Shown one piece after another: positions 1 through 64,000 of a stretch of DNA of 64,000 nt. A program made the translations under genes and the position numbers. The number at the start of each line of letters is the position of its first letter. Positions within the stretch are counted from its first letter, which is position 1. The stretch is from Cyclobacterium marinum DSM 745. Lineage in GTDB: Bacteria; Bacteroidota; Bacteroidia; Cytophagales; Cyclobacteriaceae. The DNA lies in NCBI RefSeq assembly GCF_000222485.1, contig NC_015914.1, forward strand, positions 5,996,001 through 6,060,000. The letters run 5' to 3'. The notes under the pieces are model-generated. The model saw only the letters and a list, made by a program, of their open reading frames with translations, made no database searches and was not told the DNA's origin.

Positions 1-565
1 CATTTGGAACTTTACTACTTTCTAAATCTATTAAATCGAAGGTAGAGTCATCAATATAAGGAACTCTTCTCCACATTTTTCTGGCTTCCATATGGAAAAA
101 CCCTCTTAAAAACCTTGCTTCGGCAATTATCTGAGCACTTCTTTCCTCAGACACATCTTCGGCTTTTTTCAATGTGTTCAACACATCATTCGCCCGGGCT
201 ACTCCTTTATAAACTGCTCTCCATTTATTTCTTAGGTGAAGATTGGTAGGCTGAAAATCAAAAGCTTCCAAGAAAGACTGCTCCGGCTGATCACCTGCAT
301 CTGTTCCTTTGTAGGCGTCATCTGATACCACACCACCATATACCCAATTGTCTATGGTGCCATTCCATCCAGATTGTCCATCCAGTCCGTAACCATCTAT
401 CATTGCGTAAGCTCCCAACAAAAGCCCTTCTACGCCTTGTGCATTAGCCAAATCTACTGTACTGAACTGACCTTGGGGTACGGTTTCCAAAAACTCTTCC
501 TGGCAGGAAGTAATGGACAACCCAAGTACTATTGCAGTAGCTATTTTTAAATATATTCGTTTCAT
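1..565 (-). CDS. SusD/RagB-like lipoprotein (3' part outside window)
   Basis: This is the N-terminal part of an outer-membrane nutrient-binding lipoprotein that works with the SusC channel encoded just upstream. The reading frame is open from an ATG at 565 to the window edge, about 188 codons. It begins with a lipoprotein signal ending in ITSC (Cys21), followed by EEFLETVPQG, which is typical of mature SusD proteins. TPR-like helices are visible around residues 100-170, including the family-typical AEARFLRGFF segment. Only 27 bp separate it from the susC stop, so the two are cotranscribed. The C-terminal half lies outside the window, so the substrate cannot be judged. Confidence 0.93.
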   Translation of the reverse strand, partial: MKRIYLKIATAIVLGLSITSCQEEFLETVPQGQFSTVDLANAQGVEGLLLGAYAMIDGYGLDGQSGWNGTIDNWVYGGVVSDDAYKGTDAGDQPEQSFLEAFDFQPTNLHLRNKWRAVYKGVARANDVLNTLKKAEDVSEERSAQIIAEARFLRGFFHMEARKMWRRVPYIDDSTFDLIDLESSKVPN

Positions 566-592
566 TTGTTTGCGTCTTTATGTTATGATTGA

Positions 593-3500
593 TTAAAACG
601 TAACATTTACTCCCAAAATCAAATTTCTGGAAATAGGCATATAACCTCCATCAAATCCGACGGTATTGTTACTTCCTGTCTGAATCTCAGGATTTGTACC
701 TGTATACTTTGTGATGGTAAACAGATTCTGACCTTGGAAATAAATAGAAGCCCTGCTCATACCTATGTTATTTAATAAGGCTTCAGACAAATTATAAGTC
801 AACTGTACATTCCTCATTCTAAAATAAGAACCATCTTCTACAAAATAACTGGATGGCCGACTACTCACTTGATCATTAATATCCATTATTGGGAAAGTAC
901 CGGTAGGATTACTTGGCTGCCAAGCATCATACAATGCTGTTTTTGATTTATTTCCTTGGAATGTATTGAAATCCGTCCAGTAATTGATATAATTAAAAAT
1001 ATCGTTTCCAACAGATCCATTACCAAAGATTGCCAGATCCCAATTTTTATACCCTAGGTTTAAATTAATTCCATAAACAAAATCCGGATGAGGGTTTCCA
1101 ATGATAGTCCTATCTGCATCAGTAATTACACCATCTTCGTTCACGTCCTGAACCTTGAATTTACCAACGGCATTGTAGTTACCGTAAGCAGGATGTGCAT
1201 CTACCTCTTCTTGGGTTTGAAAAATACCTAAGTTATTGTAACCAAAGAAAGAAGATATAGGATATCCTGATTGGGTAATTGTTACTGAAGGTACTCTAGT
1301 GGAAGTCCCAAACAACACATTGTCTTCATTCTCCGCCAAATTATCAACATTGTTTCTGTACATGGAGAAGTTAGCAGAAACGCCATAACTTAATTCTCCT
1401 CCCATAGCAGTGTCATCAAGTCCCAAATTTAAGTCAATCCCCTTATTGGTCATTTGACCTACATTAAAGAAAGGCGCGGTGGCATCTCCATGTCCATAAT
1501 TAATGGGAGTTTGAAATAACATATCTGAAGTTACCCTGTTCCAAAGGTCTAATTCGAAGAAATATTTCCCATCCATCAACTCTATATCCAAGCCAATATT
1601 ATTAGAAGTAGTGGTCTCCCACCTTGCATTTGGATTTCCAAAGCGCTGTGCATCAAAACCTAGAGAAGGGGTGGTGGTTGAACCATCAATAGGATAGCCT
1701 GCATTGAAAATATTTGACCTATAGGTTGTATATGCATTGTAATCACCGATCAATTGGTTACCGGTTTTACCCCAACCATATCTCAATTTCATGTCAGACA
1801 CAATTGGCAAAGCCTCAGCCACTGCTGCTTCATCCGATAATCTCCATCCTAAACTAAATGCAGGGAATGTTGCATTTCTGGATGCAGCCAAAAATCTAGA
1901 AGACCCATCATTTCTCAAAATAAACTGAACGAGATATTTACCATCGTAAGAATAGTTCAGCTTACCGAACTGGGAATAAAGTCGATAATCACTCTCTACT
2001 CTACCAAAGTTGGTAGCTGTATTGGGATCTCCTAAGTCTAGATAGGAAATAATAGGGTTGGTTTCGAAAGCAAACCTTTGTCTGGAAGCCCCAAAAATTT
2101 CACCAAACTCTTTAATCGACTCTAAACCCAAATATGCATCAAATGCATGTACATCATTGAAGGTTTTGGTATAACTTACCGTATTGGTCCATACCCATTG
2201 GTAAGAATACGAATTTTCGGCAGTAGAACTATTGACAAAATTGCCCTCCACATATTCAGGCTGTGGTCTACCTATATAACGAGCCCTTCTATTGTTAGCG
2301 TCCACACCAAAACTTGATCTAACATTGATATTATCTGTGATATCAATCTGGGCATAAATATTTCCAAACACCCTCAATTCTAGATTCCTATTGTCTTTGG
2401 CTCTTTCCAAGAATGCCACTGGATTATAATTATTACCCAAATTGGCCCCTCTACTTCCCGCGAAGTTGCCCATGATGTCATATACAGGCAAAAGTGGGTG
2501 TTGAAGCGAGGAACTAAATACTGCATTTTGCTCTTCATTGTTACCTCTTGACCCATTACCAAAACCACCTTTTCTATTACCGACTGTTACGGAAAGGTTT
2601 TCTCCAATCGTTAATCTATTTTTAAGTGTTTTAAACTCAGTATTGGCCCTTAGAGAATATCGGTCATATCCTATATTATTTATTACCCCGTCTTGACTGA
2701 AATAATTCAAGGACAAGGCATACCTACCATTTTCCGTTCCTCCATTGGCTGTCACTTGATAACTCTGTATAGGCGCAGATCTTGTGGTCTCAGCCCACCA
2801 ATCTGTATCAGAGGCCCTGGTAATGGGATAAATATTTCCCGGCTCTAATGCATATAAACTTGGATCAACTCCCGGATCTCCCTCCATGGCTCCGCTTGGG
2901 AACACATAATCAGGAATACTTACTTCACCATTTGGCCCCCACGAATACTGCCCATGCGTGGGCGTACTTCCCGGGTTACCATAGATATTGGCCAAATAAA
3001 GATACTCACCTAATTCTTCTGCATTCAAAGGGTCCGGACCTCTATCGGAAGTTTGCATACCATAATAGGCATTGAAAGAAACACTAGGCTTCCCTACTTT
3101 ACCTCTCTTTGTAGTGATGATGATCACACCGTTCGCAGCCCTTGAACCATAAATTGATGCAGCTGAGGCATCTTTAAGAATTTGAATTGATTCAATATCA
3201 TTGGGGTTTAAATTCCCCTGACTTTGTGTGGGTACACCATCTATTACATACAAAGGGTCATTGTTGTTAATTGTTCCAAACCCCCTAATACGAACTGTAG
3301 CTCCACCTCCCGGTGTTGCATCGTTAATAATGGTCACACCTGCTGCCCTACCCTGTAACTGTTGGGCAAAGGTTGTGGCAGGAATAGCTAGTAATTCTTC
3401 AGAATCGACTGAAGTAACGGCGCCGGTAATCTCTCTACGAGATTGGGAGCCGTAACCTGTTACAACCACTTCATCCAAACCACTTAAACCTTGTTCTAAA

Positions 3501-3787
3501 GATACATCGACGGTAGTCCTACTGCCAACGATTTCCTCCACATTATTAAACCCCAAAAATGAAAACACCAAGGTGGATTCTTGATTGGCTACTGAAATTG
3601 TATAATTTCCATCTAGGTCTGTTACAGTACCATTTGATGTGCCTTTGACTAATACGGCTGCACCGGGAAGGGGATCCCCTAGGTCATCCGTGACTGTACC
3701 CGAAACCTCTATCTGTGCCAAGGCAAAGCCCGTACTCACAAACAAAGACAACAGCACCAAACTGCATAACTTGTAAATTTTTAACAT
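593..3787 (-). CDS. SusC/RagA-family TonB-linked outer membrane protein
   Basis: A 1064-residue TonB-dependent transporter that moves oligosaccharides or similar ligands across the outer membrane with its SusD partner. A signal peptide ends near ALAQ (residues 1-25). It is followed by a carboxypeptidase-D-like domain (about 27-100, with the DLDGNYTISV pattern) and a TonB-box-like segment, LDEVVVTGYG (about 104-113). The plug follows at about 115-230, with VRIRGFGTINNNDPLYVIDG and KDASAASIYGSRAANG, and then the beta-barrel to the C-terminal Phe. The length is normal for SusC. It is the first gene of a susC-susD unit, and a 990-bp AT-rich region lies upstream. No sigma/anti-sigma or hybrid sensor gene is adjacent, so its regulation is unknown. 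Confidence 0.96.
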   Translation of the reverse strand: MLKIYKLCSLVLLSLFVSTGFALAQIEVSGTVTDDLGDPLPGAAVLVKGTSNGTVTDLDGNYTISVANQESTLVFSFLGFNNVEEIVGSRTTVDVSLEQGLSGLDEVVVTGYGSQSRREITGAVTSVDSEELLAIPATTFAQQLQGRAAGVTIINDATPGGGATVRIRGFGTINNNDPLYVIDGVPTQSQGNLNPNDIESIQILKDASAASIYGSRAANGVIIITTKRGKVGKPSVSFNAYYGMQTSDRGPDPLNAEELGEYLYLANIYGNPGSTPTHGQYSWGPNGEVSIPDYVFPSGAMEGDPGVDPSLYALEPGNIYPITRASDTDWWAETTRSAPIQSYQVTANGGTENGRYALSLNYFSQDGVINNIGYDRYSLRANTEFKTLKNRLTIGENLSVTVGNRKGGFGNGSRGNNEEQNAVFSSSLQHPLLPVYDIMGNFAGSRGANLGNNYNPVAFLERAKDNRNLELRVFGNIYAQIDITDNINVRSSFGVDANNRRARYIGRPQPEYVEGNFVNSSTAENSYSYQWVWTNTVSYTKTFNDVHAFDAYLGLESIKEFGEIFGASRQRFAFETNPIISYLDLGDPNTATNFGRVESDYRLYSQFGKLNYSYDGKYLVQFILRNDGSSRFLAASRNATFPAFSLGWRLSDEAAVAEALPIVSDMKLRYGWGKTGNQLIGDYNAYTTYRSNIFNAGYPIDGSTTTPSLGFDAQRFGNPNARWETTTSNNIGLDIELMDGKYFFELDLWNRVTSDMLFQTPINYGHGDATAPFFNVGQMTNKGIDLNLGLDDTAMGGELSYGVSANFSMYRNNVDNLAENEDNVLFGTSTRVPSVTITQSGYPISSFFGYNNLGIFQTQEEVDAHPAYGNYNAVGKFKVQDVNEDGVITDADRTIIGNPHPDFVYGINLNLGYKNWDLAIFGNGSVGNDIFNYINYWTDFNTFQGNKSKTALYDAWQPSNPTGTFPIMDINDQVSSRPSSYFVEDGSYFRMRNVQLTYNLSEALLNNIGMSRASIYFQGQNLFTITKYTGTNPEIQTGSNNTVGFDGGYMPISRNLILGVNVTF

Positions 3788-4778
3788 AAGTAAATTTTAG
3801 GTTTAGTATAAATTAATTGATATAAATTAAGAGCACACTGTATAAACAAGGCTCAAACGATTTAACCGATTAAGGCCAACATTGTTTAACTTATAAAGTA
3901 TTTTCCTTTGAAAAATAAAGCGGATACCAGCTCTCTGAATGCAAGCTGGTTCCTAGAAATTCTAAAGGACTAACTGAGGCAATTGGTAGTACTGGCATAA
4001 TGGGTTATATTTATCTGTTAATAATTATCTATTATGAAAAATACTTACAAAAAAAATAATTAATCAAACGACTTAAGCAATAATATGATTTTTTAATTTA
4101 AGGAAAAAAAAATTGAGAGAATTATTTGAAATTGATTTAAATCTGCAAATAGATCACTAAATCAAATCGAATACCATATCAATAAAACTTTTTCACTAAA
4201 AAACATTACTATTCCCTTTTATTAAAATTTAAAAACAACACTAAATTTTGTTTAAAATGGTTAAACCAAATTTACCTTTAAAAAAAAGTATATTAATTAT
4301 ATATTTCAAACCAACCAATTACAACATTTTTTTACGTTAATTAAAAAAGCGATAACTTGATCTTATATTTAATTATTTCAACTAATATTACTAATGTTAA
4401 ATAAAACTTTTATAGATGATATTTAATTTTAACATAGAAAAAATTTACGGTAAGGTAAACGTAAATAAAATTTTATTGATTGAGTCAAATTTAAAATTTA
4501 TTGGGTTCCTAACCTGAACACTTTCCTTTGTTTCATTTATTTTAGTCTATCAAGCAAGGGATTCTATAATAGGTTTTCAACTGACAACAAAATTCACCCT
4601 TATTGGTTGTCATAAGTCTCCTTTCACCTAGGCAACAAAACGCATTTACTTCTGTATAAAAAGCAACCTGCAAAAGTTACAACTGCCACAATCAAAAATC
4701 TATTTTTTACTAAAGTAAAAACTTTATATTTACCAAATAATCACACATCCCGCACCAATAAACCCAATTTTCAAGAAA
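3788..4778. other. long AT-rich intergenic region between divergent operons
   Basis: There is no convincing gene in these 991 bases between a minus-strand susC and a plus-strand dehydrogenase-like gene, so both promoters should lie here. A 10-bp direct repeat (TATAAATTAA) occurs at 3807-3816 and 3821-3830, immediately upstream of susC. An inverted repeat sits at 4443-4466. No clear TTTG/TAnnTTTG pair is visible for either gene. Confidence 0.6.
4443..4466. promoter_or_regulatory. inverted repeat, possible operator
   Basis: Perfect 7-bp arms, ATTTACG and CGTAAAT, are separated by 10 bp in the divergent intergenic region. The arrangement fits a dimeric regulator site, but no adjacent regulator gene supports this, and the surrounding DNA is so AT-rich that chance is possible. 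Confidence 0.25.
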
Positions 4779-7352
4779 TTGTTAAGACATTTCTCATATT
4801 GTTTAAACCCCTCTACCTTGATTAAGGTGTGGATAGTCTTTTTCACGATAACAGGCTGCAACACCCAAGAGAAAAATGAACCCTCACCTGCCCTTTCACC
4901 TCAAGAAGCACTTAAAAAATTTGAATTTAATGAAGATCTCACCGTCCAGCTTGTGGCAGCTGAACCCTTAATTGAAGACCCTGTTTTTACAAGTTTTGAT
5001 GAAGAGGGAAGGCTTTGGGTAGTTGAGATGCGAGGTTTTATGAATACCATAGACGGGCATAATGAACAAGCACCAAATGGCAGGATTTCAATCTTGGAAG
5101 ATAAAAATGGTGACGGGGAAATGGACAAAAAAACCATTTATCTAGATAGCCTAATCTTACCCAGAGCACTTGCCATTGTAAGCAACGGTGCCCTGGTGGC
5201 GGAAAATATGGCGCTTTGGTGGACACAAGACCTGGATGGTGATTTAGTAGCAGATACCAAAGTATTGGTAGACCCTGATTATGCAGGAAGCAATTTACCC
5301 GAACATGCCGGTAACGGTTTATTGAGAGGAATTGACAATTGGTATTATAATGCAAAATCTCGGTTTCGTTACAAACTTAAAGATCAAAGATGGATCAAAG
5401 ACAGCACCGAATTTCGTGGTCAATGGGGGATTAGCCAGGATAATTATGGCAGGCTGTATTACAATTACAATTGGTCTCCTTTGCATGCAGATCTAGTTCC
5501 CCCTAACTATTTTAATAGAAACCTTAACCATAGCAGTACCTCAGGGATCGATCAAGGTCTTACCTCAGATCGAGAAATTTTTCCGGTCAGAGAAAATTTA
5601 GCGATCAACAGAGGTTATATTCCCGGAACACTGGATAAAAGAAACAGACTAAAGGAATTCACATCAGCATGTTCTCCTTTTTACTATAGAGGTGACGGGC
5701 TACCATCACAATATTCAGAAAACGTCTTTATCTGTGAACCTTCCGGAAATTTGATTAAAAGGAATGGCATCAAGGATAATGAGATCTTTATCCAAACCAG
5801 CTCACCTGATCAAGGCCGGTCAGTGATTGCTTCACGAGATGAGCGCTTTAGACCTGTTAGTTTGACTTCAGGCCCTGATGGCGCCTTGTATATTACCGAC
5901 ATGTACCGTGGCCTGATCCAACATGCCGCCTATATCTCCTCCTATTTAAAAGCAATCACAATTAATAGAAAGCTTGAATTGCCGACACATTATGGCAGAA
6001 TATGGCGATTAACCGAAAAAAACCAAGGAAACAGATCCGTGCAAAAACTATCTGAACTAAAACACCATGAACTAGTTCAAAAGCTGAAACATCCAAACGG
6101 CTGGCACAGGGATATGGCACAAAGGCTGTTGGTAGAAAAAAAAGACAAAAACACAGTAAAAATATTAGAAGAACTTGCCTTAGATAACAAGTATCCATTG
6201 GCTCAAATCCATGCTTTGTGGACTTTAGAAGGGATGGGAAAATTAGATGCTAAGGTGATCATTTCCCTTTTGGAGATAGATAATTCTAAAAACCCTCAAG
6301 TTACCATCCATGCCCTACGCCTTGCAGAACAGTTTTCTTCAGAAAATTCAGTTTACAAAGAGGTTCTAGAAAATAGCCTGTTTAAAATAGTAAGGAGTAA
6401 AAATTCGGCAATAAGCCTCCAATTGGTCTTGAGTTCAGGCAATTTTTCTCCAAAGTTTAATTTTAAGGTGCTCTTGGTTGTTTTGGAACCAATGATTGAT
6501 GAGCCTATATTTAGGGATGCGGCCCTCAGTAGTTTGTATGATCATGAATTTTCTTTTTTGCAGTTACTATTGGAACAAAAAACATGGCAAAACGAAGGGA
6601 GCTCAAGAGCTATTTTTATCGAAATGCTGGCTACAGCCATCTGCAACAAATATGAGCCATCGGAAATGCGAAAATTGGTAAAAATCTTAGATAATAGCCC
6701 GCCCTCTCAAGACTGGAAATCATTGGCTATCTTTAGAGGGATGACAGTCGCTTCTTCTCATCATAAAAGTCCCCTCATTCGACTTCCCAAAGCGCCCCTA
6801 TTCACAACCACTACTGAATTTGAAAAAAGTGATTTAAACATCAACCAATTAAATCAATTGTTTGACTGGCCTGGTAAAAATAATAAAGTAGACAGTCTTA
6901 AAGCCAGCTTCAACTTGTCAAATAGCGAAAAAATATCCTTTGCTAAAGGAAGACAGCTCTATGTTAGTACTTGTGCAGGTTGTCACGGAGAAGATGGTGA
7001 AGGCGTAAATAGAATGGGTCCACCATTAAACAATTCTGAGTGGGTTACAGGATCTGAAAAGCGACTTGCCATGATTTTAATCCATGGGTTAGAAGGGCCA
7101 TTAACGGTCAATGGAGTCCAATACCAAAGCCCTGAAATTTTGCCCATAATGCCTTCCATGGCTAGTCTAGACAATGGCAGAATAGCAAATATCCTTACTT
7201 ATATCAGGAATGAATGGAATAATAATGCACCGGCTGTAAAGAGTGGTACAGTTGCAGAATTAAGACTTTCAACCCAAGGCCGGGTCTTGCCATGGAAACC
7301 GGAAGACCTTTTAAAATATGAGCCACCGGTAAACCCGCTGAACAAACCTTAA
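4779..7352 (+). CDS. membrane-bound dehydrogenase-like lipoprotein with HEAT-like repeats and C-terminal cytochrome c
   Basis: A large exported protein related to the planctomycete-type 'membrane-bound dehydrogenase' family with a sorbosone-dehydrogenase-like beta-propeller. The lipoprotein signal ends at ITGC (Cys27). Propeller segments run from about 45 to 410 (for example FDEEGRLWVVEMRGF and GPDGALYITDMYRG). Alpha-helical HEAT-like repeats follow, about 420-670. A cytochrome c domain with one haem motif, CAGCH, lies at about residue 730, with a distal PIMPSMASL methionine region. The start is TTG at 4779; no ATG lies upstream of the signal peptide in frame, and a TTG at 4817 would shorten the signal. 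Five bases separate it from the next gene, an isomerase, so it probably oxidises or binds a sugar-type substrate in the periplasm. The substrate is unknown. Confidence 0.8.
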   Translation: MLRHFSYCLNPSTLIKVWIVFFTITGCNTQEKNEPSPALSPQEALKKFEFNEDLTVQLVAAEPLIEDPVFTSFDEEGRLWVVEMRGFMNTIDGHNEQAPNGRISILEDKNGDGEMDKKTIYLDSLILPRALAIVSNGALVAENMALWWTQDLDGDLVADTKVLVDPDYAGSNLPEHAGNGLLRGIDNWYYNAKSRFRYKLKDQRWIKDSTEFRGQWGISQDNYGRLYYNYNWSPLHADLVPPNYFNRNLNHSSTSGIDQGLTSDREIFPVRENLAINRGYIPGTLDKRNRLKEFTSACSPFYYRGDGLPSQYSENVFICEPSGNLIKRNGIKDNEIFIQTSSPDQGRSVIASRDERFRPVSLTSGPDGALYITDMYRGLIQHAAYISSYLKAITINRKLELPTHYGRIWRLTEKNQGNRSVQKLSELKHHELVQKLKHPNGWHRDMAQRLLVEKKDKNTVKILEELALDNKYPLAQIHALWTLEGMGKLDAKVIISLLEIDNSKNPQVTIHALRLAEQFSSENSVYKEVLENSLFKIVRSKNSAISLQLVLSSGNFSPKFNFKVLLVVLEPMIDEPIFRDAALSSLYDHEFSFLQLLLEQKTWQNEGSSRAIFIEMLATAICNKYEPSEMRKLVKILDNSPPSQDWKSLAIFRGMTVASSHHKSPLIRLPKAPLFTTTTEFEKSDLNINQLNQLFDWPGKNNKVDSLKASFNLSNSEKISFAKGRQLYVSTCAGCHGEDGEGVNRMGPPLNNSEWVTGSEKRLAMILIHGLEGPLTVNGVQYQSPEILPIMPSMASLDNGRIANILTYIRNEWNNNAPAVKSGTVAELRLSTQGRVLPWKPEDLLKYEPPVNPLNKP

Positions 7353-7357
7353 AAATC

Positions 7358-8449
7358 ATGAAGGCAAACACCGTACATACAACAGTCCCTAATTATTCAA
7401 GTGAGCGTCGCAATTTCATAAAAACTGCAAGCGTGGGGTTATTGGCCATGAGCATCCCTGGCTTTCCTAATATTTTCGAGAGGGAAAAATTGGGTATTGT
7501 CGTTCATTCTTATGGAAAAAGATGGCATTCTTCTTATCAAAGTAGCCTTTACCCGGGCTTTAAAAATGCCAGTGAATTGCTAAACCATTGCCATAAAATC
7601 GGTGCAGGAGGAATCCAGGTTGGAGTTAAAGATTGGTCAACTGATTTCTCCAAAAAAATAAGAGATCAAAGAGAAAAGTTCGGCATGTACCTTGAAGGTT
7701 CCATTGGAATGCCTAGAAAAGAAATTGATCTATTGGGTTTTGAGAAGCAACTCATCTTGGCGAAGGAGGCCGGTGTTAAGGTTTTGAGAACCGTAAGTTT
7801 AGGACCTAGAAGATATGAAGCGCTTCATACAGAAGAAGATTTTATAGCGTTCAAAACCGAAGCCACAAGGATGCTAGCAAAAGTTGCCCCTATTTTAAGC
7901 AAACATAAAATCAAATTGGCGATTGAAAATCACAAAGATTGGCGCTCCGATGAATTGGTCCACTTGGTGAAAAATATATCAAGTGAATGGATTGGAGTTA
8001 CCTTGGACTTTGGAAATAGCATTGCTTTAATGGAGCTACCTGAACATACACTCCAACTTTTGGCTCCCTATGTTTTCACTACGCATGTCAAAGACATGGC
8101 AGTGGCTCCCTACGAAAAAGGATTTCTATTGTCTGAAGTACCATTAGGGAAAGGTTGCTTAGCACTAAAACAGATTGTAGACACTTGCAAAAAGCACAAC
8201 CCATCAATCACTTTTAATCTCGAGATGATTACAAGAAACCCGCTACAAATTCCTTGCTTGACACCTGATTATTGGACCACACTCCAGCAGGTGACAGCCT
8301 CCGAATTGGCAAAAATGCTAACTTGGGTAAATTCTAGAAAAGAAAGGCTTCCATATATCAATGCTTTAGAACCTGAAGCATTATTAGCCAAAGAGGAATA
8401 CAATGTACGGACTTCATTGTCATACAGTAATGAAAATTTTAACCTATAA
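7358..8449 (+). CDS. Tat-exported sugar phosphate isomerase/epimerase-like TIM-barrel protein
   Basis: A 363-residue xylose-isomerase-like TIM-barrel protein. The N-terminus has a twin-arginine signal (SSERRNFIKTASVGLLAM, about residues 14-31), so it is exported folded, unlike most members of this family, which are cytoplasmic. Barrel features include IENHKDW and VTLDFGNS near the middle and THVKDM and NLEMITRNP later, consistent with metal-binding Glu/Asp/His positions. It starts five bases after the haem dehydrogenase-like gene and precedes an SDR gene by 10 bases, so the three form one operon. The family assignment is solid; the reaction is not known. Confidence 0.85.
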   Translation: MKANTVHTTVPNYSSERRNFIKTASVGLLAMSIPGFPNIFEREKLGIVVHSYGKRWHSSYQSSLYPGFKNASELLNHCHKIGAGGIQVGVKDWSTDFSKKIRDQREKFGMYLEGSIGMPRKEIDLLGFEKQLILAKEAGVKVLRTVSLGPRRYEALHTEEDFIAFKTEATRMLAKVAPILSKHKIKLAIENHKDWRSDELVHLVKNISSEWIGVTLDFGNSIALMELPEHTLQLLAPYVFTTHVKDMAVAPYEKGFLLSEVPLGKGCLALKQIVDTCKKHNPSITFNLEMITRNPLQIPCLTPDYWTTLQQVTASELAKMLTWVNSRKERLPYINALEPEALLAKEEYNVRTSLSYSNENFNL

Positions 8450-8459
8450 ATTGAATATT

Positions 8460-9242
8460 ATGTTAGACAGCTTACCAGGAATTAAATTATTTGATCTCAG
8501 TAAAAAAACAGCCATTGTCACTGGAGGATCTAAAGGTTTAGGCCTTGCCATGGCGGCAGGGCTTGCCTCTGCCGGAGCAAATCTATTAATTGTGAATAGA
8601 AATGAAAAAGACGGCTTTATTATAGCTGAAAAGATTGCGAAAACCTATGGTGTAAAAGCGCTGGCTTTTGCTGCTGACATTTCCAAAGAGGAACAAACCG
8701 ATGCAATGGCCGCTTTTGCCATGGAAAATTTTGGCAGCATTGATATTTTGATAAACAGTGCCGGTATAAACATTAGAGGGGCGATTGATGAGGTAAGCTT
8801 GGAGGATTTTAACAAAGTAATGGAAGTAAATGTCACTGGTTCTTGGCTTTGTAGCCGCTCCGTTATCCCCCATATGAAAGCTCAAAAATCAGGAAAAATA
8901 ATAAATTTAGCCAGTACTTTGGGTCTTGTAGGTTTGGCCAATCGGACGCCTTACACTTCAAGTAAAGGTGCTGTGGTCCAAATGACCCGTGCATTGGGGA
9001 TTGAGTTGGCACCATTTGATATTAAGGTTAATGCCATCTGCCCGGGGCCATTTCTCACAGAAATGAATATCCCTGTTGCCGATGATCCTGCTACCAAGGA
9101 GTTTATTATTGGTGCCACAGCCTTGGGAAGATGGGGAGAACTCAAAGAAATTCAAGGGGCCGCAATTTTCTTAGCAAGTGAAGCAGCCAATTATATGACG
9201 GGATCTCTCCTTACCGTAGACGGTGGTTGGACAGCTAAATAG
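8460..9242 (+). CDS. SDR-family oxidoreductase, gluconate 5-dehydrogenase-like
   Basis: A 260-residue short-chain dehydrogenase. It has the cofactor motif TGGSKGLG (about residues 18-25), NSAG (about 96-99), and the catalytic Ser region with YTSSKG. The C-terminal TGSLLTVDGGW is typical of classical SDRs. I chose the ATG at 8460 because translation then begins just ahead of the Rossmann fold; upstream in-frame ATGs at 8403 and 8430 would overlap the preceding gene. The closest functional idea is a 2-keto/5-keto-gluconate or 2-deoxy-gluconate reductase, encouraged by the GntP permease gene facing it. That substrate is inferred from context only. Confidence 0.85.
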   Translation: MLDSLPGIKLFDLSKKTAIVTGGSKGLGLAMAAGLASAGANLLIVNRNEKDGFIIAEKIAKTYGVKALAFAADISKEEQTDAMAAFAMENFGSIDILINSAGINIRGAIDEVSLEDFNKVMEVNVTGSWLCSRSVIPHMKAQKSGKIINLASTLGLVGLANRTPYTSSKGAVVQMTRALGIELAPFDIKVNAICPGPFLTEMNIPVADDPATKEFIIGATALGRWGELKEIQGAAIFLASEAANYMTGSLLTVDGGWTAK

Positions 9243-9266
9243 CGTTTAAAAAAAACTTTCGAATAC

Positions 9267-10598
9267 TTATGCCAATAGAGAAGCCATAAGGAATATAATT
9301 ACCATAGAAGTAATAGACAGAATAAGGGTACCTAAGCTGTGGGATTGGTAGCCTTGCTTGATATTCATTCCGGATAATTGGGTCATGGCCCAAAAAAAGC
9401 TATCATTGGCATGGGAGACGGCGATGGCCCCAGCCCCTGTAGCCAAGACTGTAAATACGCGCATTACCTCAGAATCCAAACCCAAGGTGGGCATTAAAGG
9501 AACCATTATAGATGCTGTCGTCACCAAAGCTACAGTTGAGGAACCCTGGGCAGATTTCAAGGCAAAGGCCATAGCAAAAGGAAGGAATAAACTCCAATGG
9601 CCAGTACTCATCAATCCACTAATCTGATCAGCAATTCCTGAATTTTGTAGCATTTTACCAAAAACTCCACCAGCACCTGTGATGAGTATCACAGGTGCCC
9701 CTATCAATAATGCTTCACCAAACCAACCCGAAGAAGACAATATCTTTTTGTCCAACTTTTCCGGCAAACTAAAGGCCAAAAATGCACCTAAAAGTAAGGC
9801 AATTATTGGGTTCCCAATAAATAAAATAAGGGCAGTTAGGTGGTTTTCCCCAAAGGGTTTGGTAGGATAAGCTGCAATCGAGGACAAAATTATTAACAAC
9901 AATGGGATTACAATTGGCATAAAAGACTTGCCCAGTGATGGGCTTTTCCCGGAATAACCTAATTTATCCACCTTAGCAAAGGCCGGTTCTAAATGAATAT
10001 TTGAGACCCAATACTTACAAAAATAGTAACAGGGTATCAATCCCAAAGCACTGATAATCGCACCAAATAAAATTATTCGCCCTAAATCTGCCTCCAAGAT
10101 ACCTGCCGCAGCTATAGGTCCTGGAGTGGGTGGAACCAATGAATGCGTGGCAGTTATCCCCAACGTTAAGGCAACTGTTGTAGCAGCATAAGGCAATTTC
10201 CCTTTAAAGGAAAGTGATTTATTGATTGGGTTCAACATGATAAAAGCACTGTCGCCAAACACAGGAATTGAAGAAATGTATCCGGTAATCATCATCCCAA
10301 GCATCACTGATTTTTCGCCTACCCAAGACAGTACCTTTTTTGCAATAACAAAAGCACCTCCGGATTTTTCAAGAAAAGTCCCTATAATTACTCCAAAAAG
10401 GATCAGTAGACCTATTCTTCCCAAGACACCTCCAAACCCCTCGGTAATTGAGCTAATAATCAGTGCATTGGGCATACCTGCCAATAACCCATATAATATG
10501 GCCCCGGTGAATAAAGCGAGAAAAGGATGAATTTCAAATTTAATGATCGCGACTACGACAATGACCAACACCAATAGAATCAAAATAAAGATTAACAT
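9267..10598 (-). CDS. GntP-family permease (gluconate:H+ symporter type)
   Basis: A 443-residue inner-membrane transporter with a dozen or more hydrophobic segments over its whole length. Family-typical stretches include PVFGDSAFIMLNP, TATHSLVPPTPGP, GAGGVFGKMLQ and SAQGSSTVALVT. It faces the SDR gene tail to tail across 24 bp, so it has its own promoter on the far side. GntP proteins import gluconate and related sugar acids. Together with the dehydrogenase-like genes opposite it suggests a sugar-acid uptake and oxidation locus. Length and sequence are normal for the family. Confidence 0.92.
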   Translation of the reverse strand: MLIFILILLVLVIVVVAIIKFEIHPFLALFTGAILYGLLAGMPNALIISSITEGFGGVLGRIGLLILFGVIIGTFLEKSGGAFVIAKKVLSWVGEKSVMLGMMITGYISSIPVFGDSAFIMLNPINKSLSFKGKLPYAATTVALTLGITATHSLVPPTPGPIAAAGILEADLGRIILFGAIISALGLIPCYYFCKYWVSNIHLEPAFAKVDKLGYSGKSPSLGKSFMPIVIPLLLIILSSIAAYPTKPFGENHLTALILFIGNPIIALLLGAFLAFSLPEKLDKKILSSSGWFGEALLIGAPVILITGAGGVFGKMLQNSGIADQISGLMSTGHWSLFLPFAMAFALKSAQGSSTVALVTTASIMVPLMPTLGLDSEVMRVFTVLATGAGAIAVSHANDSFFWAMTQLSGMNIKQGYQSHSLGTLILSITSMVIIFLMASLLA

Positions 10599-10711
10599 AC
10601 AGCAATATTTGGGTTTATTTTACCTACCAAATAAAGCATTTTTATCTATATTTTAACTGAATTTATATATTTTTATAAAATATTATTCCATTGCATAATC
10701 ATAAAACTCAA

Positions 10712-11284
10712 TTAATGCATCCTTTTTATGGATTGAATTTTAACCGGGTTTACAAGGTATTGATCCACTTCCTCTTCTGATTGGATTTCTTTTACCAGCT
10801 CCATCCCCTTTGTAACCTTTCCAAATGCTGCAAATCCATAACCATCCGGATTTCTCTTTCCATTATGGTCCAATTCAGGCTGTGCATTTATACAAATAAA
10901 AAAGGAACTTTGGGCACTATTAGGTCCTAATCTAGCCATAGAAATGGTTCCATCAACATGCTTAATTCCTGTTTTTTGGCTTGTTTCTATTGGTATTGGA
11001 GCTAATAATAAACTATCAGGCACATTTCCTCCTTGAATCACTTCTATCCTAATCTCTCTATCCGCTTCGTTTTCCGGGGTACAAACCCTAAAAAAGCTAG
11101 AATTGGTATAAAGTTCTTTCTCCACGTAGACTCGGAAATTCTCTACAGTTATTGGGGCTTGCTCCGGATATACAACAAGCTCAATTTCACCAATTTCTGT
11201 CTCTATTAAGTACTTCTCAATTTCCTGTGCAAGTATTGAGCTGCTTAATAATACAAGCAGAGTACAATTGAATAATTTATTCAT
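10712..11284 (-). CDS. secreted cyclophilin-type peptidyl-prolyl isomerase
   Basis: A 190-residue protein with a signal peptide ending at ILAQ (about residue 19), followed by a cyclophilin fold. Recognisable motifs are TVENFRVYV, FFRV, VIQGG, GTISMAR, SSFFI and GYGFAAFGKV. Cyclophilins catalyse cis-trans isomerisation of prolyl bonds, here in the periplasm. It stands alone, with more than 100 bp on both sides. The usual GNFPDG-type stretch is replaced by a degenerate VIQGGNVPDSLL region. Several active-site positions also look diverged, so activity may be low. Confidence 0.9.
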   Translation of the reverse strand: MNKLFNCTLLVLLSSSILAQEIEKYLIETEIGEIELVVYPEQAPITVENFRVYVEKELYTNSSFFRVCTPENEADREIRIEVIQGGNVPDSLLLAPIPIETSQKTGIKHVDGTISMARLGPNSAQSSFFICINAQPELDHNGKRNPDGYGFAAFGKVTKGMELVKEIQSEEEVDQYLVNPVKIQSIKRMH

Positions 11285-11558
11285 GTTTTTTTATTTCTAG
11301 TTAGAATACGAATTCTATTACAAAATACAATTAGTAAAATTACTAAGAACGCATTATTCCAAAAATAATATTGGAGAATTTGACCCTAACTTTTCTTATT
11401 TTCTTACCCAATTTATTTAATTCCAGATATTTTCACGTTCCATCAAGTGTATACATAGCATTCAAATCATTCCTACCTCCAAATGTAGTTGGATACTAAG
11501 TTTTACTAAAAAAAATTAGTTATCTTTAACAAGTGTAAAATAAAAATCTTAATCTGCC
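11285..11558. other. AT-rich intergenic region upstream of Shedu-like gene
   Basis: 274 bases lie between the divergent cyclophilin and Shedu-like genes. No repeat, tRNA or integrase end is visible, and no clear TTTG/TAnnTTTG pair could be assigned. Confidence 0.5.
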
Positions 11559-12749
11559 ATGAAACAAGAGGATTTGATTAAAACATGTGAAAAATGTTTT
11601 AATAATTGGTTTACAAAAATTAGAAATTTACACTTAAAAGGGATAGTTCGGGCATCAGGCAATATTTATTGTGCAACCGAGGTTCAAACCTTTGAAAGCA
11701 GTGACCATTTTATTATTGAGTTAGCTGGCTCTCAGCCAATTATTTCTTTCAAACCGATTAAAGCTTTTAAAAAAACTATAAAAGTAAAAAACTCAACTAA
11801 CCATCTAATAGGTGGTTTGGAAATTAAGGATATAAACAAAAAAAAAGCATTATTATCTATAGAAAAATGTAGAAAGATGCATTATATACAATGCGATTTT
11901 TTTTCAGGAATTAACTCTAATTTTTATAAAGATTTAGGTTTGGGTGGTGGAAAAGAAGAGATATATGAAATTCCATTTTTTATTGATTCAGAAAGCAATT
12001 ATATATTATTGGACAACTGTAAAATGAGTTATCATTTTAATGATTTGAAATATTTCTATAGAGTGATCTCTTTTGCTTTGTTCATAAAAAAAAATACAAA
12101 AAAAGAGGCCCTCGCCAGATTCTTAATTTCAACATTTGATAACCAGCTTAAAAGCCAATATCCCGCTTTCATGGGGGTCTTTATAGATACTAAACCAAAC
12201 CTTCGGTTCCGGCAAGAACTATTAAGTCTAGCCAATCAACCAGTACATGAAACAAGAATAGATGACTTTATTAATCAACATAACGCATTATTTGCTAAAG
12301 CCCTCAATTATAAAGGTGCAAGAAGTAATATTGAATTAAAAATCATAGATAAAAAAGGATGGGATAAAAGTTCTTTAATCCCAGATTATATGATGGAACG
12401 GGAAGATGGAAGTTATGATATCCTTGATTTAAAAAAAGGTCTCACAAAAAATAATTTAACTAAGGGTGGGAAATCCCGGCGTAGGCTGACTTCTTATTGT
12501 TATGAACTTGTCGCTCAACTTGAAGGGTATAAAAGATACTTCGAATCCCCTTTAAATAGTCAATGGGCTTTAGATAATTTTGGAATAAAAATGAATTATT
12601 CACCCCGCTTAATTGGAATTGTAGGAAATCAAAATAGTTTTTTTCGAGAGGAAATCGACGAAGCTCTTTTAGTTCATCGGGATAATATTGTTCTTTTTAG
12701 CTATAATGATATTTGTGATTTACTCTCAAGTAAAACTAAATTTTCTTAG
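11559..12749 (+). CDS. Shedu-like (DUF4263) anti-phage nuclease candidate
   Basis: A 396-residue cytoplasmic protein with an uncharacterised N-terminal half and a C-terminal segment that matches the Shedu/DUF4263 layout. ETRIDDFINQH (about 233-243) resembles the family's leading helix. It is followed by a PD-(D/E)XK-like core: IPDYMM with Asp276, then DILDLKKG with Asp290 and Lys292. AQLEGYKRYF (about 319-328) matches the conserved Gln-Leu-x-x-Tyr helix, then RLIGIVGN and a closing FSYNDICDLL. Known Shedu systems are single-gene DNA-cleaving defences whose variable N-terminal domains act as sensors, and this gene is likewise alone. It is richer in A and T than its neighbours, with long A runs, suggesting transfer. 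Defence activity is inferred; the fold assignment rests on motif order only. Confidence 0.7.
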   Translation: MKQEDLIKTCEKCFNNWFTKIRNLHLKGIVRASGNIYCATEVQTFESSDHFIIELAGSQPIISFKPIKAFKKTIKVKNSTNHLIGGLEIKDINKKKALLSIEKCRKMHYIQCDFFSGINSNFYKDLGLGGGKEEIYEIPFFIDSESNYILLDNCKMSYHFNDLKYFYRVISFALFIKKNTKKEALARFLISTFDNQLKSQYPAFMGVFIDTKPNLRFRQELLSLANQPVHETRIDDFINQHNALFAKALNYKGARSNIELKIIDKKGWDKSSLIPDYMMEREDGSYDILDLKKGLTKNNLTKGGKSRRRLTSYCYELVAQLEGYKRYFESPLNSQWALDNFGIKMNYSPRLIGIVGNQNSFFREEIDEALLVHRDNIVLFSYNDICDLLSSKTKFS

Positions 12750-13058
12750 TTTAAACATTATATCTCATTTTTGATTTTGAGGCCAGAGCATTTAATAAAC
12801 CGCCGTATTCCAACAAATTTCACTATATTAGCCACTTATCAATTACAATTAATCGTTTTAAGGATAAGGTGTCTTTGCTTCTATCCTTTACATTAGTTTT
12901 AAAAAAATCATTTCTTTAATTTTGTTGTGATTGTATACGTATTTATACTCGTGAATATAGGGTTGAAGGTATCTAACCAAATGGTGTGTACCTCTCTGCT
13001 AGTTAGGTTCAGTTATAAATCAATAGTATAATAACACACCCTGCAAGAGGCAATTGAT
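12750..13058. other. intergenic region between Shedu-like gene and cbb3 operon 3' end
   Basis: 309 bases lie between two convergent genes. I see no open frame of note, no strong hairpin followed by a T tract, and no integration scar next to the Shedu-like gene. Confidence 0.5.
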
Positions 13059-13772
13059 TTACTCACAATGAGTAATATCACTGTCTAGGAGTTCTGTAGC
13101 ATGGGCTGCTGGTAGTCCAAGCTTAGGACTCAGGTAAGGTATCCCCCAACCCATACCTCTTAAAACGAATAGAACACCCATAAACATAACAAAATATGGC
13201 ATTGCTTTATTCATTTTCATTCTGAAACTCAAGGAGAAAATATCTTTTGAAAACATTAGCAAAATCATCACAGGAAAAGTCCCCAATCCAAAAACGAACA
13301 TATAAGCCATTCCATAAACCGGGCTTTGTAAGGCCAAAGAAGCCACCAAAGCCATATACACCATCCCGCAAGGAAGGAAGCCATTCAATAATCCGCTTAG
13401 AAAAAATGCTTTACTGCCACCTCTTCTAATTGATTTACCCAATTGAGATTTAAGCTTTATCAATGATTTTGAAAATGCAGATCCGGTTATCCATTTTTCT
13501 GACTCTTTGTAAAAAAACGCCAAGCCAATAATGGTCAAACCCAAAATTATGGAAACCCATTGCTGTACTCCTGCCAGCGATAGAGAAAACCCCAGCAAAC
13601 CTACCAGTCCACCTAAAACGGAATAAGTAACAGCCCTTCCCGAGTTATAAAGTAATTTATTGAACAAATACTTACTCCTATCTTTACCTGCTAAGGCCAA
13701 AGCTATTGGCCCACACATACCCACGCAATGAAACGAGCCTAGCATCCCCCATATAAAGGCTGTCCAAATCAT
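13059..13772 (-). CDS. TauE/SafE (UreH-like) family membrane protein, last gene of cbb3 operon
   Basis: A 237-residue membrane protein with about six hydrophobic segments. It starts with FIWGMLGSFHCVGMCGP, a motif typical of the UreH/DsbD-like branch of sulfite-exporter (TauE/SafE) proteins, and repeats the pattern in FLSGLLNGFLPCGMVYMAL. The paired Cys-containing helices suggest metal or thiol handling. Relatives sit at the end of cco operons, where they are suspected to help copper supply to the oxidase. Its start directly abuts the ccoH stop, so it belongs to this transcript. The family is confident; the copper role is inferred from location. Confidence 0.85.
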   Translation of the reverse strand: MIWTAFIWGMLGSFHCVGMCGPIALALAGKDRSKYLFNKLLYNSGRAVTYSVLGGLVGLLGFSLSLAGVQQWVSIILGLTIIGLAFFYKESEKWITGSAFSKSLIKLKSQLGKSIRRGGSKAFFLSGLLNGFLPCGMVYMALVASLALQSPVYGMAYMFVFGLGTFPVMILLMFSKDIFSLSFRMKMNKAMPYFVMFMGVLFVLRGMGWGIPYLSPKLGLPAAHATELLDSDITHCE

Positions 13773-14198
13773 TTATATATCTATTTTCTTCTCTTCAAAA
13801 AAGGCTACCCCTCCTGCTTCCCAGGTCATCTTCACCTTCCAATAGCCCGGCTCTAAATCGTCCAGTTTTAAAATACTGAAATCGGCATCCTTAATTTCAA
13901 CCTGTATTTTTTTATCCATTCTCGCATCAGAAGGTCTAAATAAGTGCAACTCTCCTTTGGCTCCGATAGGCAATTTGAATTGTAGTGTTTTACTTACCGA
14001 ATCATATTGCAAAACCTTCCCTTCAATAGCTTGGGTATTATTCACCCTATCTATATGTTCCTGGTATTTTATCTCTTCCGCATAATAATTCTCAGTAACC
14101 AAATGAATATCATCTTGCCTCACACAAATGGTTACCAAAGTGACCATCAAGCCTATAAAAACAAGTAATAATAACAAAATTCCATTTCCCCAATTCAT
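13773..14198 (-). CDS. ccoH: CcoH/FixH-family oxidase assembly protein
   Basis: A 141-residue protein with one N-terminal transmembrane helix (about residues 5-26) and a periplasmic beta-sandwich. It shows the FixH pattern: ENYYAEEIKYQEHIDRV after the helix and GYWKVKMTWE near the end. CcoH associates with the cbb3 oxidase and is needed for its assembly or stability. It lies 21 bp after ccoG and directly before the TauE/SafE-like gene, the usual order for cco assembly genes. Length and topology are normal. Confidence 0.9.
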   Translation of the reverse strand: MNWGNGILLLLLVFIGLMVTLVTICVRQDDIHLVTENYYAEEIKYQEHIDRVNNTQAIEGKVLQYDSVSKTLQFKLPIGAKGELHLFRPSDARMDKKIQVEIKDADFSILKLDDLEPGYWKVKMTWEAGGVAFFEEKKIDI

Positions 14199-14219
14199 AT
14201 CGTATTCTTTAAATGAATG

Positions 14220-15635
14220 TCATTCAGCAACAGGCCCCATAAAACTGGTAGAAATTCGGTCAATGGTTTCTCCATTTTGCTGAAGCAAAAGCTCCACATT
14301 TTGCTGAGGTACTTTCATGTCTTTCTGATTCTTAACCAGAAAAAACCTACCCTCAAACTTGGATTGTCCTTCAAGGTGCCAATCGGTATGCCCCACTTTT
14401 TCCAGAGTAAATGTTGGGTCATTTGGAACCAAAGTGACTTCCTGCTCATCAAAGGTCTTATTGATTAACGTAACTTCATATAGATTACTGATTTGCGCCC
14501 CCTCTCTGGCTTGGTAGGTCATTCCTCTAAACCTAGTCACAGTAGCGCCTAAATCATCTCTGGTAGCTAACAAAGCCACAAATCCTACAATTAGCAAAAG
14601 CAGTATACCGGAGTAGGCTTTCACTCTTCCGGTTATTAATTTTGATGTACCTGTCAAAATACTGTTTTCTGAAGCATACCTGATCAACCCCTTGGGACGA
14701 TCAACTTTTTCCATAACATCATCACAGGCATCCATACAAGCTGTACAGTTGACACACTCCATTTGTATACCATTTCTGATATCTATTCCCGTAGGGCAAA
14801 CTTGCACACACAATGTACAATCAATACAATCTCCAACAGGCTTTTCTTCAACCTTTTTCTTTCTAATGGGGGCTCTTGGCTCACCTCGTTTATAATCATA
14901 TGTCACATTGATGGATTGATTGTCCAGCAACACACCTTGTAGACGTCCATAGGGACAAACCACTATACATGCCTGTTCCCTAAACCATGAAAAAACAAAA
15001 AGAAAGATTCCGGTAAAAGCTAGCAAGCCAAAAAAACCAGCCAAATTATCTACTGGAGAGGAGGTAACTATTTCTTTTACTTCATCAACACCTATAAGAT
15101 AAGCCATAACCGTATGGGAAATAAGCAGGGAAATCAAAACGAAAATAAACATTTTGATGGACTTCTTTCTTATTTTTTCTGCATTCCATGGCATGGCATC
15201 CAATTTTCTTTGCTGGCTGGCATCCCCTTCTATCCAATACTCTATTTTACGGAATACCATTTCCATAAAGAGTGTTTGTGGACAAGCCCATCCGCAAAAC
15301 ACCCTTCCGAAAACCACCGTAAATAGGATAATAAAAACAAAGAAAATCAACAATAAAAAAATCAGCAAATGGGTATCTTGTGGCCAAAAAACAGCTCCAA
15401 AAATAATGAATTTCCGTTCAAAAACATTGAACAGTAACCAAGGACGACCGTCTACTTTAATGAAAGGCCCTGCAAATAAAATCCCCAGTAATAGCCAAGA
15501 AAAATAGGTCCTGTATTGATAGAATTTTCCGGAAACCTTCTTGGGGAAAACCCAATGTCTTTTTCCATCCTGATTCACAGTACCAAGCGCATCCCTGAAC
15601 TTATCCGGATTTAGATTTTCATTTCTTACAGCCAT
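14220..15635 (-). CDS. ccoG: CcoG/FixG/RdxA polyferredoxin for cbb3 assembly
   Basis: A 471-residue membrane-bound iron-sulfur protein. Four to five hydrophobic helices carry the FixG signatures FCGWACPQTLFME and ACIVVCPYGRLQGVLLD. Two 4Fe-4S motifs follow: CIDCTLCVQVCP and CVNCTACMDACD (about residues 240-290). A final helix precedes a C-terminal immunoglobulin-like periplasmic domain. CcoG has been linked to copper reduction during oxidase maturation. I chose the ATG at 15635 rather than one 42 bases upstream, since the downstream one starts the conserved region and avoids the hairpin at 15656-15686. Confidence 0.93.
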   Translation of the reverse strand: MAVRNENLNPDKFRDALGTVNQDGKRHWVFPKKVSGKFYQYRTYFSWLLLGILFAGPFIKVDGRPWLLFNVFERKFIIFGAVFWPQDTHLLIFLLLIFFVFIILFTVVFGRVFCGWACPQTLFMEMVFRKIEYWIEGDASQQRKLDAMPWNAEKIRKKSIKMFIFVLISLLISHTVMAYLIGVDEVKEIVTSSPVDNLAGFFGLLAFTGIFLFVFSWFREQACIVVCPYGRLQGVLLDNQSINVTYDYKRGEPRAPIRKKKVEEKPVGDCIDCTLCVQVCPTGIDIRNGIQMECVNCTACMDACDDVMEKVDRPKGLIRYASENSILTGTSKLITGRVKAYSGILLLLIVGFVALLATRDDLGATVTRFRGMTYQAREGAQISNLYEVTLINKTFDEQEVTLVPNDPTFTLEKVGHTDWHLEGQSKFEGRFFLVKNQKDMKVPQQNVELLLQQNGETIDRISTSFMGPVAE

Positions 15636-15655
15636 GATTCTTTTATTTATGATAG

Positions 15656-15686
15656 AGGTCGGGTCTGAAAGCCTCAAACCCGACCT
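15656..15686 (-). other. intercistronic hairpin between ccoP and ccoG
   Basis: Perfect 9-bp arms, AGGTCGGGT (15656-15664) and ACCCGACCT (15678-15686), enclose a 13-nt loop. On the operon strand the stem is followed by CTATCATAAATAAA rather than a run of T. It looks more like an mRNA-stabilising or attenuating hairpin than a full terminator. Confidence 0.6.
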
Positions 15687-15693
15687 TTTGGCT

Positions 15694-16620
15694 TTATTCT
15701 ACAGGTTCTACACCCAGTTCTTCCTCACCCAAAGCATCTACCGGTTCTTCGATAGTGGGTTCATATTTTTCTCCTTGAGGATCTTTTGGATTGGCAGGAG
15801 AAGTTCCTTGAAGGGACAAAATATAACTTGAAACCTGCTGCATTTGCTCAGGGCTTAATTGATCTTGCCATGGAATCATCCCTTTTTCTACTACTCCATA
15901 TTTGACCACAGTAAAGACACTTTTTATATCTCCTCCATGCAACCAGTACTCATCGGTTAGATTAGGCCCTACACCACCTCCACCATCCATTGCATGACAA
16001 GCCGCACAGTTGCCGGTAAATAATTCTTTTCCGGCTTCCAGAGTAGGCGTAGAAGTATCCAATTCTACATTGGTCTCATCAATGGAAGTTAGCATCATGG
16101 CACCTCGAGCCTCCGCCTCTAGAGCCGCCTCCTCCAGAGATGCCTCATATTCTTCAATTTGTGTTTTCCCTATACCCAATACGGTATAATTCAAAAAATA
16201 AACTACCGCAGAAAAAATGGTCAGGTAAAACACATATTTTAACCATGGGGGCATGAAATTGTCTAATTCCACAATACCATCGTAACTATGGTCAAGCTGT
16301 ATATCTTTTTCTTCAGCTATTGGCTTCATTTTACCCACCACATATTTCGTCTTGAATGACTCCCACCAGGAAGGCTCAGCTGCCAAGGCAGGGTTTTCTT
16401 TTCTCAAGATTGTCATTAGGAAAGACAACATATAAACCATCACGCCCACAATGATAACAATGACAAGCAATACGATGGTAATTATGGCTAGTAATAGCAT
16501 GGTATTGCTATCCATCTGTTGCATTTGAGCCAAAAAGCTAGATTCTGCTTCTTGCGCAAAGCCGGGCACTGCCATCAACAAACACATCAGGGTGACTCCA
16601 ATCAGTTTAAAGTTTTTCAT
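15694..16620 (-). CDS. ccoP: cbb3 oxidase CcoP-type subunit with a single haem motif
   Basis: A 308-residue cytochrome c subunit of the cbb3 oxidase that carries electrons toward the catalytic subunit. A cleavable-looking signal (ending PGFAQ) is followed by a transmembrane helix (about 35-62), a second helix in the FMPPWLKYVFYLTIF region, and one cytochrome c domain with CAACH at about residue 206. Its axial Met is probably in KGMIPWQ. Proteobacterial CcoP carries two CXXCH motifs; only one is present here. The start at 16620 overlaps ccoQ by 14 bases; an ATG at 16647 would place the signal peptide too far inside. The acidic C-terminal tail is unusual. Confidence 0.9.
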   Translation of the reverse strand: MKNFKLIGVTLMCLLMAVPGFAQEAESSFLAQMQQMDSNTMLLLAIITIVLLVIVIIVGVMVYMLSFLMTILRKENPALAAEPSWWESFKTKYVVGKMKPIAEEKDIQLDHSYDGIVELDNFMPPWLKYVFYLTIFSAVVYFLNYTVLGIGKTQIEEYEASLEEAALEAEARGAMMLTSIDETNVELDTSTPTLEAGKELFTGNCAACHAMDGGGGVGPNLTDEYWLHGGDIKSVFTVVKYGVVEKGMIPWQDQLSPEQMQQVSSYILSLQGTSPANPKDPQGEKYEPTIEEPVDALGEEELGVEPVE

Positions 16621-16798
16621 TCGACTTATCGTTTTGAGGTTCATCATTGAGTGGCATTTCTTTCATGTGGTCCACATAAGTTTTATCTACTTTTAAGACC
16701 CACCAAAACATTCCGATAAAGAAAATTACAAATATCAATAAGGAAATGATTGGGTAGATCTCAATATTCTCCATTGAGCTTAAAATATTTTTTTTCAT
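16607..16798 (-). CDS. ccoQ: CcoQ/FixQ-like small subunit of cbb3 oxidase
   Basis: A 63-residue single-helix membrane protein (helix about residues 16-37, IYPIISLLIFVIFFIGMFWW) with a charged C-terminal tail. This matches CcoQ, the small stabilising subunit of the cbb3 oxidase. It lies 11 bp after ccoNO and overlaps the start of ccoP by 14 bases, its standard place. An internal ATG at 16774 is an alternative start that keeps the helix. Confidence 0.85.
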   Translation of the reverse strand: MKKNILSSMENIEIYPIISLLIFVIFFIGMFWWVLKVDKTYVDHMKEMPLNDEPQNDKSNEKL

Positions 16799-16809
16799 TT
16801 CTTTCTAGT

Positions 16810-18942
16810 TTATTCGTTTCCGGATCCACCTTTTTTAATATCAGTTCCTAATCGCTGCAGATAAGCAATCAATGCTACAATTTCTGTATCCGGTAAAACT
16901 TCGATTCCTGATTCCTTTAAATTTCCTGCAATTTTCTGGGCCTGGCTTTGAAGGTCCTGCAAAGCCCTCTCATCATAGCCTTCCTCATAAGGAACGCCCA
17001 ATTTCTGCATGGTCCGGATTTTCGCACCAATATTGCTATGATCCATAATATTAGTAGTCATCCATGGATATGGTGGCATCAAGGATCCCGGCGACATGCT
17101 TCTTGGATCTACCATGTGGTGATAGTGCCAACTGTCCGGGTATTTTCCTCCGACCCTATGTAAATCCGGACCGGTACGTTTAGACCCCCATAAAAATGGT
17201 CGATCATAAACATATTCACCTGCTTTGGAGTATTCCCCATAACGCTCAGTTTCAAACCTAAATGGCCGGATCATTTGAGAGTGACAACCCACACAGCCAT
17301 TGGAAATATACAAATCTCTTCCTTGCAATTCCAGCGGGGTATAAGGTGCTACACTACTGATGGTAGGCACATTAGACTTCACCAATATGGTGGGGATTAT
17401 CTCAACAACACCACCTATAAGGATGGCTACTGTGGCCAATATGGTAAAAAAGACAGGTTTTCTTTCCCAGGCTCTGTGCCAAAATTCGTTCTTTTCTTCC
17501 ACATGTTTGGCCAATGCCGGAGCCTCATCTTCCTCTTCTTCCAAGAAAGATCCTGCAGCAGCAGTTTTGATCAAATTGTATACCATCAAAATGGCACCAC
17601 TTAGGTAAAGTAAGCCACCGAAGGCCCGCAACATGTACATGGGTACAATCTGAATAACGGTTTCCAAGAAGTTAGGATAGGCCAAACGACCTGTATCTGC
17701 AAATTCTTTCCACATTAAACTTTGGGTAAGTGCTGCTACATACATTGGCAAAGCATAAAACAATATCCCCAAAGTTCCCAACCAGAAGTGGGTATTGGCC
17801 AATTTAACTGAGAATAGTTTGGTTCTCCACATTCTTGGCCATAACCAATACAGCATGGAGAAAGTTAGAAATCCATTCCATCCCAATCCACCAATATGCA
17901 CGTGAGCAACAATCCAATCAGTATAGTGCGCAATGGCATTTACACTTTTAATAGATAGCAAAGGACCTTCAAAAGTAGCCATACCATAAGCCGTAACGGC
18001 TACTACCATAAACTTCAAGACCGGATCCACTCTAACCTTATCCCATGCCCCTCTAAGCGTAAGCAGGCCATTAACCATACCACCCCAACTTGGAGCTAAT
18101 AGCATGATAGAAAATGCAACACCTAAAACCTGAGCCCATTCGGGCAATGCGGTATACAATAGGTGATGAGGACCGGCCCATATATAAAGGAAAATTAGGG
18201 ACCAGAAGTGAACTATAGATAGTTTGTAAGAAAAAACCGGTCTATTGGCAGCTTTCGGCAGGTAATAGTACATTAAACCCAGAAAAGGTGTGGTTAAGAA
18301 AAATGCTACGGCATTGTGTCCATACCACCATTGCACCAATGCATCTTGCACACCGGCATAAGCCGAATAACTTTTCATGAAAGATACCGGTAAAGCAAGT
18401 GAGTTAAAAATATGCAGCACTGCTACAGTTACAAATGAAGCCAGATAAAACCAAATGGCTACATACATGTGTTTTTCACGTCGCTTGATCAATGTACCAA
18501 TCATATTGGCACCAAATGCCACCCAAATTACGGCAATGGCAATATCTATCGGCCATTCTAGCTCTGCATACTCCTTGGATGAAGTTAATCCCAATGGGAG
18601 TGTAATTACTGCAGAAAGGATAATGGCTTGCCATCCCCAAAAGTGGATCCAACTTAGGGTTTTATTCCACATAGGAGCCTTTAGCAAACGAGGCATGGAA
18701 TAATAAACGCCGGCAAAAATGGCATTACCTACAAAGGCAAAGATTACCGCATTCGTATGAAGGGGCCTTATTCGCCCAAAGGTCGTATACGGATTGCCTA
18801 AATTTGCTTCGGGCAAGAATAGCTGGGTGGCAGCAAGCAAGCCTATCAGCATTCCGGCCAAGCCCCATATCATGGTGGCTGCGCCGAAGAATTTTACGAT
18901 CTTGTTATCGTAACTAAACTTTTCAAGTGTCGTTCCTGACAT
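16810..18942 (-). CDS. ccoNO: fused CcoN-CcoO subunits of cytochrome cbb3 oxidase
   Basis: A 710-residue fusion of the catalytic haem-copper subunit (CcoN, about residues 1-480, twelve or so helices) and the monohaem cytochrome subunit (CcoO, about 510-710). CcoN segments include RPLHTNAVIFAFVGNA, WWYGHNAVAFFLTTP and AHVHIGGLGWNGF with the metal-binding histidines. The CcoO part has ISNGCVGCHSQMIRPF with one haem motif near 550 and MSPGSLMPPYPWM for the axial Met. This fusion is common in Bacteroidota. I use the ATG at 18942; the longer frame from 19044 adds 34 residues that overlap ccoS completely. It begins one base after the ccoS stop. Confidence 0.96.
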   Translation of the reverse strand: MSGTTLEKFSYDNKIVKFFGAATMIWGLAGMLIGLLAATQLFLPEANLGNPYTTFGRIRPLHTNAVIFAFVGNAIFAGVYYSMPRLLKAPMWNKTLSWIHFWGWQAIILSAVITLPLGLTSSKEYAELEWPIDIAIAVIWVAFGANMIGTLIKRREKHMYVAIWFYLASFVTVAVLHIFNSLALPVSFMKSYSAYAGVQDALVQWWYGHNAVAFFLTTPFLGLMYYYLPKAANRPVFSYKLSIVHFWSLIFLYIWAGPHHLLYTALPEWAQVLGVAFSIMLLAPSWGGMVNGLLTLRGAWDKVRVDPVLKFMVVAVTAYGMATFEGPLLSIKSVNAIAHYTDWIVAHVHIGGLGWNGFLTFSMLYWLWPRMWRTKLFSVKLANTHFWLGTLGILFYALPMYVAALTQSLMWKEFADTGRLAYPNFLETVIQIVPMYMLRAFGGLLYLSGAILMVYNLIKTAAAGSFLEEEEDEAPALAKHVEEKNEFWHRAWERKPVFFTILATVAILIGGVVEIIPTILVKSNVPTISSVAPYTPLELQGRDLYISNGCVGCHSQMIRPFRFETERYGEYSKAGEYVYDRPFLWGSKRTGPDLHRVGGKYPDSWHYHHMVDPRSMSPGSLMPPYPWMTTNIMDHSNIGAKIRTMQKLGVPYEEGYDERALQDLQSQAQKIAGNLKESGIEVLPDTEIVALIAYLQRLGTDIKKGGSGNE

Positions 18943-18943
18943 A

Positions 18944-19126
18944 TCACTTCTTTTTTTTAGGTGGTTTTTTATTCGCTTTACTTTTCGTTTTTTGGTCAAA
19001 TAGTATTCTGATTGCCGGGGTATGTTGATCATCAAACTGGCCACCTTTCATCGCTTTGAAAAAAAGCCATAAAAAGCCTCCTGCCATGATCAAACTTATA
19101 CCTATCAGAACAAATATCACTTCCAT
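18944..19126 (-). CDS. ccoS: CcoS cbb3 oxidase assembly protein
   Basis: A 60-residue protein with one N-terminal helix (about residues 4-24), then FFKAMKGGQFDDQHTPAIRIL, the CcoS signature with FDD and the P-x-R-I-L element, and a very basic C-terminus. CcoS is required to insert cofactors into the catalytic subunit. It overlaps the end of ccoI by 10 bases and ends one base before ccoNO. Confidence 0.9.
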   Translation of the reverse strand: MEVIFVLIGISLIMAGGFLWLFFKAMKGGQFDDQHTPAIRILFDQKTKSKANKKPPKKKK

Positions 19127-21570
19127 AGAATCATCTCCTTATCATTTAATCCTTTTCTGTACGCTTCAAAATTGGTGGCAATTGTTGTAAACAAAACCAC
19201 AGAAATACTGCTTGCAGGCATCAACACAGCGCATAAAACCGGACTCACCAATCCCTGAACTGCGAAAAAGATTCCTACCGCATTGTAGGTAAAACTCAAA
19301 CCAAAGCTGGCTTTGATAATCTTCCGTCCCGTTTTAGCGAAATCTAGATACTGTGGCAAATAACTCAGCTTTTCTCCATCAAGGATTGCATCACTCGCAG
19401 GACTGAAATGAGAGATGTTATCTGTAACGGCAACCCCAACCTCGCTTGCCTTTAGTGCCCCTGCATCATTGAGTCCATCACCTACCATCAAAACATGTTT
19501 GCCTTTATCTTGCATGTTTCGGATGTGTGCCAATTTACTCTTAGGAGATTGCTGAAAATGCATTGAGACTTTCTCTCCCAATACTTTGTTCAAATATTGC
19601 TCTTCATGATTATGATCTCCGGAAAGTAAATGGACTTCAAAGGAATTTGCTAAATCAGGAACCATTTTCTCTACCCCATCCCGAACACTACTGGCAATTC
19701 GGAATACACCCCAATGCATCCCATCAATCACCAAATGCACCTCATTGCCTTTCATACTAGCATTATCAATAGACCCCACACCTAAAAATAATGCAGAGCC
19801 TAAACTTATAGTCTTGGACTTATACTTAGCTTGCAATCCTTTTCCCGGAATTTCCTCCACATCATTTAAAATCACCGGATCAATGTTTCCGATCCACTGA
19901 TTGATACTGTTGCTTAGCGGATGCACAGAGTAGTTCACTAAAGCTTTAATCATTCGCTTTGATTCCTCAGTAAGATTTTCACCTTGGTAATTAACTTTTG
20001 CCTTAGATGGAGCTGTAAGGGTACCCGTCTTATCAAATACAAGACTGTCTATTCCAGCAATTTTTTCTATTACTTGAGTATTCTTCAGGTAAAACCCACC
20101 CTTACCGAAAATTCGCATCACATTGCCTAATGTAAATGGTGTAGACATGGCCAAAGCACATGGACAAGTAATAATTAAAACAGAGGTAAAAGCCCTTACA
20201 CCAATGGAAACATCACTAAAACTCCAGTAAATCAATGCTCCAAATGCTATAAAAAGTACAGTGAAAGTAAATTTCCCACTTATTCGGTTAGCCAAAGAGG
20301 CCAAAGAATCTTTTTGTTCTTCTTTCGAGAATGCATCATGATTCCATAGATCGGTTAAATAGCCCTGAGAAGGGGATTTTTGCACGGCAAGCATGATAGC
20401 TCCACCTTTCTGCCTACCTCCTGCATATATTAGCTCCCCTTTTTTCACAGGTACAGGTATTTCTTCACCGGTTACAAAACTGTAATCAATTGAAGCTTCT
20501 GTATCTAGCAAAATGCTATCGGCAGGCACCAGCTCTTCGTTTCTTACTTTAACAATATCACCTACATTTAATTTGGTTAAAGGAATTACCACTTCAAGCC
20601 CCTTAACCATTTTGGTAATCGCTATAGGAAAATAAGCTTTGTAATCTCGATCAAAGGAAAGGGTATCAAATGTTTTTTGTTGGTAATATTTACCCACCAA
20701 TAGGAAAAATAATAATCCCCCGAGGGTATCCAAATAACCTTCTTGCCCAGAAACAAAAATCTCGAACAGACTATAAGTAAATAAACTTATGATCCCCAAT
20801 GCAATGGGTACATCCATATTAACAGAACGATTTCTGACGGCCAACCAAGCAGAGCGGAAATAATCTGTTGCAGAGTAAAATACAACAGGAAGCGCCAATA
20901 TAATATTCAAATAATTGAAAAGATGATTGAAACCATTGCCCAACAATTCTGTCTCAGAAAAGTATTCCGGTAAACTAAAAAACATCATATTACCAAAACA
21001 GAATCCGGCTACTGCCAATTGGTAAATTAGTTTTTTATCGCTTTTCAGACCTCTTTCCTCTCCTAAATCGGAAAGGTTAATCCTAGGTTCATAACCTATA
21101 CGAGAAAGTAATTTAACTATTGACTTTAAACTGGTCTCTTTGGATGAAAATTTAATTTGAACTTTCTTTTTAATGAAATCTACCCTAGAATATGAAACTC
21201 CCGGATCAAGTTTGTATAAGTTTTCGAGAAGCCATATACAAGATGCACAATGGATCATGGGCATTGTAAAAGTGACATGGGTTTGTTCATCATCCTTAAA
21301 ATCAATCAGTTTGTTGATTACATCCTCATCATCCAAATAATCAAATCTATTGTCTCTAATTTCTTGCTTTTTCTGATTGGTGCCGGGGGTAACTTCTATA
21401 TCGTAATAATCACATAGATTATTGTCATTCAAAACCTCATATACAGTGAGACAACCTGTGCAACAAAAATTCTTTTCGTTACGAACAAATAACTCATCCT
21501 CACAGTGTTCACCGCAGTGATAACAACTGATAATTTTGGATTTCTCTGTTTTAATTGGCATCTCTTGCAT
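19117..21570 (-). CDS. ccoI: CcoI/FixI-type copper-transporting P1B ATPase
   Basis: An 817-residue copper ATPase that supplies copper for cbb3 maturation. The N-terminus has a Cys-rich metal site (CYHCGEHC and CCTGC, residues 17-38). An HMA-like domain follows with MIHCASCIWLLENL (about 105-118). The helix motif ITCPCALA lies near 470, the phosphorylation motif DKTGTLT near 515, and VGDGLNDAGAL near 690. An internal ATG at 21561 is an alternative start. An Fnr-like palindrome lies about 40 bp upstream. The gene overlaps ccoS, so production of oxidase and copper pump is coupled. Confidence 0.95.
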   Translation of the reverse strand: MQEMPIKTEKSKIISCYHCGEHCEDELFVRNEKNFCCTGCLTVYEVLNDNNLCDYYDIEVTPGTNQKKQEIRDNRFDYLDDEDVINKLIDFKDDEQTHVTFTMPMIHCASCIWLLENLYKLDPGVSYSRVDFIKKKVQIKFSSKETSLKSIVKLLSRIGYEPRINLSDLGEERGLKSDKKLIYQLAVAGFCFGNMMFFSLPEYFSETELLGNGFNHLFNYLNIILALPVVFYSATDYFRSAWLAVRNRSVNMDVPIALGIISLFTYSLFEIFVSGQEGYLDTLGGLLFFLLVGKYYQQKTFDTLSFDRDYKAYFPIAITKMVKGLEVVIPLTKLNVGDIVKVRNEELVPADSILLDTEASIDYSFVTGEEIPVPVKKGELIYAGGRQKGGAIMLAVQKSPSQGYLTDLWNHDAFSKEEQKDSLASLANRISGKFTFTVLFIAFGALIYWSFSDVSIGVRAFTSVLIITCPCALAMSTPFTLGNVMRIFGKGGFYLKNTQVIEKIAGIDSLVFDKTGTLTAPSKAKVNYQGENLTEESKRMIKALVNYSVHPLSNSINQWIGNIDPVILNDVEEIPGKGLQAKYKSKTISLGSALFLGVGSIDNASMKGNEVHLVIDGMHWGVFRIASSVRDGVEKMVPDLANSFEVHLLSGDHNHEEQYLNKVLGEKVSMHFQQSPKSKLAHIRNMQDKGKHVLMVGDGLNDAGALKASEVGVAVTDNISHFSPASDAILDGEKLSYLPQYLDFAKTGRKIIKASFGLSFTYNAVGIFFAVQGLVSPVLCAVLMPASSISVVLFTTIATNFEAYRKGLNDKEMILWK

Positions 21571-21606
21571 TTTCGGACAAGTTAATCCTTTAATTTAACT
21601 AAAAAC

Positions 21607-21620
21607 ATGATGAATATCAT
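21607..21620. promoter_or_regulatory. Fnr-like palindrome upstream of ccoI
   Basis: ATGAT-GAAT-ATCAT is a perfect palindrome with the TGAT-N4-ATCA core of Fnr-type sites. It lies in the gap between the usp-like gene and ccoI, centred 43 bp from the ccoI start. A second related site is at 22330-22349. Confidence 0.5.
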
Positions 21621-21633
21621 TAAAAACAATAAA

Positions 21634-22263
21634 TCATAAAGCCAAATAGAATGACAATTTATCGTACCACAGCCCTCCTTTATAAAAGTGAAAAAGCACT
21701 TTTGCCAAGTCAGACTGATTATTTTTGGTGGTTACTAATAATGTTTTCTGGTGCTTGACTGCGTAAGACCAAAAATCTCCTATCCTATTGAAATTGAACT
21801 TAATAAATGAGGTTTCAGCAGTATAGTTAGCCACGTCTTGAATAATTTCTTGCTCCTCCTTCAATTTTGACTTAGGGATGAAAGCTGGTGAAATTATAGT
21901 TGCTTTACTATTCCTTAAGTTTTCTGAAAACAAGTGGAGAAAATGTTTGATAATTTTCGTTGATGCGGGTGTCCCATCATAATGAAACAGGAGCCTATCA
22001 AAAGACAATTCTTTATCAAACAATAACACCGGAATATCACAAGGTTCTTTTTCTAAAGGACTTGGTTGATCCAAACCATGCAGCCAATCAAGGATTCTAG
22101 GCAGATGGGCAGTATAAAGTACCGGATTAGCATTTATTTGCAACCCTTTATTATCTGACTCAATCCCCAAATTAAGATTAAACCCTTCAGGCAAAGGTAT
22201 TTCCTGATAGGAAGTGATTAATTCACTTGGGAAGGAAAATTGTGTATCTAGCTTGGCTTGCAT
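21634..22263 (-). CDS. uncharacterised protein, possible universal-stress-like fold, first gene of cbb3 locus
   Basis: A 209-residue soluble protein without signal or membrane segments. The stretch LLFHYDGTPASTKIIKHFLHLF (about 112-133) resembles the second-half strand and helix of universal stress (UspA-type) proteins, VDGSxxS, but the usual ATP-binding glycine motif is not visible. I cannot name it with certainty. It is 63 bp upstream of ccoI on the same strand and sits behind an Fnr-like palindrome, so it may be made with the oxidase at low oxygen. Usp-like genes near cco loci are known in related bacteria. Confidence 0.55.
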   Translation of the reverse strand: MQAKLDTQFSFPSELITSYQEIPLPEGFNLNLGIESDNKGLQINANPVLYTAHLPRILDWLHGLDQPSPLEKEPCDIPVLLFDKELSFDRLLFHYDGTPASTKIIKHFLHLFSENLRNSKATIISPAFIPKSKLKEEQEIIQDVANYTAETSFIKFNFNRIGDFWSYAVKHQKTLLVTTKNNQSDLAKVLFHFYKGGLWYDKLSFYLAL

Positions 22264-22280
22264 ATTCCTTTTATTTTCTA

Positions 22281-22288
22281 CAAAGCTA
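22281..22288 (-). promoter_or_regulatory. candidate -7 box for the cbb3 locus
   Basis: On the minus strand this reads TAGCTTTG, an exact match to the Bacteroidota TAnnTTTG element, 18 bases before the ATG at 22263. No good TTTG partner lies 19-21 bp upstream, as expected if an activator at 22330-22349 recruits polymerase. Confidence 0.45.
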
Positions 22289-22329
22289 ATCCCCAGCTAC
22301 CAAAGCGAACTTGACTATAAGAAGGTATA

Positions 22330-22349
22330 AACATGATAAAAGTCATGTT
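22330..22349. promoter_or_regulatory. Fnr/Crp-type palindrome upstream of cbb3 locus
   Basis: Perfect 7-bp arms AACATGA and TCATGTT are separated by 6 bp, giving the TGA-N6-TCA core shared by Crp/Fnr-family sites. It is centred about 76 bp from the first start codon and near -62 from the start expected from the -7 box at 22281-22288, the classical class-I distance. Low-oxygen activation is the obvious inference. Confidence 0.55.
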
Positions 22350-22940
22350 CTGAAAAGTTTGGTAGGCAAACAGTAAAACCAATTGCCTCACTATCTAAGG
22401 AAGACAAATTCTTTTTACCTACAATTAGTAGTGAAGCAATAGACAAATGAGATCCATGAACCGATAAAAAATACTTTTTTTTTAAAAACCAGAGTTTGTG
22501 ATTGCTCTAATATGATCTGTACCAATAGCCCAACATTCAATAGCCTGAGGCAATCTCAAGACCCCATCAATTGGAAAAAGCCTTCAAGTAGAATTTAAAG
22601 CTAAATATTAAGCGAAACCTTAAAAAAAACATTATCTACCAAAATTTTTATCATCTAACCTATATTAATAATTGGAACATTTACATAAAATTTATATTAA
22701 TATAAAATATTAAAGATTTTTAGTTTTTTTTTAATTACTTTTTTAAAATAATATAAGTTTTATGTTTTATAAATATTATATTGACCTCCTGAAGCATGAA
22801 CCGTATTTTATTTTGACGGTAAAGGTACAAATTTACTTTTCCACAAGTCGAACAATAAAACTCACAAGCAAAATTTCACACTTTGACCAAATAATAATAA
22901 AATCATAATCCGTTCACTTATATTTAACCCTTTCAACAGT
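22350..22940. other. divergent intergenic region, cbb3 locus and second susC
   Basis: About 590 further bases without a gene, very AT-rich around 22600-22780. Apart from the promoter candidate at 22812-22841 no structured element is evident. Confidence 0.5.
22812..22841 (+). promoter_or_regulatory. candidate promoter of second susC
   Basis: TTTG at 22812-22815 and TACTTTTC at 22834-22841 match the -33 TTTG and -7 TAnnTTTG elements (last base differs), spaced 18 bp instead of the usual 19-21. This would leave a leader of about 95 bases before the ATG at 22941. Confidence 0.35.
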
Positions 22941-25900
22941 ATGAAAAAAAGAAAACCCTATAAGTATTATTGGCTCCCCCTTTATTGTATGCTCCCATTG
23001 GTGCTGCCATTGGGGCCAGTCAGTCCCGTGGAAGCCAAAACAGAATTTTCAGCAACCAAAACCGTGCTTGTTGTAGATGTAACCATTTCTGGTAAGGTTA
23101 CCGATAAAAGTGGAGAACCTATTCCAGGGGTAACCGTGTCAGTTCCTGGCACCAGTATAGGCACAGCCACCGATATCGATGGCAATTATACCATCTCAGT
23201 ACCTGAAGCGTCCACATTGGTTTTCTCTTTCATTGGTTTCAATTCAAAATCTATTGAGATAGGTGATCAAAGTATCGTGAATGTGGCATTAGAAGAAAGT
23301 ATTTCATCCTTAAATGAAGTGGTTGTCGTCGGGTACGGTACTCAGAAAAAAGTAAATGTTATCGGTTCTGTCACTACTGTTGGTGCCGAGGAAATTTCTG
23401 CCGCTCCTGTTGGCGCGGTCTCCAATGCACTTGCAGGTCGCCTTCCGGGCGGTATTTTCATGCAAAGTAGTGGGGAACCCGGGAAAGACCAGGCCAACAT
23501 ACGAATTAGAGGTAATGCTACCTTAGGCAATAACTCCCCTTTAGTAGTAATAGATGGCATAATAGGCAGAGACCTTAACTCCCTTCACCCAAATGACATT
23601 GAAAGTATAACGGTACTAAAAGATGCATCCGCAGGCATCTACGGCGCCAGAGCTGCCAATGGAGTAATATTAGTAACCACAAAAAGAGGAAGCAAAGACA
23701 CCCCTACTCGGATAACCTATGGTTTTTATAAAGGATGGTTATCTCCAACAAAGTTACCGGAGATGGCAGATGCAGCCACATATGCTACCATGATTCGAGA
23801 AAACCAGTCATACCGGGGAGTAGATGAATCCAACATGCTTTTTTCTATGGAAGACATCGAAAAATACAGATCAGGAGCTTACCCGTGGACCCATCCCAAT
23901 ACCGATTGGAACGAAGTAGCCTTAAGAGATTTCAGTAATACGAACCACCACAATTTATCTGTAACAGGTGGCGGAGAAAAAGTGAGTTATTTCACCTCCT
24001 TTGGTACCCAGTCAGATGATGGTATTTACACCAACTCTAACACCTCCTACAAAAGGTACAATCTAAGGGCAAATGTTGATTTCAAAATCAATGAATACCT
24101 GGATTTGGGAGTTGATATATCCGGTATTCAGGAAAACAGAATGTATTCAGGTATGTCTACTTCCAGTATGTTCCAGACAATTCGAAGGATGTATCCAACC
24201 AATCATGCCGTTTATCCAAATGGTTTACCGGGTCCTGATATTGAGTTTGGTTATCAGCCTATGGTTATGGCATCAGATCAAACCGGGTTTGATGATGACA
24301 AAAGGTTTAGAAGCAATAATATCTTCTCAGCAAATCTTAGGATCCCATGGGTTGAAGGGTTGTCGGCCAGCAGTTATTTTGCCTATGACCTTTATTTTCA
24401 AAAGAGAAAATTGTTTCAAAAGCCTTTCACCTTGTACAGTATGAATGAAGAAGCCTATTTGGCCGCCGGCAATACCGGAGTTGAAGATGGTTCAGAATTT
24501 ATCATCGGTAGTCAAAAAGGCCCACCGGAGCCTAGGCTAACAGATTATTCGAATTATTCGAACACCAGTACTTTTAATTTTAAAATAGATTATACCAAAA
24601 CCTTGAATGATGTTCATAATATAGATGCCTTTGTGGCCTATGAGCAAAATGAAGGTTTTCAAGAAAATTTTAATGCATACCGGAGGTATTTTGTATCTGA
24701 TCAACTTCCTTACCTCTTTGCAGGGGGTGATGCAGAAAAGGACAATGCCGGATCGGTAAGTTTTGGGGCCAGACAAAACTATTTTGGCAGAATTAGCTAC
24801 AATTTCAAAGAGATCTATTTGTTCCAATTTAGTTTTAGAAGAGATGGATCAGTGAATTTCTCAAAAGAAGCGGGACGTTGGGGTAATTTCCCCTCTGTTT
24901 TGGCAGGCTGGAGACCATCAGAATATGATTGGTGGAAAAATAATTTGGGCCTAATCGATCAATTCAAATTAAAAGCCAGCTGGGGTCAAATGGGTAATGA
25001 TCTGGTTTCACCTTTCCAGTATTTGGCCAGCTACGGATTTGTCCAAGGACTAGCCTTGGGTGACAGTAAAACTTATCTCCCCGGTTTGAGACAACAAGGG
25101 ATTCCCAATCCTAATATAACTTGGGAAAAAGCAAGTATTTTCAACTTAGGCTGGGAGTCCTTATTATTTGACACCAAATTAGGCTTTGACGCAGATTTTT
25201 TCTACGAAAGAAGAAGTGATATTTTAGTGCAGAGAGATGTTTCCATTCCTCGATTTGTAGGTTTCTCGTTACCTGACGAAAACTTTGGCATTGTAGACAA
25301 TTACGGAGTTGAAGTAGTCATGAGCTACGATGATCAAAAAGGGGATATTGGTTATGGTGTTTCTGGTAACTTTGCCTTTGCAAGAAACAGAATCATAGAG
25401 TCGGATGAACCGGAACGTCCCGTTCCTTGGCAAGTGAGAACAGGGCATCCCCAAGGAGCATTACTCCTTTACAAGTCTATCGGCATTTTTCGAGACGAGG
25501 AGCAGGTAAATTCAATGCCACACATTGCAGGGGCTCGGCCCGGAGACATTATTATAGAAGATTATGACAATGATGGTGAAATCACCACTGATGACCGACA
25601 GTTATTTCCTTTAACGACCACCCCTGAAATCACCTTTGGCCTGAACCTTAATTTTTCTTATAAAAACTGGGAGTTAACAGCCCTTGTGCAAGGTCATGGC
25701 AACGCCATTCGTGCAATCTATGATGACTTGCGTTCCGGTACTGCCGGCAATTATTTTCAATATGATGCAGAAGACAGGTGGACACCGGAAAATATCGATG
25801 CTACAAAACCTCGGGCCTACCAATGGCTAGAAGAGTATTGGAGAAATGACCAAATCACGGATTATAACTATGCCAATGTTTCCTATGCCAGATTAAAAAA

Positions 25901-26093
25901 TCTACAAATCACCTATAACGTACCAAGACCAGTCCTTGACATGGTAGGTATTGAGTCAGCCAAAGTTTATACCTCCGGGCAAAACCTATGGTTAATTTAT
26001 TCGGGAAATGATATCATGGACCCCGAAGTAAGTGGAATGGGAGCCTACCCTATTATGCGGGTGATTTCTGTTGGTGCTCAAATCTCCTTTTAA
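22941..26093 (+). CDS. SusC/RagA-family TonB-linked outer membrane protein
   Basis: A 1050-residue TonB-dependent transporter. A signal peptide (about residues 1-33, ending VEAK) and a short linker precede a carboxypeptidase-D-like domain (about 48-120, DIDGNYTISV). A TonB-box-like LNEVVVVGYG follows (about 127-136), then the plug with IRIRGNATLGNNSPLVVIDG and KDASAGIYGARAANG, which is one Ala shorter than usual, and the barrel. It is followed directly by its susD partner. No glycosidase, lyase or sulfatase gene is adjacent, so the ligand cannot be predicted from context. Confidence 0.95.
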   Translation: MKKRKPYKYYWLPLYCMLPLVLPLGPVSPVEAKTEFSATKTVLVVDVTISGKVTDKSGEPIPGVTVSVPGTSIGTATDIDGNYTISVPEASTLVFSFIGFNSKSIEIGDQSIVNVALEESISSLNEVVVVGYGTQKKVNVIGSVTTVGAEEISAAPVGAVSNALAGRLPGGIFMQSSGEPGKDQANIRIRGNATLGNNSPLVVIDGIIGRDLNSLHPNDIESITVLKDASAGIYGARAANGVILVTTKRGSKDTPTRITYGFYKGWLSPTKLPEMADAATYATMIRENQSYRGVDESNMLFSMEDIEKYRSGAYPWTHPNTDWNEVALRDFSNTNHHNLSVTGGGEKVSYFTSFGTQSDDGIYTNSNTSYKRYNLRANVDFKINEYLDLGVDISGIQENRMYSGMSTSSMFQTIRRMYPTNHAVYPNGLPGPDIEFGYQPMVMASDQTGFDDDKRFRSNNIFSANLRIPWVEGLSASSYFAYDLYFQKRKLFQKPFTLYSMNEEAYLAAGNTGVEDGSEFIIGSQKGPPEPRLTDYSNYSNTSTFNFKIDYTKTLNDVHNIDAFVAYEQNEGFQENFNAYRRYFVSDQLPYLFAGGDAEKDNAGSVSFGARQNYFGRISYNFKEIYLFQFSFRRDGSVNFSKEAGRWGNFPSVLAGWRPSEYDWWKNNLGLIDQFKLKASWGQMGNDLVSPFQYLASYGFVQGLALGDSKTYLPGLRQQGIPNPNITWEKASIFNLGWESLLFDTKLGFDADFFYERRSDILVQRDVSIPRFVGFSLPDENFGIVDNYGVEVVMSYDDQKGDIGYGVSGNFAFARNRIIESDEPERPVPWQVRTGHPQGALLLYKSIGIFRDEEQVNSMPHIAGARPGDIIIEDYDNDGEITTDDRQLFPLTTTPEITFGLNLNFSYKNWELTALVQGHGNAIRAIYDDLRSGTAGNYFQYDAEDRWTPENIDATKPRAYQWLEEYWRNDQITDYNYANVSYARLKNLQITYNVPRPVLDMVGIESAKVYTSGQNLWLIYSGNDIMDPEVSGMGAYPIMRVISVGAQISF

Positions 26094-26111
26094 TTGAAAA
26101 AAAAATACGTT

Positions 26112-27938
26112 ATGAAAAGATATATTAATAAACTGACACTATTTGTAGCCTTGTTGTTTGGATGCTTCTCCTGCAACGATGACTTACTGGACAGATCGCC
26201 CCTGGACAGTTATTCAGACCCAGTAGTTTGGTCGGATATCAATCTGGTGAAATACTACCTTAACGATCTATACAACAGCGTGGAATATGGATGGAACCAG
26301 CGAAGCCATGGTTACCAAACCGGCCTGTTTGTAGGGGAAACCACCATGACAAAAGGAGCACAGCTTACAGATTATGGACGAGGAACAATAAGCGCTGGGA
26401 ACCCGGGCATTGACAGGGGACATCTAACTTGGCAGCATTATGCCAATATTCATAAGCTTAATTTGTTTCTTAGTCAGATTGATGCCCTACCTGAAGCTTA
26501 TCCTGAATCTGAAAGGGCCAATATTCAGGCCGAAGTCGACATTCTAAAAGGTGAAGCTACATTTCTCAGGGCTGTATTTTACAGCGATATTTGTAGGTCC
26601 TATGGCGGGGTTCCTTTATTGGACACCCCTGCTGAATTAGGCGAAGACTTTTCCGGTTACTTGCGTAGTTCCTTTGAAGAAACCATAGCCTTTATTGTTA
26701 AGGACTGCGATACCGCAGCCGATTTACTGTTGCTCAAAAGTGAAATGGAAATGGGCAGAGCGACCAAGGAAACCGCAATGGCACTCAAGTCCAGAATGCT
26801 TTTATTTGCCGCTAGTGATTTAACGGCAGATGGAACTGCAGCAAATAAATATGTTGGTTATGAAAACCCAAACAGACAAGCACTATGGATTGCTGCCAGA
26901 GATGCTGCAAAAGATTTAATAGACTTGGGAACAGTTTCTTTAGAAGATTTTGGGGCTCCTGATCAGGAGGCTGCAGCTTATAATTATTTTGCTTTATTTA
27001 AAGCCAGAGATTTGTCTAGCCCTGAAGTTATTTGGGGAAAAATGCACAGAGCAGATGATGGTCCCAGGATCAATACCAACTTAAGAAATGGCCTAAACGG
27101 TTTATCTTGCCATGGAAACAATGCCCCTTATGGGAATTTTGTAGACAGCTACCAAATGGCTGATGGCACTGATTTCTTCGAGCACTTTAACTTCAATGCG
27201 AACGATGAATACATCAATGTGTCATCGGACTTTACAGATGAAAACCCATACAAGCATAGAGAGCCTAGATTCTATGGAAGTATCCTATATGACAGTGCAG
27301 TTTTCCAACCCAGGTTTGAAGATTTAGCACAAATTGACCCCCTTGGGATCTATGAAAGAAGAACAAGAACAGTAATTGAAAACGGTGTTGTCGTAAGCGA
27401 GCGATTCGGTTTGGATACCAGACAAGGTCCAATTTCTCCTTCCAATGGAAATTATACCGGATATGTGATGAAAAAATTCATGGATGATGAGATCATAGGC
27501 AGAGACATGGCCAACGAAAATATCTTTGTATGGATCCGTTATCCAGAAATTCTCTTGAATTATGCAGAAGCTTCACTGGAACTAGGAGATACAGAAACGG
27601 CTACAACCTATATCAACATGGTAAGAAATAGGGTAGCATTACCTGATTTTACCGGTGACATTATGGAAGCCTTAATGTATGAACGTAAGATAGAGTTCTT
27701 TTCTGAAAATGTAGGCTGGTATGATATCCGAAGGTGGAAACTGTTGGAAGAAAATTTTGCTCCTGACCTTTATGGGGTAGACATCAAAGAGGTCACAGAA
27801 GATGGGGTCATTACCACAACTTGGAGGAAAATATCTGCAGCACCTAAAAGGAACTTTTCGGAAAAACTCTATTGGGTACCCATAGAACAAGACGAACTAA
27901 ACAGAGCTCCGCAATTGTTACAAAATCCGGGTTATTGA
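26112..27938 (+). CDS. SusD/RagB-family nutrient-binding lipoprotein
   Basis: A 608-residue outer-membrane lipoprotein that caps the SusC channel and binds its ligand. The signal ends FGCFSC (Cys21), followed by DDLLDRSPLDSYS, the typical mature start. Helical TPR-type segments include GEATFLRAVFYSDI (about 150-163) and ILLNYAEASLELG (about 480-492). The C-terminus NRAPQLLQNPGY is family-typical. I use the ATG at 26112 rather than a TTG at 26094, since the ATG begins a proper signal peptide; it lies 18 bases after the susC stop. Its length is on the long side for SusD. Confidence 0.95.
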   Translation: MKRYINKLTLFVALLFGCFSCNDDLLDRSPLDSYSDPVVWSDINLVKYYLNDLYNSVEYGWNQRSHGYQTGLFVGETTMTKGAQLTDYGRGTISAGNPGIDRGHLTWQHYANIHKLNLFLSQIDALPEAYPESERANIQAEVDILKGEATFLRAVFYSDICRSYGGVPLLDTPAELGEDFSGYLRSSFEETIAFIVKDCDTAADLLLLKSEMEMGRATKETAMALKSRMLLFAASDLTADGTAANKYVGYENPNRQALWIAARDAAKDLIDLGTVSLEDFGAPDQEAAAYNYFALFKARDLSSPEVIWGKMHRADDGPRINTNLRNGLNGLSCHGNNAPYGNFVDSYQMADGTDFFEHFNFNANDEYINVSSDFTDENPYKHREPRFYGSILYDSAVFQPRFEDLAQIDPLGIYERRTRTVIENGVVVSERFGLDTRQGPISPSNGNYTGYVMKKFMDDEIIGRDMANENIFVWIRYPEILLNYAEASLELGDTETATTYINMVRNRVALPDFTGDIMEALMYERKIEFFSENVGWYDIRRWKLLEENFAPDLYGVDIKEVTEDGVITTTWRKISAAPKRNFSEKLYWVPIEQDELNRAPQLLQNPGY

Positions 27939-27995
27939 AGATTATGAATCATAATGCGATTACCTTGGCTTAAGCTAAAGGAAAATAAAAGTTTG

Positions 27996-28040
27996 GGGCG
28001 TAAAGAGGGAGCAAATAACTAATGCTTCATCTTTACGCCC
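27996..28040 (+). terminator. hairpin after susC-susD operon
   Basis: 10-bp arms GGGCGTAAAG (27996-28005) and CTTTACGCCC (28031-28040) close a 25-nt loop, 57 bases after the susD stop. The T tract behind it is broken (TATATTTGTATAA), so it is a moderate terminator. Confidence 0.6.
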
Positions 28041-28129
28041 TATATTTGTATAATAAATAAATTATTTTCCACGAATTTGACAAAGTGAATTTCAACAAAA
28101 ACTAATTACCATTAATTATATAAACCTGA

Positions 28130-28321
<192 letters not shown>

Positions 28322-28327
28322 TTCAAC

Positions 28328-29170
28328 TTATTTAAAGGTTCCCAGCTCCTCCACAGCATAACCTGTTGGATAAGTCTTTCGTTTGCGCCCTGTTCCTAAC
28401 AAGGGCCTATTTCTTTCCGGAAGCCATTTTAATAATTTACTACGAATGACCATTGTTTGCTGTACCGTTTTAATTAGCCAGTCAGCCGGTTTATTATACC
28501 CCATTGCTTTTCTAAGGGGAGCATCCATCAAACACAAAGCTACCGGCCTTCCCAAAGAAAATAACCAGCTAGGCAAATAGAATCCAAGCAAAAGGTCAAG
28601 TGTTTTGTTACCTACCAATGCATTTGCTTTATGAAACTTAAAGTGTTCTTGCTCATAGGCTAAATTAAAAGCCTCGAAATCTGTGAGATTCTTAGGCATG
28701 TCGGTTATGTGCATCCGCTCCCCCAACCTTAGGTAATTATTAAGAATGGCTTCTTTTTCTGCAGCAGAAAAAGGTCTCCACCCCCATTTATCCATCCAAC
28801 GTATTGGCTCAAAAATAAAAGTAGAAAGCACATACAGGTAATCTTTATTGGCTATTTTATACCTACCATGCATATTGTTTATACGCCCAATTGCCTTTGT
28901 CCCTCGGTCGCTATCCATGCCATTTTCAAGGATCTCATACAGGAGCAACTCAGTATCATCATACCTCTTTCGCGTATGTTTAATAAATTCACCTGTTGCA
29001 ACAAGTAAACGAGAAACAGAAGGAACTGCAAAAGTTCTAAACAAGGCAAATTCAAGCGCCTTCTCCATGTCCCAAGGAAAACAATGAAAAGTAAGGAGAA
29101 AACAAATTTTCTCGCAATGTTCAACGGGATCTAACGCTTTTATTTGGTGTGTAAAAGGTTTATTAGTCAT
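28328..29170 (-). CDS. DUF2236 (MpaB/latex-clearing-type oxygenase-like) protein
   Basis: A 280-residue all-helical protein of the DUF2236 family, which includes rubber oxygenase and MpaB and binds b-type haem. Visible family features are FRTFAVPSVSRLL with the acidic DSDRGTKAIGRINNMHGRY (about 85-105), YLYVLSTFIFEPIRWMD and GERMHITDMP. There is no signal peptide, so it is likely cytoplasmic. The substrate in this organism is unknown. It converges on the DUF5522-like gene with 6 bp between stops. Confidence 0.8.
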   Translation of the reverse strand: MTNKPFTHQIKALDPVEHCEKICFLLTFHCFPWDMEKALEFALFRTFAVPSVSRLLVATGEFIKHTRKRYDDTELLLYEILENGMDSDRGTKAIGRINNMHGRYKIANKDYLYVLSTFIFEPIRWMDKWGWRPFSAAEKEAILNNYLRLGERMHITDMPKNLTDFEAFNLAYEQEHFKFHKANALVGNKTLDLLLGFYLPSWLFSLGRPVALCLMDAPLRKAMGYNKPADWLIKTVQQTMVIRSKLLKWLPERNRPLLGTGRKRKTYPTGYAVEELGTFK

Positions 29171-29296
29171 CAGTTTTAAATGTACAATTATGGACTGATT
29201 TCTAAAAATAAATTATTCTAAATCTGCCATACACCAATGAATAAGAGCAAAGGATGAACCATTTCAACATTTACTCTTATTCAATATTAATCAACA

Positions 29297-29749
29297 CTAC
29301 CTAGAAAAAAACAAGCGGGTAATGTAAATCCCCTTCCCATCGTCTGCTCCTGCATTGCTCTCCACTCCACTTGCTACATATGTTAGTTTCCAGCCTTTTG
29401 CCAACATGGCATTAATTTTTGAAGCGATGACTGCATCATTTGATGCGATGTTCTGGAAGTTAATTCCGGTCATACTAAAAAAATTGAGTAATTTCGTTTC
29501 CTCCAATTCATCCACCTTAATATCTGACCTTTTAATTTCTTTCTGATTACTTTTTTTACCATCCGTTCTATCCGTGGTATATTCTTCATAATTATTATCA
29601 GTCTGGCTGTCAATAATACGGGACCTTCCAATTCCCATTGGCACAATAGATTCTACCACTGTAACGATTTTAAACTCTTGTTGAGCTTTAGCTTCCATAT
29701 AAATTAACCCTACCATTACCAATAGGGTGAACATGCTCTTTTTGATCAT
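29297..29749 (-). CDS. secreted hypothetical protein
   Basis: A 150-residue protein with a signal peptide ending EAKAQ (about residue 23). It has no domain I can name. The segment VVESIVPMGIGRSRIIDSQ followed by NYEEYTTDRTDGKKSNQ and then KLLNFFSMTGINFQNIASNDA recurs, as I recall, in short secreted proteins of related Bacteroidota, so it is a conserved but uncharacterised family. It stands alone, with 126 and 217 bases on its sides. Confidence 0.7.
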   Translation of the reverse strand: MIKKSMFTLLVMVGLIYMEAKAQQEFKIVTVVESIVPMGIGRSRIIDSQTDNNYEEYTTDRTDGKKSNQKEIKRSDIKVDELEETKLLNFFSMTGINFQNIASNDAVIASKINAMLAKGWKLTYVASGVESNAGADDGKGIYITRLFFSR

Positions 29750-29966
29750 TTTAAAATAGTTTAAATGTTAAATTTTGTGTAAATATTAAAACCTAGACGG
29801 AATTAGATTTAGTAATGTTGTTGTTTCTCCTAATAAAAACAAAGGATTCATTCATATAGAGGGATAGAATCAAAGAATCGTAATGTTTTGTAATAGAAAC
29901 CTCCTGACATTCCTTATTTGAAAAACATCTAAATTTTTATAATTTGACCTACTAAACTTCCTTTAA

Positions 29967-30827
29967 ATGTGTTTTTCTATCACTTCCCTCTTATTTATTC
30001 TTTTGCAGGTGAACCTTTCACATTTCCCGCTAAAAAAAGAATCCTATTCAATTATTGAAACCGAAACAGGGGATACGCTCTCTCTGACTTCTTTAGTGGA
30101 CAAACTAACTGATGCAGAGGTGATAATCTTTGGCGAAGAACATAATGACAGCGTTGGTCATGTGCTGCAATACGAATTGTACAAAGGCTTGCTAGAAAAG
30201 TACAGCTCCATCACCCTTAGCATGGAAATGTTTGAGAGGGATGTGCAGCTTGTAATGGATGAATACCTCGAAGGTTTGATAACAGAAAAGAAGCTTCTAG
30301 AGGAAGGCAAAGTTTGGAGCAACTACTCAGCTTATGCTCCATTGGTAAATTTGGCCAAAGAAAAGAAACAGCAGGTAATTGCAGCCAATGTTCCCGGCCG
30401 GTATGCAAACATGGTAAGTAGAAAAGGACTGGCCTCTTTAAACCAACTCCAGCGAAAGGCCCGCCACTTGTTTGCAAAAATTAAAACTCCTGAACCTGAA
30501 GACCCTTACCTGCTCAAGTTTAATAAGGCCATGGGGGCTCACGCACATAGAATGGGACAATCGGTTTTTCATGCTCAATTACTCCGGGATGCTACCATGG
30601 CGGAAAGCATCTTCAAAAATTGGCGGAAAGATAAAAAAACAAAAATACTACACCTCACTGGTAGATTCCATAGTGATGAGAGATTAGGAACCGTTGCTGA
30701 GTTAAAAAGAATGAAACCGAGATTAAGGGTAAAAACAATTTCATGCTTTGTTAATGATGAAAAAGTACCCAAAGAAATGGAGCTTGCTGATTTTATCATC
30801 CTCACGAAACAACTAAATCCGAAATAA
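29967..30827 (+). CDS. ChaN-like (haem-binding) protein
   Basis: A 286-residue exported protein with an N-terminal hydrophobic signal segment. The core FGEEHNDSVGHVLQYELYKGL (about 54-74) and LSMEMFERDVQ match the ChaN family. Members bind haem between two subunits and are associated with iron uptake at the cell surface. LTGRFHSDERLGTVAELKR near the C-terminus is also family-typical. There is no clear lipobox, so it may be periplasmic or anchored by an uncleaved helix. No iron-uptake gene is adjacent. Confidence 0.8.
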   Translation: MCFSITSLLFILLQVNLSHFPLKKESYSIIETETGDTLSLTSLVDKLTDAEVIIFGEEHNDSVGHVLQYELYKGLLEKYSSITLSMEMFERDVQLVMDEYLEGLITEKKLLEEGKVWSNYSAYAPLVNLAKEKKQQVIAANVPGRYANMVSRKGLASLNQLQRKARHLFAKIKTPEPEDPYLLKFNKAMGAHAHRMGQSVFHAQLLRDATMAESIFKNWRKDKKTKILHLTGRFHSDERLGTVAELKRMKPRLRVKTISCFVNDEKVPKEMELADFIILTKQLNPK

Positions 30828-30986
30828 AACCAAAGATTGATTTCTGGGAAAAGCAAATGAATTAAAACCATTGGTCATAAAATAGATCAAGTGTCGGGTA
30901 AATGTCGGGTTAAATTCACCGCAGATACAGGCTGATTTAATATTTTTTAGCAGATCTTGCAAAGGAAACCAAACGAAGAATATCTC

Positions 30987-31769
30987 ATGCAACAACCGGA
31001 ATTAGGAAGGAAAATCCTTGAATTAAGAAAAGCGAATGGACTAACTCAGGAAGATTTGGTTGCCCGTTGCAATATCAATGTGCGCACAATCCAACGCATC
31101 GAAGCAGGTGAAGTAACACCTAGGTCACACACTATTCGATCCATCTTTGCAGCGTTGGACATAGACTTCGATCAAATACAAACAAGTGCTCCTCCTCTCC
31201 CCTCTAAGAATGCAGCACAATGGTTTCTCTTTGCATTCCTTGGTGGATTGATCTATTTCATATTGGCCTTTTGGGAAGCTTTTATGGACTATCAGTTAAG
31301 CACTTCTCAGGTAATAAATCTTTCACCATGGAAGTACACGATGCTTAAATTAAGCATAATGGTATTCTATTCACTATTTATGCTTGGATTTTATCAAATG
31401 GGGCTTATTTGGAAAAACAGTTGGATTAAACCGGCTTCCTTACTTGCCATAGCAGCAATTGTGGTTTGCATTGCAGTTGACCTCTACATGTTTTACAACA
31501 TTGATACAGATCCATTGCCGCTAATGGCAACAAAAGCCATAACCTTCGGAAGTATTTACACGATTTTTGGATTTGGACTTTTTAAGTACAAAAACGAATT
31601 TGGCAACTTGGCAATTGGTGCAGGGATTGCTGCCACTTTCACGGGCTTGTTATTTATTTCGGTAGTTTTGGCGTTGGTCGGTTTGGTAACCCTCGCAATT
31701 AGTGAAATTCTCCTGCTAATTGTATTATACAGTGCCTTTGACAAGATAAAAAATCAACAAGCACAGTGA
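30987..31769 (+). CDS. Xre-type HTH regulator fused to membrane domain
   Basis: A 260-residue protein with an Xre helix-turn-helix at residues 6-62 (LGRKILELRKANGLTQEDL then NVRTIQRIEAGEVTP) and then five or six transmembrane helices from about residue 75 to the end. Such membrane-tethered Xre proteins are common in Bacteroidota and probably sense a membrane-related signal. I chose the ATG at 30987 over a TTG at 30957, because it directly precedes the HTH and has a purine-rich GAAGAA upstream. The target genes are unknown. Confidence 0.85.
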   Translation: MQQPELGRKILELRKANGLTQEDLVARCNINVRTIQRIEAGEVTPRSHTIRSIFAALDIDFDQIQTSAPPLPSKNAAQWFLFAFLGGLIYFILAFWEAFMDYQLSTSQVINLSPWKYTMLKLSIMVFYSLFMLGFYQMGLIWKNSWIKPASLLAIAAIVVCIAVDLYMFYNIDTDPLPLMATKAITFGSIYTIFGFGLFKYKNEFGNLAIGAGIAATFTGLLFISVVLALVGLVTLAISEILLLIVLYSAFDKIKNQQAQ

Positions 31770-31917
31770 TACAATCTCACTCAAAAACGATCAAATACCA
31801 TTACCAATAATCGCTAATCCGATAAAAGCAGATAAAAAGTAAAGCCATTCATTCATAAAGTACCGAAACCGTACAAACGGCTTAAAACAAACTTAAGCTT
31901 TGGCTTTCTAAAAAAAC

Positions 31918-31945
31918 AAGTGTGACAGCGCCAACTGTCACACTT
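31918..31945. terminator. bidirectional terminator
   Basis: Perfect 11-bp arms AAGTGTGACAG (31918-31928) and CTGTCACACTT (31935-31945) enclose a 6-nt loop, with A runs before and T runs after. It lies between the convergent Xre-type and GDPD genes and serves both. Confidence 0.85.
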
Positions 31946-31964
31946 TTAAATTTCTATGGCTATT

Positions 31965-32792
31965 TTACTTCAACTTTGTCCAGAAGCTTGGCACATCAGT
32001 CTGCACCATGGTAGCACCTTTATTAAGCCATTCTCGGGCCCATTCTTGGTCAGGATTGGTTAGCATTTCCCTGTCCACATCTCCAAGAGCATTAATCCAA
32101 AGCCTTACACCATACTTCTTAGCTTTTGCCACTGTTTTAGGGGTATAAAAACTTGGGTCAATATGCACAGCCCTAGGGTTAAATTTCTTAACCGCTTTTT
32201 TTATCTCTTTTGTTTTGTAGGTTCTTGGCATTATAAAAGCATCCGGAAGCTTTGTTTGAAATGCCGCCAATACATCCCAGTCTGAATCGAAAAATAACAA
32301 TTCATCAACAACATCCATGGCTTTAACCACCTCCAACACCTCTTCAACTTTATCCGTTTTCATATCCATATCCACCATGATTCGTCCTTTGGTAACTTTT
32401 AGTGCTTCTTCTAGGGTTGGGATTTTCTCAAGGGTAGCTTCTCCTTTATGAAGTAAATTTAACGTTTGTAAGTAGCTATAATCCAAAGTTTCAATATCTC
32501 CGGTACCGGTTGTTGTTCTATCTACTGTTTGATCATGCATCAAAACTACTACACCATCAGCAGTCACTCTAATGTCAAGCTCAATAATATCTACTCCCAT
32601 ACGGATAGCTTCTTCTATGGCAACAATACTATTTTCAGGGAAATTTTGATTGGCCGCCCGGTGAGCAATTACCATCAATTCTTCAGTTTTAAGAAACTTT
32701 TCCTTGATTTCATCGACTTGCGCCTGACCAAATTGGACAAACAGAAAAAGGAAAAATAATGGTGCTAAAATTCTTTTTGTTATTAAATGCAT
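31965..32792 (-). CDS. secreted glycerophosphodiester phosphodiesterase
   Basis: A 275-residue periplasmic enzyme that hydrolyses glycerophosphodiesters to glycerol-3-phosphate and an alcohol. The signal peptide ends at FGQAQ. The GDPD catalytic motifs are clear: IAHRAANQNFPENS (His and Arg), DIIELDIRVTADGVVVLMHD (Glu and Asp metal ligands, catalytic His) and the TIM-barrel end LWINALGD. I chose the ATG at 32792 because the earlier start at 32822 adds ten residues before the signal peptide. It is the first complete gene beside the IS4 element, so its promoter must lie in the 131 bp before the insertion or inside it. Confidence 0.93.
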   Translation of the reverse strand: MHLITKRILAPLFFLFLFVQFGQAQVDEIKEKFLKTEELMVIAHRAANQNFPENSIVAIEEAIRMGVDIIELDIRVTADGVVVLMHDQTVDRTTTGTGDIETLDYSYLQTLNLLHKGEATLEKIPTLEEALKVTKGRIMVDMDMKTDKVEEVLEVVKAMDVVDELLFFDSDWDVLAAFQTKLPDAFIMPRTYKTKEIKKAVKKFNPRAVHIDPSFYTPKTVAKAKKYGVRLWINALGDVDREMLTNPDQEWAREWLNKGATMVQTDVPSFWTKLK

Positions 32793-32913
32793 TTGCTGTA
32801 TAATTCTTGTGTAAAGTATCACTAAGCTATACTTTCAAAAGTTGAAGAAGGCCATTAAGATTATAGAAATTACCCCCTGTGCTTTGTTAAATTTAAATCA
32901 ACTGAATGTTAAA

Positions 32914-32923
32914 CCCGAAATAT
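32914..32923. repeat. left target-site duplication of IS4 element
   Basis: CCCGAAATAT lies directly outside the left terminal repeat and is repeated at 34317-34326, directly outside the right one. Confidence 0.92.
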
Positions 32924-34316
32924 CAATGTCGTTTAGTTAAGGTTTATAAGTTATAAAATTACTGGGTCTGGCAGTATACCTTTTTATTCTAGGAACTGAC
33001 CTGTTGGGCCGTACTATTTCAAGTTGAAGCAACAGTTTGAAAGCATAATCAGATATTTTTCCAATGATTTTGTCCATTCCTTGTTTGAGTTGATCAATTA
33101 TAGATTTGGTTTTACGATACGCTTGGGTTCTGTTGATCTGATAAGTGTTTTTCCGTTTTTTATTACAGTAGTCAATCCCTTTTTTGGTAAGTGTTTTACT
33201 GAGGATGTTGCTCAAGTTGGCCCTGAGAATGATTCTATTAAAATCCTGGAGAACGGCCCTGGCCGTCTTTCCGCTCAGGTTTTCAAGTTCCGCCCTGGTT
33301 TTGAGTAGCTTGAAAGACTCTTCAACAGGCCATCTTTTCCTGTATAGCTCACGTATTTCCTTGACAGGGCACTTCCTATGGTCAACTAGGTTGGTTATCA
33401 ATATATGGTCTTCTCCTGATGCAATCGGTACCCGTACGAGCCTTAATTTGAGTGCCTCAGTAGGAATATTCCTTTCCCTACACCTGTTTAAGGCCTCTTT
33501 GGAAGGGGACACCTCTATGATCTGCTGTTTTTGGGTAGATGCTAAAAATGCTTTTGCATGTTTCCATCTGTTTGCCTTTACCCTGATGACAAAGGATTTC
33601 TGTTGCTGAACCAATGTGGACATGAGCCAAAAGGCCGCATAAGCCCTATCCATTATAAGCAGGTCGCCCTGCCCTAGACAGGGAAGATGACTTTCACACA
33701 GAGCAAGTTCACTTGTCCTGTAATGTTTGATCTTGGCATCTATACTGATTTGGTTGAGTACATCGTAGGCTTGGGAAACACGGGCTAACACTACTTTTCT
33801 CCCGTTTTCAGTCCGGGTTTCGAAATGGCCAAAACCTTTTGCCAATTCTTTGCTGTAAGGAAGCTGCAAAGTACTGCCGTCGATACCTATAAGCCGAAAA
33901 CCTTTCCATTTACGAATATGGCTGGCTTTTTTATAATAAAAAGAACATTGTTGTTCATTGAGCCATGTAAACACCTTGGGGTTTAGTTTGGATCGTTGCT
34001 GACTGAATGCTCCTTTGGAATAGCTGACCGATTTGTCGGAAAAAAAATTATCAAGTTCTTGCTGAACACTCGATTTACCCAGGCCCAACATGAAGTAGAT
34101 AAGATCTGTAAAACCCAAACACCGCTGACGAACAAACGCTGTGTTAGTCGTACGGAACCTATCGCGTGTTAATCCATTTTCTATATTGTTTTTTAATAGT
34201 TTTAAAAAGTCCTTCGAAAAGGAAAAGGACTTGATTGTTGTTAGATTATTTTCAAAAAAACTACGCTCCCTTTTCTTTCCTAAAAATAATAAAATTTCCT
34301 TAACTAAACGACATTG
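32924..34316. mobile_element. complete IS4-family insertion sequence, 1393 bp
   Basis: The element is bounded by perfect 19-bp inverted repeats: CAATGTCGTTTAGTTAAGG at 32924-32942 and its complement at 34298-34316. It carries one DDE transposase gene covering nearly its whole length. Identical 10-bp host duplications flank it, in the range typical for IS4. Matching duplications and perfect ends indicate a recent insertion. It sits in non-coding DNA between the GDPD and LRR lipoprotein genes and does not visibly break a gene. Confidence 0.95.
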
Positions 34317-34373
34317 CCCGAAATATGCAATAGACAATCTGTTATCTGCTGAAATCGCTTTAAAATCGGCCAC
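32937..34373 (-). CDS. IS4-family DDE transposase
   Basis: A transposase with the IS4 catalytic triad: GIDGSTLQLP (first Asp), LLIMDRAYAAFWL (second Asp) and YRKRWPVEESFKLLK, which fits the YREK spacing exactly (third acidic residue). The stop codon lies inside the left terminal repeat. The frame can be read from an ATG at 34373, but that codon and the first 19 codons are host DNA outside the element. Within the element the frame has no ATG before FMLGLG, about 90 codons in. The native start is therefore a non-ATG codon near the right repeat, or the host supplies the start here. Confidence 0.9.
   Translation of the reverse strand: MADFKAISADNRLSIAYFGQCRLVKEILLFLGKKRERSFFENNLTTIKSFSFSKDFLKLLKNNIENGLTRDRFRTTNTAFVRQRCLGFTDLIYFMLGLGKSSVQQELDNFFSDKSVSYSKGAFSQQRSKLNPKVFTWLNEQQCSFYYKKASHIRKWKGFRLIGIDGSTLQLPYSKELAKGFGHFETRTENGRKVVLARVSQAYDVLNQISIDAKIKHYRTSELALCESHLPCLGQGDLLIMDRAYAAFWLMSTLVQQQKSFVIRVKANRWKHAKAFLASTQKQQIIEVSPSKEALNRCRERNIPTEALKLRLVRVPIASGEDHILITNLVDHRKCPVKEIRELYRKRWPVEESFKLLKTRAELENLSGKTARAVLQDFNRIILRANLSNILSKTLTKKGIDYCNKKRKNTYQINRTQAYRKTKSIIDQLKQGMDKIIGKISDYAFKLLLQLEIVRPNRSVPRIKRYTARPSNFITYKP
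34317..34326. repeat. right target-site duplication of IS4 element
   Basis: CCCGAAATAT directly follows the right terminal repeat and equals 32914-32923. Confidence 0.92.
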
Positions 34374-34553
34374 TTCGTTGCTGCTTTCAATTTCACCATA
34401 GCGGTGCTAAACTAAAATCTCCAAACAACCTGATTTTCTTGCGATTACAACATTTCCTATAAACACGGGACCGGCTTCACCCCTGACTATTGTCTGGGTG
34501 GAGAAACCCTATTACATAATCCGTGTAAAAATAAGAAGAGTAGCTTCCGATTT

Positions 34554-35291
34554 TTAGGGAATCCAAACGCAGTTATTGTTCTCAAAATCGGCTAGCGTAG
34601 GGTTAAAAGCATTCAATTGCGCAACATAGGTATCAGTCTTATCTTTCTTTTCAATATAATTTACCAAGGCACAAAAATCAATGAGTGAGTCGTTAGAATA
34701 AATCCTTATATCCCTAGATTTATTTAAGTTCTCTAAGCCTTTTAAGCTTGCTAGGTTGATATTATTTGTTATCAGTATTTGTTGGGCTTCCTGCAATTGC
34801 TCCAAACCATGGAGGTTGGATAAAGACCTGTTATCAAATAATACAAACTGCTCTTTTAAGGAAGTCAATGCTTTTAAACCGGCCAAGGAACTCAATTGAT
34901 CATTGTCTTTGATGGAAAGAATTTTTGTAACCGAACTCAAGTTATCCAATCCAGTCAATTCCTTCAACTCGAGGTTACTTTCTATTTCAAGAAAACCCAC
35001 CTCCTCAATATTCTCTAATCCTTTTAAAGATTGGAGACCATCATTGTAACGGATAATTAGTCCGGAAACTTGTTGGAGATTCTTCAGCAATGATAAATCT
35101 TCCACATTACTGGTATAATGGATGGCCAAAACACCATTTATCGTAGAATATCCTTTTTCAGCAATATTTTTAAGGTCAGAGAGGGACCTGACTTCCAGAT
35201 CACCATCATATACAACCGGCTGAGAAGGCTCTTCTTCATCAGAGCAGGAAAGAAAAAAGAATAAAGATGTTAGCAGAAATATATGCCTCAT
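34554..35291 (-). CDS. leucine-rich-repeat lipoprotein
   Basis: A 245-residue surface or periplasmic lipoprotein. The signal ends FLSC (Cys16), followed by an acidic DEEEP linker typical of surface export in Bacteroidota. From about 30 to 205 it is built of irregular leucine-rich repeats of about 24 residues (LKGLENIEEVGFLEIESN, LTGLDNLSSVTKILSIKDN and so on), like receptor-L domains. The C-terminus holds a short Cys-containing helix and NNNCVWIP. The partner is unknown. No neighbour gives context. Confidence 0.85.
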   Translation of the reverse strand: MRHIFLLTSLFFFLSCSDEEEPSQPVVYDGDLEVRSLSDLKNIAEKGYSTINGVLAIHYTSNVEDLSLLKNLQQVSGLIIRYNDGLQSLKGLENIEEVGFLEIESNLELKELTGLDNLSSVTKILSIKDNDQLSSLAGLKALTSLKEQFVLFDNRSLSNLHGLEQLQEAQQILITNNINLASLKGLENLNKSRDIRIYSNDSLIDFCALVNYIEKKDKTDTYVAQLNAFNPTLADFENNNCVWIP

Positions 35292-35403
35292 AATATGGAG
35301 TCTTAGGTGACAAATTAAAAGATTTTATGCCTTAAGACAAAAATGCTAGTTAAATCCAGCCAAGATTCGCTCATCTATACCTTATCAATTCCACCGCTTT
35401 AGC

Positions 35404-35769
35404 CTAACTTTCTCGCAAAATTTTTTCCATCTTTTTTCCTTTAGCCAATTCATCTACAAGCTTATCCAACCACCTTACTTGCTGGGTCAAAGGGTTTGTG
35501 ATCTCCTCCACACGATAGCCACAAATCACTCCTTTAATCTTGCCAGCATTGGGATTTAGTTTGGCTTTCTGAAAAAAATGATCAAAAGTAGCTTGGTTTG
35601 TAATAAGCTCTTGAAGTTCCTTCTCATTAAATCCTGTTAACCATTCAATTACCTGATGTAATTCTTTTTTTGTTCTTCCCTTCCTCTCTATTTTTGTAAC
35701 ATAGTGTGGATAGACTGAGGCGAATGTCATTGTAGCAAACCGCTCATCGTGGTGACTTGTGTCTTTCAT
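35404..35769 (-). CDS. DUF2200 family protein
   Basis: A 121-residue soluble protein. FATMTFASVYPHYVTKIERKGRTK near the start, followed by VIEWLTGF and later IKGVICGYRVEEI, are characteristic of DUF2200, a small family of unknown function found across Bacteroidota and Firmicutes. The length is normal. It is followed on the minus strand by the LRR lipoprotein gene and preceded by the YdeI-like gene, with no sign of coupling. Confidence 0.85.
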   Translation of the reverse strand: MKDTSHHDERFATMTFASVYPHYVTKIERKGRTKKELHQVIEWLTGFNEKELQELITNQATFDHFFQKAKLNPNAGKIKGVICGYRVEEITNPLTQQVRWLDKLVDELAKGKKMEKILRES

Positions 35770-35866
35770 AGAATTTTGGGATTTATGGTTTTGTGAAAGA
35801 TATTCCTGCTTTTAAATTTTTCAAGATGATATACCATTGGCAAAGCTTCAAAACGAAATTGAATAG

Positions 35867-36448
35867 CTATCGAAATGCTATAGGTTTTAACTCTTGGGCT
35901 GCACATTCAGCAATCTCTTGTACTCGCTTTTCTCTGGTAGCCGGTCGCTTGGCCATTGCAATCCATATTAATAAACTTTTCCTAATTGATATACTTTGAC
36001 TATCAAAAAAGTCTCTTGACTCCGGAAACTTCTTGAATTCCTTAGCTAAATCCAAAGGTACTTCCAATGATTCCGCAGCATCTAACCTGGCCCATGAACC
36101 ATTCTTTTTGGCAATTTCAACAGCCTTTATCCCTGCTTCTGCCATCCGTCCATCTTTTAATAGTGCTTCAATTTTATCTTTATTTGTTTTCGACCAAATA
36201 CTGTTTGCTTTTCTTTTACAAAAGTATTGCCTGTATTTTTCATTGTCAATGGTTTTTTTCAGGCTGTCTATCCAACCAAATCGCAAAGCCTCATCCACCG
36301 ATTCACTCCAGGTCAAATTCGGCCGTGATGAACTTTTTTTATAAATAATAAGCCAGATACCCTTTGCTGTATTGTGATTGCGAGCTAACCAATCGCCCCA
36401 CTCGTCTTTGTCTAATGGACAGAAATCTTCTATTACAACTTTAGCCAT
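35867..36448 (-). CDS. YdeI/OmpD-associated family protein
   Basis: A 193-residue soluble protein of the YdeI/OmpD-associated family. The signature WGDWLARNHNTAKGIWLIIYKKSS is followed by ESVDEALRFGWIDSLKK and KRKANSIWSKTNKDKIE. The C-terminus holds SLLIWIAMAKRPATREKRV, the conserved RxxRI-type end. Relatives have been linked to tolerance of cationic peptides and bacteriocins, but the mechanism is not established. It lies 17 bp downstream of a methyltransferase gene, so the two may be cotranscribed. Confidence 0.85.
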   Translation of the reverse strand: MAKVVIEDFCPLDKDEWGDWLARNHNTAKGIWLIIYKKSSSRPNLTWSESVDEALRFGWIDSLKKTIDNEKYRQYFCKRKANSIWSKTNKDKIEALLKDGRMAEAGIKAVEIAKKNGSWARLDAAESLEVPLDLAKEFKKFPESRDFFDSQSISIRKSLLIWIAMAKRPATREKRVQEIAECAAQELKPIAFR

Positions 36449-36465
36449 TGTTTTAATTCATTCTT

Positions 36466-37104
36466 TTAACTATTTGCAATTTTCTTGCATACAATCTTCC
36501 AAAATATTTGCCCCGGCTTACCTTTTATACTATTCGAAGGTTCAATTATTTTCTCTGAATCTTGTAAACCAAAGTCTCCAAATTCATCCTTTACAGCGTC
36601 TAAGTTATAAAAAAACAATTCAACACCATGAGGTGTCAAAAATCGGTTCTTGTCAATTATCGCTCCTTTCCCAAAAGCATGGTCTTCGGTAGAGATCGCC
36701 ACAAAAACCATTAAACCACCTTCGTTAAGCTGCTTGTAACAATCAGCTATTAGCTTAGCTCTGCTTTCATTATCAAGCAAATGAATTAATGCATAGCAAA
36801 AGATCCCATCGTAAGTTTCCTTGTCAAAAGGCATGTCGCTTACCGTTCCGAGGTGCACCTTTATTTGGTTTCCATATTCCCTTCTGGCGATAGCAATTGC
36901 AGTTTCAGAAATTTCTATTCCTGTCACCTCAAAGCCCTCATCCATAAAAGGCTTCGCATTCCTCCCATAGCCAAAGCCGGGAACAAGGATTTTTTTCAGT
37001 CCTTGCCTTTTAAATAGTTCCACAGTTTCAAAAGCAGCATCTGCAGGGCTGAACCCCCACATGGCTTGCTTGTCTTTAAAGTTCTCTTCCCAAAATTCCG
37101 TCAT
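36466..37104 (-). CDS. class I SAM-dependent methyltransferase
   Basis: A 212-residue methyltransferase with the SAM-binding motif VPGFGYGRNAKPF (about 41-53), the acidic VTGIEIS (about 60-66), and YDGIFCYALIHLL (about 105-117). It resembles TehB or thiopurine-methyltransferase-like enzymes in size and in the opening FWEENFKDKQAMWGF. The substrate is unknown. It precedes the YdeI-like gene by 17 bp. Upstream begins the palindrome-rich repeat region. Confidence 0.85.
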   Translation of the reverse strand: MTEFWEENFKDKQAMWGFSPADAAFETVELFKRQGLKKILVPGFGYGRNAKPFMDEGFEVTGIEISETAIAIARREYGNQIKVHLGTVSDMPFDKETYDGIFCYALIHLLDNESRAKLIADCYKQLNEGGLMVFVAISTEDHAFGKGAIIDKNRFLTPHGVELFFYNLDAVKDEFGDFGLQDSEKIIEPSNSIKGKPGQIFWKIVCKKIANS

Positions 37105-37195
37105 GGTTTTACATTCTCACCATAATTCATGGCATTGCTTTTCAATTTATAAATTTTACAATTGGCATTTCCTATATCGTTTAATTTAATGTGTC

Positions 37196-37260
37196 GCTCC
37201 TAAGGAGCTGATGATATAATACCTGAACCTTATGCTACAAAGGTAAAACTCCTTCGGAGC
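37196..37260. repeat. paired-palindrome (REPIN-like) element, isolated copy
   Basis: Two short palindromes, GCTCCTAAGGAGC and CTCCTTCGGAG, lie about 40 bases apart. The same pair with near-identical spacing is found at the ends of the transposase-derived copies downstream. About 20 bases before it (ATATCGTTTAATTTAATGTG) are shared with the copy ending at 37621. Confidence 0.8.
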
Positions 37261-37348
37261 TTTAAAATAGATTAATAACTTACCAATCGGTTCATGAACA
37301 ATTTTATTTTTTTAAGAAAGGGAAAAATTAATAAAGGAAAATCACGAT

Positions 37349-37621
37349 GCTCCAGCGGAGCAATATTTTTGTAGCCAATTGTACCACCTATAATCAGGAG
37401 CTCCGGAGGAGCGGCATCTCGTTCCAACCATTTAAAAATGTATGGGTCTTCTGAAACCTGAAACCTAATTAACGATTTTTGGTTCCTTACTGCAAAAACC
37501 TATTGTATTAAAATTTGAGCGTAGGTATTCGCCATATCGTTTAATTTAATGTGCCGCTCCTAGGGAGCTGATGATATAAACACCTGAATCTTATGCTGCA
37601 AAGGTAAAACTCCTTCGGAGC
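37349..37621. mobile_element. MITE-like internally deleted copy of the REP-associated transposase element
   Basis: This 273-bp unit begins and ends with paired palindromes in opposite orientation. Between them, on the minus strand, it encodes the transposase N-terminus (MANTYAQILIQ, then a stop, VFAVRNQ) joined after about 29 codons to its C-terminus (SEDPYIFKWLE). It is therefore a non-autonomous derivative of the element at 38363-38920. The same junction occurs in the copy at 38117-38354. Confidence 0.8.
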
Positions 37622-37661
37622 TTTGAATATAAGTAATTCTGAATCTACAAAAGTTTCAACT

Positions 37662-38060
37662 CTATCGAATCAAATCAAACCATATTGAAACCAATTCGAA
37701 ATTACCTGAAATAAATGAGGCAATTACATTCAAAACAAAGAAAAGCCAGACCAATTTAAATTGGAAGATATTACCTTTTAAATCCTTAATAGACAGATCT
37801 TTTATCAAATCATCTTTCTTCTCTTTTGATTCAATATTCATTAGGTATTCTCGAACTCCCCCCTCAAAGTCAAGCACTTTTAGTCCTTCTATTGAAAGTT
37901 CATAAGCGTTCTTATTCTTACACTTAATTAAGCCTAAAATTTTGGCGCGGGTAATGGCTTTATCTCTAATATCGGAAATACTTTGATGAAAGGGGATCAT
38001 GCCATTTTCATAATATTCAGCCAAAATCAAATTAATTTCATCTTCAATTTGTTTTTCCAT
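37662..38060 (-). CDS. hypothetical protein with C-terminal membrane helix
   Basis: A 132-residue protein. The first 70 residues look like a small winged-helix-type domain (SDIRDKAITRAKILGLIK followed by NAYELSIEGLKVLDFEGG). A linker follows, then one or two hydrophobic helices at about 103-130 (FKLVWLFFVLNVIASFISG). I do not recognise the family. It lies between two MITE copies, so it may be an original resident of the locus or cargo. The coding signal is moderate, with no overlap from other genes. Confidence 0.6.
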   Translation of the reverse strand: MEKQIEDEINLILAEYYENGMIPFHQSISDIRDKAITRAKILGLIKCKNKNAYELSIEGLKVLDFEGGVREYLMNIESKEKKDDLIKDLSIKDLKGNIFQFKLVWLFFVLNVIASFISGNFELVSIWFDLIR

Positions 38061-38116
38061 ATTTTAATCACATAAAATTTTAAACAAGTAATTTAGATAT
38101 CTCTTAAACTATTAAT

Positions 38117-38354
38117 GCTCCAGAGGAGCAATATTTTTGTAGCATATTGTACTGTTTATGATCAGGAGCTCCAGAGGAGCGGCACCACATTCCAACCAAT
38201 CAAACGTGTATTGGTCTTCTAAACCCTGAAACCTAATTAGAAATTCTCGGTTTCGTACTGCAATGACGTACTGTATTAAAATTTAGGTATCGCTCCTATG
38301 GAGCTGATGATAATTCAAAAACTTAGGGCTACAAAAATGAAACTCCTACGGAGC
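38117..38354. mobile_element. second MITE-like deleted copy of the REP-associated transposase element
   Basis: This 238-bp unit has the same end palindromes. On the minus strand it reads QILIQYVIAVRNREFLIRFQ joined to LEDQYTFDWLE, so it has the same internal deletion point as the copy at 37349-37621. The shared junction shows that the two derive from one deleted ancestor that was copied. Its right end nearly touches the left end of the full transposase element. Confidence 0.8.
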
Positions 38355-38362
38355 TTTAATAT

Positions 38363-38920
38363 GCTCCAGAGGAGCGGTTCCTCATCCCAACCAATCAAAT
38401 AAGTATTGATCTTCAAAAGAAACTTCGAATTCTTTCAAAAATGTCATATACTCTTCTCTAAATGATGTTCGTTTATGATGTTCTGGCTGATTATAAATAT
38501 AATTCACCACCGCGTCTAACTGACTTTTCCCATAGCTAAATGCACCATAACCTTCTTGCCAATTAAATTTCATTTTCCTATGTTCATTAACCCATTTTGT
38601 GGTATTTGATTTAATATCCCTAGCTAAATCTGAAATTGACTGTGAAGGGTTTAAGCCTACCAATATATGGCAATGGTCAGGCATAAAATAAATGGCCAAC
38701 ATTTTGTGTCTTTTGTTAGATATTATCCCCGAAATGTATTTTTCCATTGGAACCCTGAAACTCTCTTTAATTATTGATTCGCGATTTTTTACAGCAAAAA
38801 CGTACTGTATCAAAATTTGGGTATAGGTATTCGCCATGCCGTTAAAATTTAGGTACCGCTCCTAGGGAGCTGGTAATAATTCAAAAATCCAGTGCTACAA
38901 AAATAAAACTCCTACGGAGC
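38363..38920. mobile_element. REP-associated IS200-like transposase element (full copy)
   Basis: A single palindrome, GCTCCAGAGGAGC, starts the unit 7 bases before the transposase stop. A palindrome pair (GCTCCTAGGGAGC at about 38858 and CTCCTACGGAG ending 38919) closes it upstream of the gene. The layout is that of a REP-associated tyrosine transposase flanked by its own REP sequences, and it is the parent of the two deleted copies to its left. Confidence 0.8.
38382..38837 (-). CDS. IS200-like HUH transposase (REP-associated, RAYT type)
   Basis: A 151-residue single-strand transposase of the Y1 HUH class. The metal-binding motif is in FMPDHCHILVG (His-Cys-His, about residues 52-58). The nucleophile is probably a Tyr in AVVNYIYNQPEHH (about 111-123). 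LNPSQSISDLARDIKSNT and NWQEGYGAFSYGKSQ are typical of the chromosomal Bacteroidota group. The gene is intact and flanked by palindromes on both sides. Such proteins nick and join palindrome-containing single strands and are thought to spread REP sequences. Confidence 0.9.
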   Translation of the reverse strand: MANTYTQILIQYVFAVKNRESIIKESFRVPMEKYISGIISNKRHKMLAIYFMPDHCHILVGLNPSQSISDLARDIKSNTTKWVNEHRKMKFNWQEGYGAFSYGKSQLDAVVNYIYNQPEHHKRTSFREEYMTFLKEFEVSFEDQYLFDWLG

Positions 38921-39373
38921 TTAACCACAACTTAATCCATTGAAAATAATATAATTAAACCTAAGAAATAAAACAAATTCGATCGTGTATTGATAGCTAA
39001 GTAAACCAAGTTTGTGTTTTTCAATTGCTCTCTATGGAGTAATAATACAAACTTTAATTTACTCAAATCTAGAAACAAATCCTTTTTGCCCTGCATTTTT
39101 CAATTGAGAATTAAAATGCTCCAGCGGAGCAATATATTTGTAGCATAATCTATCGGTTATCATTTGAAGCTCCAGAGGAGCGGCACATTGCAACCTTTCA
39201 AAAATGTATTGGTCATCAAAAGAAACATTGAATAACTATAATCACCTACACGTAAAAAACCCTTTGCATCTTACCTCCTATTTCCTTTATTTGGGAAAAT
39301 AACTGTAAATTGCTTGCAATAAACACATTGGCCAGATTAGGCCTGGCCATCGTATCAAAATAACTCCTTACAC
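38921..39373. other. intergenic region with one further palindrome pair
   Basis: There is no gene in these 453 bases. A degenerate hairpin, GCTCTCTATGGAG, occurs near 39027, and a full REPIN-like pair at 39118-39181. The last 110 bases should carry the promoter of the gene at 39374. Confidence 0.6.
39118..39181. repeat. paired-palindrome (REPIN-like) element, isolated copy
   Basis: GCTCCAGCGGAGC and GCTCCAGAGGAGC lie 38 bases apart, with AATATATTTGTAGC between them, matching the left ends of the MITE copies. The orientation is opposite to the copy at 37196-37260. Confidence 0.8.
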
Positions 39374-40006
39374 GTGAAACAAATTCTCCTGACCCTCAGC
39401 TTTTACCTGGTATTTACCGGAATTATCATAGCACAAAGCAGCTACCGCCCTGATCTCTTTTTTAGGGAAGATTGGAAAGAAACACCCGCAGAAATACCTG
39501 TCAACCAAAACCATGTGCAAAATGAGAATTTAACCGTACAATTATATGGACCGGGAAAAGATGTTATCAAAAAAAGCAACCATGAAAAACCCGTAGACGA
39601 TCCTTTCTATATCTGGTCAGGTTTATGCGAGGGCAACTGGATGCTAAGCCTTAAACACCGCCAACAAAACGTAGACCTTACAGGTTTTGCCAAAGTGAAA
39701 TTTCGCTCCAAACAAGTAGGGCTAAGAGAACTTAGAATTTCCCTGAAACTGGCTGATGGAAAGTGGCTGGTAAGTGACCAATCTGCCGGCGCCTCTAAAG
39801 ACTGGCGCATCTGGGAATTTAATATACAGGACATCAACTGGCACCACCTGGACCCTACAGGCATAGTAGCCATAGGTCCGGCAACTGATCCAGACTTATC
39901 TAATGTGGAAGAAATAGGCTTTACCGATTTAATGCCCGGAGGACAATCCAAAGCTTGCTCAAGACTGGACTGGATAGAAGTTCATGGTCGACCGGTGATA
40001 AGGTAA
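39374..40006 (+). CDS. secreted hypothetical protein
   Basis: A 210-residue exported protein starting with GTG at 39374; its signal peptide ends IIIAQ (about residue 20). The rest looks like a single beta-sandwich (LTGFAKVKFRSKQVGLRELRISLKL in short strands, then DWRIWEFNIQDINWH and GFTDLMPGG), comparable to carbohydrate-binding or concanavalin-like modules attached to glycan-active enzymes. No catalytic domain is present. I do not know a named family for it. It stands alone. Confidence 0.65.
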   Translation: MKQILLTLSFYLVFTGIIIAQSSYRPDLFFREDWKETPAEIPVNQNHVQNENLTVQLYGPGKDVIKKSNHEKPVDDPFYIWSGLCEGNWMLSLKHRQQNVDLTGFAKVKFRSKQVGLRELRISLKLADGKWLVSDQSAGASKDWRIWEFNIQDINWHHLDPTGIVAIGPATDPDLSNVEEIGFTDLMPGGQSKACSRLDWIEVHGRPVIR

Positions 40007-40108
40007 TTCTTGACTTAAGCTTACACCCAATATCATAGGAGAATCGTCATTCCGAGACCTAACATTTTCGAAATGCAGCAATCCAACGACAATACCCAAT
40101 GTCGCACC

Positions 40109-40294
40109 TCAGTGGGGTGCAATATTTGTAGCCCTGGGAAAGCCGACGCAGGAGATGCGACCAGTTTTTAACATTTCGCTCACGATAAACATTTGTGCAC
40201 CTTCCTCGTATTTATTTTGATTTTCGGTACCAATCTTACCATGTTCAAGTTCGATTAGCTCATCAAATGTCTTTATATTATTATAGTCTTTCAT
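40109..40294 (-). pseudogene. truncated HigA-like antitoxin remnant
   Basis: The ATG at 40294 opens MKDYNNIKTFDELIELEHGK and continues to EGAQMFIVSEMLKTGR, which closely resembles the N-terminal half of Xre-type HigA antitoxins. These normally continue for about 50 more residues with the helix-turn-helix. Here the frame runs into unrelated sequence and stops at 40109, inside a palindrome with the layout of the nearby REP elements (GCACCTCAGTGGGGTGC). The DNA-binding domain is missing, so the gene is dead. Confidence 0.7.
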
Positions 40295-40376
40295 TATTTT
40301 TTTTATCAAAATACTGATGCATTAACCTACTTGCTTTGTCTATTTCTTTTTTCGGTGTTTTCTGGGTCTTTTTCTA
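40281..40376 (-). pseudogene. HigB-like toxin remnant (C-terminal piece)
   Basis: Reading on the minus strand, KKTQKTPKKEIDKASRLMHQ and YFDKKNERL end at a stop (40281-40283) that overlaps the start of the antitoxin remnant. This is the usual HigB-HigA junction, and KKTQKTPKKEI is the typical C-terminal part of RelE/HigB toxins. A stop codon at 40374-40376 interrupts the frame, and nothing recognisable remains upstream. Confidence 0.65.
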
Positions 40377-40607
40377 GAACATTAGAAAGGATCACTGATT
40401 GCATCAATTAAAATAAGAAAATTTAGGGAATAAATCACCAATAGAATAAAGATAAAAAAGCAGCTTAATGGCTATTTTAATAGATAAATCCTGTGTTGGA
40501 AATACCCAGTATTGTCTTTACTGAGTTAAAAATTTCCCTACTAACCCCCTGGAATCAATTCATTTTGTTTATATTATTAACCAGTAAATGTTAATTATAT
40601 AAACAAA
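40295..40607. other. region upstream of the DnaE-type gene
   Basis: Beyond the HigB remnant (to 40376) these bases hold no gene. The end of the region is the palindrome at 40561-40610. Confidence 0.5.
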
Positions 40608-40610
40608 ATG
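40561..40610. promoter_or_regulatory. 50-bp near-perfect palindrome overlapping dnaE start codon
   Basis: Perfect 14-bp outer arms CATTTTGTTTATAT (40561-40574) and ATATAAACAAAATG (40597-40610) enclose inner arms ATTAAC and GTTAAT around an 8-nt centre. One T-T mismatch separates the inner and outer arms. The last three bases of the right arm are the ATG of the polymerase gene. It could be an operator for a damage-responsive repressor, or an mRNA hairpin that hides the start codon. Confidence 0.7.
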
Positions 40611-43568
40611 CACCTTAACTGCCACAGTTACTACAGCTTCAAGTACGGCACTCTCTCTGTTGAGGAGCTCGTATTGGAAGCAAAAAAGCAAAAACTTGAT
40701 GCCCTGGCCCTGACAGATATCAATAGCTGTTCAGGGGTATTTCCTTTTATTCGAGAAGCCCAAAAAAATGGCATTCACCCGGTCATAGGAATAGATTTTC
40801 GCAATGGCAGCAAGCAGCAATTTATCGGTTTGGCTAAAAACCAGGAAGGTTTTTATGAACTGAACAAGTACCTTTCCCATCACCTGATGAACAAATTGCC
40901 TTTTCCCGAAAGGGCACCGGTATTCGATCACAGTGTGGTAATCTACCCTTTTACTGAAACTTTCTTTGCCCTGAAGGAGAATGAATACCTTGGCATACAT
41001 CCTTCGCAACTCAATCGGCTTCCTTACAGCCCATGGGCCAAATACAAAGAACGCCTGGTGCTTTTGCAACCGGTTTCCTTTGCCAGCAAAACGGCCTTTA
41101 ATGCTCATCGCCTGCTGCGGGCCATGGATGGCAACACCCTGCTCAGCAAACTCCCCCTTAGCGAACAGGGAGATCCCACAGATCGGTTTTATGGCTATGC
41201 CGATATGGTTGGGCGTTGCGAAGGACACAGTTACCTGATTTATAATTCTCAAAAGCTTCTGGAACAATGCCAGTTTTCTTTTTACTTTCAGGCTGTGAAA
41301 AATCGGAGGGATATTCTGGGATCTGACTGGGAAGACTTTGATTACCTGCGACAGGAAACTTACAAAGGCGCCCTTCGCCGCTATGGCTGCTTAGATGAGA
41401 CCAAAGAAAAACGCATTATAAAAGAGCTGGAGATTATCCAACAAAAAGGCTTTGTTTCTTACTTTCTTATCAATTATGACATTGTCAATTTTGCACAGCA
41501 CAAAAACTTCTTCTATGTAGGCCGGGGCAGTGGGGCCAACAGTATCGTGGCTTATTGCCTGGCCATTACAGATGTAGACCCCATTGAGCTGGATCTGTAT
41601 TTCGAACGTTTTATCAACCTTTACCGGGAAAACCCACCTGATTTTGACCTTGATTTTTCCTGGAAAGACCGGGATGAAATCACCCACTATATATTCGACA
41701 CCTATAACCAACCCAAACAGGACCATGTCTGTCTGCTGGCTACATTTAACACCTTCCAATACAATTCCGTACTGAGGGAACTGGGAAAGGTCTTTGGCCT
41801 ACCCAAATCGGAAATAGAATCCCTGATCTACTATGGTGACAAGCTAGGCAGCAGCAATTACATTCCCGACCAATATGGGAAACTGATCTATCAATACGCC
41901 AAGGTGATTCGCAATATGCCCTCTCATTTAAGCATACATGCCGGAGGAATACTGATTTCCCACAAGCCCATCCATTATTACACCGCTACTGAGTTGCCAC
42001 CGAAGGGCTTTGCTACTTCCCAGTTTGACATGCATGTGGCTGAAGACATAGGCTTGCATAAATTCGACATTCTCAGCCAAAGAGGCCTTGGGCATATCAA
42101 AAGTGCACTGGAGCTGATTCATACAAATCAGGAAAAAACAGTGGATATCCGTCAGGTAGCTGCATTTAAGAAAGACCCTGCCATCAAAGCACATCTTCGT
42201 GAAGGCCGTACCATCGGGGCATTCTATGTAGAATCTCCCGCCATGCGTATGTTGCTGGCCAAAATGAAAGCCGATGAATACCTGGAGTTGGTAGCAGCCA
42301 GTTCCATCATTCGTCCTGGTGTGGCTCGTTCGGGTATGATGCGGGAATACATTCTGAGACATGTAAATCCCGCCCGTAGGGAAAGGGCCCATCCTGTATT
42401 GAAAGACATCATGCCTGAAACTTACGGCATCATGGTCTATCAGGAAGATGTGATCAAAGTGGCTCACCATTTTGCCGGACTCACACTGAGTGAAGCGGAT
42501 GTGCTCCGAAGGGGAATGAGTGGCAAGTCCCGCTCAAAAGGAGCCTTACAAAGAGTCAAAGAGCGTTTCTTTAGCAATTGTCAAGAAATGGGCAGGGATG
42601 CAACAGTCACCGGAGAAGTATGGCATCAGATCGAGAGTTTTGCCGGATACTCCTTTGCCAAAGGGCATTCGGCCTCTTTTGCTGTGGAAAGCTATCAAAG
42701 CCTGTACCTGAAGGCACATTATCCCCTAGAGTTTATGGTGGCCGTTATCAATAATTTTGGTGGTTTTTACCATACAGAATTTTACATACACGAGCTGCGA
42801 ATGAATGGGGCTGATGTACAGGCCCCACACCTGAATGAAAGCGATTATTTCACCAATATCAAGGGAAAAACCGTTTACCTGGGATTTGTACACATGAAAT
42901 ACCTGCAACAGGAAACGTCCAATAAACTATTGGCTGAAAGGCAAAAGGCTGGCCCCTATGGTGGACTGACTGACTTTATCTCTAGGGTAGATATCAGTCT
43001 GGAGCAAGTGCTGATTCTGATCCGAATCGGTTGCTTTCGTTTTACAGGGAAGAGCAAACAAGAGAGTTTATGGGAAGCCCATTTTATCATGCACCGCAAA
43101 AAAAGCCCTGTTGGTGGAAGTCAGCGTTTATTTGCCAATGCGGGCTTTCGCGAGCTAAAGGCGCCCGTGCTGGAAGATTTGGACCTGAGACAGGAGATTA
43201 TCGATCAACTGGAGATTCTGGAATTCCCGTTAATCAGCCCTTTCCACTTGGTGAAAGATCAGAAAACTTCGGGAATTGCTGCATTGGAAATGAAGCAATT
43301 CCTGGGCAAGCGTGTGCAACTTATAGGCTATCTCGTTACAGTCAAATATACCCGTACCGTTAAAGGGGATGTGATGAATTTTGGTACTTTTATAGACAAA
43401 GATGGGCATTGGATAGACACGGTTCATTTTCCTCCGGTAGTTAAAAAAACACCCCTAAAAGGGCGGGGCATTTACCTTATTAAAGGCAAGGTAACCGAGG
43501 AATTTGATTTTTACAGCATAGAAGTAAGTAGCTGCGAAAGAATGGCCTACTGGAATGCAGAGGATTGA
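40608..43568 (+). CDS. DNA polymerase III alpha-subunit homologue (DnaE2/ImuC-like candidate)
   Basis: A 986-residue C-family DNA polymerase. The PHP domain is N-terminal (HLNCHSYYSFKYGTLSVEEL, residues 2-21). The palm carries PDFDLDFSW with the paired catalytic Asp residues at about 345-349. ETYGIMVYQEDVIKVAHHF and LSEADVLRRGMSGKS mark the fingers, a helix-hairpin-helix region follows, and an OB-fold lies near 880-960. It is shorter than replicative DnaE (about 1150) and similar to accessory DnaE proteins of mutasome operons. No imuA or imuB gene is adjacent. The start lies within a large palindrome. Replicative versus error-prone role is not decided by sequence alone. Confidence 0.88.
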   Translation: MHLNCHSYYSFKYGTLSVEELVLEAKKQKLDALALTDINSCSGVFPFIREAQKNGIHPVIGIDFRNGSKQQFIGLAKNQEGFYELNKYLSHHLMNKLPFPERAPVFDHSVVIYPFTETFFALKENEYLGIHPSQLNRLPYSPWAKYKERLVLLQPVSFASKTAFNAHRLLRAMDGNTLLSKLPLSEQGDPTDRFYGYADMVGRCEGHSYLIYNSQKLLEQCQFSFYFQAVKNRRDILGSDWEDFDYLRQETYKGALRRYGCLDETKEKRIIKELEIIQQKGFVSYFLINYDIVNFAQHKNFFYVGRGSGANSIVAYCLAITDVDPIELDLYFERFINLYRENPPDFDLDFSWKDRDEITHYIFDTYNQPKQDHVCLLATFNTFQYNSVLRELGKVFGLPKSEIESLIYYGDKLGSSNYIPDQYGKLIYQYAKVIRNMPSHLSIHAGGILISHKPIHYYTATELPPKGFATSQFDMHVAEDIGLHKFDILSQRGLGHIKSALELIHTNQEKTVDIRQVAAFKKDPAIKAHLREGRTIGAFYVESPAMRMLLAKMKADEYLELVAASSIIRPGVARSGMMREYILRHVNPARRERAHPVLKDIMPETYGIMVYQEDVIKVAHHFAGLTLSEADVLRRGMSGKSRSKGALQRVKERFFSNCQEMGRDATVTGEVWHQIESFAGYSFAKGHSASFAVESYQSLYLKAHYPLEFMVAVINNFGGFYHTEFYIHELRMNGADVQAPHLNESDYFTNIKGKTVYLGFVHMKYLQQETSNKLLAERQKAGPYGGLTDFISRVDISLEQVLILIRIGCFRFTGKSKQESLWEAHFIMHRKKSPVGGSQRLFANAGFRELKAPVLEDLDLRQEIIDQLEILEFPLISPFHLVKDQKTSGIAALEMKQFLGKRVQLIGYLVTVKYTRTVKGDVMNFGTFIDKDGHWIDTVHFPPVVKKTPLKGRGIYLIKGKVTEEFDFYSIEVSSCERMAYWNAED

Positions 43569-43724
43569 CAAAAGAAAAAAGAGGAGGGTAATCATTTCAA
43601 TACAAGACGTCCCAAGGAAATGCGCCGATAATATTTGATCATTCACTTTAAAAACGAATAAAACCCTTATTGAAATAAAAAATCTACTAAATTTTAATTA
43701 ACTTAATATTCGAACTATTAAGTT

Positions 43725-44867
43725 ATGAGAAAAACAATTCTACTACAACTCTGCTTGATCAATTGCCTCTTTTCATGTGGGTCCAAGGTTAGTGACACCC
43801 ATTCTGTCACTTCCTACGCTTTAGAAATAGTAGATTCTGTACAGGTGGATTTTCTAGGAAACCTGCAACTTTATGCCGTTCATTCTACAAAGGATTTGTT
43901 CCTTTTCCATGAATTCCAGCAAAATCAATTCATCCTCACGGATAAAAACGGGGAGGTTATTTCCTCCTTCGATCAACCTGGGGATGCTCCCAGCTCCTAT
44001 GGCAACACCGCTTGTGCAGCTACTTTTGTCGGTGACAGTATTGTCGTCATGGGGAGACAAAAGCTGGTGATATATAACCTTGATTTTGATTATATTAAAA
44101 GTCATCAAAAACCCTATGCAGGTCAAGGTATGACTTACTCCGGCTTTGATCATTTGCATAAGGTCAATATAGGCGATGAAACCAACCTAGTTGCCTTTAC
44201 CGGAGGAGCCCAACATCCAGTCGCAACAAATCAGGAGGACTATTACAACCATTTTAACACCTTTGACCTTATCAGCCTTGATTCAGGGGGCTACGTACCC
44301 ATTACTCCCCTGCATCCCAAAAGCAGGTACAAACAGGGTAAGGCTTTTAATTTTATCAGGCCAATGTTTCAGGTGAATGAAGACAAGATTCATTTTGTTT
44401 TTGCCACAGACACCTTATTTCATACCCATGACCTGAGCAAAGCGGAAAATGGATTAACCGTGGAAGGTATCCCATTTGATGATTTTATCCTTAATCCGGG
44501 ATACCCATTTGGGGGAAGTGAAGATTATGACACCCCAAAACCTAGGAAAGGTGAAGTAAAAAGCTATTTTAAGGTGGATGAGAAAGACGTGATCCTTTAC
44601 CAGTCCGGATTGTCTCTTGATGTTATCATTGCCAACAAAACAGCCATCCAGGAGGATGCCAAAAAAATTAACGCCCGATTGAACCCCTTAAAATTTCTGG
44701 TAAGAGAAGCTGAAGGGGTATACAGCGAAGTTGGCCTCTGTCCCACCAATTTTACCCCTACACATGTAGATGGTAAAAATCGGTTGTGGGCGCGACAGCA
44801 TGTTGAGCTTTTGGATCAGGAGCCTGAATTCTATACCATCTATCAGGTAGCATTGGTCCCGCAGTAG
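43725..44867 (+). CDS. beta-propeller-like lipoprotein of unknown function
   Basis: A 380-residue lipoprotein. The signal ends CLFSC (Cys18). The body repeats short beta-strand units (LFLFHEFQQNQFILTDKNGE, SIVVMGRQKLVIYNLDFDY, HFVFATDTLFHTHDLS), which suggests a six-bladed propeller as in the DUF4221-type lipoproteins of Bacteroidota. No catalytic motif is visible. It is not clearly coupled to its neighbours: 156 bp separate it from the polymerase gene and 246 from the next gene. Confidence 0.65.
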   Translation: MRKTILLQLCLINCLFSCGSKVSDTHSVTSYALEIVDSVQVDFLGNLQLYAVHSTKDLFLFHEFQQNQFILTDKNGEVISSFDQPGDAPSSYGNTACAATFVGDSIVVMGRQKLVIYNLDFDYIKSHQKPYAGQGMTYSGFDHLHKVNIGDETNLVAFTGGAQHPVATNQEDYYNHFNTFDLISLDSGGYVPITPLHPKSRYKQGKAFNFIRPMFQVNEDKIHFVFATDTLFHTHDLSKAENGLTVEGIPFDDFILNPGYPFGGSEDYDTPKPRKGEVKSYFKVDEKDVILYQSGLSLDVIIANKTAIQEDAKKINARLNPLKFLVREAEGVYSEVGLCPTNFTPTHVDGKNRLWARQHVELLDQEPEFYTIYQVALVPQ

Positions 44868-45113
44868 AAGTAATTGCTGGAAATAGCTAGAGAATTAATA
44901 ACCCCAAAAAGGGTACTTAGTGACGATATAGTAGATTTAGGCCTATTTTAACTCGAAATCAGGTTGCTAGCACTGGTTATAAACAGATTTTTTGATTTTA
45001 AATGATATTTTTACAAATCACATCCAAAAAGTCGGATAAGATCCAATCGATGAATTATGGAACCGCTGGCGATGTGAAATACATCATCCAATAATCTCAA
45101 AAAGACAATCACT

Positions 45114-46115
45114 ATGCGAGTAATTTTTCTTTCCGCAATTTTTTTGGTCTGCTTAAGTATGATTGCAGAAGCTCAAAATTCAGTAATGAATGATAGCCAT
45201 ATAGGGGTAAAACCAAATAATGGGATTAATGGAAGTTCAAAAGACAGAGATAGGGCCGGGATCGTTCTTTCATCAAGAGCTAAAGGAGAGTCATTGCAAA
45301 ATATCGAAACTGAATTAGGTATAGTAATTTCTCCTCCAGCAGGCAGACTGGCAATTGTGGCGGATGGCAATTCCCCCGACCCGGATGATCTTGGTGGAAC
45401 AGCTGTGAGTTTGGCATTGTTGCGGTCAGCTGGATTAACAGACAGGTTGGTGCATTACTCTCACAGTTGTGATTTGGTTAGAGGGGTAAGAATTTCTGAA
45501 AGGGCTGAAAGGGAGCGGCACTATTTGATGCAAGTAGCCTGCGATATTACAGCCCGCAGATGGGGAGGATATGATTCTCTGGTGTTTTTCGATGCCCTTT
45601 GGCAACAAGAGGAAACTGTCAATGATCTAGCTAAAGCCATAAATGAATCTTCGGCCGAAAACCCATTGTGGATCATTGAAGCAGGTGAGCCTGACATTAT
45701 AGCTCTCGCTTTAGAGGCTTCCGATAACGGTAAACACCAATTCTTAAAAGTGATTACCCATCATCCGGCGAATGACAATGCAGGAGATTTTTATACCTGG
45801 AACCAGGTATTGGATTTTGGGGTTGAAGAAGTTCGTATTCCAGACCAAAATATAAACCTAAAGGTGGATTTAGCACAATGGGATTGGGCCAAAAATCACC
45901 CTGATCCTAGAATTCAGTGGGTATGGATGCTTGGAAAAATAGCAGAAGTAGATGATGTCGTCAAATTTCAAAAAGGTAAATGGGATTGCTCTGATGCAGG
46001 CATGGTGCTGTATTGGATTACCGGAGCAACTGATGGAGGCATGAAATCAGGAACAGTAGAAAATGTAAAAAGTATATTATTGAATTATATTAAAATCAAT
46101 CCGATGGCAGGTTAA
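45114..46115 (+). CDS. secreted nucleoside-hydrolase-like protein
   Basis: A 333-residue exported protein with a signal peptide ending IAEAQ (about residue 21). After a charged linker, the core opens with LAIVADGNSPDPDDLGGTAV (about 80-99). This Asp-rich loop resembles the calcium-binding DxDxxxDD motif of inosine/uridine nucleoside hydrolases. WIIEAGEPDIIALALEA (about 183-199) and KVITHHPAND fit the later barrel strands. It differs from classical IunH proteins in length and in the spacing of the Asp cluster. The hydrolytic role is inferred only from this motif. Confidence 0.5.
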   Translation: MRVIFLSAIFLVCLSMIAEAQNSVMNDSHIGVKPNNGINGSSKDRDRAGIVLSSRAKGESLQNIETELGIVISPPAGRLAIVADGNSPDPDDLGGTAVSLALLRSAGLTDRLVHYSHSCDLVRGVRISERAERERHYLMQVACDITARRWGGYDSLVFFDALWQQEETVNDLAKAINESSAENPLWIIEAGEPDIIALALEASDNGKHQFLKVITHHPANDNAGDFYTWNQVLDFGVEEVRIPDQNINLKVDLAQWDWAKNHPDPRIQWVWMLGKIAEVDDVVKFQKGKWDCSDAGMVLYWITGATDGGMKSGTVENVKSILLNYIKINPMAG

Positions 46116-46159
46116 AATTTGAATTAATATTTCTTTCCAAACTGTAAGTACTCTATAAA

Positions 46160-46191
46160 CCAAGCCCAATTCTACTTCGAATTGAGCTTGG
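46160..46191. terminator. bidirectional terminator
   Basis: Arms CCAAGCCCAATTC (46160-46172) and GAATTGAGCTTGG (46179-46191) pair with two mismatches around a 6-nt loop, between convergent genes. Confidence 0.75.
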
Positions 46192-46223
46192 TATTATTCG
46201 GTTAGCTTACTCTTGTGTTATTG

Positions 46224-47675
46224 TCAATTACTTACAGCGATAGGTTTTACTTCTACATTGGTCGAATCAAGAACATTTACTTCATAGCCCAAATTGATAT
46301 CAAGGTTTCCAGAAGTTTCCATAAAGGCAGCTGCACCCTCCCTACTTACCTGCGTTTCCCACGCGTATAAACGTTTCAAATTAGGCAAACTTGCAAGGTG
46401 GGCAAGTCCTGCATCTGTAATATTTGTACCATACAGGTTGAGTGACTCCAGGTAAGTCAGCCCCTCCAGATTTGCCAGCCCGGAATCTGTTACTGCTGTT
46501 TTTTCTGCCCTTAGTCTTGTAAGGTTTTTTAATTTCCCTACTTCCGTAAGTCCTTTATCAGACAGTTGGGTATCTTTTACATCTAACCAAGTAATTTGTT
46601 CAGGAAAATCAGTTGCTAATCTAGCAAGAATAGCATCTACTGAATCTTTTCTATACAAAGTCACTTGCAACCAATTGTCTTCATTGGAAAGCCGTTTGAT
46701 AGCAATGCCTTCATTCACGTATGCATTTAATTTTTCTTCCTCAATGGCTGAGGTACCTTCTGCCAGTAAAATTTCAACAGCGGATTTATTTGCATTGGGA
46801 TCAGACAATGTAAGCAATACATTTTTCACTTCGTCATCCGCCTTAAGTTCAGCTACTTTCTTATCAAATGACGCTCCTTCATTGATCCACCATTCCAGCA
46901 AAAGCACTTGATCATCGGTTAGCTGCGATTTTCCTTTGGGAGGCATATGGTCATCATGGTTTTCTTCCAGGTGAACCCTTTTGATCATCTCACTTTCTGC
47001 TGCACTTCCAGGTTCAAAAATGGCACCATTTTCTCCACCTTTCATGAGTGCTTCAGGTGTGTGCATTTGAAGGTCTCCCTTCTTTTTGCTGGCATTGTGA
47101 CAGGAATTGCAACGCTGCTCCATGATGGGATGAATGATGTCTACATACACCACTGCCTCATCCAGATTTTCAATTAATTTAGGCCCTTTTTCTTCCACAG
47201 GTATCCCGGCCAACTTTTTCATGGTGTCGGGCATGTACTGAGTAAGGTAAGTAGATCCATGTGTTAGTGATCCACCGTAATGTCCTGCTCCAGCAAGGAG
47301 CAACATCATGACTGACAGTGTCCCAATGTAGGCCCTTTGAATGGTTATTGAGGGATTTTTATCCCTTTTGAAGTGTAAACCCCAAGCTGCAAAAGCAAAA
47401 ACCACCAATAAAATCCCTGCCCATTTGTGAATAAACAGCAGGTCTTCCCCATAATCTCCGGCTTGGGCCAACATTAAGCCCAACACAGCGGTGAGTAGCG
47501 CAGTCAATGCGCCAAGGGCCAAAACAAACCCTACAGCTGGTTTCAGATAAGAAAACTGATCTCTACGGGATAGAATCTCCATTAGAAATCCCAAGGCTAA
47601 AAAACCAATGGGTAAGTGTAAAAACAGGGGGTGAAACCTGCCAAAGAAAATAATAATATCTGCGCCTTGTTCCAT
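46224..47675 (-). CDS. DUF2231 membrane domain, planctomycete-type cytochrome and LRR fusion protein
   Basis: A 483-residue three-part protein. Residues 1-140 form four transmembrane helices of the DUF2231 type (FFGRFHPLFLHLPIGFLALG at the start). A PSCyt1-type cytochrome domain follows with CNSCH near 190 and HMPPKGKSQLTDDQV near 250. The C-terminal 150 residues hold leucine-rich repeats of the T-D-x-G-L-A-x-L type. It is the last gene of an operon with DUF1501 and DUF1549/DUF1553 proteins, 5 bp from the former. Such trios are abundant in planctomycetes and appear in marine Bacteroidota. Electron transfer is likely, the substrate unknown. Confidence 0.88.
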   Translation of the reverse strand: MEQGADIIIFFGRFHPLFLHLPIGFLALGFLMEILSRRDQFSYLKPAVGFVLALGALTALLTAVLGLMLAQAGDYGEDLLFIHKWAGILLVVFAFAAWGLHFKRDKNPSITIQRAYIGTLSVMMLLLAGAGHYGGSLTHGSTYLTQYMPDTMKKLAGIPVEEKGPKLIENLDEAVVYVDIIHPIMEQRCNSCHNASKKKGDLQMHTPEALMKGGENGAIFEPGSAAESEMIKRVHLEENHDDHMPPKGKSQLTDDQVLLLEWWINEGASFDKKVAELKADDEVKNVLLTLSDPNANKSAVEILLAEGTSAIEEEKLNAYVNEGIAIKRLSNEDNWLQVTLYRKDSVDAILARLATDFPEQITWLDVKDTQLSDKGLTEVGKLKNLTRLRAEKTAVTDSGLANLEGLTYLESLNLYGTNITDAGLAHLASLPNLKRLYAWETQVSREGAAAFMETSGNLDINLGYEVNVLDSTNVEVKPIAVSN

Positions 47676-47680
47676 TTAAT

Positions 47681-49168
47681 TTATGCGATAACTTTACTAA
47701 CTACTTTACCGGACACGTCCGTTAATCTAAAATCTCTTCCCTGTGCAAAATAGGTGAACTTTTCATGGTCCATCCCCATTAAATGCAGGATGGTAGCCTG
47801 CAAATCATGGACATGTACTTTATCTTGGATACCATAATAACCTATTTCGTCGGTTTCTCCAAGGGTAAAACCACCTTTTACACCTCCACCTGCCATCCAA
47901 ACGGGGAAGGCCTCTGTATGGTGATCTCTGCCTTTAAATGGCCATTCCTTTCCTCCCCTATTTTCTTGCATTGGCGTCCTCCCAAATTCTCCTCCCCAAA
48001 CAACCAGAGTATCATCCAACAAACCTCTCTGTTTCAAATCTTTGACCAAGGCTGTCATTGCTTTATCAATAGGCTTACATTTAATTGGCAGGCCGGTGTC
48101 CAAAGCTTCTCTCTCCGCTACGCCATGCATGTCCCAACCCCAATCAAACAATTGAACAAAACGAACGCCCTTTTCAATCAGCCTTCTGGCTAGCAAACAA
48201 TTATTGGCAAAAGAAGTTTTGCCGGGCTCAGTTCCATACATTTCATGAATATACTCAGGTTCATCTTTGATATCCATTACCTCCGGAACAGAGGTTTGCA
48301 TGCGATAAGCCATTTCATATTGAGAGATTCTGGTCAGGGTCTCAGGATCTCCAAATTCTTTGTATTCTTTCTCATTGATCTGGTTGATGGCATCAATGGT
48401 TTTTTTTCTAAGGTGGCCATCTATACCTGAAGGATTGGAAACATATAATACCGGATCACCTTCAGAACGACATTGAACGCCTTGGTAGACAGAGGGTAAA
48501 AATCCACTTCCCCATACCGATTTCCCGGCATCAGGCGTATTACCCCCAGAGACCAACACCATAAATCCCGGTAAATCTTCATTTTCAGAGCCTAAGCCAT
48601 AAGTAACCCAACTTCCCATACTTGGGCGACCAAGCCGAGGTGATCCTGTTTGCAAAAGCAATTGTGCAGGGGCATGGTTAAATTGATCTGTGTGCATGGT
48701 TTTGATCAGTGTCACATCATCCACTATTGTTGAAAAATGTGGCAAGTTATCAGAAATCATCATCCCTGAATTCCCTCTTGGAGAGAATTCAGCCTGAGGT
48801 CCTAACATTTTAGGTACACCTTGAATAAAAGCAAATTTCTTCCCTTCCAAAAGAGACTGTGGACAATCTTTTCCATCCAATTTTGCCAACTCAGGTTTGT
48901 AATCAAACAGCTCCAACTGTGAAGGAGCTCCGGCCATGTGTAGGTAAATGATTCGCTTGGCACTGGGTGCAAAATGAGGAACCTGTTTGCGAACAAAAGC
49001 TTCTATATCTGCCTGAGTATTGGTAGAGTTGCTTCTTCCACAACCTAACAAACTTCCCAAAGCAATCCCACCCAAGCCTGTGGTACACTGCTTGATAAAG
49101 TGTCTTCTAGTCCGGCTTTGCAATTCCCTATATTGATATTCACTTGTTAAATCAATTCTTTTACTCAT
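47681..49168 (-). CDS. DUF1501 family protein (Tat-exported)
   Basis: A 495-residue member of DUF1501, a family with an alkaline-phosphatase/sulfatase-like fold. The N-terminus has a twin-arginine motif, [10 protein letters not shown], and a lipobox-like SLLGC (about residue 43). Family segments include [62 protein letters not shown] and [12 protein letters not shown]. Its start overlaps the stop of the DUF1553 gene by four bases (ATGA), indicating translational coupling. The biochemical role has not been settled. Confidence 0.92.
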
Positions 49169-51969
49169 GATTTCATCAGAAATTCGTCCAAATTCATTAC
49201 GACATTGGCCACAACTGTAAACACTGCCAATTTTTTATCCTCTTCCCCAGTTAATTTACAAATCTCTTCGGGGCTGTTTTCAAAATAAATTTCAGTTTGA
49301 TGGTACACCTCTTTTAAGTCTTCCAGTTTCTCTTCACTTATTCCCCTTAGCATAGCTAAGCTATATAGCAAGGAAAGTTGCCCCTCTACATCAGCTGATC
49401 CATTTTCCAACACCCTTCTACCAAGAGCTATTGCAGCATCCAGATAAACCGGATCATTTAGGGTAACCAAAGCTTGGAGGGGCGTATTGGTCGCTATTCT
49501 TTTCGGCAAACAAAACTCTCGGCTGGGTGCATCAAAGGATATTATGGATGGGTAAGGACTGGTTCTTCTCCAAAATGTATACAATGCTCTTCTGTATTTA
49601 TCATCTCCCTTGCTAGTTTCCCATTTTGTCCCACTGTAGACCACCTGCCAAATTCCTTCCGGCTGTTCAGGCATCACACTTTTTCCGAGCATTTTTTTAC
49701 TTAACAACCCGGATACTGCCAGTGATTGATCCCTTACTTGCTCAGCATTTAATCTCAATCGAGGACCTCTAGCCAGCCACTCGTTTAACGGATCTAACTC
49801 TTTGGCTTCTTGGGTATAATGGGATGACTGCCTGTAGGTAGCTGACATGACAATTTCTTTCATCAATTTTTTCATGTCCCATTTAAGGTCCTCCCTAAAC
49901 TTGATCGCCAGCCAATCAAGTAATTCAGGGTGTGTAGGAGAAAATCCTTGAGAACCAAAATCTTCCAAAGAGGACCCAATCCCTCTACCAAAAAACTGTT
50001 CCCAAATTCGGTTTACCATGACCCTAGCCGTTAGTGGATTTTCCTCGCTAAACATCCATTTTGCCAAACCCATACGGTTTTCATCATACTTATCAAAAGG
50101 ATTCCAGATCTCAGGAACACCAACTTTTACCTCTTCTCCGGGCACCATCCAACTCCCTTTCTCAAATACCCTAGAAATCCTTTGGTGATTAATCGGCAGA
50201 TCAACCATTACCGGAGTTGTTTCCTTCTCTTTTTCAGAATTAAAAAGCGCATACATAGCCTGTTCAATTTCTGGGTAATTTTCTTTATCCTCACCCGGTA
50301 AAGCGTGATGTAACATCAACCATTCAAAGGTGCTTGTTTGCACTACCTCATCTTTCCCTTCCCAAACGAGGTATAGATCATGTTTTCCTTTTATAGGTTT
50401 TATGGGCAATGTGATTACCTCATTGAGGTAATAGGTCACCTCCTTATTTTCTTCCTCATTAAATTCCTTTTTGAACCTTGCCTTTACCTTCCACACTCCT
50501 ATTTCTGTACCATTGATACTGTCTAGACGAAAACTAAGCTTTCCCTCATTTCCATTGGTTCTCGCCTTAAACACCAATCGATTTTCCCCTTCAAATGAAA
50601 GTCCTTTAGTGAAAGCATAAACTTTCTCATCCACCTTGAAAGTAGCCGTTCCCTGAATGGGAAGACCTTTGTCCATTTGATAAAAATAATGTGCATATAG
50701 TTTGGGCACGCCAAGCCTAAGCAGTTGAGTGTAATACTTGCCCTTTCTTCCGTCATCACCATGTTCATTCGCCCAATTTTTAATCTGAGCTAATTTCTCT
50801 AGATCATCTTCCTCCTTATAAGTTATCAATACAGGTGACTCACTGGGAACATCAGCATCTGCTGATTGATTAAAAAATGCCATACTACGGTAATAATCTT
50901 CGTGGCGAATAGGATCATAAGGATGGCTATGACATTGGACACATTCCATGGTGGTTCCTTGTAAAACTGTCCATGTGGCATTCACCCTATCTAATACAGC
51001 CGCCACCCGAAATTCTTCATTGTCTGTGCCCCCCTCATCATTGTTCATGGTATTGCGGTGAAAAGCTGTAGCAATAAAATCTTGGTCAGCAGCATCCGGT
51101 TTTAAATCTCCCGCCAATTGGTCCATTACAAATTGATCATATGGAATATTCTTATTGAATGCATTTATAAGCCAATCGCGGTATTTCCAGATTTCCCTTG
51201 GCCGATCTGCCTCATATCCTTTTGAATCCGCGTACCTGGCCAAGTCCATCCACATGGCAGCCCATCGCTCACCATAAGCAGGTGAAGCCAATAAGCTGTC
51301 CACAGCCTTTTCATATGCATTATCGGAACTGTCATTAAGAAAAGCTTGCATTTCCTCAAGGCTTGGGGGCAATCCTGTAATATCCAAGCTAAGCCTTCTT
51401 AATAAAGACTGTTTGTCCGAAATAGGGTTAGGACTAAGTTGTTTTTCTTCCAACTTTGCCTTTATGAAATGATCTATTTCATTATTTGCCCATTTTTCAT
51501 CAGAAGTAGGAACTTCAGGTTTTTCAGGAGCTTTATAGGCCCAATGATCTTCCCATTGTGCACCTTGATTGATCCAGCGAGAAAACAACGCAACCTCTTC
51601 ATCAGTAAGCGGTTCCTCCTCCAGAGGCATGCGGTATTCAGGATCTCTATGGGTAATTCTTTGAATGAGCTCACTTTTCTTGACATTCCCCGGAACGATA
51701 GCCCTTTCTCCTGATTCATTGACTTCCAATGCTTCCTCTTCAAATAATAAACTGAAGCCCCCGGAGCGTTTCACCCCACCATGACATGCAATGCATTTAT
51801 TATTTATTATAGGTCGAATATCACGATTGAAATCGACCCTTTCTCCCAACATTACCCGGGGAATAAATTTATGTTTATTTTCTAAGGGTACTACGCGAAC
51901 CACCCACCAAACTAACCCTAAAATAAATGCAGATGATACTACTATTAATACTTTTTTTTGATTGATCAT
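49165..51969 (-). CDS. PSCyt1/DUF1549/DUF1553 (PSD1) multihaem-type protein
   Basis: A 934-residue exported protein. An N-terminal membrane helix (about residues 6-24) is followed by a PSCyt1 domain with CIACH (near 60) and [17 protein letters not shown]1549 follows ([40 protein letters not shown]), including a second haem motif CVQCH (near 340). The C-terminal DUF1553 has [12 protein letters not shown] and SATYRQSS. I use the ATG at 51969 because the longer frame begins with TTG at 51987. It is the first gene of a three-gene operon. In planctomycetes it always pairs with DUF1501, as here. Confidence 0.92.
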
Positions 51970-52082
51970 AATTATGGTTTTGGCCAATCCGCCTAATCAC
52001 CAAACAAAGTAAAGAAAAACATGCTCAATTCAAATATAAGATTTAAGGAAAGGTAATATCCAAGAATTATTAAGGCACAAAA

Positions 52083-52109
52083 AAAGGTAAGCGCCGAACA
52101 CTTACCTTT
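52083..52109 (-). terminator. terminator of small lipoprotein gene
   Basis: Perfect 9-bp arms AAAGGTAAG and CTTACCTTT enclose a 9-nt loop and are followed on the minus strand by seven T. It lies 30 bases after the small lipoprotein stop and separates that gene from the PSD1 operon. Confidence 0.88.
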
Positions 52110-52138
52110 ACCAAAAAGAAGATTAAAAAGTTCACCAA

Positions 52139-52378
52139 CTAATCTTTCAGTACCTTGGCTTTTAAACTTGCTAAATGCTTTAAATAGGTGTCTTGTATAT
52201 ATTCCCAACTTTTTTCTTCCATTACTTGATCGCTTGCAATGGATTTATTTTTAACTGAAAGAACTGTTTTTTCACCATCACTATTTAATTCTGAATGTCG
52301 AAACTCATTCCGTTCACATGACAAGCATATAAACAATAACAATAGAACATCCGGTAGGAACAATAATTTACTTTTCAT
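52139..52378 (-). CDS. small lipoprotein, function unknown
   Basis: A 79-residue protein from the ATG at 52378 (a TTG at 52387 is less likely). Its signal ends FICLSC (Cys21), followed by a short charged domain ending LKHLASLKAKVLKD. A strong terminator follows 30 bases after the stop, which supports a real transcription unit. There is no recognisable family. Confidence 0.65.
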   Translation of the reverse strand: MKSKLLFLPDVLLLLFICLSCERNEFRHSELNSDGEKTVLSVKNKSIASDQVMEEKSWEYIQDTYLKHLASLKAKVLKD

Positions 52379-52554
52379 TTCGATCAAATAAGATTGGGTT
52401 TATAGACACTACGTATTCTTTTTTTCCTTTGTCCTGAAAAAATGACTTTTTTTTAAAAAATATTGTAAACCATACATAACTTTTAAAAGTAAGGGTTGCA
52501 GCATTTTTAAGAATAGAAGAACATTAACTATTTTCGCTGTATCCTGGGAAAGAA

Positions 52555-52588
52555 AAAGTCTGCCGGCAATTATAAACGGGCAGACTTT
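52555..52588 (-). terminator. terminator of VOC-family gene
   Basis: Arms AAAGTCTGCC (52555-52564) and GGCAGACTTT (52579-52588) form a perfect 10-bp stem, followed by T-rich sequence on the minus strand, 37 bases after the VOC-family stop. Confidence 0.85.
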
Positions 52589-52625
52589 CTTGATTTATTT
52601 CACTGACTTTGTGATGCAAAATCTT

Positions 52626-53012
52626 TTATTTCAGCATTGGATTTGCCCTTTTGCAAAATTGAATGGCTAGTCCCCAAGGGTCTCTCATCATTAGTAATCG
52701 GGTACCGTCATCTAAAGTATCGTCACTTACAAGGACAGCACCAGCTTTTTGTAACCTTTCCTTTTCTTCTTCCGGGTTTTCAGAAACGAAAGCCAAGTGT
52801 ACCATTAAAGGATCCTGATTCGCATAATCCAAAATTTCAGCAGCAGGATTATTGTACAGTTCTATCATTGCTTTGCCACTGTCATCCGATAAAAATATCA
52901 TGTATGGGGAAGTAGTCATTTTCTTTACCACCTTCATACCCAAGTGTTCCTCATACCAATCCGATACTTCAAGAGGATGTTTTACATTAAAAGCGATGTG
53001 TTCAATTTTCAT
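52626..53012 (-). CDS. VOC (glyoxalase/dioxygenase-like) family protein
   Basis: A 128-residue protein of the vicinal-oxygen-chelate superfamily, with two beta-alpha-beta-beta-beta modules. MKIEHIAFNVKHPLEVSDWYEEHLGMKVV opens the first in pieces, and HLAFVSENPEEEKERLQKAG opens the second. Candidate metal ligands are His5, His76 and a late Glu/Gln pair (RDPWGLAIQF). Members include glyoxalases and ring-cleaving dioxygenases; the substrate cannot be told. It is monocistronic with its own terminator. Confidence 0.88.
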   Translation of the reverse strand: MKIEHIAFNVKHPLEVSDWYEEHLGMKVVKKMTTSPYMIFLSDDSGKAMIELYNNPAAEILDYANQDPLMVHLAFVSENPEEEKERLQKAGAVLVSDDTLDDGTRLLMMRDPWGLAIQFCKRANPMLK

Positions 53013-53505
53013 GCGTTCTTAATTTAATATGAAACGATTTGTCTAAACTCGTTTAATTTTGCTCACAAAAAACCCCTCCATGGATCGCGAAATCTTTATG
53101 GAGGGGAAAATTAAAAATATCTTTAATAAATTATTTATAAATTTTTCTGGGCAAAATTGATTCTAGACTTTTACTTGTAACAAATGTAAAAAATTATTTG
53201 AATGAATAAGTCTAAAATTCATTTTTCAATGAAATAATATAGTACGGGGATTTATTATCTGCTTGAAACCCTTCATTATCCCAACCGTAATTTTTCTCTG
53301 GGCAAAAGTGATGTTAAAAATTCAGTAATCGGCAAACCAAATTTAAAAGCCTCTATACCCGTTTACATTGGCCATATGCTATAGATTCACTAAAGAAGCC
53401 CTCCTGATTTTGGCTTTACTTTACATTAATAGTAAATTGCTTAAGCAAACGCTCCCCAAAACATAGGGGATAATAACTTTAAATTGTCTTTAAACTCAAA
53501 CATCA
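53013..53505. other. intergenic region with hairpin and direct repeats
   Basis: 493 bases lie between divergent genes. They hold a terminator-like hairpin at 53073-53106 facing the minus strand. Two imperfect copies of a TTTTTCTGGGCAAAA-type sequence are at 53142-53161 and 53291-53312. No open frame was found. Confidence 0.6.
53073..53106 (-). terminator. terminator-like hairpin upstream of VOC gene
   Basis: 9-bp arms CCCCTCCAT (53073-53081) and ATGGAGGGG (53098-53106) are followed on the minus strand by six T. It ends about 60 bases before the VOC start codon with no gene upstream on that strand, so it could end a small RNA or act as a leader attenuator. Confidence 0.65.
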
Positions 53506-54510
53506 ATGAAAAAAAAATTGAAGTGGGGAGTACTTAGTACTGCCAAAATCGCCAGAGAAAAGGTCATTCCTGCAATGGCAAACAGTGATTTGTATGAGGT
53601 TTACGGCATTGCATCCAGAAACCTGGAAAGGGCACAAGAAACTGCAAAAAGTCTGGGAATACCAAAGGCTTATGGCTCTTATGAAGACCTTATCAATGAT
53701 CCGGAAATAGATGTCATTTACAACCCCCTGCCAAATGACATGCATGTACCGCTGACGCTAAAGTGTATTGAAGCAGGAAAACATGTGCTTTGTGAAAAAC
53801 CATTTGCATTGAATCACGAGGAGATCGACGGACTAATCGCTGCAAGAGATAAATACAATGTAAAAGTTGGTGAGGCTTTTATGGTGGCCTCAAATCCTCA
53901 GTGGATTAAAGCCCGAGAATTGGTGAAAAGCGGTTACTTGGGTAAAATAAAAGCTGTTCAAGGATTTTTCAGTTATTTTAATGATGACAAAGACAATATC
54001 AGGAATATAGAGGAAATGGGAGGCGGAGGCGTTTGGGACATTGGGTGCTATCCTGTTTTTACCTCCAGGTTTGTTTTAGAAAAAGAACCGGGAAGATTGG
54101 TTTCAATGCTGGAATATGATCCTCAGTTTGGAACCGATAAAGTAGGCTCCGTTCTATTAGATTTTCATGAAATCCAAATGACATTTACGATAAGTACACA
54201 ATTGACTGCTTATCAGCGCATGCTGTTTTTCGGTGAGAAAAAAATATTGGAAGTAAGGATTCCTTTCAATGCGCCATTGGATCAACCCAATGAAATATAT
54301 ATCCATGAAGGGGACTTTTCTAAAGACAATGCAGAAAAGATTATTCTTCCGGTGAGTAACCAATATACAGAACAAGCCATTGATTTCTCCAAGGCAATTT
54401 TGGAAGATACCGAGGTGCCGGTCACCTTGGAAAACACCAAGGCCAACACCAAGGTTTTACAAGCCATATTTGAATCTGACAGCACCGAAAAATGGGTGAA
54501 TATTAATTGA
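53506..54510 (+). CDS. Gfo/Idh/MocA-family oxidoreductase
   Basis: A 334-residue NAD(P)-dependent dehydrogenase of the glucose-fructose oxidoreductase/inositol dehydrogenase family. The Rossmann part opens KWGVLSTAKIAREKVIPAM (a degenerate GxGxxA-type loop). It contains YNPLPNDMHVPLTLKCIEAG and the signature LCEKPFA with catalytic Lys near residue 97. The C-terminal sheet domain includes GGGVWDIGCYPVF with the active-site His replaced by Tyr. There is no signal peptide. It is monocistronic, ending 40 bases before a strong terminator. The sugar substrate is unknown. Confidence 0.9.
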   Translation: MKKKLKWGVLSTAKIAREKVIPAMANSDLYEVYGIASRNLERAQETAKSLGIPKAYGSYEDLINDPEIDVIYNPLPNDMHVPLTLKCIEAGKHVLCEKPFALNHEEIDGLIAARDKYNVKVGEAFMVASNPQWIKARELVKSGYLGKIKAVQGFFSYFNDDKDNIRNIEEMGGGGVWDIGCYPVFTSRFVLEKEPGRLVSMLEYDPQFGTDKVGSVLLDFHEIQMTFTISTQLTAYQRMLFFGEKKILEVRIPFNAPLDQPNEIYIHEGDFSKDNAEKIILPVSNQYTEQAIDFSKAILEDTEVPVTLENTKANTKVLQAIFESDSTEKWVNIN

Positions 54511-54550
54511 TTGTCAATCAATATTGAAATCCATTATATAGTTTGATGGA

Positions 54551-54598
54551 CTACAAAAAGTAGACTGGTTAGGTAAAAGGCCAATCTACTTTTTGTAG
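54551..54598. terminator. strong bidirectional terminator
   Basis: Arms CTACAAAAAGTAGA (54551-54564) and TCTACTTTTTGTAG (54585-54598) form a perfect 14-bp stem with a T run after it on the plus strand. It ends the Gfo/Idh/MocA gene. Confidence 0.9.
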
Positions 54599-54631
54599 TT
54601 TTTTTTTATGATTTTTACCTGGTATCAAATA

Positions 54632-54665
54632 AATACGCCCCTGCATTTTTCAAAGCAGAGGCGTA
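54632..54665 (-). terminator. hairpin downstream of symporter operon
   Basis: TACGCCCCTGC pairs with GCAGAGGCGTA (one mismatch) around an A/T-rich loop, 70 bases after the symporter stop. The T tract on the minus strand is weak. Confidence 0.5.
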
Positions 54666-54735
54666 ATAAATATTTGATTGAATTCCTTAGATTGCTGAAC
54701 AATCAAGAGGTATATACATACATTTGTAGTTCTAA

Positions 54736-56157
54736 TTATTCATTGACTTTAGTGTCAGAAACCACGCGCTTTTCACTGCTCAGGTAACTTCCTACAGCAG
54801 AAATTCCAAGAATTATAAATAACAATAAGTCTAAACGATAACCAAAATACATGCTTGGAATAATCCCTCCCAAAGAAAGTAAGAATATGGCCAATCCACC
54901 TAAAGATAAATAAATCATTACAGGGGAAATTTTTCTATCACTTAAAATTCCCAATAAAATCATTGGTCCCATAATTCCTGTTCCGGCAAAACTCACCCTA
55001 GCAAGCAATACCAACTGATCGAAGACGATTATTGAGAAGATAAAAGCAATGGTAGAGAAAACGAATATTCCTATTTTTGTCCGTTTCATAATTACTTTCT
55101 CTGCACCTGTAAGCAATCCCCTCAACTCAGAACCCATGGCAAAAATCATGGCATTGGTAGTGGATAACCCGGCAGCAATCAGTCCTATAATAGCTAAAGC
55201 GGCAACAGCCTCATGCTGATCTTTTAGAAAAGCATTGGCAAAGAACTCATCTCTATCTAATTCTCCATAAAGGTCTGCTCCATACATGCCGATAAAAACC
55301 GTAGGAAGAATCACCAATATAGCAAATGCTCCCAATGAAACCGCCATCAACTTCATCGTATTCATGCTTTTCATTACCACAATTCTGGTAGTAAACTGAG
55401 GCTGAGTAACGGGTATCATCAAAATCGCTATAAGCGATGCAAGTAGAAACTGTGGAGTTAACAAACCTTGAGGGCCAGGGGTTGAAAGTAGTTCTTCTTT
55501 TACTGTGCCTACTTTTTCGAACATTGGTCCAATTCCTCCAAAATGATCTAAGCAAACCCATCCGATGATCCAAATCACTGCTAATAATAGCACACCTTGA
55601 ATGGCATCACTAAAGATTATTGCTTTTAATCCTCCGATCTCACTATAAGTCAACATGATCAAAACAATACCCAAGGACCATCCCCATGCCGGCAATGATT
55701 CCGGGAAAGCTGCATCCATAAATATGGCAATTCCTTGAATTTGAATCCCTACATAAGGAATCAAAAACAAAAAGGCGCTAAGAAAAAAGGTGTATCCTGC
55801 TAATTTGTTGTCGTAACAACGTGAAATCAGCCCTGACACCCCTCTAAACTCCATTCCTCTAACTTTTTTACGAATTTCGTAACCAAACCATAGCAATACA
55901 AACACCATGGCACCATCCGAAACCGCTAGAAAAATCCATGCCCCTATTCCGTTAATTCGGAAGAAGTCAGGCATTCCCAAAAAGGTAAACGTACTAAAAA
56001 GTGCTGCTGCAAATGTCAGCACCCCCAGAGAAAGGCCAATATTTCCACCGGCCATCATAAATTCTTCAGATGATCTCCCTTTCTTATAAGACTTGAGAGA
56101 AGCAAATACCAGCATGCCTGCGTATATCAGACCAAAAACCCAAACCCAGAAAATCAT
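54736..56157 (-). CDS. sodium:solute symporter (SSS family)
   Basis: A 473-residue inner-membrane transporter with about thirteen helices. FMMAGGNIGLSLGVLTFAAALFS near the start (in pieces), TYSEIGGLKAIIFSDAIQ (about 165-182) and LSTTNAMIFAMGSELRG near 315 are SSS signatures. It overlaps a 75-residue membrane protein by four bases and is the last gene of the uronate operon, so it probably imports the sugar acid or short oligosaccharide used by the enzymes upstream. Solute specificity cannot be read from the sequence. Confidence 0.9.
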   Translation of the reverse strand: MIFWVWVFGLIYAGMLVFASLKSYKKGRSSEEFMMAGGNIGLSLGVLTFAAALFSTFTFLGMPDFFRINGIGAWIFLAVSDGAMVFVLLWFGYEIRKKVRGMEFRGVSGLISRCYDNKLAGYTFFLSAFLFLIPYVGIQIQGIAIFMDAAFPESLPAWGWSLGIVLIMLTYSEIGGLKAIIFSDAIQGVLLLAVIWIIGWVCLDHFGGIGPMFEKVGTVKEELLSTPGPQGLLTPQFLLASLIAILMIPVTQPQFTTRIVVMKSMNTMKLMAVSLGAFAILVILPTVFIGMYGADLYGELDRDEFFANAFLKDQHEAVAALAIIGLIAAGLSTTNAMIFAMGSELRGLLTGAEKVIMKRTKIGIFVFSTIAFIFSIIVFDQLVLLARVSFAGTGIMGPMILLGILSDRKISPVMIYLSLGGLAIFLLSLGGIIPSMYFGYRLDLLLFIILGISAVGSYLSSEKRVVSDTKVNE

Positions 56158-56381
56158 AAATCGTCCTCCTCGTTTTGCATGCCCGGATGAACTCTAGTAC
56201 CGATAAAGGTAATTACAACCAATAATACGGTAATAATAAAACTTGTCCATAGACTGTAAGGAACGCCTCCCAACATGGGTTTGGCTACCCCTTGAGGAAT
56301 AATAAGGGGCGTATAGGTAATGATGCATAAGAAAACTGCTGCGAAGCAACATATTCTCCAGTATAATTTCTTTTTTTCCAT
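56154..56381 (-). CDS. small membrane partner of SSS symporter (DUF3311-like)
   Basis: A 75-residue protein with two transmembrane helices (about 8-28 and 44-62), joined by a loop with GGVPYSLW. Its size, the short G-x-P-x-x-x-x-W loop and coupling to an SSS transporter match the DUF3311-type small subunits that accompany such symporters. Its stop overlaps the symporter start as ATGA, so the two are translated together. The family call is tentative. Confidence 0.7.
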   Translation of the reverse strand: MEKKKLYWRICCFAAVFLCIITYTPLIIPQGVAKPMLGGVPYSLWTSFIITVLLVVITFIGTRVHPGMQNEEDDL

Positions 56382-56494
56382 TTGAATTGGGTTTAATATC
56401 TTGAATTGACAATATACAATTGTTGGTTGATTCTGCGCAAATATTTATATAAAAGGCCAAATGGCCGGAGTAAGCTCCGACCATTTGGTACTAT

Positions 56495-57265
56495 TTACAA
56501 TCTAGGCAAAGTCAAACCTCCATCTACCATGATCACTTGACCTGTAGAATACGGAAAATCACCCTTAGCTAAGGCTGTTACCGCCAAACCTACGTCTTCC
56601 GGCAATCCCCATCTTGGCTGGACCATCAGTCCTTCACCAATTAGTTTGTCGTATTTTTCTTTCACACCTGAAGTCATATCGGTAGCGATTACTCCAGGTC
56701 TAACTTCAAATACAGGAATATTGTATTCACCAAGTCTTACAGCGAACAATTGGGTGGCCATACTCATTCCGGCTTTGGCAACACAATATTCACCTCGGTT
56801 TACTGAAGCGACAGTGGCAGAAATTGAAGAAACATTGATAATTGAACCTGTAAAATCTTCTGCTTTACCTTTCTGCTCAATCATCCAGTTTGCGGCTAAC
56901 TGCGACAGGAAATAAGCTGAGTTTAGGTTGGTTTTCAATACATAATCGAAGCTCTCTTCTGTGGCTTCCAAAATGTCTTTTCTTTCCTTTGGCGCTACAC
57001 CTGCATTGTTTACCAAAACATTCAAGCGACCATAATGGGCGTTGATTTTGTCCATGATTCCTTGTCTCTCTTCAGCACTCCCTACATCTCCCCTGCAATA
57101 GACAACATCAGCTCCCAAAGCCTTCAATTCTTCAAGACTTGAAAGTACATCCTCTTCCTTTCGCATGCCGTTGATGGCAAGATCAAAATTTTGTTTGGCC
57201 AGGCATTTAGCAATTCCCAAACCAATTCCACGGGATCCCCCCGTGACTAAGGCTACTTTTTTCAT
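56495..57265 (-). CDS. SDR-family oxidoreductase in uronate operon
   Basis: A 256-residue classical short-chain dehydrogenase. It has TGGSRGIG (residues 8-15), NNAG (about 88-91), Ser in NVSSIS (about 141) and YCVAKAG (about 157-163). The C-terminus GQVIMVDGG is typical. It resembles FabG-like reductases, but its position among sugar-acid genes suggests reduction of a keto-sugar acid rather than a fatty-acid role. It lies 12 bases after the Gfo/Idh/MocA gene. Confidence 0.9.
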   Translation of the reverse strand: MKKVALVTGGSRGIGLGIAKCLAKQNFDLAINGMRKEEDVLSSLEELKALGADVVYCRGDVGSAEERQGIMDKINAHYGRLNVLVNNAGVAPKERKDILEATEESFDYVLKTNLNSAYFLSQLAANWMIEQKGKAEDFTGSIINVSSISATVASVNRGEYCVAKAGMSMATQLFAVRLGEYNIPVFEVRPGVIATDMTSGVKEKYDKLIGEGLMVQPRWGLPEDVGLAVTALAKGDFPYSTGQVIMVDGGLTLPRL

Positions 57266-57277
57266 GGGTTTGTTAAA

Positions 57278-58420
57278 TTATAGTTCCGGGATGTCTAACC
57301 AAGCTCTTTTCTCCCAGCTTTCTAAGCCTTTTTCAGCCAATTGTACACCTCTTGCACCTTCTTTCATGTCCCAAGGGAAAGGGGAATCAGTAACAATATG
57401 CTTCAAGAATAACTCCCACTGTACTTTAAATGCATTGTCCATAGGCTCTTGCTCCGGCACCTTAGACCAACCTTCGTAAAATTCAATTGGCTGAGGAATA
57501 TCAGGGTTCCAAACCGGTTTTGGGGTATTACCATAATGCTGAATGTAACATTCCCTCAAGCCGGCTACTGCAGAACCTTTGGTTCCATCCACTTGTACTG
57601 TAAGCAAGTCATCTCTTCTTACCCTAACCGTCCAAGATGAATTGAACTGGGCAATGATATCGCCTTCCAATTCAAATGTCGCATAGGCGGCATCATCTGC
57701 AGTACATTTGTAAGGTTTACCTTGCTCATCTACACGCTCTTTGATGTGAGTAGCTCCCATACAAGATACTGCCTTCACTTTACCGAAAATATTGTCCAAA
57801 ACATATCTCCAGTGACAAAGCATATCTACAATGATTCCCCCATCATCTTCTTTTCGATAATTCCAAGAAGGTCTTTGTGCAGGAATGGTCTGCCCTTCAA
57901 ATACCCAGTAACCAAACTCACCTCTTACGGAAAGAATCTCACCAAAAAATCCATTTTCTATTAACCTTTGAAGCTTTCTTAACCCTGGCAGCCATAACTT
58001 ATCCTGCACTACCCCATTTTTCACACCGGCTTCTTTACAGATTTTATGCAATTCCAAAGCAGTTTCAGTATCAACAGCCACAGGTTTTTCACAATAAATA
58101 TGCTTACCTGCTTTCACCGCTTGTTTTACAGCATCAGCTCTTCTGCCTGTAGTTTGGGCATCAAAGTAAACACTGTATTGGTCATCATTCATAACACTGT
58201 CCAAATCCGTAGTGTATTTGGAAACACCTGAACGCTTGCTTAAAGCTTTTAATTTGTCTTCATTTCTTCCCACCAATACCGGGTCAGGCATAATGGTATC
58301 TCCATTGTCTAATTTTACCCCACCTTGTTTAATAATTTCTGCGATACTACGCATCAAATGTTGGTTGGTGCCCATCCTTCCGGTGACACCGTTCATGATA
58401 ATTCCTACCTTGTGTTCCAT
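57278..58420 (-). CDS. Gfo/Idh/MocA-family oxidoreductase in uronate operon
   Basis: A 380-residue NAD(P)-dependent dehydrogenase. The dinucleotide loop is NGVTGRMGTNQH (residues 9-20). The signature YCEKPVAVD with catalytic Lys lies near 113. The conserved DKLWLPGLRKLQRLIENGF and DGGIIVDMLCHWRYVLD (Asp and His in the active site) follow. It lies between the isomerase and SDR genes, spaced 12 bases each way, so all are cotranscribed. Probably it oxidises a hydroxyl of a sugar acid; the exact substrate is unknown. Confidence 0.9.
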   Translation of the reverse strand: MEHKVGIIMNGVTGRMGTNQHLMRSIAEIIKQGGVKLDNGDTIMPDPVLVGRNEDKLKALSKRSGVSKYTTDLDSVMNDDQYSVYFDAQTTGRRADAVKQAVKAGKHIYCEKPVAVDTETALELHKICKEAGVKNGVVQDKLWLPGLRKLQRLIENGFFGEILSVRGEFGYWVFEGQTIPAQRPSWNYRKEDDGGIIVDMLCHWRYVLDNIFGKVKAVSCMGATHIKERVDEQGKPYKCTADDAAYATFELEGDIIAQFNSSWTVRVRRDDLLTVQVDGTKGSAVAGLRECYIQHYGNTPKPVWNPDIPQPIEFYEGWSKVPEQEPMDNAFKVQWELFLKHIVTDSPFPWDMKEGARGVQLAEKGLESWEKRAWLDIPEL

Positions 58421-58432
58421 TTCTATATTTTT

Positions 58433-59263
58433 TTAACTCTTATAATAACTTTCAACAATCTTGTCTAAAAACTCTTTTTGATCTCCTGCCCAATGTCTGT
58501 CAGAAAAAATTTCAACTTCATTGAACCCCGAAAAACCGGCTTCCTCTGCCCATCCTCTGATGGTAGGGATATCTATACAACCTTCTCCCATTAAACCCCT
58601 GTCATTCAAGAAGTCTACGGTTGGACACATCCAGTCACAAATGTGAAAAGCATATAGATTGTCATTGCGCCCACATCTTAATAATTCTTCTCGTAAGTCA
58701 GGATCCCACCACAGGTGGTAAACATCAGCGGCAACACCAACATGATCCGAACCTATGGCTTCTGCCATATCATTGGCCTGTCCCATGGTATTTACAGCCG
58801 ATCTGGTATCTGCATACATGGGATGCAAAGGTTCGATTGCCAGTTTTACTCCATGTTCAATGGCAAAAGGCAATACCTTTTCAATCCCATCTTTAATTTG
58901 TTCACGAGACTTTACCAAAGATTGCCCTGGATCAGCACCACATACCAATACGATCATGGGTGCACCCAATGCAGCAGCCTCTTCAATAGCCTTTAAATTA
59001 TCTTGGATGGCCTGTTCTCGGGTTTTTGAAGAAACTGAAGGGAAAAAACCTCCCCTCACCAAGGAAACGATCTCTAACCCATGACTTCTTAGTCTCTCTC
59101 CGGAAGCTGCAATATCTCTACCCCCCAGGTATTGACGCCATACGGAAATACCTTTTACTCCTACCCTTTCGTAGTTTTCAGCGGCTTCTTCCAAGCTCCA
59201 AGGCTTTGTAGTAATGGTGTGTACACAAAGCTTACTTAAATCTTTTATAGGTTTCGCACTCAT
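58433..59263 (-). CDS. sugar phosphate isomerase/epimerase (TIM barrel)
   Basis: A 276-residue cytoplasmic xylose-isomerase-like TIM-barrel enzyme. Metal-ligand regions are visible: LAIEPLHPMYAD (Glu, about 150-161), GVAADVYHLWWD (Asp, about 182-193), HICDW (His, about 215), and NEVEIFSDRHW (Glu, about 250). I use the ATG at 59263, which overlaps the stop of the GH88 gene as ATGA; the longer frame starts with TTG. It likely interconverts keto and aldo forms of a sugar acid derived from GH88 products. Confidence 0.9.
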   Translation of the reverse strand: MSAKPIKDLSKLCVHTITTKPWSLEEAAENYERVGVKGISVWRQYLGGRDIAASGERLRSHGLEIVSLVRGGFFPSVSSKTREQAIQDNLKAIEEAAALGAPMIVLVCGADPGQSLVKSREQIKDGIEKVLPFAIEHGVKLAIEPLHPMYADTRSAVNTMGQANDMAEAIGSDHVGVAADVYHLWWDPDLREELLRCGRNDNLYAFHICDWMCPTVDFLNDRGLMGEGCIDIPTIRGWAEEAGFSGFNEVEIFSDRHWAGDQKEFLDKIVESYYKS

Positions 59264-60642
59264 GACAGACAATTAAAGAAAGTATAATAAGTATCCTTGT
59301 CTATGATGCGTTGTACATACAATGCCAGCTCTCTTGCATGATAATCCCCCCACATGCTGGATTCATTACAAGCAATTTTTTGGCCTGCAGGTACATTGTC
59401 CCATCCGTTTGGTTCATGATAAATAGAATGCAAAAGCAAACCTTGATGATTTTTATCAGTGCTAAGGTAGGGCTCATCTAACAAAGTTTTTAGGACGGTA
59501 AGGCCTGCTTGCCAGTATGTATTTCCTTTTTTCTCATCCCCGTTTTTCTTTAGGTAATGACCTAGTCTCAATAATCCCTGAGCACCAATAGCAGCAGCAG
59601 AACTATCTACCGGCTCGAAGTCATTGTAAGGGTCAGCAGGACGAGAAAGGTAATCCCCTAACTTATGAAGATTAGGTGCTCCAGTATCCCAATAAGGAAT
59701 GCCGTCTGTAGGTGTATGCTCGATGTAAAAATCGCAAGATGCTGTGGCTGCTTTTAACAAAAATGCTTTAATTTCTGCAGGATCTCCATAGGCTTTTAAT
59801 GAAGTTTCCGATAGCGTCTCTATGTATTCTAACTCTTCAGCAAAACCACACATGGCCCAAGCCAACCCACGCGTCCAAGTAGAGAATCCTGTATATCCTT
59901 GCTGAGAATTAGGGCAACGATAATTGCCATCATTGGTATTAAAAACACTCTCATGAGCAGTTCTACCCCATAGATCATACCGGTCTCTACCTTCACCATA
60001 ATATACAGAATAATCGGCTGTCGCTTTGGCATGTTGCAAACCTCTCACAAGAAGATTGACTTTCTTGTCATTCTCTTCTTGAAGCACATGTCCCAAGCTA
60101 TGGCTAAGCATCAAAATCCTTACGGTTCTGATGGTATCCACAAAGAGTGAATGAGGGCCATTGAATGAATACATAAATCCACCATCTTTGATGGGAGACC
60201 ATCGGCTGGCTTGCACAGCACCTGAAATCTTCAATGCCAATTCATAATAATTCTTTTCCCATTCAACATAAGGAATTTTTTCCTCCACCATTAGTCTTAA
60301 TAAATTACCATAGGTGCTGACATTGTTGAAACCATGGTCATGTACCCCTGTGTGGCTAATGTGAGGGGCCATATACTGATGCGTTTTTAGCTTTCCTTTT
60401 TCCAGAAAGCTTTTCTCACCTGTAGCATCAAACTGCAAGATGGAAGAGCCAAACTGGAAACCTTGTGTCCATTCGGTCCAACCTCTGGTTGCATATTTTC
60501 CATCTACTGTAAAAACAGGGGAACCTTGGTTTTGGGGGTATTCCTTTTCAATTGCGGAGATTTTCTCAGCAGAGAGTTGCCAAAATTTATCCAGAGCAGA
60601 TTTTAGATCTTTAGCTTGGATTTCAGAATCAATTGCAATCAT
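59260..60642 (-). CDS. GH88-like unsaturated uronyl hydrolase
   Basis: A 460-residue enzyme with the (alpha/alpha)6 fold of glycoside hydrolase family 88, which cleaves the unsaturated uronic acid from products of polysaccharide lyases. Visible motifs are HDHGFNNVSTYG (about 98-109), with an Asp in the usual position, TRGLAWAMCGF (about 265-275), PVDSSAAAIGAQGLLRLG (about 340-357), and NESSMWGDYHARELAL near the end. No signal peptide is present, so it acts in the cytoplasm after uptake. It is the first gene of the operon and is translationally coupled to the isomerase. The polymer (ulvan, alginate, pectin or other) is undetermined. Confidence 0.85.
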   Translation of the reverse strand: MIAIDSEIQAKDLKSALDKFWQLSAEKISAIEKEYPQNQGSPVFTVDGKYATRGWTEWTQGFQFGSSILQFDATGEKSFLEKGKLKTHQYMAPHISHTGVHDHGFNNVSTYGNLLRLMVEEKIPYVEWEKNYYELALKISGAVQASRWSPIKDGGFMYSFNGPHSLFVDTIRTVRILMLSHSLGHVLQEENDKKVNLLVRGLQHAKATADYSVYYGEGRDRYDLWGRTAHESVFNTNDGNYRCPNSQQGYTGFSTWTRGLAWAMCGFAEELEYIETLSETSLKAYGDPAEIKAFLLKAATASCDFYIEHTPTDGIPYWDTGAPNLHKLGDYLSRPADPYNDFEPVDSSAAAIGAQGLLRLGHYLKKNGDEKKGNTYWQAGLTVLKTLLDEPYLSTDKNHQGLLLHSIYHEPNGWDNVPAGQKIACNESSMWGDYHARELALYVQRIIDKDTYYTFFNCLS

Positions 60643-60795
60643 ACATTTAATGGGTTTAAGTTTATTTTGGAATTGTGATTTGTAGCTTTAAAATTCAGTA
60701 TTATAATCTGATTTATAAAAGGTCAAATCATGCACTTTTTGTTTAAGATGATAAAGATATCTTAAAATTCATCTAATATAAAGGCATTTTTCACC
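60643..60795. other. promoter region of the uronate operon
   Basis: 153 bases lie between the AraC-type gene and GH88, both on the minus strand. It must contain the operon promoter. A TTTG occurs about 18 bp before an imperfect TAATACTG, too weak for a firm call. Confidence 0.35.
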
Positions 60796-61692
60796 CTATT
60801 GCTGGTACTTTTCGTTTTCCACCCATCTAAACTCAGATGGAGAAACACCCGTTTTCTTTTTAAAAATCCTGCTAAAATAGGATGGGTCAGGATAGTTAAG
60901 TTCATATGCTATTTCCTTATTCGAAAGGTCTGTATAGATAAGGTACCGTTTGGCCTGAAGCATTAAACGCTCCAAAATCACCTCTCCGGCCGTCATCCCA
61001 GTAATTTTTTTTACATGTTTATTTAGCATACTTGGCGAAAGCTTCATTTTATCAGCAAAATCCTGCACCTGATGTACTTGCTTAAAATGATGTTCAACCA
61101 GCGCGTTGAATTGTTGAACCAATGCAAAATCCGGATCCAAGGTATTATTTTTGTCAGCAAAATACCTTAGGTAAAATTGCTTACACTTGATCAAGAAAAT
61201 CTGAAGATAATTATTTAAGATTGCTGTTGTAAAACTATTCCATTTTTTATACTCTTTCCCTATCACCTCTATCAAATCTAAAAGATCTTTAAAATCCTCC
61301 TCATTTAAATTGAGAATTGGCACCAAGGTAGGATTGTTGAAATAAGGTAGTTGAAAAAGAAATTCTTCATTTTTTGTATCCAAAGCATAAAATTCTCTAG
61401 AAAAGACCATTAGGTATCCATGGTAGTCATTTTCTCTACTGATTTTATGTACTTGCCCGGGCGTGAGAAAATGCACACTTCTTGAATGGATAGCATGGCT
61501 GTTGAAATCAATCTCATGCTTTCCCGCTCCATTTACAAAAACACATATCTCATAATATTTATGTCGATGAGGTCTATCAGTCTCATGAGGATAGGTACTA
61601 TTTTGAATGGTTTTTCCTTGAACTTCATAAATTTGGAATGCCCTTTTGTTAGTAATTTTGGGCATTTCATACGTTTTGATAGGCTCTTGCAT
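60796..61692 (-). CDS. AraC-family transcriptional regulator
   Basis: A 298-residue regulator with an N-terminal cupin-like sensor domain (HRHKYYEICVFVNGAGKHEI and HFLTPGQVHKI, about 45-90) and a C-terminal double helix-turn-helix (about 195-290). LSPSMLNKHVKKITGM, SNKEIAYELNYPDPSYFSRI and FKKKTGVSPSEFR are classical AraC elements. It directly precedes the GH88 operon on the same strand, so it is the likely local activator, responding to a sugar acid. Confidence 0.93.
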   Translation of the reverse strand: MQEPIKTYEMPKITNKRAFQIYEVQGKTIQNSTYPHETDRPHRHKYYEICVFVNGAGKHEIDFNSHAIHSRSVHFLTPGQVHKISRENDYHGYLMVFSREFYALDTKNEEFLFQLPYFNNPTLVPILNLNEEDFKDLLDLIEVIGKEYKKWNSFTTAILNNYLQIFLIKCKQFYLRYFADKNNTLDPDFALVQQFNALVEHHFKQVHQVQDFADKMKLSPSMLNKHVKKITGMTAGEVILERLMLQAKRYLIYTDLSNKEIAYELNYPDPSYFSRIFKKKTGVSPSEFRWVENEKYQQ

Positions 61693-61878
61693 GACAATCG
61701 GTATGTTAAACCTCTAAGGTAATCAAAAATATAAAATGTATTTTTCAAAAATCGTTAATAACATAGCTTAAAACAATACAATTTTTATCAAAAAATCACA
61801 TAGCCAATACTATTTTTAATTATAATGTATTTTTTTAGTATTTTCATTGTCATATTTTTAATTTCAATAGGTTTGTTT

Positions 61879-61886
61879 TACCTTTG
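61879..61886 (+). promoter_or_regulatory. promoter -7 box for tRNA-like gene
   Basis: TACCTTTG is an exact TAnnTTTG match ending 34 bases before the mature 5' end of the tRNA-like gene. A good TTTG at the ideal -33 distance is not evident. Confidence 0.5.
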
Positions 61887-61919
61887 AAACATCAAACAGA
61901 GTCAAATGGTCTCTTATAC

Positions 61920-62043
61920 TGTAGGATGATGAAACTGGCAGACATGCCCTCCTGTCTCGAGGGTGGAGATCTCAGGATAAAGAAAATAGCGAGCTCGTAT
62001 TTTTCCTAACTGCTCCGTGGAGGTTCGACTCCTTCTCCTACAG
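61920..62043 (+). tRNA. unusual class II tRNA-like gene, anticodon GUC, giant variable arm
   Basis: A full cloverleaf can be drawn. The acceptor is TGTAGGA with TCCTACA (7 bp). The D-stem is ATG with CAT, around a Leu-type AAACTGGCAGA loop. The anticodon stem is CCCTC with GAGGG, around loop CTGTCTC (anticodon GTC, 61954-61956). The T-stem is GGAGG with CCTTC around TTCGACT. Base 73 is G, and the next bases GCA-type do not encode CCA. The variable region is 55 nt (61964-62018) instead of 4-24. It folds as GGAG/CTCC, AGGA/TCCT and AAAATA/TATTTT stems capped by CGAGCTCG. The body looks like tRNA-Leu, but GUC, G73 and C38 are aspartate identity bases. A promoter-like box and a terminator flank it. 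Charging and function are unknown. Confidence 0.75.
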
Positions 62044-62074
62044 CAGGTTATTTTGGGTTTATTGTTAATTGACT

Positions 62075-62103
62075 AAAGCTATGAGACATTGTTTCATAGC
62101 TTT
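62075..62103 (+). terminator. terminator of tRNA-like gene
   Basis: Perfect 10-bp arms AAAGCTATGA (62075-62084) and TCATAGCTTT (62094-62103), with a T run after them, 32 bases downstream of the tRNA-like 3' end. Confidence 0.9.
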
Positions 62104-62181
62104 TTTGTTTTCCCCCTGGCTTAAATCCTTTCAATGAGTGTTATTAAAAATAATAGAAAAAATAAAATAGGCATAAAATAA

Positions 62182-62208
62182 AAAAGCAGGAGAATATCCC
62201 CTGCTTTT
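62182..62208 (-). terminator. terminator of DUF3078 gene
   Basis: Arms AAAAGCAGG (62182-62190) and CCTGCTTTT (62200-62208) with a T-rich tail on the minus strand, about 105 bases after the DUF3078 stop. Confidence 0.8.
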
Positions 62209-62312
62209 TATTTTGAAAACTAAACCAACTATTATTTAACTACCATAATACAAACAAAATTAACAATACCTGATTAAAAACCAAATTAACCTGATAAAAA
62301 ATGGTTAATAAT

Positions 62313-63215
62313 CTATTTTTTGTTACCCACTTTATATAATATACCCAATGCTAAGCCTTGGCTATACTGAACCCCCGGATCCTGATCTATATCATATAAG
62401 GATATACCTGTAAGGGTTACGTTAATAATATTAGAAATTTTGGCGGTTAGGGTTACATCCAATCTATGATCTATATTTTTCATGGAAAGCGTCTCATAGT
62501 TGGCGAACATGGTGTACCTTGATTTTAAGTTAAGGTTTTCTGAAAGATTCTTATCCAAACTGGCAAAAACCTGCATGGCTAACCATTCCACTCTAACCGT
62601 TTCCCCTGCCGGCACCCCATAATTTGCCGGTACATTTGCAATAATTTGATTGTCCGTAACGAAAGTAAATCTTGGTGAAAACGGACCTATTCTTAAGAAA
62701 AACTCTTTATTAGGCTTGAATTCAAAACCTAAGGATGAAGTCAGGTACCCCGGAGCCATAAACTTAGATATCAATGATTTGGTACCATCATCATTGTAAG
62801 TATAACCTTCTGCAAACTGGGAAAGGTAATTTACTGAGAAGTAACTTGACCACTTATTGCTTAACTGATACCCTAATTTTGTATCCAGAAATATTCTGTC
62901 ATTGGACTTTCGTGTCCCTTCCCCCTCGTTTCTAACTATCCCGAATAAAAGCTCCAACTCATTGTCCCAAGAAATTTTATCTTTTTGGTAAAGGGCTTTA
63001 CCTGCAATGATACTTCCAAAAGCCACAGAATTTACTCCTCCGGCTTTCCAGTTATTACTAAATCCGGCCTGATTAAAGTTCAACCCTGCACTAAATTCGG
63101 ATTGCCAGTATGATGTGTCTGTTGGAGTCTGCTCTGAAGCATCCGTACCACCCTGTGCCAGGGTTAAATTTATTGCTAGAACAAAAACCAGTAAGGTTAG
63201 TATAAAATTTTTCAT
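62313..63215 (-). CDS. DUF3078 domain outer-membrane-type protein
   Basis: A 300-residue exported protein with a signal peptide ending LTLAQ (about residue 20). The mature part opens WQSEFSAGLNFNQAGFSNNWKAGG, here cut in two for length, the hallmark of DUF3078. It continues as amphipathic beta-strands (LGYQLSNKWSSYFSVNYLSQF, LDVTLTAKISNIINVTLTGIS in pieces), suggesting a small beta-barrel. The function is not known. It has its own terminator and diverges from the DUF202 gene. Confidence 0.9.
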   Translation of the reverse strand: MKNFILTLLVFVLAINLTLAQGGTDASEQTPTDTSYWQSEFSAGLNFNQAGFSNNWKAGGVNSVAFGSIIAGKALYQKDKISWDNELELLFGIVRNEGEGTRKSNDRIFLDTKLGYQLSNKWSSYFSVNYLSQFAEGYTYNDDGTKSLISKFMAPGYLTSSLGFEFKPNKEFFLRIGPFSPRFTFVTDNQIIANVPANYGVPAGETVRVEWLAMQVFASLDKNLSENLNLKSRYTMFANYETLSMKNIDHRLDVTLTAKISNIINVTLTGISLYDIDQDPGVQYSQGLALGILYKVGNKK

Positions 63216-63356
63216 GCTTTACTTTATTAATTTTCAATAATTGTGTATCTAAATTGAATTATTAAAAGAATTGAACCCTTATTATCAATTACTTTTAACT
63301 AAATTTATCAGTAATGAGCCTAATATAATTGCAAAATCTAAACAAAGCGCAAATCT

Positions 63357-63632
63357 ATGGAAAATCAAACAGAAGAAACACTGATTGTTAGAGATTTTTT
63401 AGCTCGCCAGAGGACAAAGCTTGCCAATGACCGAACATTATTGGCCTATATAAGAACTAGTTTATATTTTATCGTAAGTGGAACAGCCTTAATTAAGGTC
63501 AACGACCTTGCAAATGTCAAGAGCTTGGGGTATTTTTCATTTTTGATCAGTGTAATTTTACTAATTACGGGATTTATAAATTATTTCAGACTAAGAAACA
63601 AACTCTCAAAAGGTAAATACCAAAAAATGTAA
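63357..63632 (+). CDS. DUF202 (YidH-like) small membrane protein
   Basis: A 91-residue protein with two or three helices. The N-terminal RDFLARQRTKLANDRTLLAY with IRTSLYF (about 12-38) is the DUF202 signature. Hydrophobic segments follow at about 35-52 and 62-80. Function unknown; homologues occur as single small membrane proteins across bacteria. It precedes another small membrane protein by 79 bp. Confidence 0.9.
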   Translation: MENQTEETLIVRDFLARQRTKLANDRTLLAYIRTSLYFIVSGTALIKVNDLANVKSLGYFSFLISVILLITGFINYFRLRNKLSKGKYQKM

Positions 63633-63711
63633 CCCTTTTAACCTTACTAAATTTTAAAAAAAAATTGGTAGGCTATTTGCAGATAACCCCATAACATCAA
63701 CGCTATTTCAA

Positions 63712-63921
63712 ATGAAATTTCTAGGAATAATTTTAATTATCGTGGGAACAGTCATGTTTTTGATTACAGGTATAACCTACACCACCGAAGAAACGATTAT
63801 TGATGCCGGACCATTAAAAATCATTACCGACAAAGAAAACGACCTCAATTGGCCACCATACGCCGGAGGTATTGCTATCGTTGCCGGTTTTGTTTTAATG
63901 GCTGTAGGAAAAAAGAAATAA
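63712..63921 (+). CDS. small membrane protein, unknown function
   Basis: A 69-residue protein with two transmembrane helices (about 2-21 and 47-65) and a short extracytoplasmic loop (TTEETIIDAGPLKIITDKEN). The helix-loop-helix layout with a KKK end recurs in small uncharacterised Bacteroidota membrane proteins. It probably shares a transcript with the DUF202 gene. Confidence 0.75.
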   Translation: MKFLGIILIIVGTVMFLITGITYTTEETIIDAGPLKIITDKENDLNWPPYAGGIAIVAGFVLMAVGKKK

Positions 63922-64000
63922 CTCTATTCATAAGCATACCCCCCTGTTTGTAGGTCATGAAAGCAGAAATGTTCAATCCGAGGTTATGCAATTGCAGTCG

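Follow-up and report, generated by a model that had tools for sequence, protein, structure and literature searches.

What does a bacterium do with an RNA that has the body of a tRNA-Leu and the anticodon of a tRNA-Asp, when two ordinary genes for tRNA-Asp(GTC) and four for tRNA-Leu are also present in its genome? The question is raised by a locus close to the end of the window, as we call the whole 64,000-nucleotide stretch of Cyclobacterium marinum DSM 745 DNA analyzed here (contig NC_015914.1, positions 5,996,001 to 6,060,000). A preliminary description of this DNA had reported a complete cloverleaf with a 55-nt variable arm, and a leucine-type body carrying the aspartate identity features G73, GUC, and C38; on both points the sequence reads as described. 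The independent transcription unit that it proposed is apparent too, with a TAnnTTTG box and a terminator both present (Table 1). The host tmRNA and ordinary tRNA-Asn are encoded by genes separate from the tRNA-like RNA.

Table 1. Coordinates of the tRNA-like RNA gene, its parts, and its flanks in the window.
Feature	Position	Strand	Remark or basis
tRNA-like RNA gene, positions 1 to C74	61920..62044	+	class II, G73, 55-nt variable region
Acceptor stem, 5' strand, TGTAGGA (pairs with TCCTACA, 7 bp)	61920..61926	+	comparison of copies
Acceptor stem, 3' strand	62036..62042	+	covariation
Class II D-arm with a 3-bp stem; GG followed by C-A at 20-20a; U20a absent	61929..61945	+	
Anticodon arm, stem CCCTC/GAGGG (5 bp)	61947..61963	+	comparison of copies
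Anticodon loop CUGUCUC: anticodon GUC, base 37 = U, base 38 = C	61952..61958	+	
Variable region, 55 nt	61964..62018	+	basal stem GGAG/CTCC covarying
T-arm, canonical UUCGACU loop	62019..62035	+	sequence and covariation
G73 and encoded C74	62043..62044	+	both in 162/162 copies
TACCTTTG, Bacteroidota-type -7 box (TAnnTTTG)	61879..61886	+	sequence
3' trailer (common to the same-genus copies compared) and intrinsic terminator	62045..62106	+	
Terminator hairpin, then T run	hairpin about 62075-62100; whole about 62075-62106	+	sequence
Upstream region common to 4/7 other canonical copies of the genome	61816..61919	+	DNA comparison

The RNA gene, its structure, and its spread

The end of the gene is better set at 62044, because C74 is encoded, as it is directly after N73 in the 36 host tRNA genes above the Rfam cut-off. 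The upstream box was labeled by what we take to be the -7 consensus of Bacteroidota; boxes of the TAnnTTTG type precede 95 of 172 copies by no more than 150 nt and with scattered spacing, in a count made without a chance control. Upstream matches start at 61816-61847 in the four genomic copies that share this region, and at 61915 in the other three of the seven.

DNA searches revealed nine copies at separate places in the C. marinum genome, and matches in 45 of 59 genomes, this genome and relatives taken together. The covariance model R1, whose alignment includes the window copy, scores that copy at 146.9 bits. When 395 Bacteroidota genomes were searched with a covariance model, under stricter filters by which weak matches may be lost, 40 gave a match scoring 70 bits or more; matches of at most 66 bits, mostly about 85 nt long, were taken as ordinary tRNA-Leu. 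Among the matches listed are Cyclobacterium, Algoriphagus, Belliella, Echinicola, Chitinophaga, Pedobacter, Hymenobacter, Pontibacter, Neolewinella, Fulvivirga, and one Ignavibacteriales MAG, and there are at least 80 RNA loci in named records. For comparison we used 162 distinct copies from relatives, having excluded four rows: an 87-nt ordinary tRNA of Cohnella (L199) and three that were short or cut (L198, L167, and L193:345).

ARAGORN did not report the RNA at 61920-62044, Rfam 15 offered nothing credible for it at the gathering score or at E up to 10, and the list from an RF00005 search of the C. marinum genome at E up to 10 did not include the tRNA-like loci. No such RNA is described in the literature searched, a scope that most subscription papers fall outside, and Bacteroidetes are not mentioned in PMC7609411 and PMC9897764 under the terms looked up. 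The claim that the combination is undescribed thus held within these libraries and this literature.

The structure is established by comparison between copies and not by the folding energy of a single sequence, which does not stand out (z = -1.27, with 24 of 200 shuffles folding equally well). An alignment of 30 copies has 97.1% of cells paired over 31 pairs, which cover the cloverleaf and the distal variable stem, and 13 of these pairs show changes on both sides; slid partners are paired in 50-63% of cells, a comparison in which the structure is favored, being derived from the same 30 sequences. In a shuffle test, four of five measures were reached by 0 of 500 shuffles, and the fifth by 12 of 500. 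Acceptor pairs 4-7 vary and covary, and the variable region of further copies has conserved GGAUAAA and CUAAC on either side of a covarying distal stem whose length differs greatly. The 162 copies range from 109 to 211 nt, and 45 of them carry the motif GG[ACU][UC]GACCAC in the variable arm. A lack of conserved stems in relatives had been named at the outset as grounds for rejecting the RNA; the stems proved both conserved and covarying.

Some copies (L031 5170-5338, L086, and L180) contain an inverted repeat, CCCGAT...ATCGGG, inserted in the D-loop or variable arm, and five (L093, L096, L169, L174, and L230, the last three from Hymenobacter) combine C34 with a tail of repeated CTGGGTGGG. Two 331-aa ORFs of identical translation, presumably transposases of the IS110 type, lie between the RNA copies of L022 (4894-5889 and 7031-8026); as partners of the RNA, such IS110-like genes were rejected, being absent from the recurrent neighbor clusters. 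A different tRNA-derived arrangement was seen at L071 2176-4500 (G000:C1:2862175-2864500), where two tRNA-Val(TAC) genes are followed by a tandem array with units of about 350 bp, each comprising a short ORF, a tRNA-Val 3' half, and a terminator; we take the ORF to resemble a GIY-YIG endonuclease.

The RNA is also found in predicted viral contigs, at no fewer than 95 loci and in at least 82 distinct forms, of which 80 are uncut, two rows cut at an end having been left out. These copies were identified by a pattern that excludes the acceptor stem. They display U1-A72 and G2-C71 in 78 of 80 each and G73 in all 80, and their pairs 4-7 take many forms. Named phages and plasmids gave no blastn match to the RNA.

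Identity positions and the anticodon loop

The part of PMC9976931 consulted gives G73, G34, U35, C36, and C38 as the bacterial aspartate identity set, to which a table adds G10. The same part has U1-A72 permitting amidation and G1-C72 and U20a preventing it, lists G73 as acting against LeuRS, and says that the G1-C72 pair of tRNA-Asp helps AspRS. Across our 162 copies, U35, C36, C38, A72, G73, C74, and G2-C71 are each invariant, U1-A72 is found in 161 and U3-A70 in 160, and A occupies position 20a in 161. Position 34 is G in 149 copies, C in seven, A in four, and T in two. At position 10, A, U, and G all occur, and U11-A24 is found in most copies. Judged by these positions, the RNA carries most of the AspRS identity set, with G34 as the one variable member of the five, together with the signature of a GatCAB substrate: U1-A72 is present, and G1-C72 and U20a are absent. 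Among the host genes compared, only tRNA-Asn and tRNA-Gln start with U1.

The remainder of the molecule resembles tRNA-Leu. Its class II body has a Leu-type base of the variable arm, and the D-arm, the 3-bp D-stem, U44, and the two unpaired bases after the variable stem also match host tRNA-Leu. In contrast to bacterial tRNA-Leu, the RNA has G73 in every copy where A73 would mark a leucine acceptor, and it differs further in U1-A72, in the anticodon loop, and in its length.

In a decoding tRNA-Asp, U33 and a purine at position 37 flank the GUC anticodon. Here position 37 is T in 155 copies and C in seven, never a purine, and position 33 is T in 128, G in 21, C in seven, and A in six. The RNA is probably non-decoding, because base 37 is never a purine and base 33 is often not U. 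The preliminary description had guessed at a regulatory mimic, a non-translating tRNA, or a rare decoding species; the second fits best, and the last is at odds with the composition of positions 33 and 37.

On the enzyme side, the AspRS anticodon domain reads SKN, NKN, or AKN at the stretch compared in 29 of 30 proteins (the exception being G330), and histidine was found in 0 of 30 at a putative marker site, which we assume to be a mark of non-discriminating enzymes. A literature search for these residues returned nothing, and the comparison is a weak guide to the type of AspRS.

Neighboring genes and co-occurring enzymes

Clustering of neighbors placed a gene of the Lrp/AsnC family near the RNA in 34 of 61 loci, some genomes contributing more than one locus, and in all 34 this gene lies upstream of the RNA and divergent from it. 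The next clusters, which look to us like suf operon genes and an acyl-CoA ligase, comprise at most 15 of the 61 loci each. Among the matches listed, an AsnC-like gene is divergent within 600 nt in 48 of 80 loci; it was not found in 23, one of them the Cohnella tRNA, and the other nine have short upstream DNA. The divergent gene encodes an HTH and an Lrp/AsnC ligand domain, and its closest solved relative is AsnC (2cg4, 3e-47, versus 5.5e-16 for Lrp, 2gqq), as expected of the AsnC subgroup. In many relatives the genes for the RNA and for this AsnC-type regulator are arranged head-to-head, as asnC faces asnA in E. coli across a 151-bp gap, and the regulator probably controls the RNA gene; the difference is that the RNA gene occupies the place of asnA. 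In C. marinum, the AsnC-like gene (C1:5731895) is far from the RNA copies.

Both the RNA (match of at least 70 bits) and an AsnC-like gene (at least 223 bits in these genomes) are present in 40 of the 395 genomes; none has the RNA alone, four have the AsnC-like gene alone, and 351 have neither. The four are G048, G060, G179, and G414. In G048, a 77-nt match of 65.9 bits (L287 3338-3414, - strand) has the loop CUAUCUC and G73 and no long variable arm, and the AsnC-like gene is elsewhere. In G060, G179, and G414, no RNA match was found near the AsnC-like gene; these genomes are without GatB and have a true AsnB. At three loci of genomes without GatB (L283, L284, and L285), a short segment divergent from the AsnC-like gene combines CCUC/UCUC, a TATAATTGGTTAG-like stretch, and a hairpin resembling a terminator, and is perhaps a reduced form of the RNA.

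A link to GatCAB was proposed from the identity positions before GatB was searched. GatB was then found in all 40 genomes with the RNA. Within the same class (98 genomes), it occurs in 37 of 37 genomes with the RNA versus 4 of 61 without it (G048, G099, G210, and G257), and of these four, G048 and G099 are missing GlnRS and G210 and G257 have it. When only class genomes with GlnRS are counted, the figures are 33 of 33 versus 2 of 59 (Fisher 6e-23, ancestry ignored). In this class GatB accompanies either the RNA or a lack of GlnRS, apart from G210 and G257; beyond the class, genomes often have GatB and no RNA. Seven genomes with the RNA, that of C. marinum included, are without a full GlnRS, and GatCAB has another job there for this reason. 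The association between the RNA and GatB is strong in number but may depend on ancestry. A gene tree of AspRS from 29 genomes contains three to four supported independent pairs, of which two to three follow the predicted direction and none opposes it, numbers at which a sign test cannot reach significance. G330 was dropped before the second AspRS tree. The AspRS of G060 groups with other families, so that the AspRS tree is not a species tree.

Enzymes of asparagine metabolism were compared in 80 chosen genomes, the 44 with an AsnC-like gene and 36 others. AsnRS is present in all 80, in 78 over the cut-off, and is uninformative. AsnA, found in 9 of 80 and in 4 of the 40 with the RNA, C. marinum among them, does not by itself separate the groups. 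E. coli-type AsnB, as judged by protein length and matched stretch, was found in 0 of 40 genomes with the RNA versus 14 of 20 tested genomes of the same class without it, and 16 of these 20 have AsnB or AsnA. An AsnB-like protein above the TIGR01536 cut-off occurs in 35 of the 40 (that of G133 has 571 aa), and such proteins might make asparagine. A check of 12 proteins, one per genome, against NF006949 was passed by all four from genomes without the RNA (>900 bits) and failed by all eight from genomes with it, although these eight, too, might make asparagine.

One viral contig carries the RNA, a GS-like gene, and a 275-aa core of a class II D/K/N synthetase in a run on one strand (L328 4945-9401, IMG/VR contig 3300020477_001475), which also includes a cytidylyltransferase-like gene and two Mom-family genes. 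The core is without an anticodon domain, and around 82 other viral copies no such core was found at distances up to 3.5 kb. Among the best 80 of 598 relatives of the core, ten are followed downstream by an RNA match on their own strand. As members of the tRNA-like family, nine of these matches were rejected on reading: only L484, on the same contig as L328, has GUC. Seven of the others are class II sisters with GUU and U37, and the remaining two are a 77-nt GUU RNA with G37 and an ordinary-looking tRNA-Asn. The sisters (L504, L506, L508, L510, L513, L516, and L498; 85-97 nt, loop CUGUUUA) share the Leu-type body, G73, and U37 with the tRNA-like RNA and differ from it in the GUU anticodon, in A1-U72 (six of seven), and in a short variable arm. 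By their sequences they are a second tRNA-like type on the Asp/Asn theme, located beside an AsnRS-type enzyme, and the core is a candidate for charging the adjoining GUU RNAs.

A proposed function and its alternatives

As far as PMC4206432 was consulted, it describes asparagine synthesis on tRNA-Asn and counts 18 genera, Bacteroidetes among them, that have AsnRS, GlnRS, and GatCAB and no asparagine synthetase, a gap that the tRNA-like RNA would fit. With the tRNA-Asn of that system the RNA shares U1-A72, G73, and the logic of AspRS and GatCAB, and in both cases AsnRS and often GlnRS are also present. It differs in its class II body and in an Asp-type loop with C36, C38, and a pyrimidine at 37, and it looks non-decoding.

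We consider the chance slightly better than even that the RNA is a non-decoding derivative of tRNA-Leu, dedicated to tRNA-dependent asparagine formation as its substrate. It would then work like tRNA-dependent transamidation. Presumably transcribed as a unit, with a promoter and a terminator of its own, and then processed in the manner of a tRNA, the RNA would be recognized by the host AspRS through G34, U35, C36, C38, and G73 and loaded with aspartate; from the published identity sets, G73 is expected to keep LeuRS off and C36 to keep AsnRS off. GatCAB, which U1-A72 and a position 20a without U would admit, would turn Asp-RNA into Asn-RNA, a step supported by the co-occurrence of GatB, and the pyrimidine at 37 and the free base at 33 would bar the product from inserting asparagine at aspartate codons. 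The asparagine may then be released or handed to a putative acceptor, and an AsnC-type regulator, putatively asparagine-binding, would control the RNA gene that it faces in many relatives. The proposal draws on the U1-A72 signature, on a multicopy family that spans Bacteroidota and also viral contigs, on the AsnC-like gene divergent from the RNA in relatives, and on the co-occurrence of GatCAB. The three genomes with an AsnC-like gene and a true AsnB that have neither the RNA nor GatB count in its favor, as do the viral GUU sisters beside an AsnRS-type core. Against it stand the 13 of 162 copies without G34, a strong aspartate determinant, together with the unconserved G10 and the missing G1-C72; two genomes, G210 and G257, that have GlnRS and GatB and no RNA; the frequent presence of GatB without the RNA in other classes; the seven genomes with the RNA and no full GlnRS; the small number of independent pairs on the AspRS tree; and the AsnA and AsnB-like proteins of 4 and 35 of the 40 genomes with the RNA.

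The same identity elements and the same co-occurrence with GatB would be seen if AspRS, GatCAB, or both bound the RNA, and perhaps charged it, for titration or sensing under AsnC and without supplying asparagine. Such a regulator or decoy, which we regard as unlikely, would also suit the many copies, the likely control by AsnC, and the four genomes that have both the RNA and AsnA. However, it is hard to see why a decoy should keep G73 and an encoded C74 in every copy, and regulation alone gives no reason for the absence of E. coli-type AsnB from all 40 genomes with the RNA.

More doubtful is a donor role, in which Asp-RNA or Asn-RNA would feed a transferase acting on envelope, peptide, or lipid or, in phages, on DNA modification. 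Non-decoding tRNAs are known as aminoacyl donors, as in the case of the staphylococcal tRNA-Gly; that tRNA-Gly and tmRNA are tRNA-shaped and used outside ordinary decoding, as we propose for the tRNA-like RNA, and we know of no sequence relation of either to it. The viral run with its synthetase core and two Mom-family genes points in the direction of a donor, but that run is a single case, 82 other viral copies showed no such core within 3.5 kb, and cellular copies have no recurrent transferase next to them, their most frequent neighbor being the AsnC-like gene.

Quite improbable, in our view, is a base-pairing small RNA that uses a tRNA chassis, with the C/U-rich loop NNGUCUC and its variable arm as the active parts. 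It would account for the invariance of U35, C36, and C38 and the pyrimidine at 37, whereas 33 varies, and is consistent with the CCUC or UCUC segments and terminator-like hairpins facing the AsnC-like gene in three genomes without the RNA; but it would leave unexplained why viral copies keep U1-A72, G2-C71, and G73 when their acceptor stem otherwise drifts, and why the RNA is linked to GatB.

We give very little credence to a SerRS substrate: G73, G2-C71, R4-Y69, and the large variable region, which are part of the bacterial serine set, are found in most copies, but C72 and C11-G24 of that set are not (A72 in all 162, and mostly U11-A24), SerRS recognition is independent of the anticodon, the invariant U35, C36, and C38 would be left unexplained, and there is no link to GatCAB. 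Hardly credible, too, is a tRNA that decodes aspartate codons (GAC/GAU), or a decayed tRNA gene: the GUC anticodon and complete cloverleaf would agree with either, but the pyrimidine 37 of all copies, the non-U33 of 34 and the replaced G34 of 13 among the 162, and the ordinary tRNA-Asp genes argue against decoding, and the covariation argues against decay.

Returning to the RNA as a substrate for asparagine formation, we extend this reading to the family tentatively and at somewhat less than an even chance: many Bacteroidota may make asparagine by way of AspRS and GatCAB on a decoding-barred RNA, and not by an asparagine synthetase, with an asparagine-sensing AsnC and with phages carrying copies. 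If true, this would explain why many Bacteroidota keep GatCAB despite having AsnRS and GlnRS, and it would make sense of the AsnC-like regulator that faces the RNA gene and of viral tRNA-like RNAs with Asp or Asn anticodons. A widespread family that ARAGORN and Rfam do not report would then represent a tRNA-like RNA that is retained for carrying a metabolite and not for decoding.
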